The translations under genes and the position numbers were made by a program. Shown here one piece after another: positions 1-64,000 of a stretch of 64,000 bases of DNA. The notes below the pieces were generated by a model that did not search any database, was not told where the DNA came from, and saw nothing but the letters and a program-made list of their open reading frames with translations. Position 1 is the stretch's first letter. The number at the start of each line of letters is the position of its first letter. This DNA is from Thiomicrorhabdus sp. 6S3-12 (GTDB lineage: Bacteria > Pseudomonadota > Gammaproteobacteria > Thiomicrospirales > Thiomicrospiraceae): positions 62,001 to 126,000 of the forward strand of contig NZ_JAGETW010000008.1 in assembly GCF_017571475.1 (NCBI RefSeq), in the 5' to 3' direction.

Positions 1-314
1 GCGACAAGCACCTGCGCAGTAAGGACTTCCTGAATGTCAGTAAATACCCGCAGGCTAAGTTCGTCAGCACCGATGTCCAGGCAAAAGGCGATAAATTGAC
101 GATTACCGGCGATTTCACCCTGAACGGTGTGACCAAACCTCTAACAATCGACGCTCATAAAATCGGCGAAGGCAAAGACCCATGGGGTGGCTACCGCTCC
201 GGCTTTAGCGGTACAACCAGCTTCAAAATGGCCGATTACGGGATTACCTATGATTTAGGACCCGCCTCAACCGAGGTGTTTCTGACTCTGGATATCGAAG
301 GGGTTCGTAAGTAA
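1..314 (+). CDS. YceI-like domain protein (3' part only)
   Basis: The reading frame is open from base 3 and ends with TAA at 312-314, so only about the last 103 residues are visible and the start lies left of the window. The visible part has features of the YceI lipid-binding beta-barrel family: a segment reading [14 protein letters not shown], then a [18 protein letters not shown] stretch, and an ending with [12 protein letters not shown]. YceI proteins are usually about 190 residues, secreted to the periplasm, and bind isoprenoid-like lipids; that role is family knowledge, not shown here. A terminator-like hairpin follows directly. Confidence 0.85.
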
Positions 315-320
315 GTCTTG

Positions 321-355
321 CAGGGGGAAAAGGAGTATTTTCCCCTGTTTCTTTT
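321..355 (+). terminator. Rho-independent terminator after the YceI gene
   Basis: Arms CAGGGG(G)AAAA and TTTTCCCCTG with a six-base loop and one bulged G, followed by TTTCTTTT. It lies 7 bases past the stop codon and just before a parS-like palindrome. Confidence 0.7.
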
Positions 356-366
356 CACGTGAAACG
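351..366. other. parS-like ParB binding site 1
   Basis: The 16-mer CTTTTCACGTGAAACG contains the palindrome TTTCACGTGAAA and matches 13 of 16 bases of the widely conserved chromosomal parS consensus TGTTTCACGTGAAACA. It sits between convergent genes. The identical 16-mer recurs at 9595-9610. Function as a centromere-like site is inferred from the match and from the other copies. Confidence 0.75.
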
Positions 367-370
367 ACGG

Positions 371-1042
371 CTATTTTTGCAGGCAGCCGTTGAGAAAAAT
401 ATGAATTGCCTGTTTCAACGCCTGATGCAACTGTTGCTCTTCAATCGTTTCACCAAACAGTCGCGGATAAAGGAAAGGGCCTTTAATCATTTCGATAAAC
501 TGCGAAGCCGCCAGATAAGGATCTTCGAGATCGAGTTTGCCCTTGTCTTTCATACGCTGCAGATAATCGCCAAGGATTCGAATCCCCGTCTGCGGACCGA
601 GTTGATAAAAAATACGCTGTATCTCGCTCTGCTCAAAGTTATTTTCGGTCACGACCAGGCGGTAAATTGCAATTCCGTCCGGGGTTGAAGTCACTCTTTG
701 CAGACATTCACCAAACCGAAACAGGTTGGTTTCAATATCATCCTGCCAGAAATCCATATGGGCAAAAGGCGTAAACAACTCATCAGTTTTGAGTTTGAAG
801 ACCGCTTCGAAAAGCCCGAGTTTATTGCCGAAATAGCGATAGAGCGTATTCAGGGAACCTCCGGCTTCCTTGACAATCTCATTGACGCTGGTGCCTGCAT
901 AGCCGAATGAAAAGAAATGTTTTTCCGCAACCTCAAGCAATTTTTTACGGCGCTCCAGACCGCGTTTATTGGTCGAGACTTCCGGTTTAGTCTGTTCAAC
1001 AGGTTCTTTATCGGTAGATTGATTTGCAGGATTTTGCGTCAT
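371..1042 (-). CDS. TetR-family transcriptional regulator
   Basis: A 223-residue protein with an N-terminal TetR helix-turn-helix at about residues 31-77 (KKLLEVAEKHFFSFGYAGTS, then a recognition helix ending LYRYFGNKLGLFEAVF). The rest is a helical ligand-binding and dimerisation domain of normal length. A charged 28-residue leader precedes the HTH. The gene is transcribed away from the RND pump that starts 195 bases to the right, the usual arrangement for a local repressor such as AcrR or MexR-type TetR proteins. Control of the pump is inferred from position; the inducer is unknown. Confidence 0.9.
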   Translation of the reverse strand: MTQNPANQSTDKEPVEQTKPEVSTNKRGLERRKKLLEVAEKHFFSFGYAGTSVNEIVKEAGGSLNTLYRYFGNKLGLFEAVFKLKTDELFTPFAHMDFWQDDIETNLFRFGECLQRVTSTPDGIAIYRLVVTENNFEQSEIQRIFYQLGPQTGIRILGDYLQRMKDKGKLDLEDPYLAASQFIEMIKGPFLYPRLFGETIEEQQLHQALKQAIHIFLNGCLQK

Positions 1043-1237
1043 AGATTCCCTTCAATAGCTCAAATTTTTACACCACATATTATATACATAATCCCCAAAA
1101 ATGCTTTTAAAGCGGCATTGATAAAAGAATCATACGATTTTTTTGAAATAAATGTAGTGACAATTACACTTTTATGTATAGAATATTCTTTTCGTTTAAT
1201 AATTAAAGACTTAATCACTCTTTAAGGCTGGCTCTAT
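1043..1237. promoter_or_regulatory. Divergent control region between the TetR gene and the RND operon
   Basis: A 195-base AT-rich gap holding the promoters of both divergent genes. I see AT-rich stretches suitable for promoters (TATATACATAAT near 1080 and TATAGAATATTC near 1176) but no strong long inverted repeat that I would call the TetR operator. Confidence 0.4.
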
Positions 1238-2428
1238 ATGAAATACTCTCTCGCAACATCACACCGAAAATCGTTTTTACCATTGGTAATCTGCTCCTTT
1301 TTAATGCTAGGTCTGGTACACAGCAATAAAGTCATTGCTGCCGATGGCAATGCTGCTGCAGGCAAACAGGAAAGACCGCCTATGCCGGTTCAGGTTGAAA
1401 AAGTCAGCCTTCAGAATTTCCCATACAAGGCTACCTACCCTGCACAACTGGCGGCCAGTAAATCGGTTGAAGTACATGCCCGTGTCACCGGCATTATCGA
1501 AAAACAGTTCTATCAGGAAGGCCAGTTGGTCAAAGCCGGCGATAAACTGTATCAAATTGATGACCGCCGCTATGTGGCCGCAAAAGAGCAGGCGGCAGCA
1601 CTTCTGCAAAGCGCCAAGGTTCAAGTAACGCAAAGCAAAATCAATTATGACCGTGTCAAAAAGCTGCGCGAGAAACAGTCTGTCAGTATTCAGGATGTCG
1701 ATGACGCCTATACCGCATGGCAGGTTGCTCTGGCGGATCGTGACGCTGCGCAAGCCAAACTGCACAGTGCCCAGATCGAGCTGGACGATACGACAATCGA
1801 AGCGGAAATCAGCGGTGTCATCGGCCAGCGTCAGATGGATGTCGGCGACCTGATTAACCCGGAAGCCGGTGTCAGCTTGCTGAACAGCATTACTCAAACC
1901 GATCCGGTTTATGCGCATTTCTCGATTTCCGACAGTGATCGCCAGACATTTTTGGCGCAGGTGGATGCCGGTTTGGTCAAGCCTTTCGCCACGCCGCAAG
2001 TTATGTTAATCAACGCTAACGGCTCAGAGATCCAAGAAGGTCAGGTCGACTTTATTGATACGCAATTGGATGCCGCAACCGCCAGTCAACCGGTTCGAGC
2101 AACCTTTGCCAATCAGGACAACCGACTTCTTCCCGGTCAGTTCGTTCGCCTTGAAGCGACCCTCGGCGAATGGCAAAACATGCCAAGTATTCCGGAATCT
2201 TCGGTAATGCAAGTCGGAGCTCAGGCGTTTGTTTATGTGGCAAAAGAAGGCATGGCACAAATGCTGCCGATTCAGCTTGCCGGTCTTTATCAGGGCCGCT
2301 GGTTAGTTAAGGGTGGTCTTAAGGCCGGTGATGAAGTCATTACCGGAAACCTGATCAAACTGCGTCCTAAAACCCCTGTCACCGTTCTGCCGCCACAATC
2401 CGCCGACAAGAACGCGGGAGGTAAATAA
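1238..2428 (+). CDS. RND efflux periplasmic adaptor (membrane fusion protein)
   Basis: A 396-residue AcrA/MexA-type adaptor that would link an inner-membrane RND pump to an outer-membrane channel. It has an N-terminal hydrophobic signal region (about residues 14-35, ending VIAADG), no obvious lipobox cysteine, a biotinyl-lipoyl half (SVEVHARVTGIIEKQFYQEG), a central alpha-helical hairpin rich in Ala, Gln and Lys, the second lipoyl half and a C-terminal membrane-proximal domain (LKAGDEVITGNLIKLRP). Its stop codon overlaps the start of the pump gene by one base (TAATG), so the two are translationally coupled. No outer-membrane channel gene follows; a shared TolC-like protein is presumably encoded elsewhere. 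Confidence 0.93.
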   Translation: MKYSLATSHRKSFLPLVICSFLMLGLVHSNKVIAADGNAAAGKQERPPMPVQVEKVSLQNFPYKATYPAQLAASKSVEVHARVTGIIEKQFYQEGQLVKAGDKLYQIDDRRYVAAKEQAAALLQSAKVQVTQSKINYDRVKKLREKQSVSIQDVDDAYTAWQVALADRDAAQAKLHSAQIELDDTTIEAEISGVIGQRQMDVGDLINPEAGVSLLNSITQTDPVYAHFSISDSDRQTFLAQVDAGLVKPFATPQVMLINANGSEIQEGQVDFIDTQLDAATASQPVRATFANQDNRLLPGQFVRLEATLGEWQNMPSIPESSVMQVGAQAFVYVAKEGMAQMLPIQLAGLYQGRWLVKGGLKAGDEVITGNLIKLRPKTPVTVLPPQSADKNAGGK

Positions 2429-5400
2429 TGCTGTCGAAATTCTTTATCGACCGGCCGGTTTTCGCGACGGTATTTTCGCTGATAATCGTTATTGCCGGTT
2501 ACATGGGAATGAAATCCCTGCCGATCTCGGAGTATCCGCAAATTGTGCCGCCTCAGGTTCAGGTTCAGGCAACCTATCCGGGCGCCAGTGCCGAAACCCT
2601 GGCTGAAACCGTCGCCGCACCACTGGAACAGGCGATTAACGGGGTGGATAATATGCTGTATATCAACAGCGTATCCTCATCCTCGGGGGTTCTGACTCTG
2701 ACCGTAACCTTCCAGATCGGTACCGATATCGATCAGGCGAATATCAACGTCAATAACAAGGTGCAAGGCGCTTTGAACAAACTGCCGGCCGAAGTCCAAC
2801 AGCTTGGGGTTAAGGTCAACAAACGCTCCCCGAGTATTTTGAAGGTTATCTCGCTGTATTCGGGTGACGAGAGTCTGGATACCGTCTTTATCGCCAACTA
2901 CGGTCTGATTAACGTAGTGGACGAATTAGCGCGTATTCCGGGCGTCGGCGAAGTCCGCCAGTTCGGTTCCAAAGACTACTCAATGCGCATCTGGCTCAAC
3001 CCGAACAAACTGAAGAAGTTTGACCTGACGCCGGCCGATGTCCAATCGGCCATCCGTCAGCAGAACTCGCAGTTTGCTGCCGGGAAATTCGGTGCTGAAC
3101 CGAACGAAACCGGGCAGGCCTTTACCTATACGGTCACCACAGCAGGTCGTCTGAATAATCCGGAAGAGTTCGAAAACATTATTCTGCGTTCGGAACCGAA
3201 CGGTGCCCTGTTGCGTCTGAAAGACGTGGCCCGCGTCGAACTCGGCGCTCAGGCTTACAACTTCAATGCAACTTTTGACGGCAAACCGACCGTTCCGATG
3301 GGTGTTTTCCTGCAGCCGGGTGCCAACGCGCTAGAAACCGGTGAAATAGTCGACGCTAAAATGGCCGAATTGGCCGAGCGTTTCCCCCAGGGACTGGACT
3401 ACTCCATTCCGTACGACACCAACGAATTCGTTAAGATTTCGATCGACAAGGTGCTGTATACGCTGGTTGAAGCTCTGATTCTGGTCGTACTGGTGGTATT
3501 CCTTTTCCTACAGAACTGGCGTGCCACTCTGATCCCTGTACTGGCGATTCCGGTATCGATTGTCGGTACTTTCGTCGGTATGTATCTGCTCGGCTTTTCG
3601 ATCAACCAGCTGACGCTGTTCGGCATGATTCTGGCCATCGGAATCGTGGTCGACGATGCCATTATCGTGGTCGAAAACGTCGAACGGATTATGCGCACGG
3701 AACATAAAGGACCAAGAGAAGCGACCATTCAGGCAATGAACGAAATTACCGGACCGATTATCGCCATCGTTCTGGTTCTCGGTGCGGTCTTTATTCCGGT
3801 GGCCTTTATCGAAGGTCTGAGCGGCGAAATGTATAAACAGTTCGCCATCACCATTGTTATTTCGGTAACCATTTCCGGTATTGTCGCTCTGACGCTGACT
3901 CCGGCATTGTGCGCGAATATGCTTAAAGAAGGACATCAGCAGGCAAACTTCCTGTTCCGCGGCTTTAACCGTGGGTTTGAAGGCTTGACCAAAGGTTTCA
4001 GTGCCGGTGTTCGCACCGTTATGCGCTACAGCCTGGTCAGCATCTTGCTGTTCGGCGGTCTGGTGTATGTCACTTACGACACTTTGCAAAGCCTGCCGAA
4101 AAGCCTGGTGCCGCAAGAGGATAAAGGGACACTGTTTGTTCTCAGCTACCTGCCTCCAGCTTCGTCGCTGGCACAGATGGAAGACGTGCGTGACCAGGTC
4201 AGCGAAACCTTGCTGGCTCATCCGGGCGTCAAACACTCGGTCAGCTTTGCCGGTTTTGACCTGCAAACCTTTACCAACCGTACCGACTCCGGTGTCTCTT
4301 TCGTAAAACTTGAACACTGGGATCAGCGTTTGGAACAAGGCTTGCCGTCCGACGCGATTGTCGGCCAGCTGTTTGGTCAGCTGAATGCCATCCCGAATGC
4401 CTTCAGTATCCCGATCGGCATGCCGACCATTATGGGTATGAGTATGACCGGTGGCTTTGAAGCCTACCTGCAAAACCGTAACGGAACCGGTTCCGAAGCG
4501 TTGAATAAGGTCGCTCAGGAATTGGTTGCCAAAGCGTCTCAACGCCCTGAACTGCAACAGGTTCGTACCACTTTCAATACCCGCGTACCGCAATACGAAG
4601 CACTGGTAGACCGTGAAAAAGCACAGCTGCTGAATGTATCGGCTTACGAAATTTTCGCGGCGATGCAGGCGACATTTGGAAGTTTGTATGTCAACGACTT
4701 CACGCTGTTCGGACGCACCTTCAAGGTTAACCTGCAGGCTGAAGCCGACTATCGAGACACGCCGGATAAACTGTCTCAGGTCTTCGTCCGCTCGCAAGAC
4801 GGTAATATGATTCCGTTGAGCGCATTGGTAACGGTCGAACGGAAAACCGGTGCCGATACCGTGGATCGCTTCAACCTGTTTGCATCGGCCAAAATGATGG
4901 GCGATCCGGCACCGGGTTATTCGTCCGGACAGGCGCTGGCCGCTTTTGAAGAAGTGGCTGCGGAAGTCTTGCCGGATGGCTTCCAGCTTGGTTGGGTCGG
5001 TGAAGCTTATCAACAGAAAGCCTCTTCGGATTCCGGATCACAAGCCTTCCTTTTCGGACTGTTGTTTGTATTCCTGATTCTGGCCGCGCAGTATGAACGC
5101 TGGTCGATCCCGCTGGCGGTAATTACCGCGGTGCCCTTTGCCGTGCTGGGGGCTTCGCTGATGGTCATGTTCAGCGGACTGAGCAACGATATCTACTTCG
5201 AACTCGGTCTGTTGACCCTGATCGGTCTGTCGGCGAAAAACGCGATTCTGATCGTCGAAGTCGCCATGCAGAAACGCCGCACGGGCATGTCATTGAGCGA
5301 AGCGGCCGAGCTGGCAGCCAAAACCCGTTTCCGTCCGATTGTCATGACCTCGCTGGCCTTTACCATTGCAGCCATCCCACTGATGCTTTCGGAAGGTGCC

Positions 5401-5550
5401 GGTGCAGCGGCTCGTGTTTCGGTCGGAACAGGACTGGTCGGCGGCATGATTGCGGCGACCCTTCTGGCTCCGTTGTTTGTTCCGATGTTCTTTAAATTGA
5501 TTGCCGGTTTGAGCGAAAATACAAACCTTCTTCGCAAAAAACCAAATTAA
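2428..5550 (+). CDS. RND multidrug efflux pump, AcrB/HAE1 type
   Basis: A 1040-residue inner-membrane proton antiporter, full length for the HAE1 family. The protein opens MLSKFFIDRPVFATVFSLII. The proton relay is intact: adjacent aspartates D409 and D410 in TM4 (GIVVDDAIIVVENVERIM) and K937 in TM10 (GLSAKNAILIVEV). Two large periplasmic loops follow TM1 and TM7. In this family the pump takes amphiphilic drugs, dyes, detergents or solvents from the periplasm and outer leaflet. It is the second gene of the adaptor-pump operon and ends just before a strong terminator. Substrate range cannot be read from the sequence. Confidence 0.96.
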   Translation: MLSKFFIDRPVFATVFSLIIVIAGYMGMKSLPISEYPQIVPPQVQVQATYPGASAETLAETVAAPLEQAINGVDNMLYINSVSSSSGVLTLTVTFQIGTDIDQANINVNNKVQGALNKLPAEVQQLGVKVNKRSPSILKVISLYSGDESLDTVFIANYGLINVVDELARIPGVGEVRQFGSKDYSMRIWLNPNKLKKFDLTPADVQSAIRQQNSQFAAGKFGAEPNETGQAFTYTVTTAGRLNNPEEFENIILRSEPNGALLRLKDVARVELGAQAYNFNATFDGKPTVPMGVFLQPGANALETGEIVDAKMAELAERFPQGLDYSIPYDTNEFVKISIDKVLYTLVEALILVVLVVFLFLQNWRATLIPVLAIPVSIVGTFVGMYLLGFSINQLTLFGMILAIGIVVDDAIIVVENVERIMRTEHKGPREATIQAMNEITGPIIAIVLVLGAVFIPVAFIEGLSGEMYKQFAITIVISVTISGIVALTLTPALCANMLKEGHQQANFLFRGFNRGFEGLTKGFSAGVRTVMRYSLVSILLFGGLVYVTYDTLQSLPKSLVPQEDKGTLFVLSYLPPASSLAQMEDVRDQVSETLLAHPGVKHSVSFAGFDLQTFTNRTDSGVSFVKLEHWDQRLEQGLPSDAIVGQLFGQLNAIPNAFSIPIGMPTIMGMSMTGGFEAYLQNRNGTGSEALNKVAQELVAKASQRPELQQVRTTFNTRVPQYEALVDREKAQLLNVSAYEIFAAMQATFGSLYVNDFTLFGRTFKVNLQAEADYRDTPDKLSQVFVRSQDGNMIPLSALVTVERKTGADTVDRFNLFASAKMMGDPAPGYSSGQALAAFEEVAAEVLPDGFQLGWVGEAYQQKASSDSGSQAFLFGLLFVFLILAAQYERWSIPLAVITAVPFAVLGASLMVMFSGLSNDIYFELGLLTLIGLSAKNAILIVEVAMQKRRTGMSLSEAAELAAKTRFRPIVMTSLAFTIAAIPLMLSEGAGAAARVSVGTGLVGGMIAATLLAPLFVPMFFKLIAGLSENTNLLRKKPN

Positions 5551-5568
5551 TTAAACGAACTTTTTGAT

Positions 5569-5610
5569 AAAAACACCCTCGCGTAGAAGTATCTATTCGA
5601 GGGTGTTTTT
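5569..5610 (+). terminator. Rho-independent terminator of the RND operon
   Basis: Thirteen-base arms AAAAACACCCTCG and CGAGGGTGTTTTT around a 16-base loop, with a T run on the 3' side, starting 18 bases past the pump stop codon. Confidence 0.9.
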
Positions 5611-6114
5611 GTTTGCGGTCCGCATACATTTTAAATCCTTTCAAAACACGCTCTATAAATCACTCAATCACTTAATAAACTCAAACCCTGAACTTAGGTT
5701 TATGGCTCCGATTTTTACCTGAAATAATCAAATAAACAAATATCAACAAAACCCCTCTTTCATACTTCCAAAAACAAACATTCCACAACATTTACTTAAA
5801 AAACCTCTTAGAAATCAATATTTTATTACACTCCAGAATGCACCAACTTATATAAACAAAATGGAAATTTAGCACCAAAAAAGCAATTTAAAGTTTTGTA
5901 AAAAAAGCCATTCCTACGTAACACATTGTTTTTATTAATCAAAAAATATTTAGGCCAAAATTATTCTTAATCAATAAAGTTTATTAAGTTTTTCTGAGTC
6001 AAAGAAACTCTTAACTTTGAACAAAGTTAAACATTGGCCATTTTTTTAACAACTTTCCTTAACTTTAGTTTCACTTTCAATGTAATCACGCAAATTTACA
6101 AGGAGCAGCCAACC
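5611..6114. promoter_or_regulatory. Long AT-rich leader of the NCS1 permease operon
   Basis: About 500 bases with no convincing gene. The only clear structure is the inverted repeat at 6011-6030 (listed separately) and a partial copy of its half-site at 6059-6066. Promoter elements for the permease should lie in the last 150 bases, but several AT-rich hexamers compete and I cannot choose one. I see no DnaA-box cluster, sigma-54 element or T-run hairpin here. Confidence 0.5.
6011..6030. promoter_or_regulatory. Inverted-repeat operator candidate upstream of the NCS1 permease
   Basis: TTAACTTTGAACAAAGTTAA: two perfect 9-base arms separated by AA, about 85 bases before the permease start. The half-site TTAACTTT recurs at 6059-6066. 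The shape suggests a dimeric regulator site; no regulator gene is adjacent. Confidence 0.5.
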
Positions 6115-7473
6115 ATGTCAGGATTGGAGAATACGAAGCAGAGTGTTCCATCAAAAATAGATGAATACGAAGCAAAAATAGAACACCTCGAAGAAGAAGT
6201 CGATCACGTACTCGGTGAAGAGTATGAACACTGTGCCGTGCCGGCCAAAGCGAGACGAAGCATGTTCTCAGTGAGCATGGTTTGGATCGGTTTCCCTATG
6301 ATCATTACCGGTGCCATGACCGGCTCTCTGCTGGTAATGGGTATGGGATTCATCGACGCCTTATGGGCAATGATCATCGGTAACGTATTAATGTTCGCCT
6401 ACGTTGGTGGACTCGGTCTGCTTGGAACCAAAAAAGGTTACAACTTTGCGCTTATCGCCAGTGTCGTGTTCGGTCGCAAAGGCTACGTTTTAGCCTCCGG
6501 ACTTTTAGCCACCCTGTTATTGGGCTGGTTCGCGGTACAAACCGGTATTACCGGTGCTTTGATCAATAGCGCCTTTGATATCAACTATACGATGATGGCA
6601 ATCATCGCCGGTATTCTATATATCGCTATCACCTTCCTGGGGGTTCGCGGCCTGCACTGGATCGGCATGATCTCAGCTCCGCTTTTCGTCATCCTCGGCT
6701 TATGGGTGGCTTTCGATGCTGCCAGCACCACTACTTGGGCGGAAATCGCAGCCTACCCTGGAAACAACCCTGAAGTTCCAATGGCCTTCGGTATCGGTTT
6801 AACTATGGTAATCGCACTATTCATCGATGCCGGAACGGTAACCGGTGACTTCAACCGCTGGGCTAAAGACTCTAAAAGCTCTCTGGTCGCAACATTCAGT
6901 GCATTCCCGTTTGCAAACATGATCGCCATGCTTGTCGGTGGAATCATGACCGCTGCTCTGGCAGTTCCGGATGCGAATCCTTTCGGTGCCGACAATATGT
7001 TCGGTTATATGATCTCGCAAAACATCGGCTGGTTGGCTGTAGTCGCTTTTGTATTCTTGCTGCTTAACCTGGGTTCTGTTTGTTCTCACTGTCTATATAA
7101 CGCTGCAACCGGTTGGTCACGCATTGTAGGAAGCCACATGCGTCTTCTTGCCGTCATTCTAGGTGCGATCGGTATCGTTATTGCCGCAACCAACGTTTGG
7201 GCGTTCTTCATCGAATGGCTAAGCCTGCTAGGTATTCTTGTTCCACCAATCGGTGCAATTATTCTGCTTGACCAGTACCTGATGAGAAAAGACTCTGAAA
7301 TCGACACCGACTGGCGTCCAAAAGCCTTTATCGCTTGGGCTATCGGTTCTGTCGCTGCCTTCATTGTTGAAAAGTCTTTCCCAGGACTATCTACAGCGGT
7401 TTCTTCATTCATCATCGGTGGTTTGGCTTATTGGGTAATCATGTCAAGCAGCAAATCAGCCGTAGCCAAGTAA
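6115..7473 (+). CDS. NCS1-family permease (cytosine/purine/allantoin type)
   Basis: A 452-residue polytopic membrane protein resembling CodB-type nucleobase:cation symporters. An acidic, coiled N-terminus (EAKIEHLEEEVDHVLGEEYE) precedes about twelve membrane segments; the first contains MVWIGFPMIITGAMTGSLL. The start chosen is ATG 6115, which has AGGAG ten bases upstream; an in-frame ATG at 6034 would add a 27-residue hydrophobic leader without a ribosome site. It is followed 30 bases later by an alpha/beta hydrolase and then a formamidase, so it probably imports a small N-containing compound (nucleobase, hydantoin or amide) whose breakdown gives formamide. The actual substrate is unknown. 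Confidence 0.9.
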   Translation: MSGLENTKQSVPSKIDEYEAKIEHLEEEVDHVLGEEYEHCAVPAKARRSMFSVSMVWIGFPMIITGAMTGSLLVMGMGFIDALWAMIIGNVLMFAYVGGLGLLGTKKGYNFALIASVVFGRKGYVLASGLLATLLLGWFAVQTGITGALINSAFDINYTMMAIIAGILYIAITFLGVRGLHWIGMISAPLFVILGLWVAFDAASTTTWAEIAAYPGNNPEVPMAFGIGLTMVIALFIDAGTVTGDFNRWAKDSKSSLVATFSAFPFANMIAMLVGGIMTAALAVPDANPFGADNMFGYMISQNIGWLAVVAFVFLLLNLGSVCSHCLYNAATGWSRIVGSHMRLLAVILGAIGIVIAATNVWAFFIEWLSLLGILVPPIGAIILLDQYLMRKDSEIDTDWRPKAFIAWAIGSVAAFIVEKSFPGLSTAVSSFIIGGLAYWVIMSSSKSAVAK

Positions 7474-7503
7474 TTTAGATTTAATTTTGGAGATTTTAAT
7501 AAC

Positions 7504-8517
7504 GTGAAAGATTATCAAATTTTTGAACTGGGCAATTTTGTGACACAAGGCGGTGCAACAATCCGCGATGCAAAACTGGCTTACAAAACATTCGGAACAT
7601 TAAACGAAGCCAAGGACAATGTGATCGTATACCCAACCTGGTATTCCGGTCAGCATTACGATAATGAATGGCTAGTCGGTGAAGGCATGGCTCTGGATCC
7701 GGAAAAGTATTTCATTATTATCCCGAACATGCTGGGGAATGGACTTTCTTCCTCTCCAAGCAACACCCCTGCACCATATGATCAGGCGCGTTTCCCGGGT
7801 ACAACACTTTATGACAACGTTTCGGCGCAACACCGCCTTGTCACCGAAGAGTTCGGCATTGAAAAGATTGCCTTGGTTGTCGGCTGGTCAATGGGGGCAC
7901 AGCAAACTTATCAATGGGGTGCGCAATACCCGGATATGGTTGAACGTATCGCTCCGTTCTGCGGATCGGCGAAAACCTCGGTGCATAACTTCGTATTCCT
8001 GGAAAGTGTTAAAGCCGCGCTGACTGCAGACGTTGCTTTTGAACATGGCTGGTATGAAAAGCCACCAACAAAAGGTCTACGCGCAATGGCCCGTGTTTAT
8101 GCAGGTTGGGGCTTTTCTCAGCCGTTCTATCGTCAGGAACTATTCAGAGAGCTTGGTTATTCGTCTCTTGAAGATTTCTTGGTGGCATTCTGGGAAGGCT
8201 TCTTCCTTGAGCGTGACGCCAATAACCTTCTGGCAATGCTGTGGACATGGCAATACGGCGATATCAGTGCCAACCCGATCTACAACGGCGACTTTGAAAA
8301 AGCGCTTGGTTCCATCACGGCTAAAGCGATTGTTATGCCGGGTGCAACTGACCTGTACTTCCCTCCGGAAGACAACGAATACGAAGTCAGCAATATGCCG
8401 AATGCGGAATTCCGTCCAATCCCATCCGTTTGGGGACATTTCGCCGGTGGCCCTGGCCTGAACCCTGTCGACGTCACTTTCATTGATGACGCACTGAAAG
8501 AGCTGCTTGCCAGCTAA
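7504..8517 (+). CDS. MetX-like alpha/beta hydrolase
   Basis: A 337-residue protein of the homoserine O-acetyltransferase-like branch of the alpha/beta hydrolase fold. The likely triad is visible: nucleophile S129 in GWSMGAQQ, D283 in MPGATDLYFPP and H312 in SVWGHFAGG. The start is GTG at 7504, preceded by GGAGATTTTAATAAC. Sandwiched between an NCS1 permease and a formamidase, it is more likely a hydrolase or acyltransferase acting on the imported compound than a methionine biosynthesis enzyme, but that is inference. A strong terminator follows, so the formamidase may have its own promoter or depend on read-through. Confidence 0.82.
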   Translation: MKDYQIFELGNFVTQGGATIRDAKLAYKTFGTLNEAKDNVIVYPTWYSGQHYDNEWLVGEGMALDPEKYFIIIPNMLGNGLSSSPSNTPAPYDQARFPGTTLYDNVSAQHRLVTEEFGIEKIALVVGWSMGAQQTYQWGAQYPDMVERIAPFCGSAKTSVHNFVFLESVKAALTADVAFEHGWYEKPPTKGLRAMARVYAGWGFSQPFYRQELFRELGYSSLEDFLVAFWEGFFLERDANNLLAMLWTWQYGDISANPIYNGDFEKALGSITAKAIVMPGATDLYFPPEDNEYEVSNMPNAEFRPIPSVWGHFAGGPGLNPVDVTFIDDALKELLAS

Positions 8518-8525
8518 GCCATAAC

Positions 8526-8551
8526 AAGGGCGATCATTTGATCGCCCTTTT
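8526..8551 (+). terminator. Rho-independent terminator after the MetX-like gene
   Basis: AAGGGCGATCA and TGATCGCCCTT pair perfectly around a two-base spacer and are followed by TT. It separates the permease-hydrolase pair from the formamidase. Confidence 0.8.
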
Positions 8552-8598
8552 CATTCCTCACAGCAAAATCCAAAATTATTTAATAAGGAGAAGACTCA

Positions 8599-9594
8599 AT
8601 GAGTGGACTCGGAGGACTTAATAAATCCCCTAACGGCGTTGTCATCGGGCTGGTTCAAAAACAGCTGCCGGATGTCAAAACCCCGGAAGACCTGGCAAAC
8701 GAAACCCAGAAAGTGTGCGATCTGGTCCGCAAGGCGCGGCGGCAAATGCCGACCATGGATCTGGTCGTTTTTCCCGAATACTGCCTGCATGGCCTGTCGA
8801 TGGACACCAATCCGGAAATTATGTGTCATCGTGACGGCCCCGAAGTGCAAGCCTTTCAGGCCGTGTGCAAAGAAAACCAAATCTGGGGCTGTTTTTCGAT
8901 TATGGAATTCAACCCGCAAGGCAACCCCTACAACACCGGGATCATTATTGATGATCAGGGCGAAATTCAACTTTTCTATCGCAAGCTGCACCCTTGGGTT
9001 CCGGTTGAACCCTGGGAACCAGGCGACATGGGTATTCCGGTCTGCGATGGTCCTAATGGTTCCAAACTGGCACTGATTATCTGTCACGACGGAATGTTCC
9101 CGGAAATGGCCAGAGAATGCGCCTATAAAGGTGCCAATATCATGCTGCGCACGGCTGGCTATACGGCCCCAATCCGCCACAGCTGGAAAATCACCAACCA
9201 GGCCAACGCCTTCTGCAACCTTATGGTGACCGCCAATGTCTGTCTTGCCGGGACAGACGGTACTTTCAACTCGATGGGCGAAGGGTCGATCATAAACTTT
9301 GACGGGGTTCCTATTGCCGAAGGAAACGGACTTGCCGACGAAATCATTACCGCCGAAGTGCGCCCGGATCTCGTTGACGAAGCTCGCAATACCTGGGGGG
9401 TTGAAAACAACATCTATCAGTTCGGACATCGCGGCTATGTTGCGGTCAAGGGCGGTGCAATGGATTGTCCCTATACCTATATGACCGATCTGGCTCAAGG
9501 AAAATACAAGCTTCCCTGGGAAGACAAAATACAGGTTACCGATGGAACCAGTTGTGGCTTCCCGCCCCCGGAAAGAACTTACCAGCCGCAATAA
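8599..9594 (+). CDS. amiF: Formamidase
   Basis: A 331-residue carbon-nitrogen hydrolase that would convert formamide to formate and ammonia in the cytoplasm. The nitrilase-superfamily triad is present: E60 in VVFPEYCLHG, K129 in FYRKLHPW and C162 in IICHDGMFPE. The spacing between the Lys and Cys matches Helicobacter AmiF (K133, C166), and the length fits AmiF rather than the shorter aliphatic nitrilases. AAGGAG lies just upstream of the ATG. It is downstream of the NCS1 permease and MetX-like hydrolase, suggesting a route that releases ammonia from an imported compound. Formamidase versus a related aliphatic amidase cannot be separated with certainty by eye. Confidence 0.92.
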   Translation: MSGLGGLNKSPNGVVIGLVQKQLPDVKTPEDLANETQKVCDLVRKARRQMPTMDLVVFPEYCLHGLSMDTNPEIMCHRDGPEVQAFQAVCKENQIWGCFSIMEFNPQGNPYNTGIIIDDQGEIQLFYRKLHPWVPVEPWEPGDMGIPVCDGPNGSKLALIICHDGMFPEMARECAYKGANIMLRTAGYTAPIRHSWKITNQANAFCNLMVTANVCLAGTDGTFNSMGEGSIINFDGVPIAEGNGLADEIITAEVRPDLVDEARNTWGVENNIYQFGHRGYVAVKGGAMDCPYTYMTDLAQGKYKLPWEDKIQVTDGTSCGFPPPERTYQPQ

Positions 9595-9610
9595 CTTTTC
9601 ACGTGAAACG
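9595..9610. other. parS-like ParB binding site 2
   Basis: CTTTTCACGTGAAACG, identical over 16 bases to the site at 351-366; it contains the TTTCACGTGAAA palindrome and begins directly after the formamidase stop codon, between convergent genes. Confidence 0.75.
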
Positions 9611-9662
9611 CCTGGATTCAGCTAAAAACAGGTTTGTTGCTCTATGAGTTCTACCGCTGTTC

Positions 9663-9689
9663 AAAAGCCGACATTACGTCGGCTTTTTT
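9663..9689. terminator. Bidirectional terminator between convergent genes
   Basis: AAAAGCCGAC and GTCGGCTTTT around ATTAC, with a T run on the plus side and an A run on the other, serving the formamidase and the minus-strand gene at 9712. Confidence 0.85.
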
Positions 9690-9711
9690 GATTCGATCAA
9701 TTTCATTACCG

Positions 9712-10086
9712 CTACGCATGCTTGAAATATTGATACGCCATGATCGCGGCAGACAGCAAGACAAAAATTGAGGAGATGCCGAGAATCGGACCAAGTGTCG
9801 CTTCTGGAGCGCTACCGCCATACAGCAGGAAAAGCCCTGCCACCATGACCAGAGCACCGATTTGATGCAGAATGAATTGTCCTTTAGCCAGCTTGCCGGC
9901 CTGTACCCCATTCTGTAGACAAAGCTTGTAGGTCAAACCATAGGCAAAATTCAGCAAAAAACCAACCAGCATAATATGCGCGTGAGTCGGAAGCTGACCA
10001 TGATCTTTAGATGCCGCCATATAGATCCCCAAAAGCAGCCCCGCTAACAGATAAATCCAGGAAATAGATAAAAATTTACGAGCCAT
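9712..10086 (-). CDS. Small membrane protein with a THAHIMLVGF motif
   Basis: A 124-residue, four-helix integral membrane protein. I placed the start at ATG 10086 because GGAGGG lies seven bases upstream; a longer open frame to 10164 has no ribosome site. The segment LPTHAHIMLVGFLLNFAYGL resembles the second-helix histidine region of heme-copper oxidase subunit I, and short proteins of this look are known, but the other oxidase helices are absent. It might bind haem or simply be a diverged membrane protein. No partner gene is adjacent and function is not assigned. Confidence 0.7.
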   Translation of the reverse strand: MARKFLSISWIYLLAGLLLGIYMAASKDHGQLPTHAHIMLVGFLLNFAYGLTYKLCLQNGVQAGKLAKGQFILHQIGALVMVAGLFLLYGGSAPEATLGPILGISSIFVLLSAAIMAYQYFKHA

Positions 10087-10354
10087 AATCCCTCCAGATA
10101 CCACACCTATTATTGAAAGACTTTGCTTATTTATAGCGTAAATCTCACCGGAGGCAACAAGCATTACAAAACACTAATATCTTTTAAATTCAACGAGTTG
10201 AAATTAATTACAGCTTCGCTAACCGACACGAGATAGCATACGCATAGTAAATTTTTCGATCTTTGTATTGTTCGTTGAGAACTCGCCCAAAAACCTCCAT
10301 AAAACCACTTATTCAGGTAAGATTTAAGCACGCCCGTTTCTTTGGAGCCTTGGT

Positions 10355-10900
10355 GTGACAAGCCCTTCTGACATCCTGCAATTCTGGTACACCCCGCCGA
10401 TATCCGAGCATTGGTTTAATTCCACATCGGAAATCGATATGGAAATTCGTCGGAGATTCGAGTCTTTATGGCAACAGGCGGCCGATAATGAATTGGATCA
10501 CTGGAAGCAGAGTGCCGAAGGGTGTCTGGCGCTGTGTATCGTGTTGGATCAGTTTCCACTGAATATGTTCCGCGGCGAAGCAAAAAGCTTTTCGACCGAG
10601 CAGCAGGCCGTGGCGGTGTGTAAGCATGCCGTAGCGAAGGGTTTTGATCTTGAACTGCCGCTCGAACGGCGGGCATTTCTGTATATGCCCCTAATGCACA
10701 GTGAAAATCTCGAAGACCAGAATGAATCGGTGCGTCTCTTCGAAAAATCCGCCCTGGAAGATAACGCCCGCTTTGCCCGGCATCACCGCGAAATTGTGCG
10801 TAAATTCGGCCGATTCCCGCACCGCAATAAAGCTCTTGGACGGCAAAACACGCAAACCGAGATCGACTATCTCAACTCACCGGAGGCTTTCAAAGGTTAA
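10355..10900 (+). CDS. DUF924 family protein
   Basis: A 181-residue soluble protein with the full set of DUF924 landmarks: ILQFWYTPP at the start, EHWFNSTSEID, CLALCIVLDQFPLNMFRG in the middle, and FARHHREIVRKFGRFPHRN near the end. Family members are all-helical and distantly resemble tetratricopeptide folds; their biochemical role is not established. It starts with GTG at 10355 with GGAG about eight bases before. It stands alone, and a hairpin overlaps its stop codon. Confidence 0.88.
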   Translation: MTSPSDILQFWYTPPISEHWFNSTSEIDMEIRRRFESLWQQAADNELDHWKQSAEGCLALCIVLDQFPLNMFRGEAKSFSTEQQAVAVCKHAVAKGFDLELPLERRAFLYMPLMHSENLEDQNESVRLFEKSALEDNARFARHHREIVRKFGRFPHRNKALGRQNTQTEIDYLNSPEAFKG

Positions 10901-10925
10901 TTGACATTAAATGCCTCAATTAACC
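10895..10925 (+). terminator. Hairpin overlapping the DUF924 stop codon
   Basis: Ten-base perfect arms GGTTAATTGA and TCAATTAACC around an 11-base loop; the stop codon lies in the left arm. There is no T run, so it may be a weak or factor-assisted terminator or an mRNA 3'-end stabiliser. Confidence 0.45.
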
Positions 10926-11074
10926 GGATTCCTGCTTTCACAGAGCCCCTTAAAGTCCGCTCCCGGTTTGCAGCCTTAAATTCAAGTTGTTAGCATAAAA
11001 AAGCAACCCAATCCGCGACGACGGTCCTCTCTTCTCATCCTGGACATGATAAATCAGGTCAAAGGAGCCTTTTT

Positions 11075-12298
11075 ATGCATATGAAACTTCAATCTTTGAA
11101 GCCTCATCTCTTTTCAAAACAGACCAAAAATCTTTGTACTTTTCCTCAGCAGAAAATTTTCAAACATAACGCGCGCTACGGAGTCTTTATAGGCAGCCTA
11201 GTTTTGACGACTGCCTTAACGCCTCTTTCGGCACAGGCCGGCCACACCTTCACTCTGGGAGCCTGGTACAACTTCGCCGAAGAAGACGACAACCTGCCGA
11301 CCGATGCCTACACCAAAAACGGTGAATTCGGCAATGAAGCGGTCATTTTTTATGTGGACGGCAATGCAGAACCGGGTCATGGTATCTGGTCCTACTCGGC
11401 CGAACTGCGCATCGGACCGGGCAGCTTTACCGATGTTGATAATAATGCCACAGGCGACGAAATATCCCTGCACAAAGCCTGGATCGGCCTGGATCTCAAC
11501 GACAGCCATAAGGTCATCATCGGAAAAAGTCAAGTACCCTTCGGCTGGAAAACCTCTAACTTCTGGCCAGGAGATATGTACCAAGCGGGCTACGGCGATC
11601 AGATGGATGTCGGCATCAAACTACAGGGCCGTCAGAACCGGTTCGGCTATAACCTTGCCTATTACCCACGGGATGACTGGTGGAGCACCAGTACCGACAC
11701 CACCGATGATAACCGTCACTGGGGATCGTCTGACAGCTACCGGAAGCTCAATACCATCGTGGCCGACCTGAATATGGAAATCGCCCCCAAACATACACTG
11801 GGGATAGCTCTGCAAACAGGCGAACTCGAAGATCTGACGGCACTACGTTCCGCCGGGCTGAAAATCGATAACCAAAAAGAGAGGGATGGTGAACAGAGCG
11901 CAGGCGTCCTCTACTACAAAGGGAAATTCGGCAATAACTTTGTCAACGCCGAAGCCATCCAGACCTACCGAAGCCTGCCCTCCGATCTGGCTCAGCAGGA
12001 TGCACTGGAACAGGATCGCGAGACCCGACGTTACGCGCTGGAAATCGGACGAAACAGCGGGAATTGGACCTACTACCTCGACGCCACTTGGGCGCAATCC
12101 CAGACCGACGGTAACCGTGAAGGCACAATCTCCGCCTATGCACCGGGAATTCGCTATGACTACGGCCCCGGCTGGATCTACGCGGAGTACCTGACACAAA
12201 ACGGCTATATCGACCGTTATGGCGATATCGTTGATTCCGACTATGAATTCAACGCCCTGTATCTGTCGATCGACTGGTACTACTCACAAAGTAAATAG
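11075..12298 (+). CDS. Outer-membrane porin-like beta-barrel protein
   Basis: A 407-residue protein with alternating aromatic and polar strands typical of outer-membrane barrels, for example HKAWIGLDL, HKVIIGKSQVPFGWKTS and a final strand ALYLSIDWYYSQSK. The architecture resembles phosphate-selective-porin-like proteins. The signal peptide is unusually long: about 35 mostly basic residues precede the hydrophobic core, with cleavage probably after LSAQA at residue 55. AAAGGAG is seven bases upstream of ATG 11075; a second ATG at 11081 is possible. The BCCT transporter starts 29 bases downstream, so this may be the outer-membrane entry route for its substrate. Confidence 0.8.
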   Translation: MHMKLQSLKPHLFSKQTKNLCTFPQQKIFKHNARYGVFIGSLVLTTALTPLSAQAGHTFTLGAWYNFAEEDDNLPTDAYTKNGEFGNEAVIFYVDGNAEPGHGIWSYSAELRIGPGSFTDVDNNATGDEISLHKAWIGLDLNDSHKVIIGKSQVPFGWKTSNFWPGDMYQAGYGDQMDVGIKLQGRQNRFGYNLAYYPRDDWWSTSTDTTDDNRHWGSSDSYRKLNTIVADLNMEIAPKHTLGIALQTGELEDLTALRSAGLKIDNQKERDGEQSAGVLYYKGKFGNNFVNAEAIQTYRSLPSDLAQQDALEQDRETRRYALEIGRNSGNWTYYLDATWAQSQTDGNREGTISAYAPGIRYDYGPGWIYAEYLTQNGYIDRYGDIVDSDYEFNALYLSIDWYYSQSK

Positions 12299-12327
12299 CC
12301 AACCCTAGCCAAAACGGAGAAAGAGCA

Positions 12328-14316
12328 ATGCACTCATCCGCAACTGATACGCAGGCGCGACTCAATCCGCCTGTCTTTTACAGCGCCACCGCATTGGTGG
12401 TCATGCTGCTGATCTACGCAGCACTCTGGCCTCAAAACGCCGAAAATACCTTCAACAACCTGCAAAGCGTACTTATAGACAATGGCGGCTGGTTCTATAT
12501 TCTGACTGTCGCCATTATTCTGATTACCGTCACATTTCTCGGATTGTCTCGCTACGGCGAAATTAAACTCGGACCGGATCATGCTACACCCGATTACTCG
12601 AAAATCACCTGGTTTTCGATGCTGTTTTCTGCCGGGATGGGGATAGGCCTGATGTTTTTCGGCGTCGCCGAACCGGTTATGCACTTCCTGACCCCACCGG
12701 ATGCTGACCCCGGAACGATTGAAGCGGCGCGTGACGCCATGAAAATCACCTTTTTCCACTGGGGGCTGCATGCCTGGGCGATTTACGCCATAGTGGCGTT
12801 GATTTTGGCTTTTTTCAGCTACCGACACGGTTTGCCACTGACACTGAGATCGGCGCTGTTTCCTTTAATCGGTGAACGTATTTACGGCCCGATCGGGCAT
12901 GCCGTGGATGTGTTTGCCGTTATCGGGACCATTTTCGGGATCGCAACATCTCTTGGCTACGGCGTCCTGCAAATGAACTCCGGGCTGCATTACCTGTTTG
13001 ACTCGATTCCGGTCAGCGTAACGGCACAGATTATTCTGATCGCAGTGGTGACCGCTATGGCCGCTGTCTCCGTCGCCACCGGTCTGGATAAAGGGATTCG
13101 CCGCCTGTCGGAGTTGAATATGAGCCTGGCGGTGCTGCTGATGCTTCTGGTACTGGTGCTCGGCTCAACAGTTTTCCTGCTGCAGGCGCTGATTCAGAAC
13201 GCGGGGACTTATCTGTCTGATATCATCCGTGTCACCTTTAACCTGTATGCCTATGAAAAGACCGATTGGATCGGCGGCTGGACGATTTTCTACTGGGCCT
13301 GGTGGCTCGCCTGGGCGCCGTTTGTCGGCCTGTTTATCGCCCGTGTCTCTCGCGGCCGCAGCATCCGTGAATTCGCGATGGGTGTCCTGTTTGTCCCGGT
13401 CGGTTTCAGTATGATGTGGTTTACCTTTTTCGGAAATTCCGCTATCGATATGATTCTTAACCGTGGCATGAGCAGCCTGGGAGAGGCAGTGTCAAATGAT
13501 GTCGCTACGGCCCTGTTCGCGTTTTTGGATCAGTTCCCATTCGGGTCGGTACTGTCGTTTATCGCCATTGTTATGGTGGTGGTTTTCTTTGTCACCTCGG
13601 CCGATTCCGGCGCACTGGTGGTCAATATGCTCTGTTCCAACGGCCGCGACGATACACCGCTATGGCAACGCCTGTACTGGGTGATCGGCGTCGGTCTGAT
13701 CGCGGTTATTCTGCTGCTGGCAGGCGGTTTGGGCGCTCTGCAGACCATGACCATTGCCAGCGCCATGCCGTTCTCTATTGTTCTGCTGCTGGCGACCTAT
13801 GGCTTGATCAAGGCACTGCGTGTGGATATTACCAAACGCGATACACTGCAGACCAATCTGGCGCCGGTCAATACAGGCAGCAGCGACGATAACTGGAAAT
13901 CACGTCTGCACAATATTGTCGACTATCCGAGCCAACAAGCCGTCAGCCGCTATATTCAGAATATTGTCTGGCCGGCCTGCAAAGAGGTCGCCGAAGAGTT
14001 GCGTGCTCAGGATCTGGAAGTCGAGGTCGAGCATGATAAAGAACGCGAACGCGTGCGCCTGTTTGTCCAGCACGGCGATGAAGTGGATTTCCTGTATGAA
14101 GTGCGCAGCCGCGCCCACCTGAAACCGGAATTCGCCAGTCAGGTCGACCTTTCACCAGAAGAGCTGGATGAATCCGCGCACTACTATCGCGCCGAGATCC
14201 ACCTAAGCGAAGGCGGTCAGGATTACGATGTCATGGGCTGGTCGAAACTGGCGATTATTAATGATGTGATCGACCACTACCACAAGCATATGCACTTCCT
14301 GCATATCCTTCGTTAA
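12328..14316 (+). CDS. BCCT-family choline/betaine transporter
   Basis: A 662-residue inner-membrane transporter with twelve predicted helices. It shows the BCCT glycine stretch (SAGMGIGLMFFGVAEP) and the conserved tryptophan-rich segment WWLAWAPFVGLFIARVSRG. A C-terminal cytoplasmic extension of about 150 residues after the last helix matches the long form seen in E. coli BetT (677 residues). The family imports choline, glycine betaine, carnitine or related quaternary ammonium compounds for osmoprotection or catabolism. It shares a transcript with the porin upstream and is separated by a bidirectional terminator from a convergent GMC dehydrogenase. Confidence 0.93.
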   Translation: MHSSATDTQARLNPPVFYSATALVVMLLIYAALWPQNAENTFNNLQSVLIDNGGWFYILTVAIILITVTFLGLSRYGEIKLGPDHATPDYSKITWFSMLFSAGMGIGLMFFGVAEPVMHFLTPPDADPGTIEAARDAMKITFFHWGLHAWAIYAIVALILAFFSYRHGLPLTLRSALFPLIGERIYGPIGHAVDVFAVIGTIFGIATSLGYGVLQMNSGLHYLFDSIPVSVTAQIILIAVVTAMAAVSVATGLDKGIRRLSELNMSLAVLLMLLVLVLGSTVFLLQALIQNAGTYLSDIIRVTFNLYAYEKTDWIGGWTIFYWAWWLAWAPFVGLFIARVSRGRSIREFAMGVLFVPVGFSMMWFTFFGNSAIDMILNRGMSSLGEAVSNDVATALFAFLDQFPFGSVLSFIAIVMVVVFFVTSADSGALVVNMLCSNGRDDTPLWQRLYWVIGVGLIAVILLLAGGLGALQTMTIASAMPFSIVLLLATYGLIKALRVDITKRDTLQTNLAPVNTGSSDDNWKSRLHNIVDYPSQQAVSRYIQNIVWPACKEVAEELRAQDLEVEVEHDKERERVRLFVQHGDEVDFLYEVRSRAHLKPEFASQVDLSPEELDESAHYYRAEIHLSEGGQDYDVMGWSKLAIINDVIDHYHKHMHFLHILR

Positions 14317-14335
14317 TTGGCAAAGCATCATTAAT

Positions 14336-14364
14336 AAAAAAGGGGCTTTTCAGCCCCTTTTTTA
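14336..14364. terminator. Bidirectional terminator between BCCT and GMC genes
   Basis: AAAAAAGGGGCT and AGCCCCTTTTTT around TTTC. The A and T runs on both sides suit termination from both directions. Confidence 0.9.
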
Positions 14365-14388
14365 TTTTCGGATTTACATTAAGACACC

Positions 14389-16077
14389 TTAAAGGGCAGC
14401 GATAATCTTATCGGCAACGCGGAATGCGTTGGCGTAGATGGTCCAGGTATAGGTCACGCTGCCGCCGGTCGGCATAAAGCTGCCATCGGTCACATACAGG
14501 TTTTCGCAGTCGTGCATACGGCAGTCTGGATCCAGTACCGAAGTTTCGATCTCGGTGCCGAAACGGCAGCCACCGGCCATCAGATTGGCAGGAGGTGATC
14601 CGCTGACCGACCAGTTGATATTTTTCGCCCCCATCTGCTGCAAAACGCCGGCCGCCTTGTCAGCCAGATAGTTTCCGACTTTCAGGTCATGTTCGTGGTA
14701 GCCGAGTCGCACTTTCGCCACCGGCTGATTCCAGCGATCTTTTACTGAAGAGTCCAGCGAAACAAAACAGTTGTCGGTCGGCAGCCAATCGTTAAACACT
14801 TCGAAATTCAATGTCTGCTGGCCGCTAATCGCCGATTTTATACGTTTTTGCAGCGTCTTACCCCACAGCAGATTACCGTCGTCGTCCCATTTCTGCGGCA
14901 GCGCCTGTGGCAAGGCGTTTGGATGACGCAGCAGAAAATCGATCGTTCCGCCTTTGACTCGCCCACCCAGTTCTTCGTCGTCGATGACATACCACTTCTG
15001 CAGGTTCCGGTTTACAAACGGGCCGCGCGTTTGCAGCGCCTTGATATTTTCGGGATCCAAATCGGCATACAGCAGATCACCACTGCCCGCACCGCCGGCG
15101 GAAAACAGCAGATTTTTACCGACCTGATCATGATTATTGCCAAGTCCTTTGAGGTGCTTCGGCCCGACGGAAGCAAGCAGCAGTCGACTGGTTTCTACGG
15201 CCTGACAGGCAACCACAAATATCTTTGCCGTTACTTTCTGCACCTGCTCTTCGGCATTCACAAACTCCGCTTCGACCACTTTACCGTCGGCTCCGGAAAT
15301 CAGGCGGTTCACTTTGCAATTATCCCAAATATGGCACTTACCGCTCTTGACGGCACGATCCAATAGTGCAGCGCGTGAGCTGCCTTTAGCACCCGAAGCA
15401 CAGCCGTAGCTGCCGCAAAAACCGGAGTATTCGCAGCTGCGGCGCCCCTTATCCGGCGTGGAAAGAATCGCCCGCGGCGTCGGCAATGGCTGATAGCCAA
15501 GCGCATCACACGCACTCTCGATCCGCTTGACGATCGGATGTTCAGCCGTCGGTTTGTGAGGAAAATCCTCTGTCGATCGCGGCTCGGCAAACGTATGATC
15601 AACCGCATGACCGGATACGCCAACCTCGCTTTCCACCAACGTATAGTAGGGTTCAAGGTCATCATAAGAGATCGGCCAGTCTTCTATATTGGCCCCTGCA
15701 ATAGCACCAAATTCCGATTTAAGACGGAAATCCTGCGGTTTGAGACGATAGAAAAAACCGCTCATCAGATTACTTGAACCGCCGACCATATTGCCGTTCC
15801 AGAAATTCCAACCCGACTGCGAAGTCGCTTCGGAATACCAGTCGCCGTAATCGTTTCGGGTTTCCAGAACATGTTGCTCGTCTGCCAGATCGGGGGTAAA
15901 AATCGAATGTCGACAGCAGCTCAATTCATCTTTGAAAAAATGCTCTTCCTTAAGCCACGGTCCTTTTTCCAGGACTAAAACCTGATAACCGGCCTGAGCC
16001 AACCGAAAGGCCACTGGACCGCCACCGGCACCGCTACCGATCACACAAACATCAAATTCCGGAATATGCGCAGCCAT
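14389..16077 (-). CDS. GMC-family FAD-dependent dehydrogenase, large subunit
   Basis: A 562-residue flavoprotein of the glucose-methanol-choline family, closest in layout to membrane-bound gluconate/sorbitol dehydrogenase large subunits. The dinucleotide fold is at the N-terminus (CVIGSGAGGGPVAFRLAQAG), followed by VVGGSSN-like FAD contacts, and the C-terminal GMC region reads NLYVTDGSFMPTGGSVTYTW. It has no signal peptide of its own. Its partner, five bases upstream in the same operon, carries a twin-arginine signal, so export as a complex is likely. The substrate is not evident; proximity to the BCCT gene hints at an alcohol such as choline, but the genes are on different transcripts. Confidence 0.88.
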   Translation of the reverse strand: MAAHIPEFDVCVIGSGAGGGPVAFRLAQAGYQVLVLEKGPWLKEEHFFKDELSCCRHSIFTPDLADEQHVLETRNDYGDWYSEATSQSGWNFWNGNMVGGSSNLMSGFFYRLKPQDFRLKSEFGAIAGANIEDWPISYDDLEPYYTLVESEVGVSGHAVDHTFAEPRSTEDFPHKPTAEHPIVKRIESACDALGYQPLPTPRAILSTPDKGRRSCEYSGFCGSYGCASGAKGSSRAALLDRAVKSGKCHIWDNCKVNRLISGADGKVVEAEFVNAEEQVQKVTAKIFVVACQAVETSRLLLASVGPKHLKGLGNNHDQVGKNLLFSAGGAGSGDLLYADLDPENIKALQTRGPFVNRNLQKWYVIDDEELGGRVKGGTIDFLLRHPNALPQALPQKWDDDGNLLWGKTLQKRIKSAISGQQTLNFEVFNDWLPTDNCFVSLDSSVKDRWNQPVAKVRLGYHEHDLKVGNYLADKAAGVLQQMGAKNINWSVSGSPPANLMAGGCRFGTEIETSVLDPDCRMHDCENLYVTDGSFMPTGGSVTYTWTIYANAFRVADKIIAAL

Positions 16078-16082
16078 TATTT

Positions 16083-16745
16083 CTATCCTTTGGTTAGACG
16101 TTTTTCGTCATTCTGACGATAGAGCCGCTGACGCTTTTGATAACCGAGCTCATAATAGCGATCCTGTGCCTGCGGACGCGGAAACCCCGGAATCTGCCCG
16201 ATCGCTTTCCATCCCGAACCATCAGGATTACCGCCGTATACAGGATCTGTCACCAGGGCTTCTATCAGATTATCAATGATTAACGACAACCAGTTTTCTC
16301 CGGCACGGCTTTTGACGATTTTCTGCAACAGCGCTTCTTTTTCGGCATAGTCCAAAGCGACAAAACGTCGACGATAATCACTGATCGACAGATCGTTTAA
16401 CCACCCTACACCTTGAAATAAGAACTCTTGCTCCTCATGATCGGCCAAAGGTCGTTCGAGTTTCTTTTGCAGATAGTTTAAAGCCTTAAGCTGTTTAGCG
16501 CTCAAACCGCTCTCGGATGGCGGAAAAAGGTGATTTTGCACCGCATCAAGACTCAACCACGGATCCTGTAACGCCTTCTCCGAGCCGATATCTGAGTGCT
16601 CTGTAACAGAGGTTTGCGCATACACCGAAGCAGGCACGCCCGTTACGGGAAAGATTGAAGCTAATTTCAGCAGCTGACGCCGATACAAAGAAAACGCTTT
16701 CTTTTCATTAGTGTTTTCATGCAATTTAAATGGAGAATCACTCAT
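16083..16745 (-). CDS. Gluconate 2-dehydrogenase subunit 3-like protein with Tat signal
   Basis: A 220-residue small subunit of the kind that accompanies GMC dehydrogenases. The N-terminus has a twin-arginine motif (LYRRQLLKLASIFPV at about residues 20-34) and a signal cleavage region near YAQT. The body contains DAVQNHLFPP, YLQKKLERPLADHEEQEFLF and VTDPVYGGNPDGSGWKAIG, the usual subunit 3 landmarks. It is the first gene of the operon. In known systems this subunit stabilises the flavoprotein and supplies the Tat signal, and a cytochrome c subunit takes the electrons; no such cytochrome is encoded in this operon. Confidence 0.85.
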   Translation of the reverse strand: MSDSPFKLHENTNEKKAFSLYRRQLLKLASIFPVTGVPASVYAQTSVTEHSDIGSEKALQDPWLSLDAVQNHLFPPSESGLSAKQLKALNYLQKKLERPLADHEEQEFLFQGVGWLNDLSISDYRRRFVALDYAEKEALLQKIVKSRAGENWLSLIIDNLIEALVTDPVYGGNPDGSGWKAIGQIPGFPRPQAQDRYYELGYQKRQRLYRQNDEKRLTKG

Positions 16746-17331
16746 AAACCGTCGATCTCACTTTTTACCGACTATTTAAAGTAGGTATTTATGCTAGCAA
16801 ATTCCGATCATAGATAGTGTTCATCACTGTGTCAAAAATGACATCTTAGTGCACCAAACTAGTAAATATACCTAAACTATTTATTCGGAAATTTCGTTAT
16901 TCGATGTCTTAAAAGTTTCATATTGCCATAAAACAAGGGCATTACAATCAGCGCGGTTCATAAAACGGTAAAAGTGGTTTACCTTTTGCTTTAAGCGCTT
17001 TTACGTAAAAAAGCTGTAGCAAAAGTTAAAAATTTTTACCTTTTTGCCAAAACACACTTTATAAAAAGCCATTAATAAATATAATGACTTGCCCAAGAGT
17101 TAAAATGGAATTGATTCTTCATCTCATTTCCTTGAAGAGCAATAAGTATCATCTTGCTCTCAGATGGATGTAATCGAAAGGACTTTGATCTAAAAAATTT
17201 TGATATCGGTTGTGATTTCCGGATTTTTTTCCTCGTCAAATGAAACCGAAGTCAAAGCCAATAAAGCTAAAATGAGTAATTCCATCGACTCTTATTTTGT
17301 AAACACTTAAGTAAGTTGATTGAAAAACGCT
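16746..17331. promoter_or_regulatory. Long gene-free region between the GMC operon and the DsrE gene
   Basis: About 590 bases of AT-rich sequence between divergent genes. It must hold the promoters of both. I see a short inverted repeat GGTAAA-AGTGG-TTTACC near 16968-16984 and a possible half-site TGCACC at 16850-16855, neither convincing alone. The GGAA...TCGTTT promoter pattern present at 19175-19320 was not found here. A 33-codon open frame just before the DsrE gene lacks a ribosome site and was not called. Confidence 0.4.
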
Positions 17332-17823
17332 ATGAAAATAACCAATCTAGCCCTACTCACTCTGTTTTTAGGCGTCACTTTTGCTCTGCCTAACATCTCC
17401 GTCGGAGACTATGCCAAAAGGCAAGACAGTCATAAAGTTGTCTACCATATCAATTACGACAGCTATGAGAAGCAAACCTCGGCCTTAAGAAATATCCAAT
17501 ACCACCTTGACGAAGTCGGTGTAGAAAACATTGATCTGCGTGTCATATTGGATGGTGACGGCCTTTCCATGCTTCTGAAACCGGAAGCCCTGCCCCGTTT
17601 GCATAAGTTTAAAGCCGGAAACGCGACACTGACGATGCAACAGAAAATCGACCAACTGAAACTTAACGGCGTAAAGTTCAATATCTGCCGTAACACGGTC
17701 GAAGGCTACCATATCGACATCAATAACGACCTGTATGATGTGGATAAGAAAGACATTGTGCCCAGCGGAGTGGCGGAATTGGCCAAACTGCAGTCAAACG
17801 GTTTTGTTTATCTGAGACCATAA
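17332..17823 (+). CDS. Secreted DsrE-like protein 1
   Basis: A 163-residue protein with an N-terminal hydrophobic signal segment (LALLTLFLGVTFAL) and one DsrE-like domain: KVVYHINYDS as the first strand, LRVILDGDGLSMLLKPEA, the conserved cysteine C119 in GVKFNICRNT, and the ending VPSGVAELAKLQSNGFVYLRP. DsrE-fold proteins with this cysteine carry or sense sulfane sulfur in known cases. It is a close paralogue of the protein at 19894 and similar to the C-terminal part of the anti-sigma factor on the opposite strand. An in-frame TTG at 17320 would add four residues; neither start has a strong ribosome site. Confidence 0.85.
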   Translation: MKITNLALLTLFLGVTFALPNISVGDYAKRQDSHKVVYHINYDSYEKQTSALRNIQYHLDEVGVENIDLRVILDGDGLSMLLKPEALPRLHKFKAGNATLTMQQKIDQLKLNGVKFNICRNTVEGYHIDINNDLYDVDKKDIVPSGVAELAKLQSNGFVYLRP

Positions 17824-17842
17824 CCTTTCGACCATGGTCTCA
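17813..17842. terminator. Hairpin between convergent DsrE and anti-sigma genes
   Basis: TGAGACCAT and ATGGTCTCA pair perfectly over nine bases around a 12-base loop and span the DsrE stop codon. No T run follows on either strand, so it is a non-canonical terminator at best. Confidence 0.45.
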
Positions 17843-17847
17843 TAAGC

Positions 17848-18546
17848 TCATATTTTGATATAGCTCCAACCGGAATTCAGTCGTTCGGCCATCTCATCCA
17901 CTGCCGGTTTATTGTGTTTTACCTTATCAATCAAATGGATTGGCTCGCCTTTCAGGCTCGCTCTTTGCAAGGCTCTTTGACAAGCATACAGCGCTATCCC
18001 GCTGTATTGCTCCAGAAGTTCGCTTAATTCTGCATTATTGGGGCTGTTTACATCGAACAGACGAACACCATCGGAATTGGTAATCACATCCACCTTAAGC
18101 GACGGGCCTTTTTCCGCATACAAATCTTTAATTTTGTGCAAAGCCGCAACTTGCTTACTCAAATCGTCCGAGTCGATATGGATAATGAATTTATCCGTCG
18201 CGGCGCTTTCGTTAAGTGCAGATGCCTGCATATTCTGCAGATCGGCTGAATGCTGTAAAAACCCGACGTTGCCTCCCAGCAGAATCCCCATAACCAATGC
18301 TGCTGCCGCAGCCTTGGGAACATTCCAAAAAGGCTTTTTAGCTGCCGGCAAGGAGAAATCGGGTTCCGGTACTGCAATATCCCCGTAAGCCTGCCTGATG
18401 CTTGATTTAAGCTCGCGTAACTCGGCAACTCTCTGAATAAGCTCGGCATCCGCTTCAATACAACGTTCGACTTCAAACCGTTCTTCCGTTGACAGCTGAT
18501 CATCAACATAAGCCTGAAGCTGATAATCTTCAATTTTATTGCGCAT
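17848..18546 (-). CDS. Transmembrane anti-sigma factor with periplasmic DsrE-like domain
   Basis: A 232-residue protein in three parts. Residues 1-57 look like a cytoplasmic anti-sigma domain (LQAYVDDQLSTEERFEVE, helical and acidic, without a zinc HxxxCxxC motif). Residues 78-97 form one membrane helix (AAAAALVMGILLGGNVGFL). Residues 118-232 match the neighbouring secreted DsrE proteins: first strand DKFIIHIDSDD, cysteine C189 in GIALYACQRA and the ending MAERLNSGWSYIKI, which aligns with LAKLQSNGFVYLRP. Its ATG follows the sigma stop codon by two bases. I infer that the DsrE domain senses a sulfur or redox signal and controls release of the sigma factor. Confidence 0.8.
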   Translation of the reverse strand: MRNKIEDYQLQAYVDDQLSTEERFEVERCIEADAELIQRVAELRELKSSIRQAYGDIAVPEPDFSLPAAKKPFWNVPKAAAAALVMGILLGGNVGFLQHSADLQNMQASALNESAATDKFIIHIDSDDLSKQVAALHKIKDLYAEKGPSLKVDVITNSDGVRLFDVNSPNNAELSELLEQYSGIALYACQRALQRASLKGEPIHLIDKVKHNKPAVDEMAERLNSGWSYIKI

Positions 18547-18548
18547 TT

Positions 18549-19121
18549 CTAGTGTCCTCTAAAAGCGACGACTTTAGTGTGAAGGTCTTGTTTCTGTAGC
18601 AACTCTTTGAGCTTCTGACGTCCACGTGAAATCCGGCTCATTACAGTGCCGATCGGTGTTGCGGTAATATCGGCGATTTCCTGGTAACTGAAACCCTGCA
18701 AATCCGCCAGTACAATCGCTTCCCTCTGATCATAGGGCAGTCTCGCAACCGCCCGATAAAGCATCTCGTGCCGTTGTTTCTTTATCAACTCGCTTTCGCT
18801 GCATTCGTGACAGTGATGGGCATCGATTTCCGACTCTTCCACCCACTCCCAACGTTTCTTAAAACGCATATCGTCAAGAAACTGATTTCGCATGATCTTA
18901 GCAAGCCATGCTTTTAAATGCTGCAAACTGCTTAGATCTTCACGTTTTTCAAGCGCTTTTAACATGGTTTCCTGAACCAGATCCTGAGCGACTGATGGAT
19001 GGTGACACCAGGCGTAGGCCAGGCGGTAAAGACTCGCATATTGCTGCTTTAAAGCCTCGTTAAACTCTCTGCGGTCTCGCGCGGCGCAAAATAAATTTGC
19101 GACTTTGCTGCTTAATTTCAT
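18549..19121 (-). CDS. ECF (extracytoplasmic function) RNA polymerase sigma factor
   Basis: A 190-residue group 4 sigma factor. Region 2 spans about residues 19-90 (SLYRLAYAWC, DLVQETMLKALEKRED, LKAWLAKIMRNQFLDDMR) and region 4 about residues 120-175 (LPYDQREAIVLADLQGFSYQ, EIADITATPIGTVMSRISRG). A cysteine/histidine-rich linker (HHCHECSESE) joins them. I chose ATG 19121; a TTG at 19142 in the same frame is possible. The gene is followed after two bases by its membrane anti-sigma factor. A promoter-like GGAAAAAA...TCGTTT element lies 54 bases upstream, consistent with self-activation. Confidence 0.92.
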   Translation of the reverse strand: MKLSSKVANLFCAARDRREFNEALKQQYASLYRLAYAWCHHPSVAQDLVQETMLKALEKREDLSSLQHLKAWLAKIMRNQFLDDMRFKKRWEWVEESEIDAHHCHECSESELIKKQRHEMLYRAVARLPYDQREAIVLADLQGFSYQEIADITATPIGTVMSRISRGRQKLKELLQKQDLHTKVVAFRGH

Positions 19122-19174
19122 TTTTGTGAATCCGCTTTCCAAAATTGTGAGTTTTTCGATAGTAATGGAAGACC

Positions 19175-19202
19175 AAAAACGATTGCAACAAAAATTTTTT
19201 CC
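19175..19202 (-). promoter_or_regulatory. ECF-type promoter candidate for the sigma/anti-sigma operon
   Basis: On the minus strand the sequence reads GGAAAAAA, then 11 bases to ATCGTTTTT. It mirrors the plus-strand element at 19292-19320 (GGAATAAA ... TTCGTTTAA), with one base less between the GG and CG. ECF sigma factors typically use a GGAA-type -35 and a CG-containing -10 box. Confidence 0.55.
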
Positions 19203-19291
19203 GGCGCTTAAGCGAATTTTTATAAAAATATTAACGATTTATAAAATAAAAAATACTGCTCGATAAATAAAAATTACTGGTCTAAAAAGTT

Positions 19292-19320
19292 GGAATAAAC
19301 TCCTGTCCCCATTCGTTTAA
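19292..19320 (+). promoter_or_regulatory. ECF-type promoter candidate for the DsrE-porin operon
   Basis: GGAATAAA followed, after 12 bases, by ATTCGTTTAA; 35 bases before the ATG at 19356. It shares GGAAxAAA and TCGTTT with the divergent element upstream of the sigma gene, which suggests both operons answer to the adjacent ECF sigma factor. Confidence 0.6.
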
Positions 19321-19355
19321 CCAACAGGAAACTCAAAAAAAGGAGCTAACCGACC

Positions 19356-19850
19356 ATGAGAAAACCTCTGCCGATCAAGGCACATACATTCGCCGTCTAC
19401 CGCTTATTTATCCAAAGCAGTCTGGCTTTTCTGTTCACCCTGCTTTCAACCACAGCGATGGCTGCTCAGGAAGAAGCGCCTCTGCCGGATACATTCGCCG
19501 AGCATAAGGTCGTGCTGCAGATCAGCGACGCCGATCCGAAAAAACAGGTTCTGGTATTGAATGTCGCCGCCAACCTGCAACGCTATTACGGCCCGTCGAA
19601 TCTGGACATCGAAGTAGTCGCCTTCGGCCCGGGCGTCCGTCTGATGCTTAAAGACAATGCTAATGCCGCACGCATCAAATCCATGATCAACGCCGGCGTT
19701 CGTTTCAGCGCCTGCTCGAATACCTTGCAGAATTTCGCAAAAATTCTCGGCCAGACCCCGGAAATCATCGATGGCGTACAAAAAGTTCCTGCCGGAGCCG
19801 GACGTATCCTGCAACTGAACGCTGCCGGATGGCAGATTTTAAAACCTTAA
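19356..19850 (+). CDS. Secreted DsrE-like protein 2 (divergent)
   Basis: A 164-residue protein with a clear signal peptide ending STTAMA at about residue 36. The mature part keeps the DsrE-like pattern: HKVVLQISDADPKKQ, a strand IEVVAFGPGVRLML, cysteine C120 in GVRFSACSNT and the ending VPAGAGRILQLNAAGWQILKP. It is less like the other two secreted copies, so it may have a distinct partner role. AAAGGAG precedes the ATG. It is the first gene of a three-gene operon (DsrE, DsrE, porin) behind an ECF-type promoter, facing away from the sigma gene. Confidence 0.85.
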   Translation: MRKPLPIKAHTFAVYRLFIQSSLAFLFTLLSTTAMAAQEEAPLPDTFAEHKVVLQISDADPKKQVLVLNVAANLQRYYGPSNLDIEVVAFGPGVRLMLKDNANAARIKSMINAGVRFSACSNTLQNFAKILGQTPEIIDGVQKVPAGAGRILQLNAAGWQILKP

Positions 19851-19893
19851 AAATAAAACAAATAAAACAAGCTTACTTAGAGGAATAATCACT

Positions 19894-20388
19894 ATGAAGA
19901 ACCCAATTCTACGAATCCTGATGCTGTTTTTATCAGTCTTTTCTGTGTGGACAGCAACAGCTTCTGCAGCCGAAACCGTCAGCAAATACGGCACACAAAA
20001 AGTGGTCTACCACGTCAATTACGACGACCCTAAAAAACAGTCGTCTACCCTGCGAAATATTCAAAACCATATCAATGCCGTCGGTGCAGAGAACCTGGAT
20101 ATCAAAGTGGTCATGCACGGTAATGGGTTGTCCATGCTCATCAAACCGGAAGCGCTAAAAAATCTACCTAAATTCAAGGCCGCAAACGCCAATCAGGGCA
20201 TGATTCAGAAAATCGACCAGCTAAAAATGCTCGGCGTCGACTTTAATGTCTGTGCCAATACGGTCAAAGGGCGCCAAGTTAATGTCGCACGCGATCTGTA
20301 TGATGTAGAAACTTCCAACATTGTTCCCAGCGGCGTTGCCGAACTCGCCTATCTTCAAAGCAAAGGTTACCTCTACCTGCGCCCTTAA
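19894..20388 (+). CDS. Secreted DsrE-like protein 3
   Basis: A 164-residue protein with a signal peptide ending TATASA at residue 25 and one DsrE-like domain: KVVYHVNYDDPKKQSSTLRN, VVMHGNGLSMLIKPEALK, cysteine C120 in GVDFNVCANT and the ending VPSGVAELAYLQSKGYLYLRP. It is strongly similar across its whole mature length to the protein at 17332, so the two are recent paralogues on either side of the sigma/anti-sigma pair. It sits 43 bases after the first DsrE gene, with GAGGAA before its ATG, and 66 bases before the porin gene. A periplasmic sulfane-sulfur role is inferred from the fold and cysteine. Confidence 0.87.
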   Translation: MKNPILRILMLFLSVFSVWTATASAAETVSKYGTQKVVYHVNYDDPKKQSSTLRNIQNHINAVGAENLDIKVVMHGNGLSMLIKPEALKNLPKFKAANANQGMIQKIDQLKMLGVDFNVCANTVKGRQVNVARDLYDVETSNIVPSGVAELAYLQSKGYLYLRP

Positions 20389-20454
20389 TTCTTCCCAAAA
20401 CCGTTAACTAACAACCAATTTAAAAAATCCTTAAATACAAGGAAGGGGATTCCT

Positions 20455-21741
20455 ATGCCTATTAAAAATCAAATTCTAAAAAACACACTGCTTATCGCTT
20501 TGGGAGGAATTGCGCTAAGCCAGCCAGCGCAAGCGGCCAACTGGCTGATGCTACAAGGGACGGAAGCCGAACATCAGGCACCAAGGGCAAAACTCTGGGG
20601 CTTTGTTCAGGCTGAGTACCAAGCAACCGACAACACCAAACTCAAAGCCGGACCTTTTGCCGGAGAGGAAGCCGCTTTTAACCAGATGGCGCCACAACTG
20701 GAATCCGCACAGGGATTCAATGTCCGCAGAGCACGTATCGGGGTGCGCGGAAACAACCTGCCTCTGGACTCTAAAGTAAACTACTTTTTACTGGCCGAAT
20801 TCGGTAATAACGGTATCACCACCGGCGGGGATGCTTCCCGGGGCCAGCTTACCGATGCCAGTATTACCCTGAATCATATTCCGGGAGCACGTATCCGCGC
20901 CGGACTGTTCAAAACTCCGGGCGCCGAGGAAGGCTTGCAGGCGATAGGTGTCTTTAACTATATCAATTTCACTAATGTCACCGACCGCTTACTTTTAGAG
21001 CGTTCGTTTGACAATGCCACTGGAAATACCGGACGTAATGCGCCCGTCGGCGCTTTCCGCGATACCGGGGTACAGATTTTCGATGCATTCCGCTATGACG
21101 ATTGGGAATACAGCTACGCAGCCATGCTGGGTAACGGAAACGGCATCTCGATGACTGATAATGACAACAATCAAGACTATTACCTGTATGTTTCGGCGGA
21201 AAAAATATTTGCCGAAAGTAAAGGGCCTCGCCGTCAGGGCGTCAAACTTTTCGCCTGGATGCAAGATGGTAAAAGAACATTGGATGACGTTGGCGAAGTG
21301 GACCGCAAACGATCCGGACTGGGGAGCACTTATTTCGATGGGAAATACCGTCTGGCAGCCGAATATATCACCGCCGACGGCATGATTTATGGAGGCACGA
21401 CGGGAGCGGGTACGCCTGATGACGGCGCCACGTTCAGTGTTCAACCGGACGAAAAAGCTAAAGGCTATTATGTCGATCTGGGCTATCGCGTCATTCCGAA
21501 TCTGGAATTGAATCTGCGATACGACTTTCTGGACAGCGGTACCGAAACCGATGCCAACCATCGCGAATTCACAACCACTACGCTCGGCGCACAGTATTTT
21601 GTGAATAAGAAGACTGCTCTGAGAATCAACTATGAAATGCGTTCGATTGGCGCACCGGATCTGTCGGATGCATCACCGGTACACGACATCCTGGACTCGA
21701 TCGACGACCGTGTGTCCGCTCAGATCAGTGTCGTCTTCTAA
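20455..21741 (+). CDS. Outer-membrane porin, phosphate-selective porin (OprO/OprP)-like
   Basis: A 428-residue protein with a signal peptide ending QPAQA at residue 27 and a barrel of the OprO/OprP group: FNVRRARIGVRGNNLPLDSK, ARIRAGLFKTPGAEEG, repeated aromatic strands, and a terminal strand RVSAQISVVF ending in phenylalanine as barrel-assembly signals do. Ribosome site AAGGAAGGGG precedes ATG 20455. As last gene of the DsrE-DsrE-porin operon it may bring an oxyanion, perhaps a sulfur compound, into the periplasm; the substrate is inference only. A strong terminator follows. Confidence 0.85.
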   Translation: MPIKNQILKNTLLIALGGIALSQPAQAANWLMLQGTEAEHQAPRAKLWGFVQAEYQATDNTKLKAGPFAGEEAAFNQMAPQLESAQGFNVRRARIGVRGNNLPLDSKVNYFLLAEFGNNGITTGGDASRGQLTDASITLNHIPGARIRAGLFKTPGAEEGLQAIGVFNYINFTNVTDRLLLERSFDNATGNTGRNAPVGAFRDTGVQIFDAFRYDDWEYSYAAMLGNGNGISMTDNDNNQDYYLYVSAEKIFAESKGPRRQGVKLFAWMQDGKRTLDDVGEVDRKRSGLGSTYFDGKYRLAAEYITADGMIYGGTTGAGTPDDGATFSVQPDEKAKGYYVDLGYRVIPNLELNLRYDFLDSGTETDANHREFTTTTLGAQYFVNKKTALRINYEMRSIGAPDLSDASPVHDILDSIDDRVSAQISVVF

Positions 21742-21809
21742 TCCGACACCTCAACTCAATTCACTTTTTCCTTTATCGGAAGTTAGCTAGTTTCTATTGA
21801 GACTGCCTT

Positions 21810-21844
21810 GATCCGTATCCGTTTTCGGATACGGATCTTTTTTT
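21810..21844 (+). terminator. Rho-independent terminator of the DsrE-porin operon
   Basis: Twelve-base perfect arms GATCCGTATCCG and CGGATACGGATC around TTTT, followed by seven T. It lies just before the convergent prlC stop codon. Confidence 0.93.
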
Positions 21845-21856
21845 AAACACTCCGAA

Positions 21857-23902
21857 TTAGGCAGCGATACCGCTATGTCTTAAAAGCGCATCGATTTCCG
21901 GTTCACGACCACGGAAAGATTTAAACAGTTCCATCGGATCGATCGAACCACCCGCCGCCAGAATGGTATTTCGGAATTTAGCCCCGGTTTCCTGATCAAG
22001 AATCCCGTTTTCCTCAAACAGACTGAACGCGTCCGAAGAAAGCACTTCCGCCCATTTATAACTGAAATAACCGGCCGCATAACCTCCGGCAAAAATATGG
22101 CTGAAGCTATGCATGAAACGGTTATATTCCGGCGGCATAATAACCGCAACTTCCTGACGGATACGGGCGCTTAATTCGCTTAAAGCCTCCACTTCGTCCG
22201 GCTGATAGAAAGCGTGTAATTCAAAATCACTCAAGGCAAACTCGATCTGGCGCAACATCATCATGGCCGACTGGAAGCCACGACTCTCTTTCAAAGAGAC
22301 AAACAGACTCTCCGGCAGCTTGTCGCCGGTTTCGAGATGACCCGACATCAGATCCAGACTTTCGCGCTCCCAGCAGAAGTTTTCCATAAACTGTGACGGC
22401 AATTCCACTGCATCCCAAGGCACACCGCTGATTCCGGAAACATCCAGATGGATCATCTTGGTCAGCAGATGGTGTATACCATGCCCGAATTCGTGAAACA
22501 GCGTCGTGACCTCATCATGCGTCAGACAAGCCGGCTTATCACCGACCGGTGGCGTAAAGTTACACACCAGATAAGCGACCGGCGTCTGCAGGTTTCCGCC
22601 CGAGTACTGCCAGCGGGTGACGGCTGAATCCATCCAGGCGCCGCCGCGTTTGTTTTCACGCGCATACAGATCCAGATAGAAATGTCCGACCACCTTGTGC
22701 GCCTCATCCTCAAGCTCGAAGAAACGCACGTCCTGATGCCATACCGGCACACCCTGCTTCTCTTTCAAACGTACACCGAATAGACGCTCAGTAATGGTAA
22801 ACAGGCCGTCAAGTACCGTTTCCACAGGGAAATAAGGACGCAATTTTTCCTGCGAAAGCGATAGGGTCGCATTTTTATATTTTTCCGAAACGTAGCTGAC
22901 ATCCCAAGGTTCGAGTTTCTGCAATCCCAGAGTTTCAGCCGCATAGGCTTCAAGCGCCGCCAGCTCTTTTTGCGCCTGCGGTTTGGACTTCTGTGCCAGA
23001 TCGCGTAAAAAGCCTAAAACCTGCTCGCTGCTTTCCGCCATTTTGGTCGCCAGCGACAACTCGGCGTAGTTATCAAACCCGAGCAATTGTGCTTTTTTAT
23101 GACGCAAAGCACGGATCTCTTCGATAATTTCGCTATTATCGTACTGGCTGTGTTCGCCTTGATCGGAAGCACGGGTACTGAAAGCGCGATAGACTTCCTC
23201 GCGTAATTCTCGGTTGTCTGCGTGGGTCATAACCGCCAGATAGGAGGGAAAATCAAGCGTAACACACCAACTTCCCTCGGCTTCTCCTTTCTGTTGCGCC
23301 AGCTGCGCCAGAAGCCCCATCGCCGACTCGGGCAATCCGGATAAATCCTGTTCGGCGGTAATTGTTTTCGACCAGCTCTGCGTCGCTTTCAGGACGTTAT
23401 TGCCGAACTGACTGCTCAACTGCGACAGTTTTTCCGAATATTCTTTGAAGAGCGTCTGCTCTTGCGGTTGCAAAGCAATACCGCTGAGACGGAAATTACG
23501 CAAAGCGTTTTCAATCACTTTTTTCTGCGCCAAAGAATATCCTTTGAACTCTTCGCTTTGCGCCAATTGATTGAACTTGTCATATAATCCGGCATGTTGT
23601 CCGACGCCGGTGTTATAAGCTGTCACCAACCCCAGACAGTCGCTGTACGCCTGATGCCACTCATCCGAATTTTTCACCGCATCCAGATGCCCTACCGGCC
23701 CCCAAACACGCTCAAAACGGTTGTCGATGGCTTCAAGAGGTTCAATAAAATTCTCCCAGGTCGGCGTCTCCTGCAAATTAACCAAGCGTTCGATTTCCGC
23801 CCGATTTTCTTCAATCACCTGCTCGACGGCAGGTCGAATATGCTCGACTGAATAAAGGTCAAATCTCGGAAAGGCGTCCAAATCAAAAAACGGGTTACTC
23901 AT
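21857..23902 (-). CDS. prlC: Oligopeptidase A (M3 metallopeptidase)
   Basis: A 681-residue cytoplasmic zinc peptidase, the usual length for OpdA/PrlC. The zinc motif HEFGH lies at residues 470-474 (LFHEFGHGIHHLL) and the downstream helix with the third ligand region (ELPSQFMENFCWE) is intact. The N-terminus DLDAFPRFDLYSVEHIRPAV is typical. It degrades signal peptides and short oligopeptides after protein turnover. The gene stands alone on the minus strand, convergent with the DsrE-porin operon. Confidence 0.95.
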   Translation of the reverse strand: MSNPFFDLDAFPRFDLYSVEHIRPAVEQVIEENRAEIERLVNLQETPTWENFIEPLEAIDNRFERVWGPVGHLDAVKNSDEWHQAYSDCLGLVTAYNTGVGQHAGLYDKFNQLAQSEEFKGYSLAQKKVIENALRNFRLSGIALQPQEQTLFKEYSEKLSQLSSQFGNNVLKATQSWSKTITAEQDLSGLPESAMGLLAQLAQQKGEAEGSWCVTLDFPSYLAVMTHADNRELREEVYRAFSTRASDQGEHSQYDNSEIIEEIRALRHKKAQLLGFDNYAELSLATKMAESSEQVLGFLRDLAQKSKPQAQKELAALEAYAAETLGLQKLEPWDVSYVSEKYKNATLSLSQEKLRPYFPVETVLDGLFTITERLFGVRLKEKQGVPVWHQDVRFFELEDEAHKVVGHFYLDLYARENKRGGAWMDSAVTRWQYSGGNLQTPVAYLVCNFTPPVGDKPACLTHDEVTTLFHEFGHGIHHLLTKMIHLDVSGISGVPWDAVELPSQFMENFCWERESLDLMSGHLETGDKLPESLFVSLKESRGFQSAMMMLRQIEFALSDFELHAFYQPDEVEALSELSARIRQEVAVIMPPEYNRFMHSFSHIFAGGYAAGYFSYKWAEVLSSDAFSLFEENGILDQETGAKFRNTILAAGGSIDPMELFKSFRGREPEIDALLRHSGIAA

Positions 23903-24011
23903 TTAATCTTCTCTTGTGTTAATTCTGTTCAAAATTCAGTGAATGCGTATCAGCTCAGGAATAAGGTTTTTAATAGAGGCAAAATTGCAAATTCCAAGTC
24001 GTCGCCGGGCG

Positions 24012-24296
24012 TTAATTCGACTCTTTGTCTTCAGCAGGCTGTTCCTGCGCACGATAAAATTCCAGGAGGCGTTCCACCTGTCGTTCGCAACACCCGGCGC
24101 CCTGACAGGCGTATGTCTGAGAACTGACTTCCTCAAGAGATGAAGCGCCCTTTTCAATCGCCTGCATAACCTCCTCTTTAGGGACGTCGTAACAGACACA
24201 AAGATTTCTCTTGGGGTTTTTCTGCCACTCCTGTTGCCAGCGCTGAGATAAATCTTTTTCCACTGTTGACTCTTTATTTATCGAAAACCCGACCAT
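24012..24296 (-). CDS. BFD-like [2Fe-2S] ferredoxin domain protein
   Basis: A small protein of about 94 residues with the bacterioferritin-associated-ferredoxin cysteine pattern: C33 and C35 in NLCVCYDVPKEEV, then C64 and C69 in TYACQGAGCC. These would bind one [2Fe-2S] cluster. The region before residue 28 is not conserved, and the start is uncertain: ATG 24296 is used here, while an upstream TTG at 24323 and an internal GTG are also possible, none with a good ribosome site. Bfd-type proteins reduce bacterioferritin iron or serve as small redox partners; which one is unknown. It is divergent from yjbQ, with a parS-like site in between. Confidence 0.8.
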   Translation of the reverse strand: MVGFSINKESTVEKDLSQRWQQEWQKNPKRNLCVCYDVPKEEVMQAIEKGASSLEEVSSQTYACQGAGCCERQVERLLEFYRAQEQPAEDKESN

Positions 24297-24369
24297 TCTA
24301 GCCGTTGCCCGGGTTACAGGCAAAAATCGCTCGCGCTAAACATGATAGGATGGCCGCAAACCGGCATTG

Positions 24370-24385
24370 CGTTTCACGTGAAACC
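24370..24385. other. parS-like ParB binding site 3
   Basis: CGTTTCACGTGAAACC, with the 14-base palindrome GTTTCACGTGAAAC; 14 of 16 bases match the parS consensus. It lies between two divergent genes. Confidence 0.82.
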
Positions 24386-24412
24386 GAATAAAAACCGTTA
24401 AAGGAGTCCAAA

Positions 24413-24832
24413 ATGTGGCGACAGAGTGTCATTAATCTGCAATCCAAATCACGTGGTTTCCATCTGGTAACCGATGAAATCCTCCGACAACTCCCGGAAC
24501 TCAAGGAGTTCAAGGTCGGCATGATGAATGTCTTTATACAGCACACTTCGGCCAGCCTGACGATTAACGAAAACGCCGATCCGTCGGTAAGAAGCGACTT
24601 CGAAAGCTTTTTCAATCAAGCTGTGCCGGAAAACGAGCCTTACTTCACCCACACCGACGAAGGACCGGATGATATGCCGGCGCATTTAAAAGGCGCCCTA
24701 CTGGGTTTCAGCCTGAATATTCCGATTACCAACGGTCGCTTAAATCTGGGAACTTGGCAAGGCATCTATCTGTGCGAGCATCGCAACTACGGCGGCAGCC
24801 GCAGACTAGTGGTCACCTTGCAGGGCGAATAA
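24413..24832 (+). CDS. yjbQ: YjbQ/UPF0047 family protein
   Basis: A 139-residue protein matching the YjbQ family over its full length: FKVGMMNVFIQHTSASLTIN, ENADPSVRSDFESFF, HTDEGPDDMPAHLKGALLG and GTWQGIYLCEHRNYGG. The conserved histidines and glutamates of these motifs form a metal-binding trimeric site in solved homologues; weak thiamine phosphate synthase activity has been reported for the E. coli member, but the physiological role is open. AAAGGAG precedes the ATG. A parS-like site lies 28 bases upstream of the start. Confidence 0.93.
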   Translation: MWRQSVINLQSKSRGFHLVTDEILRQLPELKEFKVGMMNVFIQHTSASLTINENADPSVRSDFESFFNQAVPENEPYFTHTDEGPDDMPAHLKGALLGFSLNIPITNGRLNLGTWQGIYLCEHRNYGGSRRLVVTLQGE

Positions 24833-24871
24833 AGCGAAGTTTCTTAAACTGCTTTAAACCGAGCTAATTTA

Positions 24872-25360
24872 TTAAATCGAGGTATGCATCGGCCAGCGCT
24901 GGTGGATTTGTACCGGCTCGGTTTCGATCGCGCCGAACAGATCATGATTATCGTTTGCGATTTTCGGAATCGCATTTTCCGGCGGCGTGATGGTCATCAC
25001 ATACACCCGCCATTTACCGTCAACGATCAGCAACAGCCCTTGAAGGCATTGCCCATCAGGCATAGAAAACCAATGTGAATTGCCCTTATCGTCTTTCTCC
25101 ATAAAAGCGTCAACCGCGATTCTGACCGGCTTGCTGCGGTAGCGGTTCCACATGGAGTCGCCACGTGCGTAACTGTCCTCGCGAACCCAACCATTCACCG
25201 GAAACGGCAAGGCATCGGGGTCGTTCTCTTCATTTCGTCTCCCCCAGGTCACCAGTTCAATTCCGCCGTCGCGGCGAATCACCGGCAATTTCGCATTCGG
25301 ATAGGGAAAATAAACTTTCTGGTTGTTTCCATCCCAGTGAAATTCGACCCCACCGCACAT
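24872..25360 (-). CDS. Short SRAP (HMCES/YedK)-like protein
   Basis: A 162-residue protein starting MCGGVEF, which places a cysteine at position 2 as in SRAP proteins that crosslink abasic sites. Further SRAP-like signs are ELVTWGRRNEEN, FPVNGWVREDS, VRIAVDAFMEKDDKG and a C-terminal IHQRWPM, which resembles the IHDRMP histidine motif of YedK. It is shorter than YedK (about 220 residues) and stops just after that motif. The assignment to a compact SRAP branch acting on single-stranded DNA damage is a judgement by eye. Confidence 0.65.
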   Translation of the reverse strand: MCGGVEFHWDGNNQKVYFPYPNAKLPVIRRDGGIELVTWGRRNEENDPDALPFPVNGWVREDSYARGDSMWNRYRSKPVRIAVDAFMEKDDKGNSHWFSMPDGQCLQGLLLIVDGKWRVYVMTITPPENAIPKIANDNHDLFGAIETEPVQIHQRWPMHTSI

Positions 25361-25426
25361 ATTTTTTCCTTTCTCTTCTATTATTTCGACCGGCGTTTTC
25401 TACAAACTTGTGCATAAAAATTGATC

Positions 25427-25442
25427 TGTTTCACGTGAAAAA
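25427..25442. other. parS-like ParB binding site 4
   Basis: TGTTTCACGTGAAAAA, 15 of 16 bases identical to the parS consensus TGTTTCACGTGAAACA. It lies between divergent genes, about 1 kb from site 3. Confidence 0.82.
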
Positions 25443-25505
25443 CAGCTGGAACCGTTATAGTAGAAATTTACGGCAGTCAAACCACAAGCCAATATTGAGG
25501 TCGCC

Positions 25506-26348
25506 ATGCAAGGTTCCATTCTTAGCGCGCTTATTTTAGCGCTTATCGCCACCCCGCTCCATGCGCAGAATTCACCACAGGTTGCGAGCGAAATCAGCGC
25601 GACCGAATCCCTGCCGAGCGCCGAGCGTTTAATCACCGACGCTTTGGAACGCTGGCGCGGTAAAAACTCGTACAGTCAGGTCACGATGATTATTCACCGC
25701 CCGCAATGGGAACGTAAAATGCGCATCGAAGGCTGGACCGAAGGATTGGATAATTCATTGATGCGTTTTACCTATCCGCCGAAAGACTCGGGTAATGCCA
25801 CGCTCAAACTTGGCGAAGATATGTGGCTCTTTACACCGAAACTTCAACGGGTGACCAAACTGCCGAATTCCATGCTCAGCCAATCCTGGATGGGCTCGGA
25901 TTTTTCCTATAACGATCTGGCCAAAAGCGATCAGATTTTACGTTATTACCATGCCACGATTACCGCTCAACAAACGGATTCATTTGGTTCGCTGCTGCCC
26001 GTCTATCGTCTGGAACTGATTCCGAAAGAAAACGCCCCGGTCGTCTGGGGTAAGGAAGAGCTGCTGATTCGCGAAGACGGCGTGCTCCTCAAAGAGATTT
26101 TTTTCGATCAGGCGATGCAACCGGTGCGGGAACTGAGCACTCTAGAAATCCGCAACAGTATATTGGGTGCCTATCCGACCGTAATGCGTATGCAAACCTT
26201 AAGCAAAACCGAAGAATGGACTGAAGTACACACCGACAATATCTGGTTCGATCTCCGGCTTCCGAATAATATCTTTAGCCTGAGCAGCCTGAAATCGCCA
26301 CGACCCTGGCGCATTGACCGGGCAAGCGACCTGGATGAAAAGCCATGA
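25506..26348 (+). CDS. LolA-like outer-membrane lipoprotein-sorting family protein
   Basis: A 280-residue periplasmic protein with a signal peptide ending TPLHA at residue 20 and the LolA-like half-barrel: ITDALERWRGKNSYSQVTMII, WTEGLDNSLMRFTYPPKDSG, LGEDMWLFTPKLQRVTKLPN and MLSQSWMGSDFSYNDLAKS. These motifs are characteristic of the LolA-like family that is encoded beside ABC permeases rather than classical LolA. It opens a five-gene operon; its stop codon overlaps the first permease. It probably carries a lipid or lipoprotein from the ABC complex across the periplasm. The cargo is not known. Confidence 0.88.
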   Translation: MQGSILSALILALIATPLHAQNSPQVASEISATESLPSAERLITDALERWRGKNSYSQVTMIIHRPQWERKMRIEGWTEGLDNSLMRFTYPPKDSGNATLKLGEDMWLFTPKLQRVTKLPNSMLSQSWMGSDFSYNDLAKSDQILRYYHATITAQQTDSFGSLLPVYRLELIPKENAPVVWGKEELLIREDGVLLKEIFFDQAMQPVRELSTLEIRNSILGAYPTVMRMQTLSKTEEWTEVHTDNIWFDLRLPNNIFSLSSLKSPRPWRIDRASDLDEKP

Positions 26349-27595
26349 AGCGGAGCAATATCAAACAACTGGCCTGGCGTAATTTGTGGCGCCATAAAAC
26401 CCGCAGCTGGCTCACGGTCAGCGCCATCGCCATAACCACCCTGCTGCTGGTCTTTATGCTCAGCTTCCAGTTCGGCACCTATGAAACCATGAAAGAGCAG
26501 AACCTCAGTCTGCTCAGCGGTTTCGCCCAGGTGCAGAACCCGGATTTCAAAGAACAGCCCAATCTGGAACACGGCTTTAAAATTCCCGGAGAATGGCCGC
26601 AGATTCTGAACCGGCAGAAAATGCTCGCCGCTTACGGATTTCGTGCGCAGACATTTGCCATTCTCAGCAATCTTCCGGACACCCGCAATCGCGCTGTACA
26701 GATTATCGGAGTACAGGTGGATAAGGAAAAACTGCTGTCCAGCCTGAGTCAGAAAGTCACCCGTGGTGATTATTTTGCCGATCAGTCGGTTAAGATGCCG
26801 ATCGTTCTCGGAAAACAACTGGCCGACTATCTGGAGTTGAAAATCGGCGATCAACTGCAGCTTTTAGGACAGGATGCTTACGGCAGCCTGGCCGTTGAAC
26901 TCTTTACACTGGTTGGGACCTTCGATCTGAATATTCCCGAGCTGAATCAACAGCTGGCGCAGATCCGACTGAGCGATTTCCAGCAGCTGTTTGCTTATCA
27001 GAACCAGGCTCAGCAGCTGGTCATGAAAAGTGACAAACTGCCGCAGATGGATCTATTTGCCAAAACGCTTTTTGCGCAACTGCAACAGACAAACTACCCG
27101 GAAAATCTGCTTTGGCGCGACTGGAAGGATCTCCAGCCCGCCCTTTATCAAGCCATTCAGATGGATATTGCCAGCGCCTTTCTCTGGTACAGCGCTCTGT
27201 TGCTGATTGTGATTCTGATAGTCGTCAACACGCTTTATATGAGTCTCTTGGAACGTCACAACGAATTCGCTTTACTGCACGCGCTGGGTATGCAACCGAA
27301 CCAGATCAGCCGCATGCTGGCGCTTGAAACCCTGTTTCTGATTCTGCTCGGTTTGCTTCTCGGCTGGCTCGGCGGCGTGGCGATCAGCGCCTACTTTATT
27401 CAAGTCGGCATTAATCTGCCCGGAATGGAAGAGATGTATGCCCAATTCGGTATCAGCGGCACACTCTATCCGCAGTTGAGCGGCTTGAGCATGGGATTTG
27501 TACCGGCGGTATTTGTAATGGCCTGGATGGCTATGAGCGTGGTGATTCGATTTAAACTCTCCGGCATTCGTCCTCTAACCGGAAGACAACTGTGA
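26345..27595 (+). CDS. ABC permease, MacB/LolC (FtsX) type, first subunit
   Basis: A 416-residue inner-membrane protein with the type VII ABC layout: one N-terminal helix (TVSAIAITTLLLVFMLSF), a large periplasmic domain of about 220 residues, then three helices (SALLLIVILIVVNTLYMSL, a GLLLGWLGGVAIS pair and a last segment near VPAVFVMAWMAMSVV). It begins LAWRNLWRHKTRSW. A four-base overlap with the upstream LolA-like gene and an overlap with the next permease show translational coupling. Such permeases do not pump through a channel but transmit force to periplasmic partners, as LolCDE does. Confidence 0.9.
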   Translation: MKRSNIKQLAWRNLWRHKTRSWLTVSAIAITTLLLVFMLSFQFGTYETMKEQNLSLLSGFAQVQNPDFKEQPNLEHGFKIPGEWPQILNRQKMLAAYGFRAQTFAILSNLPDTRNRAVQIIGVQVDKEKLLSSLSQKVTRGDYFADQSVKMPIVLGKQLADYLELKIGDQLQLLGQDAYGSLAVELFTLVGTFDLNIPELNQQLAQIRLSDFQQLFAYQNQAQQLVMKSDKLPQMDLFAKTLFAQLQQTNYPENLLWRDWKDLQPALYQAIQMDIASAFLWYSALLLIVILIVVNTLYMSLLERHNEFALLHALGMQPNQISRMLALETLFLILLGLLLGWLGGVAISAYFIQVGINLPGMEEMYAQFGISGTLYPQLSGLSMGFVPAVFVMAWMAMSVVIRFKLSGIRPLTGRQL

Positions 27596-27603
27596 GGCTT
27601 GGG

Positions 27604-28878
27604 ATGAAACAGCAATGGCCGATTATGATTTTTGCCTGGCGCAATCTGTGGCGCTATCCGAAACGCACTGCAATACTGATTACCGTCACGGTTCTCGGTC
27701 TGGCAACCACACTATTCTTTAACTCATTGATGTTGTCGTGGAGTAACTCCATGCTCGACAACACACTGAATAACCTTGGCGCACAATGGCAGATTAATGC
27801 TCCCGGTTATCAACAGAACCGCGATATCGAACACCGTTTTGAATTTTCTCCTGAGCAGCAGCAGGCACTCGAGCAGAGTGGCCTGTATTGGGCGCAAAGA
27901 ATTCACCTGCCCGGCGTTCTCAAGAGCGAATACGACACTACCGGAGTGGATTTTATGGCGGTCAATTTACGGAACGAGCAGCGGCTCTCGTTTATTGGCC
28001 GTTTTACCCATTCCTATCCCGAACTGATCGAAAAGTTCGATGACGGTTCTCAGCCGTACCAGATTATTGTCGGTGAAGCCTTGCTGAACCGATTGAAAAC
28101 TGCCGTCGGACGCAAGCTGGTATTGATGACTCAGGGCAAGGACGGCAAGCTGGCGGAAATTGGTTTGCGCATTACCGCCAACTACCGACACAGTGATCCG
28201 AATATTGAAAAAAGCATGGTTTTCATGCCTTTGGCCAGCGCACAAAAATGGCTTAAGCTGCCGCATGAGATCAGTGAAATCGCCGTAAAAAGTCCGCAAA
28301 AGCTCTCTCTGGAAATGGTTAAGAACGCCAATTTTTCTTCGGAAAAACTGCGTCGGATCAGTCCTCTTTTCAAGGAACAGAAAATTCTCAACTGGCGCGA
28401 ACTTCAACCCTTCGCTTTCGCTTCTATCGAAATGATGTACAACTTCAACTGGGTCTGGTTGTTGATGATCGGCATAATGATGCTGTTTGCCATGCTTAAT
28501 ACGCTTTATATGTCGCTGTATGAGCGAAGAAACGAACTGCAGCGTCTGTTTATTCTCGGGCTTAAACCCCGCGATCTGCGTCGTCTTCTGCTTCTGGAAC
28601 ATCTCGCGGTTCTACTGATCAGTATCATCATCAGCTGGACACTTCTGATCGCGCTGGTCGCTTCCCTGAGGGAGGGTATCGATTTGAGTTTTCTTGCCGA
28701 GGGTACCGCATGGCTCGGCATCAGCCACCAGTTGTTTTTAGGCTATGACTACGAACTTTGGCTAACGAACACGACTCAGCTGTTTTGCGGGCTTTTCCTG
28801 TTCGGTATGATTCCGATCTGGCGCGCGACCCGAATTCAAAGGCTCAAAGCCAGCCAGCACACGCTGGATAATCATTAA
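27604..28878 (+). CDS. ABC permease, MacB/LolC (FtsX) type, second subunit
   Basis: A 424-residue paralogue of the preceding permease with the same order: FAWRNLWRYPKRTAILITVT start, N-terminal helix, periplasmic domain, and three C-terminal helices (WVWLLMIGIMMLFAMLNTLY, HLAVLLISIIISWTLLIALV and LFCGLFLFGMIPIW). The coupling-helix region YERRNELQRLFILGLKP is clear. I placed the start at ATG 27604, with GTGAGG about seven bases before; a GTG at 27592, overlapping the previous stop, is also possible. Two distinct permease subunits imply a heterodimer like LolC-LolE. Confidence 0.88.
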   Translation: MKQQWPIMIFAWRNLWRYPKRTAILITVTVLGLATTLFFNSLMLSWSNSMLDNTLNNLGAQWQINAPGYQQNRDIEHRFEFSPEQQQALEQSGLYWAQRIHLPGVLKSEYDTTGVDFMAVNLRNEQRLSFIGRFTHSYPELIEKFDDGSQPYQIIVGEALLNRLKTAVGRKLVLMTQGKDGKLAEIGLRITANYRHSDPNIEKSMVFMPLASAQKWLKLPHEISEIAVKSPQKLSLEMVKNANFSSEKLRRISPLFKEQKILNWRELQPFAFASIEMMYNFNWVWLLMIGIMMLFAMLNTLYMSLYERRNELQRLFILGLKPRDLRRLLLLEHLAVLLISIIISWTLLIALVASLREGIDLSFLAEGTAWLGISHQLFLGYDYELWLTNTTQLFCGLFLFGMIPIWRATRIQRLKASQHTLDNH

Positions 28879-28890
28879 AGGATTTACGTT

Positions 28891-29589
28891 ATGCATTATG
28901 CTCCGGTCATTGAATGTCAGCAGGTGTGCAAAACCTTTGCCGACGGAGACAGCGTCATTAAAGCGGTCGACCAACTCGATCTGCAAGTATTTTCCGGCGA
29001 GTTCATCTGCCTCTACGGCGCTTCCGGTTCCGGAAAAACCACCCTGCTGAATATGATCGGTGGGCTAGATCGTCCCTGCAGCGGCGAGGTCTTTCTCGAC
29101 AAACACCCCCTAAGCCATTACAGCGACGACGCCTTAACCGATGTGCGCCTGCGCAAAATCGGTTTTATCTTCCAGTCTTACAATCTGATTCCGGTCTTTA
29201 CCGCTCTGGAAAACGTCGCTTTTATTATGCAGATGCAAGGTGTGGACAGCAAAATGGCGCTGTCGAAAAGCCAGGCCATTCTGCAAAAAGTGGGGTTGGG
29301 CGAAATGCTGAACCGACGTCCGTCGGAACTATCAGGCGGCCAGCAGCAGCGGGTCGCGATCGCCCGGGCGATTGTCGCCGAGCCGAAAATTGTTCTTGCC
29401 GACGAGCCAACGGCCAATCTGGATTCAAAAAACTCCGAACAGCTATTGGAGTTAATGCATGAACTGAACCGCGATCTCGGTATGACGTTTATTATTTCCA
29501 GTCATGATCCTCAAGTGATCGAGGCGGCAGAACGCAGAATCGAACTGGCTGACGGAAAAATCATCCATGATGACTCTATTCAAAACTGA
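28891..29589 (+). CDS. ABC transporter ATPase, LolD/MacB type
   Basis: A 232-residue cytoplasmic ATPase with intact Walker A (GASGSGKT, residues 43-50), Q-loop (FIFQSYN), signature LSGGQ (residues 147-151), Walker B (IVLADE, 167-172) and an H-loop histidine in SSHDP. Length and sequence fit the LolD/MacB ATPase subfamily that energises type VII permeases. It is 12 bases after the second permease, and its last 23 bases overlap the following outer-membrane gene. Confidence 0.95.
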   Translation: MHYAPVIECQQVCKTFADGDSVIKAVDQLDLQVFSGEFICLYGASGSGKTTLLNMIGGLDRPCSGEVFLDKHPLSHYSDDALTDVRLRKIGFIFQSYNLIPVFTALENVAFIMQMQGVDSKMALSKSQAILQKVGLGEMLNRRPSELSGGQQQRVAIARAIVAEPKIVLADEPTANLDSKNSEQLLELMHELNRDLGMTFIISSHDPQVIEAAERRIELADGKIIHDDSIQN

Positions 29590-30856
29590 AAACAAAGCGC
29601 TTTCGGAAAAATCCTTAAAATCAGCGGTTTTCAGAAGTTTTTTGGCTCTATCCCTGGTCGGTGCATTCCCTCTACCGTCAAAAGCGCTTGAAGGACACTT
29701 TAAGGGCGCCGCTTTCTGGCAGGATATCGAGCAAAATTTGCAAAATGATCCAAACGGGTTCGACAAACTGGGCGGCAGTTTCGACAGCCGTTTAAAACAG
29801 CAGTGGTTTAAGAATCAATGGACTTTTGCACTCGACTATCAATTAAGCGGTTCCGATTCCTACCTGAACACAATAACAAGTACGTTTGCACCTTATTACA
29901 ATCAACCGGATCGAGCGCAGCTTTTTAATCTGACCGATATTATTAAAGATTCCGGCCGACTGTTCATCTATCAGCGTCTCGATCGTTTAAATGCAACCTA
30001 CAATGCGTCTGACTACAGCATTAAATTCGGACGTCAGGTCATGAGTTGGGGGAACGGCCAGGTATTCAACCCCCTTGATCGAATCAACCCTTTTGCACCG
30101 AACCAGATCGATAAAAGTTACAAGCCGGGCCTGGATATGCTGAGCGGACAGCGCTCTCTGAATAACGGTGACGAACTCAACTGGTTTATTCTGCCGCGCC
30201 GTGAACTGGCAACGGAAGAACTGAGCTACGACGCTTCCAGCTACGGTTTCAAACTGTATCACTTCGGTCAAAATGCCGATTATCAGTGGATTCTTGCCAA
30301 AGATGCCCGTGAACAGCTGTTCGGATGGGAAGTTACGGTTACTCGCGAGAACGGTCTCTGGAATATGGATTTTTTATGGAGTTACGACAATGAACACAAG
30401 CGCCATTATTACAGCGCTCTGGGAAACTGGCAGAATTCATTCGAATTACTCGGCAAGCAGACGATCGCTTTTGCTGAACTCTATTACAACGGCTATGGCT
30501 CAACCGTAAACCGTCCGAAAATCGAACAACTCCCTGCGCAGTTGCAATTGTTGCTATCGAGCGGTAAAACCTTTGTCAGTAACCGTCTCTATAGCGCTTT
30601 GGGGGCGACGATTGAACTGGATCCGCTGTGGAATCTGAGTCCGACCCTAATCAGCAATCTGCAGGACGGCAGCCACCTGCTTAGTTTGAATTTACAGGTT
30701 TCACTCAGTGATAACGATTTAATCATAACCAACTGGCAGGAGCCTGTCGGCCGAAAAGGCAGTGAATTCACCGGTCTGGAAAGCGATCTTTCATCCGGCT
30801 ATTCGTCATACAGCCGACAGCTTTTTATCCAATGGCAACACTTTTTTGCTCTCTAA
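29567..30856 (+). CDS. Outer-membrane beta-barrel protein, DUF1302-like
   Basis: A 429-residue protein with a signal region (SFLALSLVGAFPLPSKA, about residues 24-40) and a barrel rich in alternating aromatic strands. The stretch YSIKFGRQVMSWGNGQVFNP followed by DRINPFAPNQID resembles the conserved core of DUF1302-type outer-membrane proteins. Two adjacent ATGs (29567 and 29570) lie within the ATPase gene, so expression is coupled to the ABC operon. It ends three bases before a convergent gene. It is a candidate outer-membrane terminus for the cargo of the ABC/LolA-like pathway; this is inferred from operon membership. Confidence 0.82.
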   Translation: MMTLFKTENKALSEKSLKSAVFRSFLALSLVGAFPLPSKALEGHFKGAAFWQDIEQNLQNDPNGFDKLGGSFDSRLKQQWFKNQWTFALDYQLSGSDSYLNTITSTFAPYYNQPDRAQLFNLTDIIKDSGRLFIYQRLDRLNATYNASDYSIKFGRQVMSWGNGQVFNPLDRINPFAPNQIDKSYKPGLDMLSGQRSLNNGDELNWFILPRRELATEELSYDASSYGFKLYHFGQNADYQWILAKDAREQLFGWEVTVTRENGLWNMDFLWSYDNEHKRHYYSALGNWQNSFELLGKQTIAFAELYYNGYGSTVNRPKIEQLPAQLQLLLSSGKTFVSNRLYSALGATIELDPLWNLSPTLISNLQDGSHLLSLNLQVSLSDNDLIITNWQEPVGRKGSEFTGLESDLSSGYSSYSRQLFIQWQHFFAL

Positions 30857-30859
30857 TGA

Positions 30860-32695
30860 TTACGATTTCTGCTCTCCGTGAGCGGCTTTGGTAGCCGCAT
30901 TGGCTTTACCCAGTTCGGCGCGCGCCAGACGTTTCGACAGACTGTATAACTGTTTGAAACCTTCAATAATTTCCATTTCAAAGCGGAAAATACTCAGACG
31001 TTTTTCGGTACGCTGGAAACGTTTCAACTGGTGATCGAGCGCTTCCTGTATCAAGTGTTCGATTTTCGATTCCGCGCCCATGACTTCAATCGCCGAATCG
31101 GGATCGTTTTCCAGCAGACTGTTCAGGGACTTATCGATTGATTTGGCAACTTCGTTCGTCAACTGCCCTACCAGATTCAGCATGGTGTCACTGGGTTTGA
31201 TATCTTCCGAAATCATGCGATCGATTACCTTAACGATATGATCCTCCATCGCGGTTCGCATTGATTCAAAACCGTGTACGATAAGCATCAATTCGGTATA
31301 GGTACCATGTTCCGAATCACTCAGTGGCCCTTGGGCGGTACGCGCCAGATAACTTAAAATCTGCTGCTGATAGCTTTTGAATTTCTGCAGATTTACCATC
31401 TCTTTACTGAGTTTATTGATATCCGGGTCGGAAATCAGAGCAACCATGCGTTTATAAAACAGAGACTGTTGTTTCTGATAGGACTGGATCTCCAGAGTAA
31501 CCGCCTGAATGGCGACACTCGGCGTGGAAATAAAACTCTCGTCCAGATGATCCGGTTTAAGGTCCATCGAAACTTTTTCTTCCTCTATCTTGGGAACCAG
31601 ACGATTAACCGCCCAGACAAAAATCGGAACAAAAGGCAGCAAAACAATCAAAGCGATGGCCACCATCAGTGTATTGGCATTCGCAATCTCCCGCGGTACG
31701 TTCTGCGCCAGAACCGCCATGGAACCGTTAACGCCAGGGTCATGCGATGACATCCAGATCGCCCATTGCGCCAAATCGGGGATTAAAGGCAGCCATATAA
31801 GTGTCACTAAAACATTGAACAAGGTATGAACTAAAGCCGTTCTGAGCGCATCTCGGGATTTACCGATACTGGCCAGTAATGCGGTAATGGTGGTACCTAT
31901 GTGTGCGCCCATCGCCAGAGCGATCCCGGCCGGAAGCGTCAGAAAGCCGTTACTGGCCATAACAATAATGATCCCGATGGTGGCCGAAGACGACTGAATC
32001 AAGGCGGTAAACAAAGCACCGACCAAAATCGCCAGAAACGGATTCTGCATCTCCAGCATCAAATCCAGAAACGGCTGGTATGAACGCAGCGGAGCCATTC
32101 CCTGACTCATCAGATTCATTCCAAAAAAGATCAGACCCAAACCGAGAATCAGTTGCCCCAAAGCCCGGGTTTTATGGAGTTTTCCGGCAAAGTTCATTAA
32201 AAAACCGACGGCAATCATCAGCAACGCAAAGTTGGTCACTTTAAAAGCGACAATCTGAGCGGTAACGGTCGTCCCGAGATTCGCCCCCATGATTACCCCG
32301 GCCGCCTGTGTCAGAGTCATTAAACCGGCGGAAACAAACCCTACTGTCAGGACGGTGGTAATCGAAGACGATTGAATAACGGCGGTAATTCCTGCACCGG
32401 TAAGAGCGCCCATTACGCGATTCGTTGTCAGTTTAGCCAGAAGCCCTTTCATCTGGTCGCCGGCGACCATCATCAAGGATCGAACCATCAAATCCATGCC
32501 GTATAGAAAAAGAGCCAGCCCGCCTGCCAGCCCCATCGTCATCTGAAACCAATCAAGTTCGACTCCATTTTGGAGCTCAACAGCGACCATATCATTCGCA
32601 GAAAAAGCACTAAAAGAGACCGCGAGAAAGACAAAAACAATTAAAAAACTCAAAATTGTTTTATTACCTGATTTTGTTTGAAATTTATTTAGCAT
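30860..32695 (-). CDS. Na+/phosphate cotransporter family protein (NptA/YjbB type) with PhoU-like tail
   Basis: A 611-residue inner-membrane protein. The N-terminal half holds two Na/Pi inverted repeats, each with a QSSS motif (TAVIQSSSITTVLTVG and TALIQSSSATIGIIIV) and a GANLGTT or GAHIGTT element. The C-terminal 200 residues are helical and PhoU-like. Bacterial members such as YjbB export or exchange phosphate with sodium. The first 35 residues are hydrophobic and may be a signal or extra helix. The gene is transcribed alone, divergent from the rhodanese gene. Confidence 0.92.
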   Translation of the reverse strand: MLNKFQTKSGNKTILSFLIVFVFLAVSFSAFSANDMVAVELQNGVELDWFQMTMGLAGGLALFLYGMDLMVRSLMMVAGDQMKGLLAKLTTNRVMGALTGAGITAVIQSSSITTVLTVGFVSAGLMTLTQAAGVIMGANLGTTVTAQIVAFKVTNFALLMIAVGFLMNFAGKLHKTRALGQLILGLGLIFFGMNLMSQGMAPLRSYQPFLDLMLEMQNPFLAILVGALFTALIQSSSATIGIIIVMASNGFLTLPAGIALAMGAHIGTTITALLASIGKSRDALRTALVHTLFNVLVTLIWLPLIPDLAQWAIWMSSHDPGVNGSMAVLAQNVPREIANANTLMVAIALIVLLPFVPIFVWAVNRLVPKIEEEKVSMDLKPDHLDESFISTPSVAIQAVTLEIQSYQKQQSLFYKRMVALISDPDINKLSKEMVNLQKFKSYQQQILSYLARTAQGPLSDSEHGTYTELMLIVHGFESMRTAMEDHIVKVIDRMISEDIKPSDTMLNLVGQLTNEVAKSIDKSLNSLLENDPDSAIEVMGAESKIEHLIQEALDHQLKRFQRTEKRLSIFRFEMEIIEGFKQLYSLSKRLARAELGKANAATKAAHGEQKS

Positions 32696-32758
32696 AGATA
32701 GTTATGACTTTAAATTGCAGTTAATACATTATTCTTTTCATTTCATAAAAATTTTATA

Positions 32759-32787
32759 TTGACAACAGTAAATATTAAGCAAATTCT
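32759..32787 (+). promoter_or_regulatory. Possible sigma-70 promoter of the rhodanese gene
   Basis: A perfect -35 box TTGACA at 32759-32764 lies 17 bases before AATTCT, a weak -10 match, about 60 bases upstream of the rhodanese ATG. Other AT-rich hexamers nearby could serve instead. Confidence 0.35.
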
Positions 32788-32847
32788 TATGTAAAATTGT
32801 TTACCATATTTGTTAGAAATATAAACTAAATCAATGGAGATTACTTA

Positions 32848-33462
32848 ATGAAAAAGACACTACTACTTGCCAGCACGCTGGCTGCGACCTTCGCTTTCTC
32901 TTCTGCATCTTTTGCTGTGGAAGCGAGCAAATGGGCAACTGAAGCACCAGCAAAAGCGGATCGCCACACGCCACAAGGTCTTTATATCACTGCTGAAAAC
33001 ACTTACAAATGGATGAAAGAAGACGACAGCGTGATTCTGGTTGACGTTCGTACTCCGGCTGAGTGGCAGTTTGTTGGGTATACTCCAATGGCGCAGATTA
33101 TGATTCCATCAGTTTTGTTCAAATATAACGCAGTGGATGATAAAAAACCGCGTTATAAATCGGTTATCAACGATAAATTCATCTCTGAATTCGAAGAAAA
33201 ACTTTTCGATCTAGGCGCAGATAAAAATACCCCTTTCGTCGTTATGTGCCGTTCAGGTGCTACCCGTGCGCAACCTGCAGCGAAAATGCTTGACCAGTAC
33301 GGTTATAAAAACGTCTACATTATGACTGACGGCTTCGAAGGCGGTAAAGTTAAGAAAGGCGAACACAAACAGTGGCGTATGAAGGCTGGTTGGAAAGTAA
33401 ACAACCCTGTCGATACCTGGACTTATAAAATCGATACCAAAAACGCTTACCTAGAAAAATAA
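32848..33462 (+). CDS. Secreted rhodanese-domain protein
   Basis: A 204-residue periplasmic protein with a signal peptide ending SASFA at residue 23 and one rhodanese domain. The persulfide-forming cysteine is C134 in VVMCRSGATR, a six-residue active loop typical of sulfurtransferases; DVRTPAEWQFVG and YKNVYIMTDGFEGG are the flanking landmarks. It could transfer sulfane sulfur in the periplasm, perhaps working with the secreted DsrE proteins elsewhere in the window, although nothing in the operon links them. GGAGA lies before the ATG and a strong terminator follows, so it is monocistronic. Confidence 0.9.
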   Translation: MKKTLLLASTLAATFAFSSASFAVEASKWATEAPAKADRHTPQGLYITAENTYKWMKEDDSVILVDVRTPAEWQFVGYTPMAQIMIPSVLFKYNAVDDKKPRYKSVINDKFISEFEEKLFDLGADKNTPFVVMCRSGATRAQPAAKMLDQYGYKNVYIMTDGFEGGKVKKGEHKQWRMKAGWKVNNPVDTWTYKIDTKNAYLEK

Positions 33463-33482
33463 TTCCCGATTTATTTTTCGAT

Positions 33483-33526
33483 AAAAAAACCGGCAATATG
33501 AAATCACTTCATTTGCCGGTTTTTTT
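33483..33526 (+). terminator. Rho-independent terminator of the rhodanese gene
   Basis: AAAAAAACCGGCAA and TTGCCGGTTTTTTT arms around a 16-base loop that can itself pair partly. Placed 21 bases after the stop codon. Confidence 0.92.
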
Positions 33527-33583
33527 ATAACCCTTTTGTCGCATTAAACATCTAAATCCGAGTTTAATGAATGCCCTGAATAT

Positions 33584-34324
33584 TCATTGCTCGCCCATAC
33601 TGAAAGCACTCTGATCCAGCATCACGACAGTCTCTTTTCGACCGAATATTTTGGCAATCGGTAAATCTGGAACTCTTCCCATCTTAAGGCTCTGATACCA
33701 CATCTGAGTAACATCGTACTTGGCCGCACCGGTAATCAGTTTCAATACACAATCCGCCGAAGCAAGGCGCGAATAGGAGAGACTTAAACGTTTGGCCGGC
33801 GGTTTCGGAGAGTCGTATTCACAGACCAAACCTTTATGCTCTTGCAGATGATGCTCCGGAAACAGACTGGCTGTATGTCCATCTTCCCCCATCCCGAGCA
33901 GAACCAGATCAAATTCAACGCCGTCGATCATATCCTGATAAACCTTGGCGGACTCTTCAAGCCCTAACTCCGTCGGCATCATAAAGACCTGAGCGGACGG
34001 TATCGGTGATTTATCCAACCAATGGGTACGTATTGCAACACTGTTTCGCTGCGAATCATCGATTGCCAAGACCCTTTCATCTCCTAAATAGAGATACCAT
34101 TTAGAAAACTGCGCCTCCTGTTCGGTAAACTGAAGCAGGCGCTCGTAAATAGCCAAAGGCGTTGTTCCCCCCGCCAGAACCAGATTAAAGGCGTCACGAG
34201 CTTGTATCGCCTTCTCAGCACAATCAAGAATATACCTGACGGCAATCTCGACCAGTTCATCGGCTTCCTGATATAACTGCCATTGCTCGGGGCTCTGAAT
34301 AAACTCGATTTCTGTATTTGCCAT
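33584..34324 (-). CDS. pgl: 6-phosphogluconolactonase
   Basis: A 246-residue DevB-type enzyme that hydrolyses 6-phosphogluconolactone in the oxidative pentose phosphate pathway. The sugar-isomerase-like fold shows NLVLAGGTTPLAIYERL, WYLYLGDERVL and LLGMGEDGHTASLFPEH, the expected substrate loops. I chose ATG 34324 because GGGGGATT lies just before; the open frame continues to 34357, overlapping zwf, but has no ribosome site there. It is the last gene of gnd-zwf-pgl, starting 23 bases after the zwf stop. Confidence 0.94.
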   Translation of the reverse strand: MANTEIEFIQSPEQWQLYQEADELVEIAVRYILDCAEKAIQARDAFNLVLAGGTTPLAIYERLLQFTEQEAQFSKWYLYLGDERVLAIDDSQRNSVAIRTHWLDKSPIPSAQVFMMPTELGLEESAKVYQDMIDGVEFDLVLLGMGEDGHTASLFPEHHLQEHKGLVCEYDSPKPPAKRLSLSYSRLASADCVLKLITGAAKYDVTQMWYQSLKMGRVPDLPIAKIFGRKETVVMLDQSAFSMGEQ

Positions 34325-34347
34325 CAATCCCCCTAGTTCAAATTCAG

Positions 34348-35829
34348 CTAAGCGCATTCAGGCGTATAGTGATAACGCCAACACTGTTCCGGGTGATCAA
34401 ATAGCTTTTTAGCCCCTTCCGGCCCCCAACTTCCGGAAGGATAAGTATCGATATATGCGGTTTCGGAACTCCAGGCCTGAAGAATCGGATCAACCACTGT
34501 CCAGGCCGCTTTCACCTCGTCATAACGCAGAAACAGCGAACGGTCGCCTTTGATGACATCCAGCAACAGTTCTTCGTAGGCATCGTAAGAAGTATCCACA
34601 TCTCCTTTCAAAGTTGCATCCAGACTGGTTTGCTCGGTCATGATTTCCAGTCCGGGCTGTTTTGCGGTCAACTCGATACGAATCGACTCTTCCGGCTGAA
34701 TCCCAAAAACAATCCAGTTCGGCTCCATTTTTTTGACCTGAGAATCGCGGAAGAACTGTTTCGGAGGATGCTTGAAACGAATCGCCACGATGGTGCGGTT
34801 TTTCGGCATGTTCTTACCGGTCTGAATATAAAAAGGCACACCGGCCCAGCGCCAGTTATCGATATACAGCTTCAAAGCGGCATAAGTTTCGGTAACGCTG
34901 TTTTTATCCACTCCAGGTTCCTGTAGATAAGCAGGAACCTGCTCACCATTAACCGATCCCTCCGCATACTGCGCCCGATAAGCCTGATTATGTACGTTTT
35001 TCTTTAAAATCGGCCTGACCGATTGCAGCAATTTAACCTTTTCATTACGCAAAGCTTCGGCCTCCATCGACGCCGGCGGTTCCATCGCCACCAATGCCAG
35101 AAGCTGTAACAGATGCGACTGAATCATATCGCGCATGGCGCCGCTGGTATCGTAGTATCCGGCGCGGGTACCGACCGGCTTGTCTTCAGCGTGGGTAATT
35201 TGAATATGATCGATGTAATTGCGATTCCATAAAGGTTCCATCATCAGATTGGCAAAACGGAATACCATCAGATTCTGCACCATCCCCTTACCGAGATAGT
35301 GGTCAATACGATAGGTCTGTTCTTCATCAAGATATTTGTTAAGGCGCTTCTGCAACTGCTTGGCGCTTTCGGCATCGTAACCGAACGGTTTTTCCAGCAC
35401 GACACGACGCCAGCCCGAGTCTTCTCTGAGCAGTTTGGCTTCTCCAAGATGCTCGACGGCCGGTGCAAACTGATCCGGACCCAAAGAGAGGTAAAAAGCC
35501 ATGTTATTCGGCCAGTTATTGGCTTCGATATGCTCTTTCAGCTTCAAATAATCCTGCCCATTGAGAATATCCATTTTGAAATAGTCCAGACGGCTGCAGA
35601 AGCGGTCGCAGACTTCGTCGGTGATTCCGCCACGCGCTTTGGGCATAACCGCTTCCTTGACAGTTTCGATCCACTCATCGCGATCCCAGTCGCGACGGCC
35701 GATTGCAAGAATCTTCACTTCATCGGTTAAACGGTTGTGCTTTTCAAGATGATAAAACGCCGGCATTAATTTGGTCATGGAAAGGTTTCCGGTCGCACCG
35801 AAAACCACATAAGTACAAGCTTCAGGCAT
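34348..35829 (-). CDS. zwf: Glucose-6-phosphate 1-dehydrogenase
   Basis: A 493-residue enzyme oxidising glucose 6-phosphate to 6-phosphogluconolactone with NADP+. The N-terminal Rossmann motif is VVFGATGNLSMTKLMPAFY, and the catalytic signature RIDHYLGKGMVQNL contains the key lysine and histidine region. Length is normal. The gene lies two bases after gnd and 23 before pgl on the minus strand, a compact operon covering all three oxidative pentose phosphate steps. Confidence 0.96.
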   Translation of the reverse strand: MPEACTYVVFGATGNLSMTKLMPAFYHLEKHNRLTDEVKILAIGRRDWDRDEWIETVKEAVMPKARGGITDEVCDRFCSRLDYFKMDILNGQDYLKLKEHIEANNWPNNMAFYLSLGPDQFAPAVEHLGEAKLLREDSGWRRVVLEKPFGYDAESAKQLQKRLNKYLDEEQTYRIDHYLGKGMVQNLMVFRFANLMMEPLWNRNYIDHIQITHAEDKPVGTRAGYYDTSGAMRDMIQSHLLQLLALVAMEPPASMEAEALRNEKVKLLQSVRPILKKNVHNQAYRAQYAEGSVNGEQVPAYLQEPGVDKNSVTETYAALKLYIDNWRWAGVPFYIQTGKNMPKNRTIVAIRFKHPPKQFFRDSQVKKMEPNWIVFGIQPEESIRIELTAKQPGLEIMTEQTSLDATLKGDVDTSYDAYEELLLDVIKGDRSLFLRYDEVKAAWTVVDPILQAWSSETAYIDTYPSGSWGPEGAKKLFDHPEQCWRYHYTPECA

Positions 35830-35831
35830 GA

Positions 35832-37292
35832 TTACACCTCGTAGGTCGTCGAACTGATTCGACCGCCGGACTGGATCCAGTCGGTATGGAAAAACTCGCC
35901 GCGCGCTGCATCGACTCGTTCGTAAGTATGGGCTCCGAAATAATCCCGTTGTGCCTGGAGAAGGTTGGCTGGCAGTTTAGCCGTTTTGTAACCGTCAAAA
36001 AATGCCAGTGCTGAACTTAGAGTCGGGGTCGGAATCTGTTGCTGAATCGCGAAAATCACCGCTTTGCGCCAGTTATCGGCGCTGTTTTTAAGTGCCGAAC
36101 TGAAGAAATCCGCCAGCAATAAATTGCTCAATTCCGGATCGTTTTCGTAAGCTTTTTTGATCTCTCCGAGGAAAGTACTGCGAATAATACAACCGCCGCG
36201 CCACATCAAAGCAATACCGCCATAATTCAGTTCCCAGCCGAACTCCTTGGCGGATTCCCGCATCAGCATATAACCTTGCGCATAAGAGACGATTTTCGAG
36301 GCGTATAAAGCATCATGGATCGCCTGCAGCATTTCCGATTTCTCAGCGTCGCTCAGACTTGGCGGTTCGGCCGATGCGCCGAAGTTCGCCTCCGCCTTGA
36401 TTCGTTCCTCTTTAAGCGCGGAAAGACAACGCGCATATACCGATTCGGTAATCAAAGTAACCGGGATTCCCAACTCCAAAGAACTGATACCGGTCCATTT
36501 ACCGGTCCCCTTCTGGCCGGCGGCATCGAGGATTTTATCAACCAGAGGTTCGCCGTCCTGATCCTTGAATTTCAGGATCTCTGCGGTAATTTCGATCAAA
36601 TAGCTGTCCAGAACTCCTTGATTCCATTCGGCAAAAACCTGCTGGCATTCGTCGGCACTCAGCCCCAGTCCGTAACGCATCAAATGGTAGCATTCGGCAA
36701 TCAACTGCATATCGCCGTACTCAATACCGTTGTGCACCATTTTGACATAATGTCCGGCACCGCCGTCGCCTACCCAGTCACAACAAGGAGCGCCGTCCGC
36801 CTTGGCGGAAATGGCCTGAAAAATCGGTTTGACCGAAGGCCATGCGGACGGATTTCCACCCGGCATGATCGACGGACCGTGACGGGCCCCCTCTTCACCG
36901 CCGGAAACCCCGGTTCCAATAAACTGAATGCCCTTTTCGGCCAAGGCTTCCGTGCGTCTTTGCGAATCGGTATACAAAGAGTTACCGCCATCAATAACGA
37001 TATCGCCCGCTTCCAGATACGGAAGAAGCTGTTCGATAAACAGATCAACCACTTCTCCGGCCTTGACCATCAGCATAATCTTGCGCGGCGCACTCAAAGA
37101 ATTAACCAGTTCTTCAATCGAAAAACAGCCAATCAGGTTGGCATTATCCGGCTCAGCCGCCAAAAATTCGTCCGTCTTCTGGCGCGAACGGTTATAGACC
37201 GCGACTTTAAAACCGTGATCGGTCATATTCAAAACTAGGTTCTGACCCATAACCGCTAATCCAATTAAAGCGATATCCGCCTGCTGTGCCAT
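35832..37292 (-). CDS. gnd: 6-phosphogluconate dehydrogenase (decarboxylating)
   Basis: A 486-residue NADP-dependent enzyme giving ribulose 5-phosphate and CO2. The N-terminus IALIGLAVMGQNLVLNMTDHG is the coenzyme site; GTGVSGGEEGARHGPSIMPGG and the C-terminal IQQQ segment are standard for the long GndA form. It is the promoter-proximal gene of gnd-zwf-pgl. A GGAGG ribosome site precedes ATG 37292. Roughly 250 bases of leader separate it from a terminator-like hairpin at 37539-37571 on the same strand, which may act as an attenuator. Confidence 0.96.
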   Translation of the reverse strand: MAQQADIALIGLAVMGQNLVLNMTDHGFKVAVYNRSRQKTDEFLAAEPDNANLIGCFSIEELVNSLSAPRKIMLMVKAGEVVDLFIEQLLPYLEAGDIVIDGGNSLYTDSQRRTEALAEKGIQFIGTGVSGGEEGARHGPSIMPGGNPSAWPSVKPIFQAISAKADGAPCCDWVGDGGAGHYVKMVHNGIEYGDMQLIAECYHLMRYGLGLSADECQQVFAEWNQGVLDSYLIEITAEILKFKDQDGEPLVDKILDAAGQKGTGKWTGISSLELGIPVTLITESVYARCLSALKEERIKAEANFGASAEPPSLSDAEKSEMLQAIHDALYASKIVSYAQGYMLMRESAKEFGWELNYGGIALMWRGGCIIRSTFLGEIKKAYENDPELSNLLLADFFSSALKNSADNWRKAVIFAIQQQIPTPTLSSALAFFDGYKTAKLPANLLQAQRDYFGAHTYERVDAARGEFFHTDWIQSGGRISSTTYEV

Positions 37293-37425
37293 AGAAGCCT
37301 CCTAAATGCCAACCTAAAAATACGCTAAAGCCATTATCTAAATTGCCTAAAAAACATAAAAAAATAAAGGATTTTTATTTGATTAATTCAATAAATCTTT
37401 ATTTCAATGAGATTTAACTCGAAAT

Positions 37426-37442
37426 TTCACCAATTTGGTGCA
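37426..37442. promoter_or_regulatory. NtrC-like palindrome upstream of gnd
   Basis: TTCACC-AATTT-GGTGCA differs at one base from the NtrC enhancer pattern TGCACC-N5-GGTGCA. It lies about 135 bases upstream of the gnd start. No sigma-54 promoter was seen nearby, so it may instead be a site for another dimeric regulator. Confidence 0.3.
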
Positions 37443-37538
37443 ATCGGAGTCTTTATTTAAAAGCGATTATCAGACTAAAACGTTTAAATTTTGTTTATAA
37501 ACAGAAATTCAGCAAAAACCGTGACACTTTTCACCAAT

Positions 37539-37667
37539 AAAAAACCGCCAGTAGAATCCATCTATTGGCGGCTTACTGTTGTTAACCGTATGAGATAGTG
37601 CGCCCATACTGGCAAATTCATCCTATGACACAACCAATAGACCTGGCCTCTTTTTTCTTTTGAAAAT
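37539..37667 (-). ncRNA. Candidate small RNA or attenuating leader upstream of gnd
   Basis: On the minus strand, about 95 bases after the leuA terminator, lies a second terminator-like hairpin: CCGCCAATAGA and TCTACTGGCGG around a five-base loop, followed by TTTTTTATT (37571-37539). Upstream, TCTATTGG at 37641-37634 can pair with CCAATAGA inside the left arm, so two exclusive folds are possible. The stretch between also has GTATGGG/CTCATAC complementarity. This fits either a free small RNA of roughly 120 nt or a regulated leader of the gnd operon. No known RNA family was recognised. Confidence 0.4.
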
Positions 37668-37700
37668 AAAAAAACCGGTACCCGAATAATGGATACCGGT
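37668..37700 (-). terminator. Rho-independent terminator of leuA
   Basis: On the minus strand ACCGGTATCC and GGGTACCGGT pair around a seven-base loop with one mismatch, followed by seven T. It begins 32 bases past the leuA stop. Confidence 0.88.
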
Positions 37701-37731
37701 CAGTTAAATTGCCGATCAAATAAATACAGCG

Positions 37732-39399
37732 TTAACGCTGAAGTCCGCTCAAAGCCGCCAGAATCATTGCCGACACCGTATCCTGCGCCATGGCAATGCC
37801 TACTTTTTTTCCTTCCGGCATATCCAGATAAACATAAGCGATTGCCTGAGCATCCTTTCCATCCGGCATGGCATTTTGGTGCATGGCATGCTCTGAGTAG
37901 TCGATGACATCGATACTGGCGCCGGTTTTCGTCTGATAAGCATCGCACAGAGCGCTTAGGGTGCCCTGCCCCTTCCCAGTCCAGATTTCACCGGAAATTT
38001 CCAACTGAACCATCTCGGATTCCCCGTTGCGATCCACTTTGTAATTTTCCAACTGATGATTATTTTCACCTAGTGCATAATGCGTTTTAAACGCCTCAAA
38101 CAAGTCAATATGACTGACCACCCCGCCCTTTTCTTCGGCCAGTTTCTGTGCCACCGGAGCAAAATCCAACTGCACCCATTTCGGCAGATTCAATCCGTAT
38201 TCCTGCGCCAATACAAAAGCGGAACCGGCTTTACCGGATTGCGAATTGACGCGAATAATCGCTTCGTAGTCGCGGCCGATATCTTTCGGATCAATCGGTA
38301 GATAGGCAACGTTCCACGGCTGGCCATTTTTCTGTTTTAACAGACATTTACGGATCGCATCCTGATGGCTTCCCGAATAAGCGGTATAGACTACATCGCC
38401 TACCCAAGGATGACGCGGATGCGTTGAAATCTGGGTAACTTCCTCAACCACTTCAATCCACTTTTTCGGGCTGGTGAAATCCAACTCGGGGTCGATTCCT
38501 TCCGAGTACAGATTCATTGCCAGCGTGACAATATCCATATTCCCGGTACGTTCACCGTTCCCTAAAAGCGTTCCTTCGATGCGATCCGCTCCCGCCAGAA
38601 GCGACAGTTCCGCGGCCGCAACCGCACAGCCGCGATCGTTGTGAGTATGAATGGAAATAATCGCCGCTTCGCGGTTCGGCAGATTACGAATGAAATACTC
38701 GACCTGATCGGCAAAACGGTTCGGCGAGTTGCTTTCGACCGTCGCCGGAAGGTTCAAAATGCATTTATTATCGACCGTCGGCTGCCAGACATCCATTACC
38801 GCCTTGCACACCTCTACCGCATAATCCGTTTCGGTCTGTGAAAAGCTTTCCGGAGAATATTGGAAGACCCATTCCGACTCAGGATGCGCTAGTGACGCTT
38901 TTTGCGCATATTCCTGCACCCATTTCGCCCCCTGCACCGCCATGGCTTTGATTTCGTCTTTCGATTTCTCGAAAACGTTTTCACGCTGCACTACCGAAGT
39001 GGTGTTGTAAACATGGATCACAGCCTTCTTGACACCTTTCAGAGCCTCATAGGTACGCTCGATCAAATGTTCGCGCGCCTGAACCAGAACCTGAACCGTC
39101 ACATCTTCGGGGATACGGTTTTCTTCGATTAGGCGGCGGGTAAAGTCGAACTCCGGCTGGGAAGCAGATGGGAAACCGATTTCAATGGTTTTAAAACCGA
39201 TATCGACCAACTCGTGCCACAATTTCAGTTTCTGATCCACCGTCATCGGATTGGCCAGAGCCTGATTTCCATCGCGCAAATCGACGCTGACCCAGATAGG
39301 TGCTTTTTCAAGCTGATTATTAGGCCACTGGCGATCCGGCAAATTCGGAGTCGGGTTACGACGGTATTTTTCTGGCTGCATTACGGCGTTGATCGACAT
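37732..39399 (-). CDS. leuA: 2-isopropylmalate synthase
   Basis: A 555-residue enzyme that condenses acetyl-CoA with 2-ketoisovalerate, the first step of leucine synthesis. The catalytic TIM barrel shows [17 protein letters not shown], the metal-binding [17 protein letters not shown] and [15 protein letters not shown], and a C-terminal regulatory domain ends [11 protein letters not shown]. Its length and start ([18 protein letters not shown]) indicate the long LeuA2 type known from actinobacteria and some proteobacteria rather than the E. coli form. Leucine feedback through the C-terminal domain is family knowledge. It is divergent from an Lrp-type regulator. Confidence 0.95.
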
Positions 39400-39555
39400 G
39401 ACAATATTCTCATTAATTTTTTACGTTGAGGATATTTTACTGCCAAGATCACGCATTTTTATTGCAACCTATGCAAACAAAACAACTAATTATGCAATTA
39501 AATTTCAATTTAAAACTATAATCAGAATAATATTCTCAAAAATAGGTAAAGCGTG
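39400..39555. promoter_or_regulatory. Divergent leuA/Lrp control region
   Basis: A 156-base AT-rich gap. It contains TATGCAA/TTATGCAATT repeats near 39470-39500 and a 13-base palindrome AGAATA-A-TATTCT at 39534-39546, directly before the Lrp start, which would suit autoregulation by an Lrp dimer. Control of leuA by the neighbour is plausible but not shown. Confidence 0.4.
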
Positions 39556-40020
39556 ATGAAATTTGATCAATACGATAAACAGATTCTAAATGCGCTGCAA
39601 AAAAACGGTCGTCTCAGCAATCAGGAAATTGCCGACCAGATAGGACTTTCTCCATCGGCCTGCCTGCGTCGTTTTAAGGCATTGGAAGAATCGGGGGTGA
39701 TTCAGGGATACCGCACCCTGCTGGATCGTAAAAAACTGGATTTGGATCTGATGGCGCTGGTGCATATTTCGATGGATAAACACACTCCGGAACGATTTCA
39801 GCAGTTTGAGGATGCGATCGTCAGACTGCCGAACGTGGTCGAATGTCTGCTGTTAACCGGTCAGACCGCCGACTATCAATTGAAAGTGCTGGTCAAAGAT
39901 CTGGATGCCTATCAGGAACTTCTGCTCAACCACTTAACGCAAATTCCCGGCGTCAGCGGTGTCCACACCAGTTTTGTCCTGAGAAAAGTGGTCAGTGACG
40001 CCATGATTCCGATCGCCTGA
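39556..40020 (+). CDS. Lrp/AsnC-family transcriptional regulator
   Basis: A 154-residue protein with an N-terminal winged HTH (DQYDKQILNALQKNGRLSNQ, then GLSPSACLRRFKALEESGVIQGY) and a C-terminal RAM effector domain (VECLLLTGQTADYQLKVLVKDL). GTG 39553 and ATG 39556 are both possible starts; AGG lies about nine bases upstream. Regulators of this family sense amino acids, often leucine, and the divergent gene is leuA, so regulation of leucine synthesis is a reasonable inference. Confidence 0.92.
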   Translation: MKFDQYDKQILNALQKNGRLSNQEIADQIGLSPSACLRRFKALEESGVIQGYRTLLDRKKLDLDLMALVHISMDKHTPERFQQFEDAIVRLPNVVECLLLTGQTADYQLKVLVKDLDAYQELLLNHLTQIPGVSGVHTSFVLRKVVSDAMIPIA

Positions 40021-40033
40021 ACAAGAGTTTGTT

Positions 40034-40819
40034 CTAATCGATATCAAAATCGTCCAGATCCGGCGTAGGTGGTTTACCGTTATAAATCTGCCCGATACGG
40101 TACTGAATATAACTCTCTCTGGAGAAGTAGTACGGATCCGGTTGATTCTGCAGATCATCCAGCAGAGGGGCGATTTTGGTGTATTCGACAAAACCGGAAG
40201 TGGCAAAGATCGCAAATCTTTCTTCGGTCTCAAAATCAGCCGCATCATATACCTGAGTCGGATCGGTAACGCTCTCGGTCACATCGCCGAAAAGATTTCG
40301 CGTAGTTGTCGGCCCCAACAGAGGGAGTACCAGATAATTGGCATTATCCCAAACGCCCCAGACATAAAGCGTCTGCCCGAAGTCTTCGTTCTTAGAAGGT
40401 AATCCCGCTTCGGTCGCAATATCCAGAATCCCGAATAAGCCTAAGGTACTGTTGAGGGCAAAACGCATAATCCCGCCAAGACCATCCTCGATATTGCCTT
40501 GTAAAAAGCTGTTTAAAGCCGATAGAGGCTCCTTGAGGTTATTTAAAAAGTTTTCTACCCCAGTACGCGCCGGTTGAGGGATCTCTCTATAGGCATTAGC
40601 TAACGGGCGTCCTATAGCATCGTGAAAAGCCATATTGAAATCGAACATGGAGCGGTTGAAGGATTCATAGGGATCCAACGAACTGATCGCCGTAGCTTCG
40701 GACTGTGTCCCTTGCTGCTGTTCGGATGTTACAGAAACCTCGGTCGACGGATTTTGATCCGCATAGACTTTAGAGGTGAGAACAAACGTGATTAATGCAA
40801 AAAGTATGGTTTTTTTCAT
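40034..40819 (-). CDS. mlaA: MlaA (VacJ) family protein lacking a lipobox
   Basis: A 261-residue protein with the MlaA core: DPYESFNRSMFDFNMAFHDA, ARTGVENFLNNLKEPLSALN, GGIMRFALNSTLGLFGILDI, ATEAGLPSKNEDFGQTLYVWG and YLVLPLLGPTTTRNLFG. MlaA removes misplaced phospholipids from the outer leaflet and hands them to the MlaC chaperone. Classical MlaA is an outer-membrane lipoprotein, but here the signal peptide (MKKTILFALITFVLTSKVYA) has no cysteine near the cleavage site, so lipidation is not expected. No mlaBCDEF genes are adjacent. It starts 17 bases downstream of the oxyR-like gene, likely in the same transcript. Confidence 0.9.
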   Translation of the reverse strand: MKKTILFALITFVLTSKVYADQNPSTEVSVTSEQQQGTQSEATAISSLDPYESFNRSMFDFNMAFHDAIGRPLANAYREIPQPARTGVENFLNNLKEPLSALNSFLQGNIEDGLGGIMRFALNSTLGLFGILDIATEAGLPSKNEDFGQTLYVWGVWDNANYLVLPLLGPTTTRNLFGDVTESVTDPTQVYDAADFETEERFAIFATSGFVEYTKIAPLLDDLQNQPDPYYFSRESYIQYRIGQIYNGKPPTPDLDDFDID

Positions 40820-40836
40820 AATTTAAAATACTTTTC

Positions 40837-41763
40837 TTATTCAATTGGTGTGGTACAGGGAAGACTGATATTTTTAATAATTTTTCTGAAAACTTCCAGA
40901 ACCTGAGTACGCGGAAATGTTTTGCGCCAGGCTAGAGCGACAACGCGACTGGCTTGATCTTTATGCGCCAACTCTCGAATCTGGAATAGATTTTCGTCTC
41001 TTTCGGATAAGGAGGTGCAGGGAAAAATAGAAATACCGGCTCCTGAAGCAACCATATAACGGATTGTTTCCAGCGAACTGCCTTCGAAAGTTTTCTGTAA
41101 ACGATCGCTTTGATAATTCATATGCATCAGATTAGGGTAGGTTTCAACGACTTGATCCCTGAAACAGTGACCGGCGCCAAGCAGCAGCACGGTTTCGTTT
41201 TTAATCTGATGAATCGCGATTTTGCCTTCTTTTTCAGCTAATGGATGCGAGTTTGGAACCACGACTTTAAAAGGTTCACGATACAGTGGCATGGTTTCAA
41301 TATTAGGCTCCTGAAACGGCAATGACAGAATTGCAATATCCAAATCACCCGATTGAAGTTTATCCGCCAGTACATGCGTATAGTTCTCTTCAATCATTAA
41401 AGGCACGCTTGGAAACTGTTTACTGAATTCAGGAATGAACTGAGGCAGTAAATAGGGGGCTACCGTATAGATTGCCCCGATTTTCAACTGTGTTGAAAGA
41501 TCGCCGTGCGATTCCTGAGCGATAGTCTTGATATCTTGAGTGCGTTCAATAACCTCTTCAGCCAGACTGATAATCTTTTTACCTACCGGCGTGACTATGA
41601 CATCCTGCTTACGTCTTTCAAAAAGTGTAACACCTAATTCTTCTTCAAGCTTCTTAACGGCTACGCTCAAAGTAGGCTGACTGACAAAACAGGTTTCCGA
41701 TGCTTTACGAAAATGTTTCTCTTTGGCGACAGCAATAATGTATTTCAATTCGCTTAATGTCAT
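40837..41763 (-). CDS. oxyR: OxyR-like LysR-family regulator
   Basis: A 308-residue LysR protein. The HTH lies at residues 1-60 (LKYIIAVAKEKHFRKASE, SQPTLSVAVKKLEEELGV, LFERRKQDVIVTPVG). The effector domain resembles OxyR, including LLLGAGHCFRDQVV with C200 aligned to the peroxidatic C199 of E. coli OxyR. The second cysteine (C208 in E. coli) is replaced by a tyrosine at 209, so the usual disulfide cannot form. It may sense peroxide or sulfur species through one cysteine, or be a diverged paralogue. It flanks the putative replication origin. Confidence 0.85.
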   Translation of the reverse strand: MTLSELKYIIAVAKEKHFRKASETCFVSQPTLSVAVKKLEEELGVTLFERRKQDVIVTPVGKKIISLAEEVIERTQDIKTIAQESHGDLSTQLKIGAIYTVAPYLLPQFIPEFSKQFPSVPLMIEENYTHVLADKLQSGDLDIAILSLPFQEPNIETMPLYREPFKVVVPNSHPLAEKEGKIAIHQIKNETVLLLGAGHCFRDQVVETYPNLMHMNYQSDRLQKTFEGSSLETIRYMVASGAGISIFPCTSLSERDENLFQIRELAHKDQASRVVALAWRKTFPRTQVLEVFRKIIKNISLPCTTPIE

Positions 41764-42236
41764 AAGTCCGATTTTTATCCTATATGAGCCTATCTAGAAG
41801 GAAACTTGTGAGTAAACCAAGAGTGTTATTAAAAGATAGATTTGAATATATATTCATTATTATCTTTACTCTTATGCAGAAGATATCTGTAGATAAAAGC
41901 GAAAAAAGCTTTTTAATCATAGGTTTAACCGGTGATTAAGCTGTGCAAAGCCTTTTTCATAACCCTTGTGAGTAAAAGTGGGTGAATTGGGGATAAAATT
42001 TTGAATTTAAGAAAAACACGTATTTATCCACAAAAAGACACACTTTATCCAGAGGGTTGGCTGCTAAATTGTGAGTTTTCGCCTGCCATGATACTTTGAA
42101 AGACGGATTTTTGCATTTCTGCTGGTAAAAAAATCGCCTGCTTCTGTTACTTTTGGCCGAATTCATTAGAATGGGCGGACATTATTGATAGAAACTTTTT
42201 AATCGAGAAAACTGAAAACGGATTGGAGGGCATGGA
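41764..42236. other. Candidate replication origin (oriC)
   Basis: A 473-base gene-free region between divergent genes. It holds one perfect DnaA box (TTATCCACA, 42024-42032) and three single-mismatch boxes: TTATCCAGA (42045-42053), and on the minus strand TTATCCCCA (41996-41988) and TTATCTACA (41896-41888). A weaker TTATGCAGA is at 41872. The adjoining 41821-41880 is about 78 percent A+T, suitable as an unwinding element. TTGTGAGT occurs three times (41806, 41966, 42069), twice within a longer CTTGTGAGTAAA. Hand-counted GC skew changes sign around here and parS-like sites flank it. No dnaA gene is adjacent, which also holds for oriC in E. coli. Confidence 0.65.
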
Positions 42237-42836
42237 ATGAGTATGGATACCGAAGAGTTACAGAGTTTGATCGCTTCCCGCAGAACTTGTTATCTGTTTA
42301 ACCCGAAAGAAACCATGCCGCTACTGGACGATGCCGTTTATCGTTGTTTAAATGCTGCTATCTGGGCTCCAAATCATAAATTAACCCAGCCATGGCGCTT
42401 TTGGGTTTTAGGCGCTCAGAGCCAGTCTGAATTGGCCGAAGTTTATGCGCAGTTGAGAGCAGACAGCCGTGCAGAACCGCAAAGTGAAGCGCATCAATCG
42501 ATTTATCAGGCAGCTATCGAAAGATTTCAAAAGTTTCCGCGGATCCTTCTGGTAGGGCAGGTACTGGATAGCGATGAGATACGGCGAAAAGAAGATTATG
42601 CGGCCTGTGCCTGTGCGATTCAGAATCTTCAGCTGATGGCCTGGCAGCAGGGAATCGGTGTACAGTGGAGTACCGGACCGATTTTACAGTCGGATGTCAC
42701 TTACCGTATGCTGGGTGAGTCTAGAGATAAGGTTGAATTGATCGGTGCACTCTATATGGGATATCTGAAAGGTGACTGTAATACCCAGAATGCTAAACGC
42801 AAACCGGTTGAAGAGGTCAGCCGCTGGTTGCCTTAA
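42237..42836 (+). CDS. Nitroreductase-family FMN oxidoreductase
   Basis: A 199-residue protein of the compact nitroreductase type (YdjA-like): SRRTCYLFNP at the FMN-binding N-terminus, NAAIWAPNHKLTQPWRFWVL, and DYAACACAIQNLQLMAWQQGIGVQWSTG. Such enzymes are FMN-dependent NAD(P)H oxidoreductases with broad quinone or nitro-compound activity; the physiological substrate here is unknown. GGAGGG lies six bases before ATG 42237. It stands alone, directly right of the candidate origin. Confidence 0.88.
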   Translation: MSMDTEELQSLIASRRTCYLFNPKETMPLLDDAVYRCLNAAIWAPNHKLTQPWRFWVLGAQSQSELAEVYAQLRADSRAEPQSEAHQSIYQAAIERFQKFPRILLVGQVLDSDEIRRKEDYAACACAIQNLQLMAWQQGIGVQWSTGPILQSDVTYRMLGESRDKVELIGALYMGYLKGDCNTQNAKRKPVEEVSRWLP

Positions 42837-42920
42837 AGTTTGAGCTTTGAGGTTGGAGAAAAATAGGCGCTCTTAGCCGGAGTAGGGCCGTTTAGAGTGA
42901 ATTTTCGGCCAACCGTCGTA

Positions 42921-43283
42921 TTACAGCTTGATCATGTCCTCGTCTTCGAAGACCGGTGAATTATTCTGGTTCATGTGGCGCAATTTCTTTTTAAACAGCA
43001 TGATGTTCTGTACCGGTTCCGGCAGATCGGTAATCAGCATCACATCGCGATCGATCAGAATCTGAATGATATCTTCGATGGAACGGATCATTTTAAGGTC
43101 AAGGGTTTGCAGAAGTTCTTGGATTAACTCCTGAGAGTTCTCGGATTGGGCGATGAAATGACTGACCTGCGGGTCGTTAAGACTAATCTCCTCAAACCCT
43201 TCTTTAGGATGAAATTCAATATCGGTAATATTTTCCGAAGCGTCTTTTTTCACATAGAGCATAAGATTATCCTTTGCCGTCAT
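42921..43283 (-). CDS. Conserved small protein of unknown function
   Basis: A 120-residue acidic soluble protein. The first strand-like segment LMLYVKKDASENITDIEF followed by NDPQVSHFI and a helical remainder resembles short proteins that databases often mislabel as tryptophan synthase beta subunit, but no catalytic motif of that enzyme is present. It is 27 bases downstream of the acetolactate synthase gene, so it is probably co-transcribed. I do not assign a function. Confidence 0.7.
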   Translation of the reverse strand: MTAKDNLMLYVKKDASENITDIEFHPKEGFEEISLNDPQVSHFIAQSENSQELIQELLQTLDLKMIRSIEDIIQILIDRDVMLITDLPEPVQNIMLFKKKLRHMNQNNSPVFEDEDMIKL

Positions 43284-43310
43284 TTTGGAATATCTGACAG
43301 GCTATTGTTT

Positions 43311-44954
43311 TTAGTCTTCGATTTCAGAGAGGACATTACCCAACAAAGTCGTTAAGCGGTCATTTTCCGAGTAATCTACCGGGCAGTCAATAACAGTCAC
43401 TGTCGGTGTTTTAAGCGCTTTTTTCAGGCTGGGGAGCAACTCTTCGGCAGAGTTGATTCGCACGCCTTCGGCACCGAAGGATTTAGCATAATCAACGAAA
43501 TTCGGGTTATTGAAATCGATATAGGCGGAACGGCCATAACGTCTCTGCTGTTTCCATTCGATCAGGCCGTACTGGCTGTCGTTCCAGATCAGGATAACGA
43601 TAGGGGTTTGACAGCGTAGTGCGGTTTCGATTTCCTGAGAATTCATCATAAAACCGGCATCGCCGGTAACGGCGACAACCGCGCGGTTAGGGTAAGCCAG
43701 TTTGGCAGCAACGGCACCGGGAACGGCGATTCCCATGCCGGCAAACCCGTTGGAGATAATACAGGTGTTTGGCAGATCGCAGCGGAACATACGCGCCATC
43801 CACATCTTATGGGCGCCGACATCGCAGATTGCGATATCTTCCGAGTTCATAGCGGTACGCAGATCCCAGACGATCTTTTGCGGCAGCATCGGCCAGGCAT
43901 CACTGCGCGAACAACGGTTCATTTCATCAATCATCGCTTCGCGCAGGGAAAAATTAATTTCGGTGTCAGTGATCGGTTCGCTGATCGCATTACCGAGCGC
44001 TTTCAGGTTAGCGCCGACATTTCCAATCAGTTCGACTGCCGGAATATAGCTGTTATCGACTTCGGCCTTTTTCGTATCGATATGGATAATGGTATGAGAG
44101 CGGTTTGGATTCCATAGGTGCGGGTGGTATTCGACCATATCGAAGCCGACGCAGATAATCAGGTCGGCTTTGGCGAAGCCACCGTTTTCATAGTCGCCTT
44201 TCTGCAGACCCGCGGTACCGACTGCCATCGGGTTGTAGAAAGGAATAGCGCCCTTAGCCATGAAAGTGTTTACTACGGGGATTTTATGGCGTTCTACGAA
44301 GTGCAGTATATCGTCGGTTGCTTGTCCGCGTACGGCGCCGTTACCGACCAGAATCAAGGGGCATTTTGCCTGTTTAATCAAGTCGGCCGCTTTGGCCAGT
44401 AGTTCACGATCGGCGAAAGTCAGGCGGTTTTCCGAAAATGGCAGGGGGCGCTCGGAGGTTTCCATCTCGGTGATGTTTTCCGGAAGGTCGATAAAGGTCG
44501 CCCCCGGTTTTTCCGCCTGCGCCAGTTTAAAGGCTTTACGGACAACTTCCGGAATGGTTTCCGGTTCCAGAACCTGAGTCGCATATTTGGTAATCGGTTT
44601 GAACATACTCACCAGATCGACGACCTGATGCGATTCCTTGTGCATACGGGTCGTGGCCGCCTGGCCGGCAATAGCGACCAATGGGGCGTTATCCATATTC
44701 GCGTCGGCAACACCGGTTACCAGGTTGGTGGCTCCCGGTCCGAGCGTTGACAGACAGACTCCGGGCTTTCCGGTCAGACGTCCGTATACATCGGCCATAA
44801 ATGCTGCACCCTGTTCATGTCGGGTGGTAATGAATTCGATTTCGGAGTCGAGAAGGCTGTCCATCAGATCCAGGTTTTCTTCTCCGGGAATTCCGAAAAT
44901 ATATTCGACTTCTTCATTTTCCAAACATTCGACAAACAGTTTAGCGGCTTTCAT
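43311..44954 (-). CDS. Acetolactate synthase large subunit, catabolic-like (TPP-dependent)
   Basis: A 547-residue thiamine-diphosphate enzyme that would join two pyruvates into acetolactate. The catalytic glutamate lies in TTRHEQGAAFMADVYGR, and the TPP motif begins GDAGFMMNSQEIETALR and continues to IWNDSQYG. It has no adjacent regulatory small subunit (ilvH/ilvN), and the sequence is closer to AlsS-like single-subunit enzymes than to IlvB. No acetolactate decarboxylase is seen nearby, so the product may feed either valine/leucine synthesis or acetoin formation. It is followed by a small unknown protein on the same strand. Confidence 0.88.
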   Translation of the reverse strand: MKAAKLFVECLENEEVEYIFGIPGEENLDLMDSLLDSEIEFITTRHEQGAAFMADVYGRLTGKPGVCLSTLGPGATNLVTGVADANMDNAPLVAIAGQAATTRMHKESHQVVDLVSMFKPITKYATQVLEPETIPEVVRKAFKLAQAEKPGATFIDLPENITEMETSERPLPFSENRLTFADRELLAKAADLIKQAKCPLILVGNGAVRGQATDDILHFVERHKIPVVNTFMAKGAIPFYNPMAVGTAGLQKGDYENGGFAKADLIICVGFDMVEYHPHLWNPNRSHTIIHIDTKKAEVDNSYIPAVELIGNVGANLKALGNAISEPITDTEINFSLREAMIDEMNRCSRSDAWPMLPQKIVWDLRTAMNSEDIAICDVGAHKMWMARMFRCDLPNTCIISNGFAGMGIAVPGAVAAKLAYPNRAVVAVTGDAGFMMNSQEIETALRCQTPIVILIWNDSQYGLIEWKQQRRYGRSAYIDFNNPNFVDYAKSFGAEGVRINSAEELLPSLKKALKTPTVTVIDCPVDYSENDRLTTLLGNVLSEIED

Positions 44955-45120
44955 TATGGCTTCCAGAAAGGTGGTTAGGGCCCTCAGGGCTTAATTCGAT
45001 TAATTTCGTGTTGCAACGAAATTGAGGTTTTATTATCAGGTTTTCAAATGTAAATGACTAGGGCGGATGCGATATTCCTGAAGTTTTCTTGATTTGTCAC
45101 GGATATCGGCAAATAGGGAT

Positions 45121-45161
45121 AAAAAAAGAGACTAAAAATCTAGGTAAGTTTTAGTCTCTTT
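45121..45161 (-). terminator. Rho-independent terminator of the ccs-dsbA operon
   Basis: Thirteen-base perfect arms AAAGAGACTAAAA and TTTTAGTCTCTTT around an 11-base loop; on the minus strand the stem is followed by further T. It lies 25 bases past the dsbA stop. Confidence 0.9.
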
Positions 45162-45186
45162 GATAAGGTCTTCGCTGAAGAGGGGG

Positions 45187-45810
45187 TTACATTTCGATAA
45201 GTTGATCGATAACCTGCCACAACTCCTTGCGGCTACCGGCCATCGGTACGTCGGTCAGATATTTACCGTTGACGATCAGAGCCGGAACGCCTTCGACTTC
45301 ATAATCCCGGGTCAGTTTTCCGGCTTGGCGAATTTTCTGATCGACGCTGAAGCCGGTATAGGTATCAATAAACTTCTGCTTTTCAACACCGAACTGGGTG
45401 TAAAAATCGCCTAGAGCGTCAACGCTGAACAGAGGCTTGCGGTCGCGGTGAATGGCATGGAAAAAAGCCTCATGGGACTGCTCCAGAATACCCAGCTCCT
45501 GAGCCGTGTAGAAAACGCGAGCCATAAATATCCAGTTCGGGTTATTGAATACCACCGGCATGCGCTCAAACTCGACATCCGCCGGCTTATGTTTAAGCCA
45601 CTCGTTCAGGCTGTCTTCCAGATGATAGCAGTGCGGGCAACCGTAACCGAATACTTCGACGACTTTCTTTTTCGCGGGTGCGATTGACTGTGGTTTTTTC
45701 AATACTTTGTAGTGAACACCGGTCATTAATTCCATTTGTGCCCAGGTGTTTGGCGCCAGTAGCGCCAGGCCGCTCAGGCCGATTGATTGCAGGAATAGAC
45801 GACGATTCAT
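45187..45810 (-). CDS. dsbA: Thiol:disulfide interchange protein DsbA
   Basis: A 207-residue periplasmic oxidase that introduces disulfides into exported proteins. The active site is CPHC (C58-C61, in FGYGCPHCYHLE), and the cis-proline loop is VEGVPALIVNGKY. I used ATG 45810 because AAGGAG lies eight bases upstream; a longer open frame lacks one. The signal peptide begins MNRRLFLQSIGLSGL, which looks like a twin-arginine motif rather than the usual Sec/SRP signal. It is the last gene of resB-ccsA-dsbA, fitting the need for cysteine redox control in cytochrome c assembly. Confidence 0.94.
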   Translation of the reverse strand: MNRRLFLQSIGLSGLALLAPNTWAQMELMTGVHYKVLKKPQSIAPAKKKVVEVFGYGCPHCYHLEDSLNEWLKHKPADVEFERMPVVFNNPNWIFMARVFYTAQELGILEQSHEAFFHAIHRDRKPLFSVDALGDFYTQFGVEKQKFIDTYTGFSVDQKIRQAGKLTRDYEVEGVPALIVNGKYLTDVPMAGSRKELWQVIDQLIEM

Positions 45811-45820
45811 GCCAATCTCC

Positions 45821-46999
45821 TTATAGCTCACCGTAAGAATGCAGACCCGACAGGAACATGTTTACGCCGAGGAAAGCGAAGGTGGTGATCAACAAACCGA
45901 TAAATGCCCACCAGGCCATCGGCGTTCCGCGCCAGCCTTTACTCATGCGAATATGTAGCCAGGCTGCGTAGTTTAGCCACACGATCAGTGCCCAGGTCTC
46001 TTTCGGATCCCAAGACCAGTAACCACCCCAGGCTTCCGCGGCCCACATGGCGCCCAGAATCGTGGCGATTGTGAAGAAAGCAAAACCAAGCGAGATGACC
46101 TTGTACATCAGGTCGTCCATCATCTCCAGAGAAGGCATTTTGGCTGCAAAGGAGCTGTTCGGGTTCTTCTGTAGAGAGCGGTTGGTAAGCAGGTAAGCGA
46201 TCCCGATCATGGCGGCAATCGAGAAGGCACCGTAACCGATAAAGTTAGCCGGAACATGGATCTTCATCCAGTAACTCTTCAAAGCCGGAACCAGTGGTTG
46301 AATTTCGTGCGCACCACGATCGAAGTGGTACCAAAGCAGGAAGGCAACTGCGGAACTGATGACCAGCATGACAAAACCGCCCAGAGCACGGGTTTTGTAT
46401 TTCTGTTCGTAGTACAGGTAAATCAGACCGGTCAGTACGATAAACAGAATAAAGACTTCGTACAGGCTGCTGACCGGGATATGACCGTAATCGACATTAA
46501 TAATGTAGGATTCGCGCCAACGTACCATCATACCGACCAGACCGAAAACGACACCGGCCCAGACCAGTGTGGTAGCGGTTTTTGCGGTAAATTGGGATTT
46601 ATTGATCAGAGCGAAGAAGTAGGTCGCAGTGGCCAGAACAAACAATGCGCTCATCCACATAATCGCAGATTGGCTGGAAACCAGGAACTTCAGGAAAAAC
46701 GCCTGTTCATTCGCGGTAATGACATTGCCGTGATTGTGGTAACTCCACAGCGCGACCAGTGTCATACCGGCAACCCAGTAAGTCATCTGCATCAGACTCG
46801 GCCAGAAGCGCCCCAGCCAGATCATTGCAACGGCCGTTCCAGCCAGAATTCCTACTTCATACACATCCATCAGGCTGCCGTACTGCATATAGGAGTAGAC
46901 GCTGCCTAGAATAACAAAGGCAATCCAGATGAAGTCTTTAATTCCGTAAGGTCTTTTTTCTTCTTCTTGGAGAGAATCCATAATCGTTTGAGTCTGCAT
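45821..46999 (-). CDS. ccsA: System II cytochrome c biogenesis protein CcsA (ResC)
   Basis: A 392-residue membrane protein with about eight helices and the haem-handling tryptophan-rich WWD motif (AWGGYWSWDPKETWALIVW). Histidines flanking this loop coordinate haem in the CcsBA synthase. With the ResB partner encoded 13 bases upstream it forms the enzyme that attaches haem to apocytochromes c on the periplasmic side. ATG 46999 has AGGT upstream; ATG 46981 is an alternative. The dsbA gene follows after 10 bases. Confidence 0.94.
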   Translation of the reverse strand: MQTQTIMDSLQEEEKRPYGIKDFIWIAFVILGSVYSYMQYGSLMDVYEVGILAGTAVAMIWLGRFWPSLMQMTYWVAGMTLVALWSYHNHGNVITANEQAFFLKFLVSSQSAIMWMSALFVLATATYFFALINKSQFTAKTATTLVWAGVVFGLVGMMVRWRESYIINVDYGHIPVSSLYEVFILFIVLTGLIYLYYEQKYKTRALGGFVMLVISSAVAFLLWYHFDRGAHEIQPLVPALKSYWMKIHVPANFIGYGAFSIAAMIGIAYLLTNRSLQKNPNSSFAAKMPSLEMMDDLMYKVISLGFAFFTIATILGAMWAAEAWGGYWSWDPKETWALIVWLNYAAWLHIRMSKGWRGTPMAWWAFIGLLITTFAFLGVNMFLSGLHSYGEL

Positions 47000-47012
47000 A
47001 TTCGTTACCTAC

Positions 47013-49025
47013 TTATGCTTGTTTACTAATGTTTTGAATTTGTTCGACAATTTTGTCAAATTCGGTTTTTGCTTCCGGCAGGTTTTTATTGTCTTTACCT
47101 GCCAGAGTCAGTTCAAGTCGCTCGTTTTCCGGTTTGATGTTGATCCACAGTCGTCTCTGACGAACGTAGAACATAAAGAAGACACCGATTGTCAGCAGGG
47201 CGCTTCCGAAGTAAACCACATCTTTACCAGGAGATTTGGTGATCTGAAGACCGGTCGCCTGAATCTCTCTGAAGCTGGTGATATCAAAGTACATCGGCGG
47301 TCCGTATTTCGACAGACTGGAAACAACGGTTAACGCATCTTCAAACCAGGTTTTATCGAAATCCGGAATATCTTCCTGATGCGATTTAATCACACCTTCT
47401 TCTTTCAGAAGCTCAAGATAAGCGCTCTGAAGAGCAAAGGTTGTTTGCGTGAAATAGTAGTCGGAAACTTTTGCCTGCTCAGCTTCCGGTACGCTCTTTT
47501 TAACAAAATCGGAAATACCGGCGAAACCTGTCTGGCGGAAGAGTGTCATCAACTGTTCGATCAGACGCATTTGCAACTGATAAGTACGCTGATCCATGCC
47601 TTCAGCCATAGGATACTGCTGTTGGAAGATACGACGGACTTTTTGCGGATCGTTAAGAATCGCCAGGTAATTGAAGAAACGATTTTTCGAACGTTTGGCG
47701 TCTGCCGGAATAAACAGGTAGCGGTAAGGTTCAGCCGGGGAGTTACGCACACCGGTCATAAAGAACCAGCGACCTTCCTGTTCGTTAGGAATCACGTAAT
47801 TTTCATACTCCCACGCCTTACCTTGCTCGTTACGTACCTTAAAGGTGACGGTAGGGCCGTTATTATGGAATTTATGCCCGGTTTCTTTCTGCTCTTCTTC
47901 GCTCAGAGGCACCATATTGAAGTTGCGGAAATCGTTGAATTCCACACGGAATCGGCCGACCGGCGTTTTTAAAGGCTCGACTTTGTTAACAGCCGTTTCC
48001 AGCGCCAGTGGATTAACCATCGGCGACAGCAAAGGGTAAACGTTAATTTTCAGTTCGGTGCCGCCGTCCCCGAAAGAAGACTGATAAATCGCGTAGTTTT
48101 CATAATACAGCGGCTTATTCACTTCGATTGTCTGGCGGATCGGCTCTTCCTGACCCGGAATATAGAGCTCAAGATCACTTTCGTAATTTTTGGGCATACC
48201 GGTATCGTAGTACTGGATGCGGAAATCTTTGTTTACGATGGTAAACGGCAGTTTTTGAACCAGATAACCGTTTTCATAAGGCAGGAAAAGCACGTCGGAT
48301 TTCTGGTTTTCAGCAATATTGACGGTGCCTCGGAAAGAGAGATTCTCTGGGCCGACCCAGGATTTCTGATTAACCTGATCCAGACTTACGGTACGGGTCT
48401 CGGGAAGCAGGTTGCCGGTCAGTTCGCGGTATTTCAGCAGAAGGTTGCTGTCGAGCAGGCCGCCGAAACAGATAATAATGATTGAAACGTGGGTAAAGAT
48501 ATAACCCAGACGGTTCCATTTTCCTTTTAATCCGGCAATCGTGACAGAGCCGTCATCGCGCTGATGGATTTTGGTTTTGTAGCCGTGTTTCTGCATAACG
48601 ACGGAGACGATTTTCTGCTGGTCTTCGGCGCTGATGTTGGTTTCCAGAGTAGTTTGATTCGGTTGGTGTTTTAAAGCGGTCGGCGAGAGTTTCTCGCTGA
48701 ATTGCTTCATGTCCTTAATGAATCCAGGACCGTTGCGAACTACACAGACGGAAGTTGAGAGAAGCAAAAAAACCAGAACCAGAATAAACCAGGCGGCACC
48801 ATAAACATGGAACAGTCCAAGACTGTTAAAAACTTCGGTCCAGAAAGGTCCGAACTTAATAATATAGTCCTGAAAAGACTGGTTCTGCTGTAAAACGGTT
48901 CCGATCACCGAGGCGATCGAAAGCATGACCAACAGTGTTACCGCCAGATTCATCGAACCCAGAAAATTCATTAATATGCTTGGCTTCTTAATAATTTTTG
49001 CGCCAGTTTGATTTTTGCTGTTCAT
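47013..49025 (-). CDS. resB: System II cytochrome c biogenesis protein ResB (Ccs1)
   Basis: A 670-residue membrane protein with three N-terminal helices (GSMNLAVTLLVMLSIASVIGT; FILVLVFLLLSTSVCVV; LGYIFTHVSIIIICFGGL), a long periplasmic domain of about 400 residues, and a last helix near VVYFGSALLTIGVFFMFYV. The opening pattern and SFQDYIIKFGPFW segment are typical of the large proteobacterial ResB. It is the first gene of resB-ccsA-dsbA. Its partner CcsA supplies the WWD domain. Confidence 0.93.
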   Translation of the reverse strand: MNSKNQTGAKIIKKPSILMNFLGSMNLAVTLLVMLSIASVIGTVLQQNQSFQDYIIKFGPFWTEVFNSLGLFHVYGAAWFILVLVFLLLSTSVCVVRNGPGFIKDMKQFSEKLSPTALKHQPNQTTLETNISAEDQQKIVSVVMQKHGYKTKIHQRDDGSVTIAGLKGKWNRLGYIFTHVSIIIICFGGLLDSNLLLKYRELTGNLLPETRTVSLDQVNQKSWVGPENLSFRGTVNIAENQKSDVLFLPYENGYLVQKLPFTIVNKDFRIQYYDTGMPKNYESDLELYIPGQEEPIRQTIEVNKPLYYENYAIYQSSFGDGGTELKINVYPLLSPMVNPLALETAVNKVEPLKTPVGRFRVEFNDFRNFNMVPLSEEEQKETGHKFHNNGPTVTFKVRNEQGKAWEYENYVIPNEQEGRWFFMTGVRNSPAEPYRYLFIPADAKRSKNRFFNYLAILNDPQKVRRIFQQQYPMAEGMDQRTYQLQMRLIEQLMTLFRQTGFAGISDFVKKSVPEAEQAKVSDYYFTQTTFALQSAYLELLKEEGVIKSHQEDIPDFDKTWFEDALTVVSSLSKYGPPMYFDITSFREIQATGLQITKSPGKDVVYFGSALLTIGVFFMFYVRQRRLWINIKPENERLELTLAGKDNKNLPEAKTEFDKIVEQIQNISKQA

Positions 49026-49286
49026 GTTTTGGTGTTTGCCCTTAATCCATCTACAAAACTACGTTGTAAGCCGTTGCGTCTATGCTTTGATCCAATGCTT
49101 TTTCGCAATTTTAAAAGTTCATTTTTGATCAACTTTGTTGCGTTGAAAAATAACCTACTGTTTTTGTGGGTTAATAATGCATTTTTATCGTGTAAACATC
49201 AGTTTTCTGATGGATAGATTCAATTCAAAATAGGATAGAGTATATAATTTTGTAAACAATTGATAAAGTCTTAAAGTTCTCTAACC

Positions 49287-49916
49287 ATGCAGCATCCCCT
49301 ATATCAGAAAGCCCAATATTTAAAGAGTGTGCCGACTCTGGACCTTTGTCCGGAAGATTTGAAATACGAAGTGGCTTTTGCCGGACGTTCCAACGCCGGT
49401 AAATCCAGCGCACTGAATGTTATCACTTCGCAAAAAAGTCTGGCCCGAACCAGTAAAACGCCGGGTCGTACCCAGTTGATTAATTTCTTTGTTCTGGATG
49501 AAGAGCGTGCTTTGGTCGATTTGCCGGGCTACGGTTTTGCCAAGGTCAATGTTAAGGTCAAGCGTGCCTGGGAAGCGGGATTAAGCGAATACATCGAAAA
49601 GCGTCCGCAACTTAAAGGCGTTGTGCTTTTAATGGACTCGCGCATGCCGCCGACGGACATTGATATCACAATGCTCGATTGGACTCAGCATTTAAAGCTT
49701 CCGGTACATATTCTTTTGACCAAATCCGATAAATTGAAAAAAGGTCCGGCCAAAGCAAACCTGCTTAAGTTGAAAAAACTGCTTAAGGAAGAATATCCGC
49801 ATGCGACGGCTCAGCTTTTCTCCTCTCTTAAACGTGAAGGCCTGCTTGAAGTATGGAACAAGTTAGACGAATGGATGGAATATGAACGTCCGGTAAAAAA
49901 CAAACCGCAAAGTTAA
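49287..49916 (+). CDS. engB: Ribosome-assembly GTPase EngB (YihA)
   Basis: A 209-residue GTPase with P-loop GRSNAGKSSALN, the switch II motif DLPGYGFAKV and the base-specificity motif TKSDKL. It acts in 50S subunit assembly and is usually essential. There is no strong ribosome site before ATG 49287. The gene is divergent from resB and lies near polA and dsbA, a neighbourhood also seen in E. coli and Pseudomonas close to the origin. Confidence 0.96.
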   Translation: MQHPLYQKAQYLKSVPTLDLCPEDLKYEVAFAGRSNAGKSSALNVITSQKSLARTSKTPGRTQLINFFVLDEERALVDLPGYGFAKVNVKVKRAWEAGLSEYIEKRPQLKGVVLLMDSRMPPTDIDITMLDWTQHLKLPVHILLTKSDKLKKGPAKANLLKLKKLLKEEYPHATAQLFSSLKREGLLEVWNKLDEWMEYERPVKNKPQS

Positions 49917-49928
49917 CATCCGTGAAAC

Positions 49929-49957
49929 AAAAAAGCCGACATAAAGTCGGCTTTTTT
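49929..49957. terminator. Bidirectional terminator after engB
   Basis: AAAAAAGCCGAC and GTCGGCTTTTTT around ATAAA, with A and T runs on both sides, between convergent genes. Confidence 0.93.
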
Positions 49958-49976
49958 ATTATGCATGATTTGAATT

Positions 49977-50699
49977 TTAGAAGCGGTAACCGGCTTTCAG
50001 GATGAAGTTATTGTTGTCGCCAACCTGATCGTAGCCGACCAGAACGTCGAAAGCGAACAGGTTGATGTTCAAACCGGCTGAGACCTTAACCAGAGTCGGT
50101 TTTTCTTCTTTCAAGTCGGTATTTAGCGTCGGATCGACAATCGAAGAAACCATTCCGATATTGGCGTAAGGCGTGAAGTTTGCAAATCCTTTAGAGACGC
50201 CCAGATCGACACCGAAAGACTGGTAGTCGAGGGCATCCATACCGGAGGCCTTGGTGTATTGTCCGCCTACGGATAGACTAGGGTGCAAAGTTCCGCCTTC
50301 AACGATCGCGTAGCGCAACTCACCGCTAATGGTCGAAGCGTCGCTGTCGGTCAACATATTGTATTGCAGTCCGAGGTCAAAACCACCCGGAAGACCTTTT
50401 TGCGCGTGTACGCTGAGGATATTAACGCGATGGTTGTTATCCGGTGACTGGGAATTCAATTTGAATTGCGATTCCGAAGAAATTGCGCCGATTCCAATAT
50501 CAAACCCCAAAACGCCAAGCGGTTCGCCCGGCAGCATGGTTTTATAGGCAAAAACATTCGTTACGCTTTCCGCAAAGTTGGAAAATTCTTTTTGCGAGGT
50601 CAGGGAGATGCTGTTGATGTCATTGTCACCGGCAAAAGCACTACCGCTGAAGATAGAGCTGATAAGAACAGCCGGTGTAAGAAATCTGCGAACAAACAT
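49977..50699 (-). CDS. Outer-membrane beta-barrel protein, function unknown
   Basis: A 240-residue protein with a signal peptide ending GSAFA at residue 23, followed by amphipathic beta strands and a last strand NNFILKAGYRF that ends in phenylalanine, the usual outer-membrane assembly signal. It resembles small eight- to twelve-strand barrels but no family motif was recognised. It is monocistronic between engB and polA. Confidence 0.75.
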   Translation of the reverse strand: MFVRRFLTPAVLISSIFSGSAFAGDNDINSISLTSQKEFSNFAESVTNVFAYKTMLPGEPLGVLGFDIGIGAISSESQFKLNSQSPDNNHRVNILSVHAQKGLPGGFDLGLQYNMLTDSDASTISGELRYAIVEGGTLHPSLSVGGQYTKASGMDALDYQSFGVDLGVSKGFANFTPYANIGMVSSIVDPTLNTDLKEEKPTLVKVSAGLNINLFAFDVLVGYDQVGDNNNFILKAGYRF

Positions 50700-50896
50700 A
50701 ATGTAACCCCAAAAAATCAGTACGGAATATTTTTCTTTTTTAACAAAGAATATCGAAATTTATAACAACGTATTATATTTTTAATTAATGGCATTAAAAA
50801 GTGAAACTTTACCGCCATGGATTTAAATCTTTTTTTATTGCGATAAAAGTCTGTAATTATAATCTTTGATTATATTTTTTCTTTTTATCAGTCCCA

Positions 50897-53707
50897 TCAA
50901 TGGGCTTGATCCCAATTATCGCCAACCCCGGCTTCGACGACCAGTGGTACTTCCAGCGTCATAGCCGATTCCATCATGCTTATGATTTGCTGTTGCGCTT
51001 TTTCAAGATCTTTTTCGGCGACTTCGAATACCAGTTCATCGTGCACCTGCATAATCATTTGAATATCCAGATCGCAGTTATCCAGCCACTGATCGATCTT
51101 AATCATAGCGGTCTTGATGATATCCGCAGCGGTTCCCTGCATCGGCGCATTAATGGCGGTACGTTCCGCGTATTGGCGCAACTGTCCGTTGCGGGAATTG
51201 ATATCCGGAAGATAAAGACGGCGTCCGGCCAGTGTTTCGACAAAACCGTGCTGTTTGGCGTTTTCTTTGGTTTTTTCCATGTAATGCAATACGCCCGGAT
51301 AACGTGCGAAGTAGAGATTAATGTAATCTTGGGCGATATTGCGTGCGACATTAAGCTGTTTGGCAAGACCAAAAGCCGACATGCCGTAAATCAGACCAAA
51401 GTTGACAGCCTTAGCGCTGCGGCGTTGTTCGTTAGTCACCTCTTCAAGCGAGACGCCAAAAATTTCCGCAGCAGTCGCGCGGTGAATGTCCTTGCCGTGT
51501 GCAAAGGCATCGAGAAGCCCCTGATCTCCGGAAAGGTGGGCCATAATTCTCAGCTCGATTTGAGAGTAGTCGGCGGCCATCAGCTTGTAGCCAGGTCTGG
51601 CGATAAATGCTTGACGAATGCGGCGGCCTTCGGCACTGCGAACCGGAATATTCTGCAGGTTCGGTTCGGTCGAAGAGAGGCGGCCGGTAGAGGCGACGGC
51701 CTGTTGATAGGAGGTATGGATTCGTCCGGTATCGGGATTAATCTGTTTAGGCAAAGAATCGGTATAGGTTGATTTCAATTTCGCCAGACTGCGGTATTCC
51801 AGAATCAGATTCGGCATTTCATGCCCCTGTTCGGCCAGTTCGACCAATACCGGTTCCGCTGTAGAAGGGGCTCCTTTCGGGGTTTTTTTGATAATCGGCA
51901 ATTCCTGATTCTCGAACAGGATAGTTTGCAGCTGTTTAGAGGAATTCAGATTGAACTTCTCGCCGGCTAGCAGATGCGCTTTCTGTTCCAGATCATCGAG
52001 TTTTTCCGACAATTCCTGGCTCTGTTTGGCAAGCATATCTGTATCGACCAGTACGCCGTTATATTCGATCTTGGCCAATACCGGCATTAGCGGCATCTCA
52101 ATTTCGCTGAAAACCTTCTGCAAGTCTGCTTCCTGCTGCAGTTGAGGCCATAATGCCTGGTGCAGTTGCAGTGTGATTTCAGCATCTTCGGCAGCGTATT
52201 CCGCGGCCTTATCGATTTCGATCTGATTGAAAGTGAGCTGTTTTTTGCCTTTGCCGGCCAGTTCTTCAAAATGGATCGTACGACGGCTCAGATACTTAAG
52301 CGCCAGATCATCCATATTGTGACGGGTTGCCACGCTGTTTAAGGTGTAGGACTCAAGCATGGTATCAAAACGCATACCGCGCATTTCAATAGAATGATTT
52401 TTCAGAACATGCCAGTCGTATTTTAAGTTTTGACCAACTTTAGCGATTTTCTCGTCTTCAAGGATAGGCTTCAAAGCATTTAATGCTTTTTCTCGACTAA
52501 TTTGCTCAGGGGCACCTTCGTAATCATGTGCCAGAGGGATATAACAGGCGTGGATTTTCTCTTTGTGTTGAACCGCCAGACAGATACCGACGACTTCGGC
52601 ACGCATCTGATTCAAAGAGGTGGTTTCGGTATCGATGGCGAACAGATCGGCCTCCTGAATCCATTCTAGCCATTGCGTGAATTCTTCTTCGCTAAAGACG
52701 GTTTGATAGGGCTCAGTCGAGACTGTGCTGTTCGTTGTTGGTTGCTGCTCTGTTTGTGGCTGCGCCAATTTCTTCTGTACTGTCTGGCTGTGTGCTTTAG
52801 CACCGTTATTCTGGGTAAACGGCATTTCGCCTTTAACGACCTGGCCAAGCCAGGTGCGAAGTTCGTATTCGGCAAACAGCTCCTTGAGTTTTTCCATATC
52901 CGGAGCGTGGCGGTTAATGTCCGCAAGTCCTACCGGAAGCTCGCAATCAAGTTTAATGGTGGTTAACTGTCGTGAAAGTTCAAGTTGTTCGAGGTTATTG
53001 CGCAGATTTTCGCCGATCTTACCTGAAATCATTGGTGCATTGGCAATCAGATTATCAATATTGCCGAATGAATTGAGCCATTTGACGGCGGTTTTCGGGC
53101 CGCATTTCGGAATACCCGGAATATTATCGGCACTGTCGCCGACCAGAGCCAGATAATCGATGATTTGATCAGCACGGACGCCGAATTTTTCCTGTACGCT
53201 TTCCGGTGTCATAAGCGTATCGTTCATGGTGTTGATAAGGGTGATATGCTCATTGACCAGTTGTGCCAAATCCTTGTCACCGGTCGAAATCAGAGTGTCG
53301 TGTCTGGCTTCGGTCGCCTGATGCGCCAAAGTTCCCATAACGTCATCCGCTTCGACGCCGTCGATCACGAGAAGAGGCAACCCGAGCGCTTTAACGATTT
53401 CGTGAATCGGCTCTATCTGAGAGCGTAATTCGTCCGGCATAGGCGGACGGTGGGACTTGTACTCTTTGTACATCTCATGTCGAAAGGTTGGCCCTTTGGC
53501 ATCGAAAATGACGGCCATTTTTTCCGGCTGGTATTGTACCAGCAGTTTCCCCAGCATATTGATAACGCCGAAAATAGCTCCGGTTGCCTGGCCTTTCGAA
53601 TTAGAGAGGGGCGGCATGGCATGGAAAGCACGAAAAAGGTACGAAGAACCATCCACTAAAATAAAAGGGCTATTCGGATTAACCGGGAAGTCATTGGAAG
53701 CAGTCAT
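50897..53707 (-). CDS. polA: DNA polymerase I
   Basis: A 936-residue three-domain enzyme: N-terminal 5'-3' exonuclease (ILVDGSSYLFRAFHAMPPL, GVEADDVMGTLA), an intact 3'-5' proofreading domain with D359 and E361 in AIDTETTSL, and the polymerase domain with catalytic D713 (ADYSQIELR) and D890 (VHDELVFE). It processes Okazaki fragments and fills repair gaps. All key residues are present and the length is normal. It is transcribed towards engB and divergent from thrB, an order also known from Pseudomonas. Confidence 0.98.
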   Translation of the reverse strand: MTASNDFPVNPNSPFILVDGSSYLFRAFHAMPPLSNSKGQATGAIFGVINMLGKLLVQYQPEKMAVIFDAKGPTFRHEMYKEYKSHRPPMPDELRSQIEPIHEIVKALGLPLLVIDGVEADDVMGTLAHQATEARHDTLISTGDKDLAQLVNEHITLINTMNDTLMTPESVQEKFGVRADQIIDYLALVGDSADNIPGIPKCGPKTAVKWLNSFGNIDNLIANAPMISGKIGENLRNNLEQLELSRQLTTIKLDCELPVGLADINRHAPDMEKLKELFAEYELRTWLGQVVKGEMPFTQNNGAKAHSQTVQKKLAQPQTEQQPTTNSTVSTEPYQTVFSEEEFTQWLEWIQEADLFAIDTETTSLNQMRAEVVGICLAVQHKEKIHACYIPLAHDYEGAPEQISREKALNALKPILEDEKIAKVGQNLKYDWHVLKNHSIEMRGMRFDTMLESYTLNSVATRHNMDDLALKYLSRRTIHFEELAGKGKKQLTFNQIEIDKAAEYAAEDAEITLQLHQALWPQLQQEADLQKVFSEIEMPLMPVLAKIEYNGVLVDTDMLAKQSQELSEKLDDLEQKAHLLAGEKFNLNSSKQLQTILFENQELPIIKKTPKGAPSTAEPVLVELAEQGHEMPNLILEYRSLAKLKSTYTDSLPKQINPDTGRIHTSYQQAVASTGRLSSTEPNLQNIPVRSAEGRRIRQAFIARPGYKLMAADYSQIELRIMAHLSGDQGLLDAFAHGKDIHRATAAEIFGVSLEEVTNEQRRSAKAVNFGLIYGMSAFGLAKQLNVARNIAQDYINLYFARYPGVLHYMEKTKENAKQHGFVETLAGRRLYLPDINSRNGQLRQYAERTAINAPMQGTAADIIKTAMIKIDQWLDNCDLDIQMIMQVHDELVFEVAEKDLEKAQQQIISMMESAMTLEVPLVVEAGVGDNWDQAH

Positions 53708-53768
53708 TGAAATACTCGTTATGGTAAAATTTGCCGAATCATTTTAGCGAATTACGAGATATTACTCT

Positions 53769-54719
53769 ATGTCTGTCTATACCGTTGTGGAACAGGAAGA
53801 TTTAGTCGAATTTTTACAGGATTACGAAGTCGGTGAACTGGCGTCCTTTGAGGGCATCAGTGCGGGGATTGAAAATACCAATTATTTTGTCAATACCGTG
53901 AAGGACGGACAGCGCCAGCAGTTCGTTTTGACCATTTTCGAACACCACAGTTTCGACGAATTACCGTACTTTCTGAATATTATGGCTTTTATGGCCGAGC
54001 ATGAAATTCCGACAGCCCATCCGGTTAAATCGATTTCCAACGGTTATTTGAAAGAGTTGTTAGGTAAGCCGGCCGCTTTGGTCGAGCGCCTCAAAGGCGG
54101 CGGCGTTGAAGTTCCGAACCAACAGCAATGCGCGGTAATGGGTGAAAATTTGGCGCGTTTTCATCTGGCAGGTAAAGATTTCAGTGATTTTCGTCCGAAT
54201 GATCGAGGTCTGGACTGGATGCAGTCGACCATCAACCTGATTAATGATTTTCTGCCTAACGACGAAAAATGTTTGATCGAGGAAGAGCTGGTATTTCAGA
54301 AAGCGATTGACTGGGCGCATTTGCCGCAGGGCGTGATTCACGCGGATCTCTTCTGTGATAATGCGCTTTTTTCCGGAAACGAACTGTCCGGTATTATCGA
54401 TCTGTATTACGCCTGTAATGCGCCTTTCTTATACGATCTGGCCGTCATGGTGAACGACTGGTGCCGTATCAATGCCGATACAGCCGAAGAGATTCTCTTC
54501 GATGAGGAGAAAATTACCGCCATGCTCAACGCCTATCGTTCGCAGCGTCCGTTGACCGATGCTGAAGAAGCCGCCTGGCCGGCGGCATTGCGTCTGGCGG
54601 CGTTGCGCTTTTTCCTTTCGCGCCTGAAAGACAAGCATATGCCTCGCGAAGGGGAGATGACTCAGATTAAAGATCCGGATGTCTTTAAAGCGGTGCTTAA
54701 ACTGCATCGCGATGCATAA
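53769..54719 (+). CDS. thrB: Homoserine kinase (ThrB, APH-fold type)
   Basis: A 316-residue kinase of the aminoglycoside-phosphotransferase fold that phosphorylates homoserine for threonine synthesis. The catalytic loop HADLFCDNALF (H191, D193) and the metal motif GIIDLYYACNAPFLYDLAV are clear, as is the N-terminal GISAGIENTNYFV. This is the non-GHMP form found in Pseudomonas and relatives. The following tsaC gene starts 8 bases after its stop. Confidence 0.95.
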   Translation: MSVYTVVEQEDLVEFLQDYEVGELASFEGISAGIENTNYFVNTVKDGQRQQFVLTIFEHHSFDELPYFLNIMAFMAEHEIPTAHPVKSISNGYLKELLGKPAALVERLKGGGVEVPNQQQCAVMGENLARFHLAGKDFSDFRPNDRGLDWMQSTINLINDFLPNDEKCLIEEELVFQKAIDWAHLPQGVIHADLFCDNALFSGNELSGIIDLYYACNAPFLYDLAVMVNDWCRINADTAEEILFDEEKITAMLNAYRSQRPLTDAEEAAWPAALRLAALRFFLSRLKDKHMPREGEMTQIKDPDVFKAVLKLHRDA

Positions 54720-54726
54720 TCACATT

Positions 54727-55275
54727 ATGCAGAAATTAACCGTTGAGCAGGCTGTTTCCAAGCTAAAGGCCGGAGAGGTAGTCGCTTATCCGACCGAGGC
54801 GGTGTTCGGTCTGGGCTGTGATCCTTTTAATCAGCAGGCTGTTGAGAAACTGCTTCACGTGAAGCAAAGACCTCTGGAGAAAGGCGTTATTCTGATTGCT
54901 TCTGAAATCGAGCAGATTCTGCCTTTGGTAAAACTTCAGAATGAGCCTTGGCAAGCGCGGGTGGAAGCAACCTGGCCAGGTCCGGTAACCTGGGTGTTGC
55001 CGGTTAAAAATAAATTGCCGGAATGGATTACCGGGGGACGTGATTCGGTGGCGGTCAGAGTTTCCTCGCATGCACTGGTTCGAGCCTTGTGCAGCGAATT
55101 CTGCGGGCCGTTGATTTCAACCAGCGCTAATCTCAGCGGCGGCGAACCGGCGCGTTCCTGTCAGGAGATCGAGCAGATTTTTTCCGGTCACGTCGACTGT
55201 CTGGACGGCGCTTTAGGGGAACTTTCGCAGCCGACGCAGATCTTTGAAGCCGTCAGTGGCCGAAGACTGCGCTGA
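54727..55275 (+). CDS. tsaC: Threonylcarbamoyl-AMP synthase
   Basis: A 182-residue YrdC-domain enzyme that makes threonylcarbamoyl adenylate for the t6A37 modification of tRNAs. Landmarks are VVAYPTEAVFGLGCDP, VKQRPLEKGVILIAS, WPGPVTWVLP and PLISTSANLSGG. It is the short TsaC form without a Sua5 tail. Starts at 54679 and 54712 are in frame but would overlap thrB; ATG 54727 fits the family start (MQKLTVEQAV). A perfect 16-base parS-like palindrome lies within the coding sequence at 54851-54866. Confidence 0.93.
   Translation: MQKLTVEQAVSKLKAGEVVAYPTEAVFGLGCDPFNQQAVEKLLHVKQRPLEKGVILIASEIEQILPLVKLQNEPWQARVEATWPGPVTWVLPVKNKLPEWITGGRDSVAVRVSSHALVRALCSEFCGPLISTSANLSGGEPARSCQEIEQIFSGHVDCLDGALGELSQPTQIFEAVSGRRLR
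54851..54866. other. parS-like site 5, inside tsaC
   Basis: TGCTTCACGTGAAGCA is a complete 16-base palindrome and matches 14 of 16 bases of the parS consensus; both differences are symmetric (T to C, A to G). It encodes LLHVKQ in tsaC, so the match could be partly due to coding. Confidence 0.5.
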
Positions 55276-55283
55276 GAGTCGCT

Positions 55284-56120
55284 CTAGCGGTAACGTTTTT
55301 TAGCCGAAAGGTACAGCGGATAGACCTTTTTGGCGTATTTCTGTAAATCCTGAATTCGCGTGCCGTGCGAAGGGTGGGTACTCAACAACTCCGGCGTTTT
55401 CCCGCCTTGCGTCGCCTTATCCATTTTCTGCCATAGCGTAATTGCCGCATAAGGGTCATAACCGCCTCTGGCGGCGAGTTCTACACCGATACGGTCCGAT
55501 TCGGTTTCATGCGTCCGGCTGTTCGGTAAGGTCAGTGTTACCTGCATAGCCAGAGCGGTTAGATCCATACCGACCTGTCCCATTCCAGTTGCCGCTCCAA
55601 GGATATTTAATCCGGTATTCTGCAAAACCTGTTGTGAAGCGCGTTCGCGACCATGCTCACGCAGGGCGTGCGCCATTTCATGGCCCATAATAGCGGCGAT
55701 TTCGGCGTCGGTCAGATTCAGCTTTTCGATAATACCGGTATAGAAAGCGATCTTGCCGCCAGGCATGCACCAGGCATTAAGCTGATCCGACTCGAGCACA
55801 TTCACTTCCCAGTTCCATCGCGGCGCATCGGCTCTGAATACCGCTGTCTGTGGAATCAGGCGGTTGGCGATTAAACGGACGCGTTGCGTGAGCTTGGCGT
55901 TTGTGTTGAGTTTACGTTCTTTTTCCGCCTCGCCGATCACATTGCTGTAGGCTTTTTCGCTGCTGGCCACCATCTGTTCTTCGGAGACCAGAAGAATCTG
56001 TTTGCGTTCGACGCCAACTTCGCCTTTTTTGGTGGTCGTAGTGCCGCATCCGGTCAATTGTCCGGCGCCGACAAAGATCGCCAGACTTAAAAGTAAGGGT
56101 TTACTGATTTTCAAATTCAT
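55284..56120 (-). CDS. M48-family metalloprotease lipoprotein
   Basis: A 278-residue predicted lipoprotein: lipobox LTGC with C25 and the zinc protease motif HEMAH at residues 147-151 (AAIMGHEMAHALREHGRE); the third ligand region is HETESDRIGVELAARGGYDP. This fits the LoiP/YcaL branch of periplasmic M48 proteases involved in outer-membrane protein quality control. The N-terminal residues before the domain are helical. It follows DUF4197 with a four-base overlap, so the two are coupled. Confidence 0.92.
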   Translation of the reverse strand: MNLKISKPLLLSLAIFVGAGQLTGCGTTTTKKGEVGVERKQILLVSEEQMVASSEKAYSNVIGEAEKERKLNTNAKLTQRVRLIANRLIPQTAVFRADAPRWNWEVNVLESDQLNAWCMPGGKIAFYTGIIEKLNLTDAEIAAIMGHEMAHALREHGRERASQQVLQNTGLNILGAATGMGQVGMDLTALAMQVTLTLPNSRTHETESDRIGVELAARGGYDPYAAITLWQKMDKATQGGKTPELLSTHPSHGTRIQDLQKYAKKVYPLYLSAKKRYR

Positions 56121-56908
56121 TGTTGAAAGACTTTTTTCAATAGTTCGGTTGTCTGTTTAACGGGATCCTGACGAATCGCTTTTTCTTCTTCGGCCAGATA
56201 ATAAAAGATGCCGTCAACGCTTTTATCCAAAACATGTTCCTGAAGGTTGGCGCTGATATTCGGTACCAGTGGGTAGCTCATGTATTGCGCCATCACTTTA
56301 TCGTAAAGTTGAATGGCTCCGACTTCCTGTAACTTACCGGCCACGATAGGCGCCATTTTTTCACGGATTTTATCTTCGGTTTTGCTTTTCAGATATTGCG
56401 TTGCCGAATCCTGCCCGCCGTTGTAAATTTTCTGTACATCATTAAACGTCATCTGCTTAATGCTTTCAATAAACAGCGCTTTTGCCTGAGGGGTCGCTTC
56501 TTCCGCAGCGCGGTTCAGCTTGAGTTCCAGTTCCTCGGTCAAGTTTCCGTAACCGAAGCGGCTGAGAATCCGGTCTACATTCTGCAGACTGCTCGGCAGG
56601 TTGATATGGATTTTCGGATCCAGGTTGAAACCGTCGGTTATTCCCAGCTGAGAAACGACATTTTCAGCTCCGATATTGAGCGCCTGACGAAAAGCCTTTT
56701 CCAACTCGGCGGATGTGAAGCTCGTCGTTGTTGTTGAAGTCGATCCTTTTTCCACGGTTTCGCTCGGTTCCGGTACTTTGGAAGCCGCCTGAGCATCTTT
56801 AATATACTCAATTCCTTTATTCCACCAGTCGCTGCCGGCATGGGATGGCGTGCTGAAAGTGATACCGAGCGCTAAGAGTAGCATTGAGTGTTTGTACAAC
56901 ATGATCAA
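56117..56908 (-). CDS. DUF4197 family periplasmic protein
   Basis: A 263-residue helical protein with a signal peptide ending TPSHA at about residue 24 and the DUF4197 core: AFRQALNIGAENVVSQLG, DPKIHINLPSSLQNVDRIL, NRAAEEATPQAKALFIESI and a C-terminal YLAEEEKAIRQDPVKQTTELL. Function is not established in the family. Its stop overlaps the start of the M48 protease gene, which suggests a common envelope role. ATG 56902 is an alternative start. Confidence 0.9.
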   Translation of the reverse strand: MIMLYKHSMLLLALGITFSTPSHAGSDWWNKGIEYIKDAQAASKVPEPSETVEKGSTSTTTTSFTSAELEKAFRQALNIGAENVVSQLGITDGFNLDPKIHINLPSSLQNVDRILSRFGYGNLTEELELKLNRAAEEATPQAKALFIESIKQMTFNDVQKIYNGGQDSATQYLKSKTEDKIREKMAPIVAGKLQEVGAIQLYDKVMAQYMSYPLVPNISANLQEHVLDKSVDGIFYYLAEEEKAIRQDPVKQTTELLKKVFQQ

Positions 56909-57047
56909 CCTGCTTTGTGTTGTTTCTGGTTATGAATTAAAAGCATACTGCCGAAGGAAGGAAACGGCAATAAGCAACCTTATGACAAATTATTAAGTCA
57001 TTCTAAATTGCGATTGATAGAATATGGCCTTTATCGATAAGAATTAA

Positions 57048-58007
<960 letters not shown>

Positions 58008-58022
58008 TTGCTGAATCCTTTG

Positions 58023-58047
58023 AAAAGCCCCGAAAAGGGGCTTTTTT
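58023..58047 (+). terminator. Rho-independent terminator of hemF
   Basis: AAAAGCCCC and GGGGCTTTTTT around GAAAA, 15 bases after the stop codon. Confidence 0.92.
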
Positions 58048-58149
58048 GTTTTGTGACCTGTTTGTTATTAACGGTGGACAGCAGGGTTTTTTTGGATAAA
58101 TTCTGCATGGTTGTTTAAACTGACAGGAAATACGCAATAAAAGGTCAAT

Positions 58150-58518
58150 ATGGATACATTACGCGTTGATAAATGGTTGTGGGCGGCGCGCTTTTTCAAA
58201 ACCCGGGGCGTGGCTTCCGATGCGGTTAAAGGCGGAAAAATCGAGTTAAACGGTCACAAGCCGAAACCGAGCAAAACCGTGCATGTCGGGGATAAAATGA
58301 AAATTACCCAGCCCCACCGTCAGGTGGAAATTACCGTATTGGCTCTCAGCGATAAACGAGGCAATGCGGAACATGCGCAGATGCTGTATCGGATCGACAG
58401 CGAAGTATTGAATCAGCGCAAGCCGAGTGCGGATATGGCGCTGGCCGGATACCGAGAAAAAGGTGCTGGACGTCCGACCAAACGCGACCGGCGTAAGATT
58501 GACCGTTTTTCCCACTAA
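58150..58518 (+). CDS. hslR: S4-domain heat-shock protein Hsp15 (HslR)
   Basis: A 122-residue RNA-binding protein with an N-terminal S4 domain (RVDKWLWAARFFKTRGVAS, KGGKIELNGHKPKPSKTV) and a basic C-terminal tail (GRPTKRDRRKIDRF). Hsp15 recognises stalled 50S subunits carrying peptidyl-tRNA and assists their recycling after heat stress. Length and tail match HslR well. It is preceded by GGTCAAT rather than a strong ribosome site. Confidence 0.93.
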   Translation: MDTLRVDKWLWAARFFKTRGVASDAVKGGKIELNGHKPKPSKTVHVGDKMKITQPHRQVEITVLALSDKRGNAEHAQMLYRIDSEVLNQRKPSADMALAGYREKGAGRPTKRDRRKIDRFSH

Positions 58519-58624
58519 GAGTCGGGTGCGGTTTCAAAAAAGTTTAATTTAACGCTTTTGCTATTTTCTATACTTCTGCTTCTTATTATTCCTATTCGAT
58601 TTAATCAAAATACAAGGACGCGTA

Positions 58625-59341
58625 ATGAAAAAAATGCTTATTGCTGGTGTCGCTTTAAGCTTCACAGCCATCAGTTCTCAGGTTGTTCAAGCACAGGACA
58701 GTGCGGCAACCCTGTCTCCTGTTTCTGTCGGGGTCGGTATCGATATTATTTCCGGCCCGACTCTGGAAGTCAGTTATCCGCTTAACGGATATTTAACCGT
58801 GCGTGGAACCTTGTCGACGGGTTGGTCGATTGATGAAGATATTCAGGATAGTGACATCGATTATAACGTTGAGAGTGATGGCGCCATCAATCGATTGGCA
58901 GTGGATATTCATCCTTTTCAGAACGGATTTTTCCTGTCGGCCGGTTATGGTTTGAGCGATTTCAAAATCAAACCGTCCGCTTCTTATAACAACGGCGATA
59001 GTTTCGACGTTAACGGAACGACTTATACGGTTGAATCGGCTAGCGCCGGGCTGAACGGTAAATTTGACTGGGATAGCGCACCGACTTTGAGTCTGGGTTG
59101 GGGGCACAGCCCTGAGCAGGGTTGGGGCTTTTTATTTGAAGCCGGTGCGGTCTTTACCGGTTCGGCCGGTGTAAGACTGGACGGTTACGGGACGGTAAGC
59201 ACAAATGGCGGCCTGGTCACCTATGATCTTGCCGACGATAATAACAATGTCATCCGCGATGAAGAGCAAAACCTTCAGGATGAGGTGAAAGATTACGATT
59301 TGTTGCCGATTCTGCGTTTGGGCGCAACCTATCGTTTTTAA
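58625..59341 (+). CDS. Small outer-membrane beta-barrel protein
   Basis: A 238-residue protein with a signal peptide ending VVQAQ at about residue 24 and OmpW- or OmpA-like strands: PTLEVSYPLNGYLTVRGT, FFLSAGYGLSDFKIKPSA, PTLSLGWGHSPEQGWGFLFE and a final strand LPILRLGATYRF. The phenylalanine end is the usual barrel signal. The alternating strands and long acidic loop are clear; the precise role is unknown. Monocistronic with its own terminator. Confidence 0.78.
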   Translation: MKKMLIAGVALSFTAISSQVVQAQDSAATLSPVSVGVGIDIISGPTLEVSYPLNGYLTVRGTLSTGWSIDEDIQDSDIDYNVESDGAINRLAVDIHPFQNGFFLSAGYGLSDFKIKPSASYNNGDSFDVNGTTYTVESASAGLNGKFDWDSAPTLSLGWGHSPEQGWGFLFEAGAVFTGSAGVRLDGYGTVSTNGGLVTYDLADDNNNVIRDEEQNLQDEVKDYDLLPILRLGATYRF

Positions 59342-59366
59342 CGATCACAGCTTGTCTTAAATACTT

Positions 59367-59393
59367 AAAAGCCCGCATTTAGCGGGCTTTTTT
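59367..59393. terminator. Bidirectional terminator between the barrel gene and the Mrp operon
   Basis: AAAAGCCCGC and GCGGGCTTTTTT around ATTTA, between convergent transcripts. Confidence 0.92.
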
Positions 59394-59418
59394 ATTGTAT
59401 GCGATAACGAAAAGCAAA

Positions 59419-59748
59419 CTATTCGCCGCGATAGTCGCCGGTGCGTTTTACTTTTTTGGTTTTCAGATGCAGGGCGGCTTTGGCCATTAAGTGCGCACCG
59501 ACCGGAGCGGTAATAAACAGAAACAGGGTAATCAGTATTTCATGCAGGCTGACGTCACCGCTTTTCTGGCTGAAATACAGGACCGAGACCAGCAGAATCG
59601 CGCCGCCGCCAAGGGTGGTCGCTTTGGTCGGGCCATGCAGGCGCATATAGAAATCCGGCAGCTTAACCAGGCCGAGAGAGCCGATTAAGGTCAATACGGC
59701 ACCGACAAGAACCAGAGCGGATAAAAGTAGCTCAAAGGCGAAAGGCAT
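59419..59748 (-). CDS. mrpG: Mrp antiporter subunit G
   Basis: A 109-residue membrane protein with three helices and the MnhG/PhaG landmarks GSLGLVKLPDFYMRLHGPTK and LFLFITAPVGAHLMAKAAL. It is the last subunit of the operon. The Mrp complex exchanges cytoplasmic Na+ or K+ for protons and is needed for alkali and salt tolerance. The C-terminal tail is short and basic (KTKKVKRTGDYRGE). Confidence 0.93.
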   Translation of the reverse strand: MPFAFELLLSALVLVGAVLTLIGSLGLVKLPDFYMRLHGPTKATTLGGGAILLVSVLYFSQKSGDVSLHEILITLFLFITAPVGAHLMAKAALHLKTKKVKRTGDYRGE

Positions 59749-59760
59749 AATTGTTCCTCG

Positions 59761-60030
59761 TTATTCCATAATATCGCCGCGCAGCAGGTATTTACTGAGC
59801 GCAACCGTACCGACAAAGCCCATCACGGCAATCAACAGCGCCGCCTCGAAAAACAAAGCGCTGTCGAGCAGAATACCGGCGATGACCAGCAGGCCGATGG
59901 TGTTGACGTATAAGGTATCCAGAGCCAGAATCCGATCCGGTGCGCTTGGCCCGACGTATAAACGGTAAAAACTCATTATCAACGCGATGGATACCAGCAG
60001 CAGAGCGATTTGCAGACTTATTTCGAGCAT
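59761..60030 (-). CDS. mrpF: Mrp antiporter subunit F
   Basis: An 89-residue, three-helix membrane subunit with the conserved FYRLYVGPSAPDRILALDTL loop and FFEAALLIAVMGFVGTVALS. Its start lies inside the end of mrpE (13-base overlap) and it precedes mrpG by 12 bases, so the subunits are translationally linked. Confidence 0.93.
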   Translation of the reverse strand: MLEISLQIALLLVSIALIMSFYRLYVGPSAPDRILALDTLYVNTIGLLVIAGILLDSALFFEAALLIAVMGFVGTVALSKYLLRGDIME

Positions 60031-60527
60031 GATTCAAACACCTCTTTCAGTGGGCGCTCGTAGCGCTCTTTAATTTCGTCAATGATTTCTTGAGGTTCTT
60101 TGGCGTCCAGTGCGTGTACCAGAAGCGTTTTACGATCCGCACTGAGATCGCAGCTGACGGTTCCCGGAGTCAGTGAAATGGTGTTGGCCAGGATTCCGAT
60201 CGCCAAAGGGCTGTCCAGTTCAAGAGGAACGGCGAGGAAAGACGGTTGCAAATGATCGCGTTTGCCGAGAATCAGGCGCGCCACAATCAGGTTTGCGACC
60301 AGTATGTCCCACAATACCACCAGAATGAATTTGAACAGAGTCTTAGGTTTGCTCAGACACAGGGTTTCCGGCCAGAAACCTCGTGTCAGCAGTGGAATCA
60401 CCAGAGCGAGAATTGCACCGAGAAGCATATGTCCGGCAGAAACGGTGTTGTTTAACAGCAACCATATCAGCCATAAACTGAGGCTCAAAAAAGGATGTGG
60501 CAGCCAGCTTGATCGTGTCTTATTCAT
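60018..60527 (-). CDS. mrpE: Mrp antiporter subunit E
   Basis: A 169-residue subunit with two N-terminal helices (LWLIWLLLNNTVSAGHMLLG) and a cytoplasmic part carrying NTISLTPGTVSCDLSADRKT and VHALDAKEPQEI, typical of MnhE/PhaE. It overlaps mrpD upstream by four bases and mrpF downstream by 13. Confidence 0.93.
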   Translation of the reverse strand: MNKTRSSWLPHPFLSLSLWLIWLLLNNTVSAGHMLLGAILALVIPLLTRGFWPETLCLSKPKTLFKFILVVLWDILVANLIVARLILGKRDHLQPSFLAVPLELDSPLAIGILANTISLTPGTVSCDLSADRKTLLVHALDAKEPQEIIDEIKERYERPLKEVFESCSK

Positions 60528-62089
60528 TCCACTAGCTCCTTATGTGCATTCTCAACCGGTGTAAATTGCAATACATTTTGCAGATACATCTGCGGCTGAT
60601 TAAGTTGCTGGGCAATCGAATCGGTGACGTTGTAGATCGGTTGAGCAAACAGTACCAAAATCGCGCCGACGGAAAGCAGGCCGATAATCGAGCCACAGCC
60701 TTGCATATTGATCTTGCCGCTACTGGTTTGCTGGGCGTTATCGGGTGCATGGTTCTCTTCCTGAGGCAGGATATTGTAGAACAGCAGTGAACCACTGCGC
60801 GCCAGCGCGATAATAATCAGCAGGCTGGAGGTTAGAACCACGCCGAGAATCCACCAGAAGGCCGGATGATCAAGCGCCGACTGAAGAATCAGGAACTTGC
60901 CCAAAAAGCCGGAAAGCGGCGGCATACCGCTGATCGCCAGGGCCGCGAAGATAAACACCGATCCGATTAAAATGGCGCTTGGCATGGAGTGGGCGCGGAC
61001 AAAAGCGTCTTCAGCATGGCCGCGTCCCTGACGGATATAATCGGCCAGAAGGAACAGGCCACCGGCGATAAAGGTGGAGTGGATCAAATAGAACAGGGCT
61101 GCGGATAGCGCCTGTTCGGTATTAATGCCGATAGCGACCAATAAGGTGGCGACCGAGGCCAGAACCAGATAAGCGACCTGTTGGCGCAGGTTCTTGGCAG
61201 CGATTACGCCGAAGGCGGCAAAAGTCATGCTAAGCAGCCCCAGCCAGAGCAGCCAGTCGATATGCAATCCGGCCAGATCTCCTGCTGCATCGCCGAACAG
61301 CAGGCCATGGACACGCAAAATCGCATAGATACCGACTTTGGTCATAATGGCAAACAGCGCCGCGACAGGAGCGGAAGTGTTGGCATACGCCTGCGGCAGC
61401 CAGAGATAAAGCGGGAACATCGCGGCTTTAACACCAAAAACGACAAACAGCATTAATCCGGCGGTTGCGACCACCCCTTGTTCACTGGCCGGAAGTAAGG
61501 CAATTTTCTGCGCCAGATCGGCCATATTCAGGGTTCCGAGAATGCCATACAGGGCGCCGACTGCAAACAGAAACAGCGTCGAGCCGATCAGGTTGATAGC
61601 GACATAATGCAGCCCGGCCCGGGTTTTCAGGCGACCGCCTCCGTGCAGAAGAAGCCCGTAGGAAGCCAGCAATAAGACTTCAAAGAACACAAACAGGTTG
61701 AACAAGTCTCCGGTCAGGAAAGCTCCGTTGATCCCGAACAGTTGGATTTGGAACAGCACATGGAAGTGTGCGCCTTCCGTATCCGTGTTCTGACGAATGG
61801 CGAACCATAGTGCAGCCGCTGCCAGAAGAGAGGTAATCAATACCATAAAAGCGGATAACTGATCCAGTACTAGAACAATCCCGAAAGGCGCTTTCCAGTT
61901 CCCCAAAGCATAGATCTGCGGCGGGTTCTGCAGAGCACTCTGCATCACATACAAACTGGCGGCAACGAGGATTGCCGTAGCCGTTATCGCCAGCGTTCTC
62001 TGAAGTTTGATGCCGCCCGGTTTTGCCAGCAGTATCAGAATCCCCGCAATCAGGGGCAGAATGAGTGGCAGAAAAGGAGTGTGGGTCAT
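60524..62089 (-). CDS. mrpD: Mrp antiporter subunit D (proton-translocating)
   Basis: A 521-residue, fourteen-helix subunit homologous to NuoM/NuoN of complex I. The conserved acidic residue lies in LFVFFEVLLLASYGLLLHGG and the lysine-rich proton path in KAAMFPLYLWLPQAYANTSA. MrpD and MrpA together drive cation/proton exchange. The gene overlaps mrpC by four bases upstream. Confidence 0.95.
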   Translation of the reverse strand: MTHTPFLPLILPLIAGILILLAKPGGIKLQRTLAITATAILVAASLYVMQSALQNPPQIYALGNWKAPFGIVLVLDQLSAFMVLITSLLAAAALWFAIRQNTDTEGAHFHVLFQIQLFGINGAFLTGDLFNLFVFFEVLLLASYGLLLHGGGRLKTRAGLHYVAINLIGSTLFLFAVGALYGILGTLNMADLAQKIALLPASEQGVVATAGLMLFVVFGVKAAMFPLYLWLPQAYANTSAPVAALFAIMTKVGIYAILRVHGLLFGDAAGDLAGLHIDWLLWLGLLSMTFAAFGVIAAKNLRQQVAYLVLASVATLLVAIGINTEQALSAALFYLIHSTFIAGGLFLLADYIRQGRGHAEDAFVRAHSMPSAILIGSVFIFAALAISGMPPLSGFLGKFLILQSALDHPAFWWILGVVLTSSLLIIIALARSGSLLFYNILPQEENHAPDNAQQTSSGKINMQGCGSIIGLLSVGAILVLFAQPIYNVTDSIAQQLNQPQMYLQNVLQFTPVENAHKELVE

Positions 62090-62502
62090 CTTCTTTTATC
62101 TCGTTTAGTGAATTTTTTTCGGTTTGAACTGTGTCTGGTTTTAGGTTTTTCCGCGCTTTCATCAATTTCGTCCGCAGCAAGATGCAAACCGTCTACATGA
62201 TCGTTGCCGAGTTCCGCCCGCGCTTTCAAAGCCAGAACAATCAGGAAAGCGGTCATTCCGAAAGCGATAACAATCGCGGTCAGAACCAGTGCCTGTGGCA
62301 ACGGATCCGTATAACCGCCCTGTTGCGGGTCAATCACCGAAGGCAGCCCGATCTGCAGGCGGCCCATTGAAAACAGGAACAGGTTAACCGCATAAGCCAG
62401 CAGGGTTAATCCGAGAACTACCGGAAAGGTTCGCGCCCGCAAGGTTAGAAAAACCCCCGCAGCGGTCATGACAGAGATGCTTAACGCCAGCAGAATTTCC
62501 AT
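62086..62502 (-). CDS. mrpC: Mrp antiporter subunit C
   Basis: A 138-residue NuoK-like subunit with three helices: LTLRARTFPVVLGLTLLAYA, the DPLPQALVLTAIVIAFGMTA segment and FLIVLALKAR. The basic C-terminal tail (SSNRKKFTKRDKRR) is longer than usual. It begins on the stop codon of the upstream fused A/B gene and overlaps mrpD by four bases. Confidence 0.94.
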   Translation of the reverse strand: MEILLALSISVMTAAGVFLTLRARTFPVVLGLTLLAYAVNLFLFSMGRLQIGLPSVIDPQQGGYTDPLPQALVLTAIVIAFGMTAFLIVLALKARAELGNDHVDGLHLAADEIDESAEKPKTRHSSNRKKFTKRDKRR

Positions 62503-64000
62503 TACACACCCTCCGGATTTTCAGGTTTATGGCTCAGCTGTCCCAGCTGTACCAGACTGATTACGCTTGAACCGACTACAACCAGGAAGACGCCCAGATC
62601 AAAGGCTATGGCGCTGGCAAGTTCGAAATCGCCGACCACCGGCCAGTGGATATGACTGAAGGCGGAAGTCAGGAACGGATAACCGACCAGCATGGCTGCA
62701 AGACCGGTCGTGGTTGCGATCAGCAGACCGAAGCCGATGACCATATGCATATCGACACGAAGTCTTGATTGCGTCCATTCGATGCCGTTGGACAGATAGA
62801 CGACGATCAGAGCCACCGAAGCGATCAATCCGGCGATAAAGCCGCCGCCCGGAAGATTATGTCCGCGCAGGAAGATAAAGACTGCAACCAGCAGCATCAA
62901 CGGCAGCATCAGGCGGCTGAATGTCTGCAGAATGACCGGATGGGCATCGGCATTAATTCTGAAACGGCTGTGCGGATTAATGTGCAGTCCTTGCAGCATG
63001 GCGTAGATCCCCAGACCGGCCAGTGCCAGCACGATAATTTCGCCAAGTGTATCGAAGCCACGGAAATCGACCAGAATGACATTGACCACATTGGTTCCGC
63101 CGCCGCCCGGTACGCTATTGGCCAGGAAGTATTCGGAAATACTGCTGAAATCTCGGCTGAGAACCATCATGGTAAACAGGAAGACGCCGATACCGGAAGC
63201 GATCGCCAGCAGGGCGTCTCGGCCGAGGCGCGACATACCGGTTTCTTTCGGTGTGGTTTGCGGCAGGAAGTACAGTGCCAGCAACAACAGAACAATAGTA
63301 ACCACTTCAACCGACAGCTGGGTAAGCGCCAGATCGGGGGCGGAAAACTTAACAAATACCAGAGAGGTAATCAGACCGACAACACCGATGACAATCAGAC
63401 TCTGCAGTCGCTGGCGATGCCAGGCCAGCGTTAAGATACTGGCAACGATAATGACTGCAGCGGCAATCATGCTGACTGGTTCCATTGGCAACAAGGTTCT
63501 GTCGCCCAGAAGAGGACTGTTAAAGCTGATAAATCCGTAAGCGGAAATCACCAGAGTCGCAAACAGCGTCCAGGCGGCGGCATTTTGCAGCGAACCTTTG
63601 TCAAAACGGGCGCTGAGCCATTCCGAGAAGCGGATCACTGCCGCCAGAATTTTCTGGAAATACTGTTTGGCGTTAATGTGCTCGTGGCGCTCATAGTTGG
63701 CGATCAGCGGTTTGCGGCGGAAATACACCAGCGCACCGACACCAAGAGCGATAGCACTCATAATCAGCGGCAGGTTAACCCCGTGCCAGAGCGCTAGGCT
63801 GTATTCCGGCGGGGTCGATTGCAAGCTTGCGGTTACCGCAATATCGAGGATCGGAGCGACCGTATACATCGGTAGAATCCCGACCGCGAGACAGACGATT
63901 ACCAGCAGATCGACCGGGATTTTCATAAAGCGAGGCGGTTCATGCGGCGTACGCGGCAGGTCGATCGGTTCGCCGTTGAAGAAGACGTCATGCACAAAGC
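62502..64000 (-). CDS. mrpA: Mrp antiporter subunits A (C-terminal part) and B fused, 5' end outside window
   Basis: The frame is open to the right edge, so only the last 499 or so residues are seen. The visible part contains the C-terminal helices of MrpA (LIVIGVVGLITSLVFVKFS, PDLALTQLSVEVVTIVLL, DFRGFDTLGEIIVLALAGLG) continuing directly into an MnhB domain (FLRGHNLPGGGFIAGLIAS, FDLGVFLVVVGSSVISLV). This shows the six-gene organisation in which A and B are one polypeptide. A GTG near 63995 is an internal codon, not the real start. Confidence 0.93.
   Translation of the reverse strand, partial: FVHDVFFNGEPIDLPRTPHEPPRFMKIPVDLLVIVCLAVGILPMYTVAPILDIAVTASLQSTPPEYSLALWHGVNLPLIMSAIALGVGALVYFRRKPLIANYERHEHINAKQYFQKILAAVIRFSEWLSARFDKGSLQNAAAWTLFATLVISAYGFISFNSPLLGDRTLLPMEPVSMIAAAVIIVASILTLAWHRQRLQSLIVIGVVGLITSLVFVKFSAPDLALTQLSVEVVTIVLLLLALYFLPQTTPKETGMSRLGRDALLAIASGIGVFLFTMMVLSRDFSSISEYFLANSVPGGGGTNVVNVILVDFRGFDTLGEIIVLALAGLGIYAMLQGLHINPHSRFRINADAHPVILQTFSRLMLPLMLLVAVFIFLRGHNLPGGGFIAGLIASVALIVVYLSNGIEWTQSRLRVDMHMVIGFGLLIATTTGLAAMLVGYPFLTSAFSHIHWPVVGDFELASAIAFDLGVFLVVVGSSVISLVQLGQLSHKPENPEGV

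Follow-up and report, generated by a model that had tools for sequence, protein, structure and literature searches.

A putative Sox-linked sigma/anti-sigma switch with a periplasmic DsrE domain in Thiomicrorhabdus and other sulfur oxidizers

All six open reading frames of positions 17332-21741 were found to be present when the reading frame list was checked against the window, by which we mean the whole stretch of 64,000 nucleotides analyzed from Thiomicrorhabdus sp. 6S3-12. An ECF sigma factor of 190 amino acids is encoded on the reverse strand (18549..19121), with matches to Sigma70_r2 (7.5e-13) and Sigma70_r4_2 (5.2e-18); its start is most likely the ATG at 19121, with a TTG at 19142 as the alternative. 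The same strand carries the gene of a membrane anti-sigma factor of 232 amino acids with a C-terminal periplasmic DsrE domain (17848..18546), assigned from an AlphaFold2 model and 83 aligned homologues. Two bases lie between the stop of the sigma gene at 18549 and the start of the anti-sigma gene at 18546, in agreement with the spacing first reported. The forward strand encodes two secreted single-domain DsrE proteins of 164 amino acids, each with one cysteine, C120, namely the first gene of an operon (19356..19850, Pfam DsrE 26.7 bits) and a second one (19894..20388, 39.9 bits), and an outer-membrane porin of the Porin_O_P family with 428 amino acids (20455..21741, Pfam E 5.4e-10). The model of the 19356 product has a mean pLDDT of 92 and a Foldseek E of 2.0e-10 to 1l1s. 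A third DsrE gene on the forward strand (17332..17823) is convergent with the anti-sigma gene, and its product is 55% identical to that of 19894. All three secreted proteins match Pfam DsrE (PF02635) above its cut-off of 22.7 bits.

The cytoplasmic part of the anti-sigma factor (about residues 1-77; 18316..18546, reverse strand) was assigned from an NCBIfam anti-sigma match at residues 10-61 (E 1.6e-6, below that model's cut-off) and from the anti-sigma family profile, which matches three Sinorhizobium meliloti anti-sigma factors in the N-terminal part. Hydropathy predicts a transmembrane helix at residues 79-97 (18256..18312, reverse strand), the sole hydrophobic stretch of the protein, with a top 19-residue hydropathy of 1.93 compared with 0.29 for the best segment outside residues 70-110. 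Judged by this layout, with an N-terminal domain, one helix and a gene beside that of the sigma factor, the protein is a class I membrane anti-sigma factor with predicted sigma binding. The ZAS subgroup of zinc-binding anti-sigma factors has the signature HxxxCxxC; this motif is absent from the window protein, whose only cysteines are 29 and 189.

The periplasmic part had been proposed to resemble the neighbouring DsrE proteins, and fold, profile and BLASTP agree on this, with the domain start corrected to about residue 117. The predicted structure of residues 117-232 (17851..18198, reverse strand) matches MTH1491 (1l1s) with a VIA-align Z of 16.3 and a Foldseek E of 7.4e-8, as the structure prediction suggested at the outset was meant to decide. 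YchN (Z 13.1), TusBCD chain A (12.1) and DsrEFH chain A (12.0) follow; the ten best solved structures, one of them an engineered protein, reach Z 11.0-16.3 and were taken as DsrE-type, while the next row scores 7.0. From residue 121 on, the AlphaFold2 pLDDT is 79-92 per 10-residue block, apart from 66 at residues 211-220. The window protein alone gives 19.8 bits against Pfam DsrE (E 9e-4), under the 22.7 cut-off, but the likeness is not due to chance, since BLASTP aligns it with the 19356 protein over 123 columns at 28% identity (E 1e-11), the profile-profile comparison of the two gives E 1.5e-10 at a probability of 96.9, and the anti-sigma family profile matches MTH1491 over residues 118-231 (E 3.3e-17). 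On the strength of sequence and model, the periplasmic part is thus a DsrE domain.

The codon of Cys189, the sole periplasmic cysteine, lies at 17980..17982 (reverse strand). A single conserved cysteine had been expected in orthologues, and it is kept in 83/83 aligned homologues, each with exactly one periplasmic cysteine; these homologues, with identities down to about 20%, were picked by their match to the whole protein or profile, a choice that favours sequences keeping conserved positions. A tryptophan is invariant in the same set. The cysteine count leaves aside L081, where the anti-sigma factor has no DsrE domain, and L061 (also L092), where the anti-sigma gene is in two pieces; alignment A1 holds 39 of 41 full-length sequences (without L052 and L057) and alignment A3 10 of the 11 named loci together with the window. 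Cys189 is aligned with a cysteine of MTH1491, and the conserved cysteine is found in 92 of 93 free DsrE proteins of these loci. In a quick tree built on few columns, one branch (SH-aLRT 93) separates the 83 anti-sigma domains from the 93 free proteins.

The expected control of the DsrE-porin operon by the sigma factor is supported by a conserved ECF-type promoter in front of 19356. This site (19292..19319, forward strand) consists of a -35 element GGAATAAA (19292-19299), a 14-base spacer and a -10 element CGTTTA (19314-19319); it is the only perfect match in the window and is kept across relatives although the spacer sequence varies. Other families have GGAATAAA-N14-CGTCTA, the CGTTTA variant being that of the window's genus. 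With a pattern fixed after the sites had been seen, a site was present in 59 of 77 sigma upstream regions (of 81, four being too short), compared with a mean of 0.36 and a maximum of 2 in 100 shuffles. None of the 31 upstream regions taken from the window's family has a site in the direction of the sigma gene. Searching the window's genome for GGAATAA-N14-16-CGTTW gave 3 matches versus 4 for the reversed control, and 32 genomes of the genus gave 103 versus 112. As the pattern shows no genome-wide enrichment, the evidence rests on the position of the site, from which we infer that the sigma factor uses the 19292-19319 promoter. A large regulon was rejected, the search yielding the locus and background only. 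The 17332 gene had likewise been proposed as a target, but this part of the prediction was given up: no ECF-type promoter with three or fewer mismatches lies between 9350 and 18460, and of 42 loci only two, the window and L035, contain a convergent DsrE gene of this type, the anti-sigma factor of L035 being 93% identical to that of the window. The third DsrE gene is probably outside the regulon.

Of the 369 genomes sampled from the class, 66 or more encode a full-length anti-sigma-DsrE protein. This count is a lower bound; five genomes with partial anti-sigma matches (G316, G148, G321, G414 and G356), three of which have SoxB, were counted as non-carriers. Plasmid records gave weak partial matches only, and a Rhizobium plasmid match proved to be a free DsrE protein. 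The fusion and gene order, for which a search in other genomes had been proposed, do recur: both DsrE and porin are divergent from the sigma gene in 30 of 42 loci, and both lie beside the pair in 24 of 40 further loci, which were drawn, mainly from the best-ranked entries, out of the list of full-length matches. Nine of these 40 have neither gene nearby.

A free DsrE gene is close to the pair in 66 of 82 loci (37/42 and 29/40). Sensor domain and target genes are paralogous, the anti-sigma domain being alike to the first operon protein by BLASTP and profile as described above. DsrE-type proteins are often oligomers. TusBCD is heterohexameric according to its entry title (2d1p). It is possible that the anti-sigma domain assembles with the secreted DsrE proteins and reads their sulfur-loaded state, the products of the operon feeding back on the switch. 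In 16 of the 82 loci, some at contig edges, the stretch examined nevertheless shows the pair but no free DsrE gene, and the identity of the window anti-sigma factor to the three free proteins is no more than 24-28%; the two kinds are split by the branch mentioned above. More tentatively, sulfur of the Sox cycle held on free DsrE proteins might be passed to, or read by, Cys189, the carrier pool made by the switch being itself the signal; if true, a control loop with the carrier as ligand would have been conserved in about 40 family-level groups that oxidize sulfur.

The link of the system to sulfur metabolism, originally drawn from the DsrE proteins, is upheld by the co-occurrence with SoxB, which is present in 65 of the 66 carriers listed and in 86 of 303 other genomes (p 9e-29); by family label, the numbers are 39/40 and 39/141, where the family total of 181 is the highest label seen. 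The p-values of such associations are overstated because the genomes are related. DsrA and RuBisCO also associate with carriers. FCSD is rarer in carriers when only SoxB genomes are compared (28/65 versus 55/86), which argues against sulfide as the signal, and this candidate was rejected. In the window's family, 15 genomes with a completeness of 90% or more were counted as lacking the system, G037 among them in spite of a weak profile match; SoxB is present in all 15, showing that the system is not needed for Sox oxidation. One locus adjoins a true SoxB gene, a TsuA-like transporter gene and a thioredoxin-like gene.

These data also bear on the proposal that the fusion supplied the anti-sigma factor with a stable periplasmic domain, DsrE being a structural relic, and that what is actually sensed is envelope stress or misassembled porin, relayed by proteolysis as in RseA. 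Cleavage is frequent among class I anti-sigma factors, and one product of the target operon is an outer-membrane protein. However, neither the tight SoxB link nor the invariant cysteine and tryptophan would be expected of an inert domain, and no other gene family of the listed clusters is shared by more than six of the loci that lie outside the window's family. We consider this explanation improbable.

The best explanation, to which we give a probability of roughly 70%, is a Sox-linked sigma/anti-sigma switch in which the periplasmic DsrE sensor is the novel component. The ECF sigma factor would be held by the cytoplasmic N-terminus of the single-pass anti-sigma factor and, when free, would recognise GGAATAAA-N13/14-CGTYTA and transcribe the divergent operon that encodes the porin and the secreted DsrE proteins; in families other than that of the window it may often transcribe its own operon too. 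The DsrE domain might bind a sulfur group at Cys189, either a persulfide that the Sox cycle leaves behind or a thiosulfonate formed with thiosulfate or tetrathionate as the source, and this loading would change the anti-sigma factor or inactivate it proteolytically, setting the sigma factor free. The porin could then admit the sulfur anion, and the secreted DsrE proteins could carry or buffer sulfur. Taken together, our results suggest that this switch senses extracytoplasmic sulfur compounds in a way that is widespread and, it appears, not yet described. Little is said to be known of the means by which sulfur oxidizers perceive thiosulfate and the intermediates of its oxidation (PMC10451225), and sulfite sensing by anti-sigma factors has been named as work still needed (PMC6527743). 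The sensor proposed here corresponds to a delimited domain in which a single cysteine is invariant, the promoter is defined and the target operon is small, so that the switch can be tested with a single point mutant and a reporter. The secreted DsrE proteins and their partner porin thereby gain a regulatory setting.

The closest regulatory parallel is provided by the ECF26 pairs, such as S. meliloti RpoE4 and RpoE1 and Starkeya novella SigE, which are described as answering thiosulfate, sulfite, taurine or tetrathionate (PMC3511301, PMC6527743). Their promoter consensus, -35 GGAAT and -10 CGTC (PMC6527743), matches the elements found here, and both systems have a sigma-anti-sigma operon with a small local regulon. 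In S. meliloti, the sorT-linked sigma gene is preceded by a site GGAATAAG-N14-CGTCTC, and the N-terminal parts of the S. meliloti anti-sigma factors can be aligned with the anti-sigma family. The names RpoE1 and RpoE4 were given to the S. meliloti sigma factors by us from their neighbour genes. In the same way, a plasmid sigma match (H9), annotated beside rsiA1 and not an ECF26 factor, is taken by us to be the general stress factor RpoE2 on account of this neighbour; its record also gave the sorT-linked and Lipoprotein_15-linked sigma/anti-sigma pairs. Against the four S. meliloti ECF factors, the family profile ranks the sorT-linked sigma first (128.3 bits; others 107.7-110.6), whereas the window sigma alone ranks RpoE2 first (86.1 bits), followed by the sorT-linked (74.7), the Lipoprotein_15-linked (68.8) and the fourth factor (55.8). 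A COG5662-type anti-sigma factor is recorded for most ECF26 pairs (PMC3511301); the family studied here does not fit this type, and its profile has only positions 5-91 and 6-108 in common with two of the S. meliloti anti-sigma factors and, in the case of the third, mainly 11-46. The targets differ as well, being sulfite dehydrogenase or Lipoprotein_15/DUF305 proteins in ECF26 systems as described in these papers and DsrE proteins and a porin here, and nearly all hosts of the present system have SoxB. The system is possibly related to ECF26, but the link to the ECF26 signal is unproven, because the three compared S. meliloti anti-sigma factors have no DsrE match and RpoE2 is the best match of the window sigma.

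This comparison bears on whether the system answers toxic sulfite or thiol-oxidizing stress, its operon being protective and not catabolic. Sulfite reacts with cysteine-bound sulfur. It is also the signal of the Sinorhizobium and Starkeya ECF26 factors (PMC6527743, PMC3511301), and the shared promoter consensus and the ranking of the sorT-linked sigma by the family profile point the same way. The ranking by the window sigma alone and the differing sensor part of the S. meliloti anti-sigma factors speak against it, and no sulfite dehydrogenase was found among 12 neighbour proteins scanned, a small part of the neighbours. We hold this reading to be doubtful. Since the promoter of the Sox-linked switch is of the ECF26 type, the logic of its regulation varies a known scheme and is not wholly new; of the novelty originally claimed, what stands is the DsrE-bearing anti-sigma factor, which is apparently undescribed. 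No paper joining DsrE and an anti-sigma factor was found among the matches listed, in a search outside of which lay the main ECF classification (NAR 2021).

Among other known systems, the window porin has a weak match (E 1.8e-5) to the ExtI porin of selenite/tellurite operons (NCBIfam NF040900) and, at 23.7 bits against a cut-off of 150, is not placed in ExtI. ECF sigma-2 of Arcobacter butzleri is likewise an ECF factor and activates sox genes, but it is described with several overlapping regulons, and the word DsrE is absent from that text (PMC3445524). The periplasmic domain shares fold, sequence profile and conserved cysteine with the DsrE/DsrF family of the MTH1491 type (PF02635; 1l1s, 2pd2), from which it differs in being anchored on the periplasmic side of an anti-sigma factor, with the free copies secreted. 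An archaeal DsrE3A is reported to pick up thiosulfate from tetrathionate, holding it in the form of a cysteine thiosulfonate (PMC4175335). SoxR and sHdrR, described as sulfane-sulfur-responsive ArsR-type repressors, are also regulators tied to thiosulfate oxidation (PMC10451225, PMC12423496); in contrast to these, the putative sensor described here is periplasmic, has one cysteine and is part of a transmembrane anti-sigma factor.

The ECF sigma gene (18549-19121, minus strand) is followed after two bases by the gene of the membrane anti-sigma factor (17848-18546, minus strand). Two genes for secreted DsrE proteins, starting at 19356 and 19894, and a Porin_O_P gene (20455-21741) are divergent from the sigma gene. 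A third DsrE gene (17332-17823), the product of which is 55% identical to that of the gene at 19894, converges on the anti-sigma gene. Among the 42 loci compared, which comprise the window, relatives and outliers, with some genomes contributing two, this gene was found in the window and in L035 only, and it is probably a recent copy beyond the anti-sigma gene. Upstream of it, a GMC oxidoreductase is encoded together with a Gluconate_2-dh3 protein (14389-16745), each of which was found in four of the loci compared. The genome of the window also encodes a fourth, apparently secreted DsrE-family protein at a separate locus (L080:6352-6861; G000:C17, about 165,350-165,860), where no adjacent sigma gene was recognised.

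The periplasmic domain of the anti-sigma factor is a DsrE domain. While the window protein alone gave a borderline match to Pfam DsrE, comparison of the anti-sigma profile with that of the secreted DsrE proteins yielded an E-value of 1.5e-10, and the anti-sigma family profile retrieved the solved structure MTH1491 (1l1s) over residues 118-231 (E 3.3e-17). An AlphaFold model, built from 11 anti-sigma sequences and no other kind, matched MTH1491, ST0148, YchN, TusBCD chain A and DsrEFH chain A with Z-scores of 12-16, and the first structure of another kind followed well below, at 7.0; the linker and the membrane part of the model are of poor quality. Cys189, the only periplasmic cysteine, lines up with a cysteine of MTH1491. 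Thus, the resemblance to DsrE originally noticed from the sequence alone is borne out by both fold and profile comparison.

Conservation was assessed in 83 full-length homologues, picked by their match to the whole anti-sigma protein. Cys189 and Trp227 are invariant in all of them, even in those only about 20% identical to the window protein, and a second periplasmic cysteine is never present, in agreement with the single conserved cysteine of the original prediction. The cysteine is also kept in 92 of the 93 free DsrE proteins encoded at the loci. A quick tree of the 83 anti-sigma and 93 free DsrE domains places the anti-sigma domains on one side of a single branch (SH-aLRT 93, from few columns), which fits a single fusion followed by long inheritance. 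Thiomicrorhabdus is a genus of sulfur-oxidizing Gammaproteobacteria, and most named relatives of the anti-sigma protein belong to it (9 of 11 loci). Matches were obtained in 43 of 95 related genomes, some of them partial or to free DsrE proteins only, and the profile matched in 151 of 369 genomes sampled from the class. Among the matches listed, full-length anti-sigma proteins occur in at least 66 of these 369 genomes, in at least 40 family labels.

A search for the same fusion and gene order elsewhere, suggested with the original prediction, showed that both recur. Divergent from the sigma gene, a DsrE gene was found in 32 of the 42 loci, a porin gene in 32 and both in 30; in five loci the DsrE gene lies downstream of the anti-sigma gene instead, and three have neither gene, two of these being at a contig edge. 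Forty further loci from other families showed DsrE and porin genes in 24 cases, porin only in two, DsrE only in five and neither in nine. In three of these nine (L182:4494-6626, L168:2586-4760, L155:1-1362), the usual place of the DsrE-porin operon, divergent from sigma, is taken by a gene for a 5'-nucleotidase-type protein (710 and 724 amino acids, the third being cut), for which SoxB is the best NCBIfam match, far below the cut-off. One locus with DsrE and porin genes adjoins a true SoxB gene (830 bits) and genes for TsuA-like transporter, thioredoxin-like and HbpS-like proteins. Two loci carry tandem sigma/anti-sigma-DsrE pairs (L158:4569-7523, L190:3560-6446). The genes flanking a pair without DsrE or porin genes at L174:2361-7056 encode two proteins of the rhodanese type and a MauG-like di-haem peroxidase. 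On a Rhizobium rhododendri plasmid (L195:3959-5075), the record of which carries no annotation, a secreted free DsrE protein is directly followed by a protein resembling, by eye, a secreted thioredoxin.

Upstream of the divergent operon, we found the site GGAATAAA-N13/14-CGTTTA or a close variant, conserved while the spacer varies; other families mostly have GGAATAAA-N14-CGTCTA, often in both directions, in which case sigma would drive its own expression too. The pattern GGAATA-N15-17-CGTY, chosen after the sites had been seen, occurs in 59 of 77 upstream regions, whereas 100 first-order Markov shuffles gave 0.36 on average and never more than 2. In the family of the window, it points towards the operon in 27 of 31 regions and towards sigma in none of the 31; outside this family, the numbers are 24 and 28 of 45. 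Genome-wide, GGAATAA-N14-16-CGTTW was not enriched in the genome of the window (three matches versus four for the reversed control) or in 32 genomes of the genus (103 versus 112), so that the evidence is the fixed position of the site. The perfect site in the window, a putative ECF promoter at 19292-19319, supports the proposed link between sigma and the DsrE-porin operon, whereas the proposed control of the gene at 17332 found no such support, as nothing comparable precedes 17332 in the scanned window. Judged by these sites, the divergent operon is the only supported target.

To relate the system to sulfur oxidation, marker genes were counted in the same 369 genomes, comparing the 66 listed carriers of the full-length protein (a lower bound) with the 303 others. 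SoxB was present in 65 carriers versus 86 others (p 9e-29, although association p-values are too small because the genomes are not independent), DsrA in 51 versus 65, RuBisCO in 59 versus 115 and FCSD in 28 versus 86. The excess of SoxB persists among RuBisCO-positive genomes (58/59 versus 62/115), indicating that autotrophy alone does not explain it. By family label, SoxB was found in 39 of 40 with listed carriers versus 39 of 141. It is plain that carriers hardly ever lack SoxB; the sole listed exception (G113) has DsrA and RuBisCO. The reverse association fails, since SoxB was present in all 15 tested family members without the system.

From the computed parts, fold, cysteine, promoter, gene order and co-occurrence, we propose that the N-terminal domain of the anti-sigma factor would hold sigma until a sulfur group placed on Cys189, as a thiosulfonate or persulfide, changes the anti-sigma factor. 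Formation of a thiosulfonate with tetrathionate is reported for DsrE3A (PMC4175335). Sigma would then produce the porin and the DsrE proteins, which may import and retain the sulfur compound. Alternatively, the anti-sigma factor may have the secreted DsrE proteins as its ligand.

According to two reports (PMC3511301, PMC6527743), ECF26 sigma factors respond to sulfite, thiosulfate, taurine or tetrathionate and recognize a promoter with GGAAT at -35 and CGTC at -10. A site that shares its form and spacing with the predicted promoters lies upstream of the presumed RpoE4 of S. meliloti, a locus so named from its neighbours (sulfite oxidase, cytochrome and pseudoazurin). With the sigma family profile, RpoE4 scored 128.3 bits and the other three S. 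meliloti factors 107.7-110.6, while the window sigma alone placed RpoE2 first (86.1 versus 74.7 for RpoE4). The S. meliloti pair linked to Lipoprotein_15 should be RpoE1. Both rsiA1/rsiB1 and the sorT locus lie on one S. meliloti record, CP090106.1 (L194, L201-L203; 3.72 Mb), which is labelled plasmid pSymB and may be a chromosome with the wrong label or the result of a replicon fusion. The anti-sigma profile matched only the N-terminal part of the S. meliloti anti-sigma factors and, unlike the window protein, none of those compared has a DsrE match. We do not assign the system to ECF26, because the anti-sigma factor departs from that kind and the comparison of sigma covered four S. meliloti factors. 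The literature searched, which did not extend to the main ECF classification, held no account uniting DsrE and an anti-sigma factor. Taken together, the predicted promoter is of the type used by sulfur-responsive ECF26 factors, the sigma comparisons point in two directions, and the sensor part, a periplasmic DsrE domain on the anti-sigma factor, is new relative to those factors.
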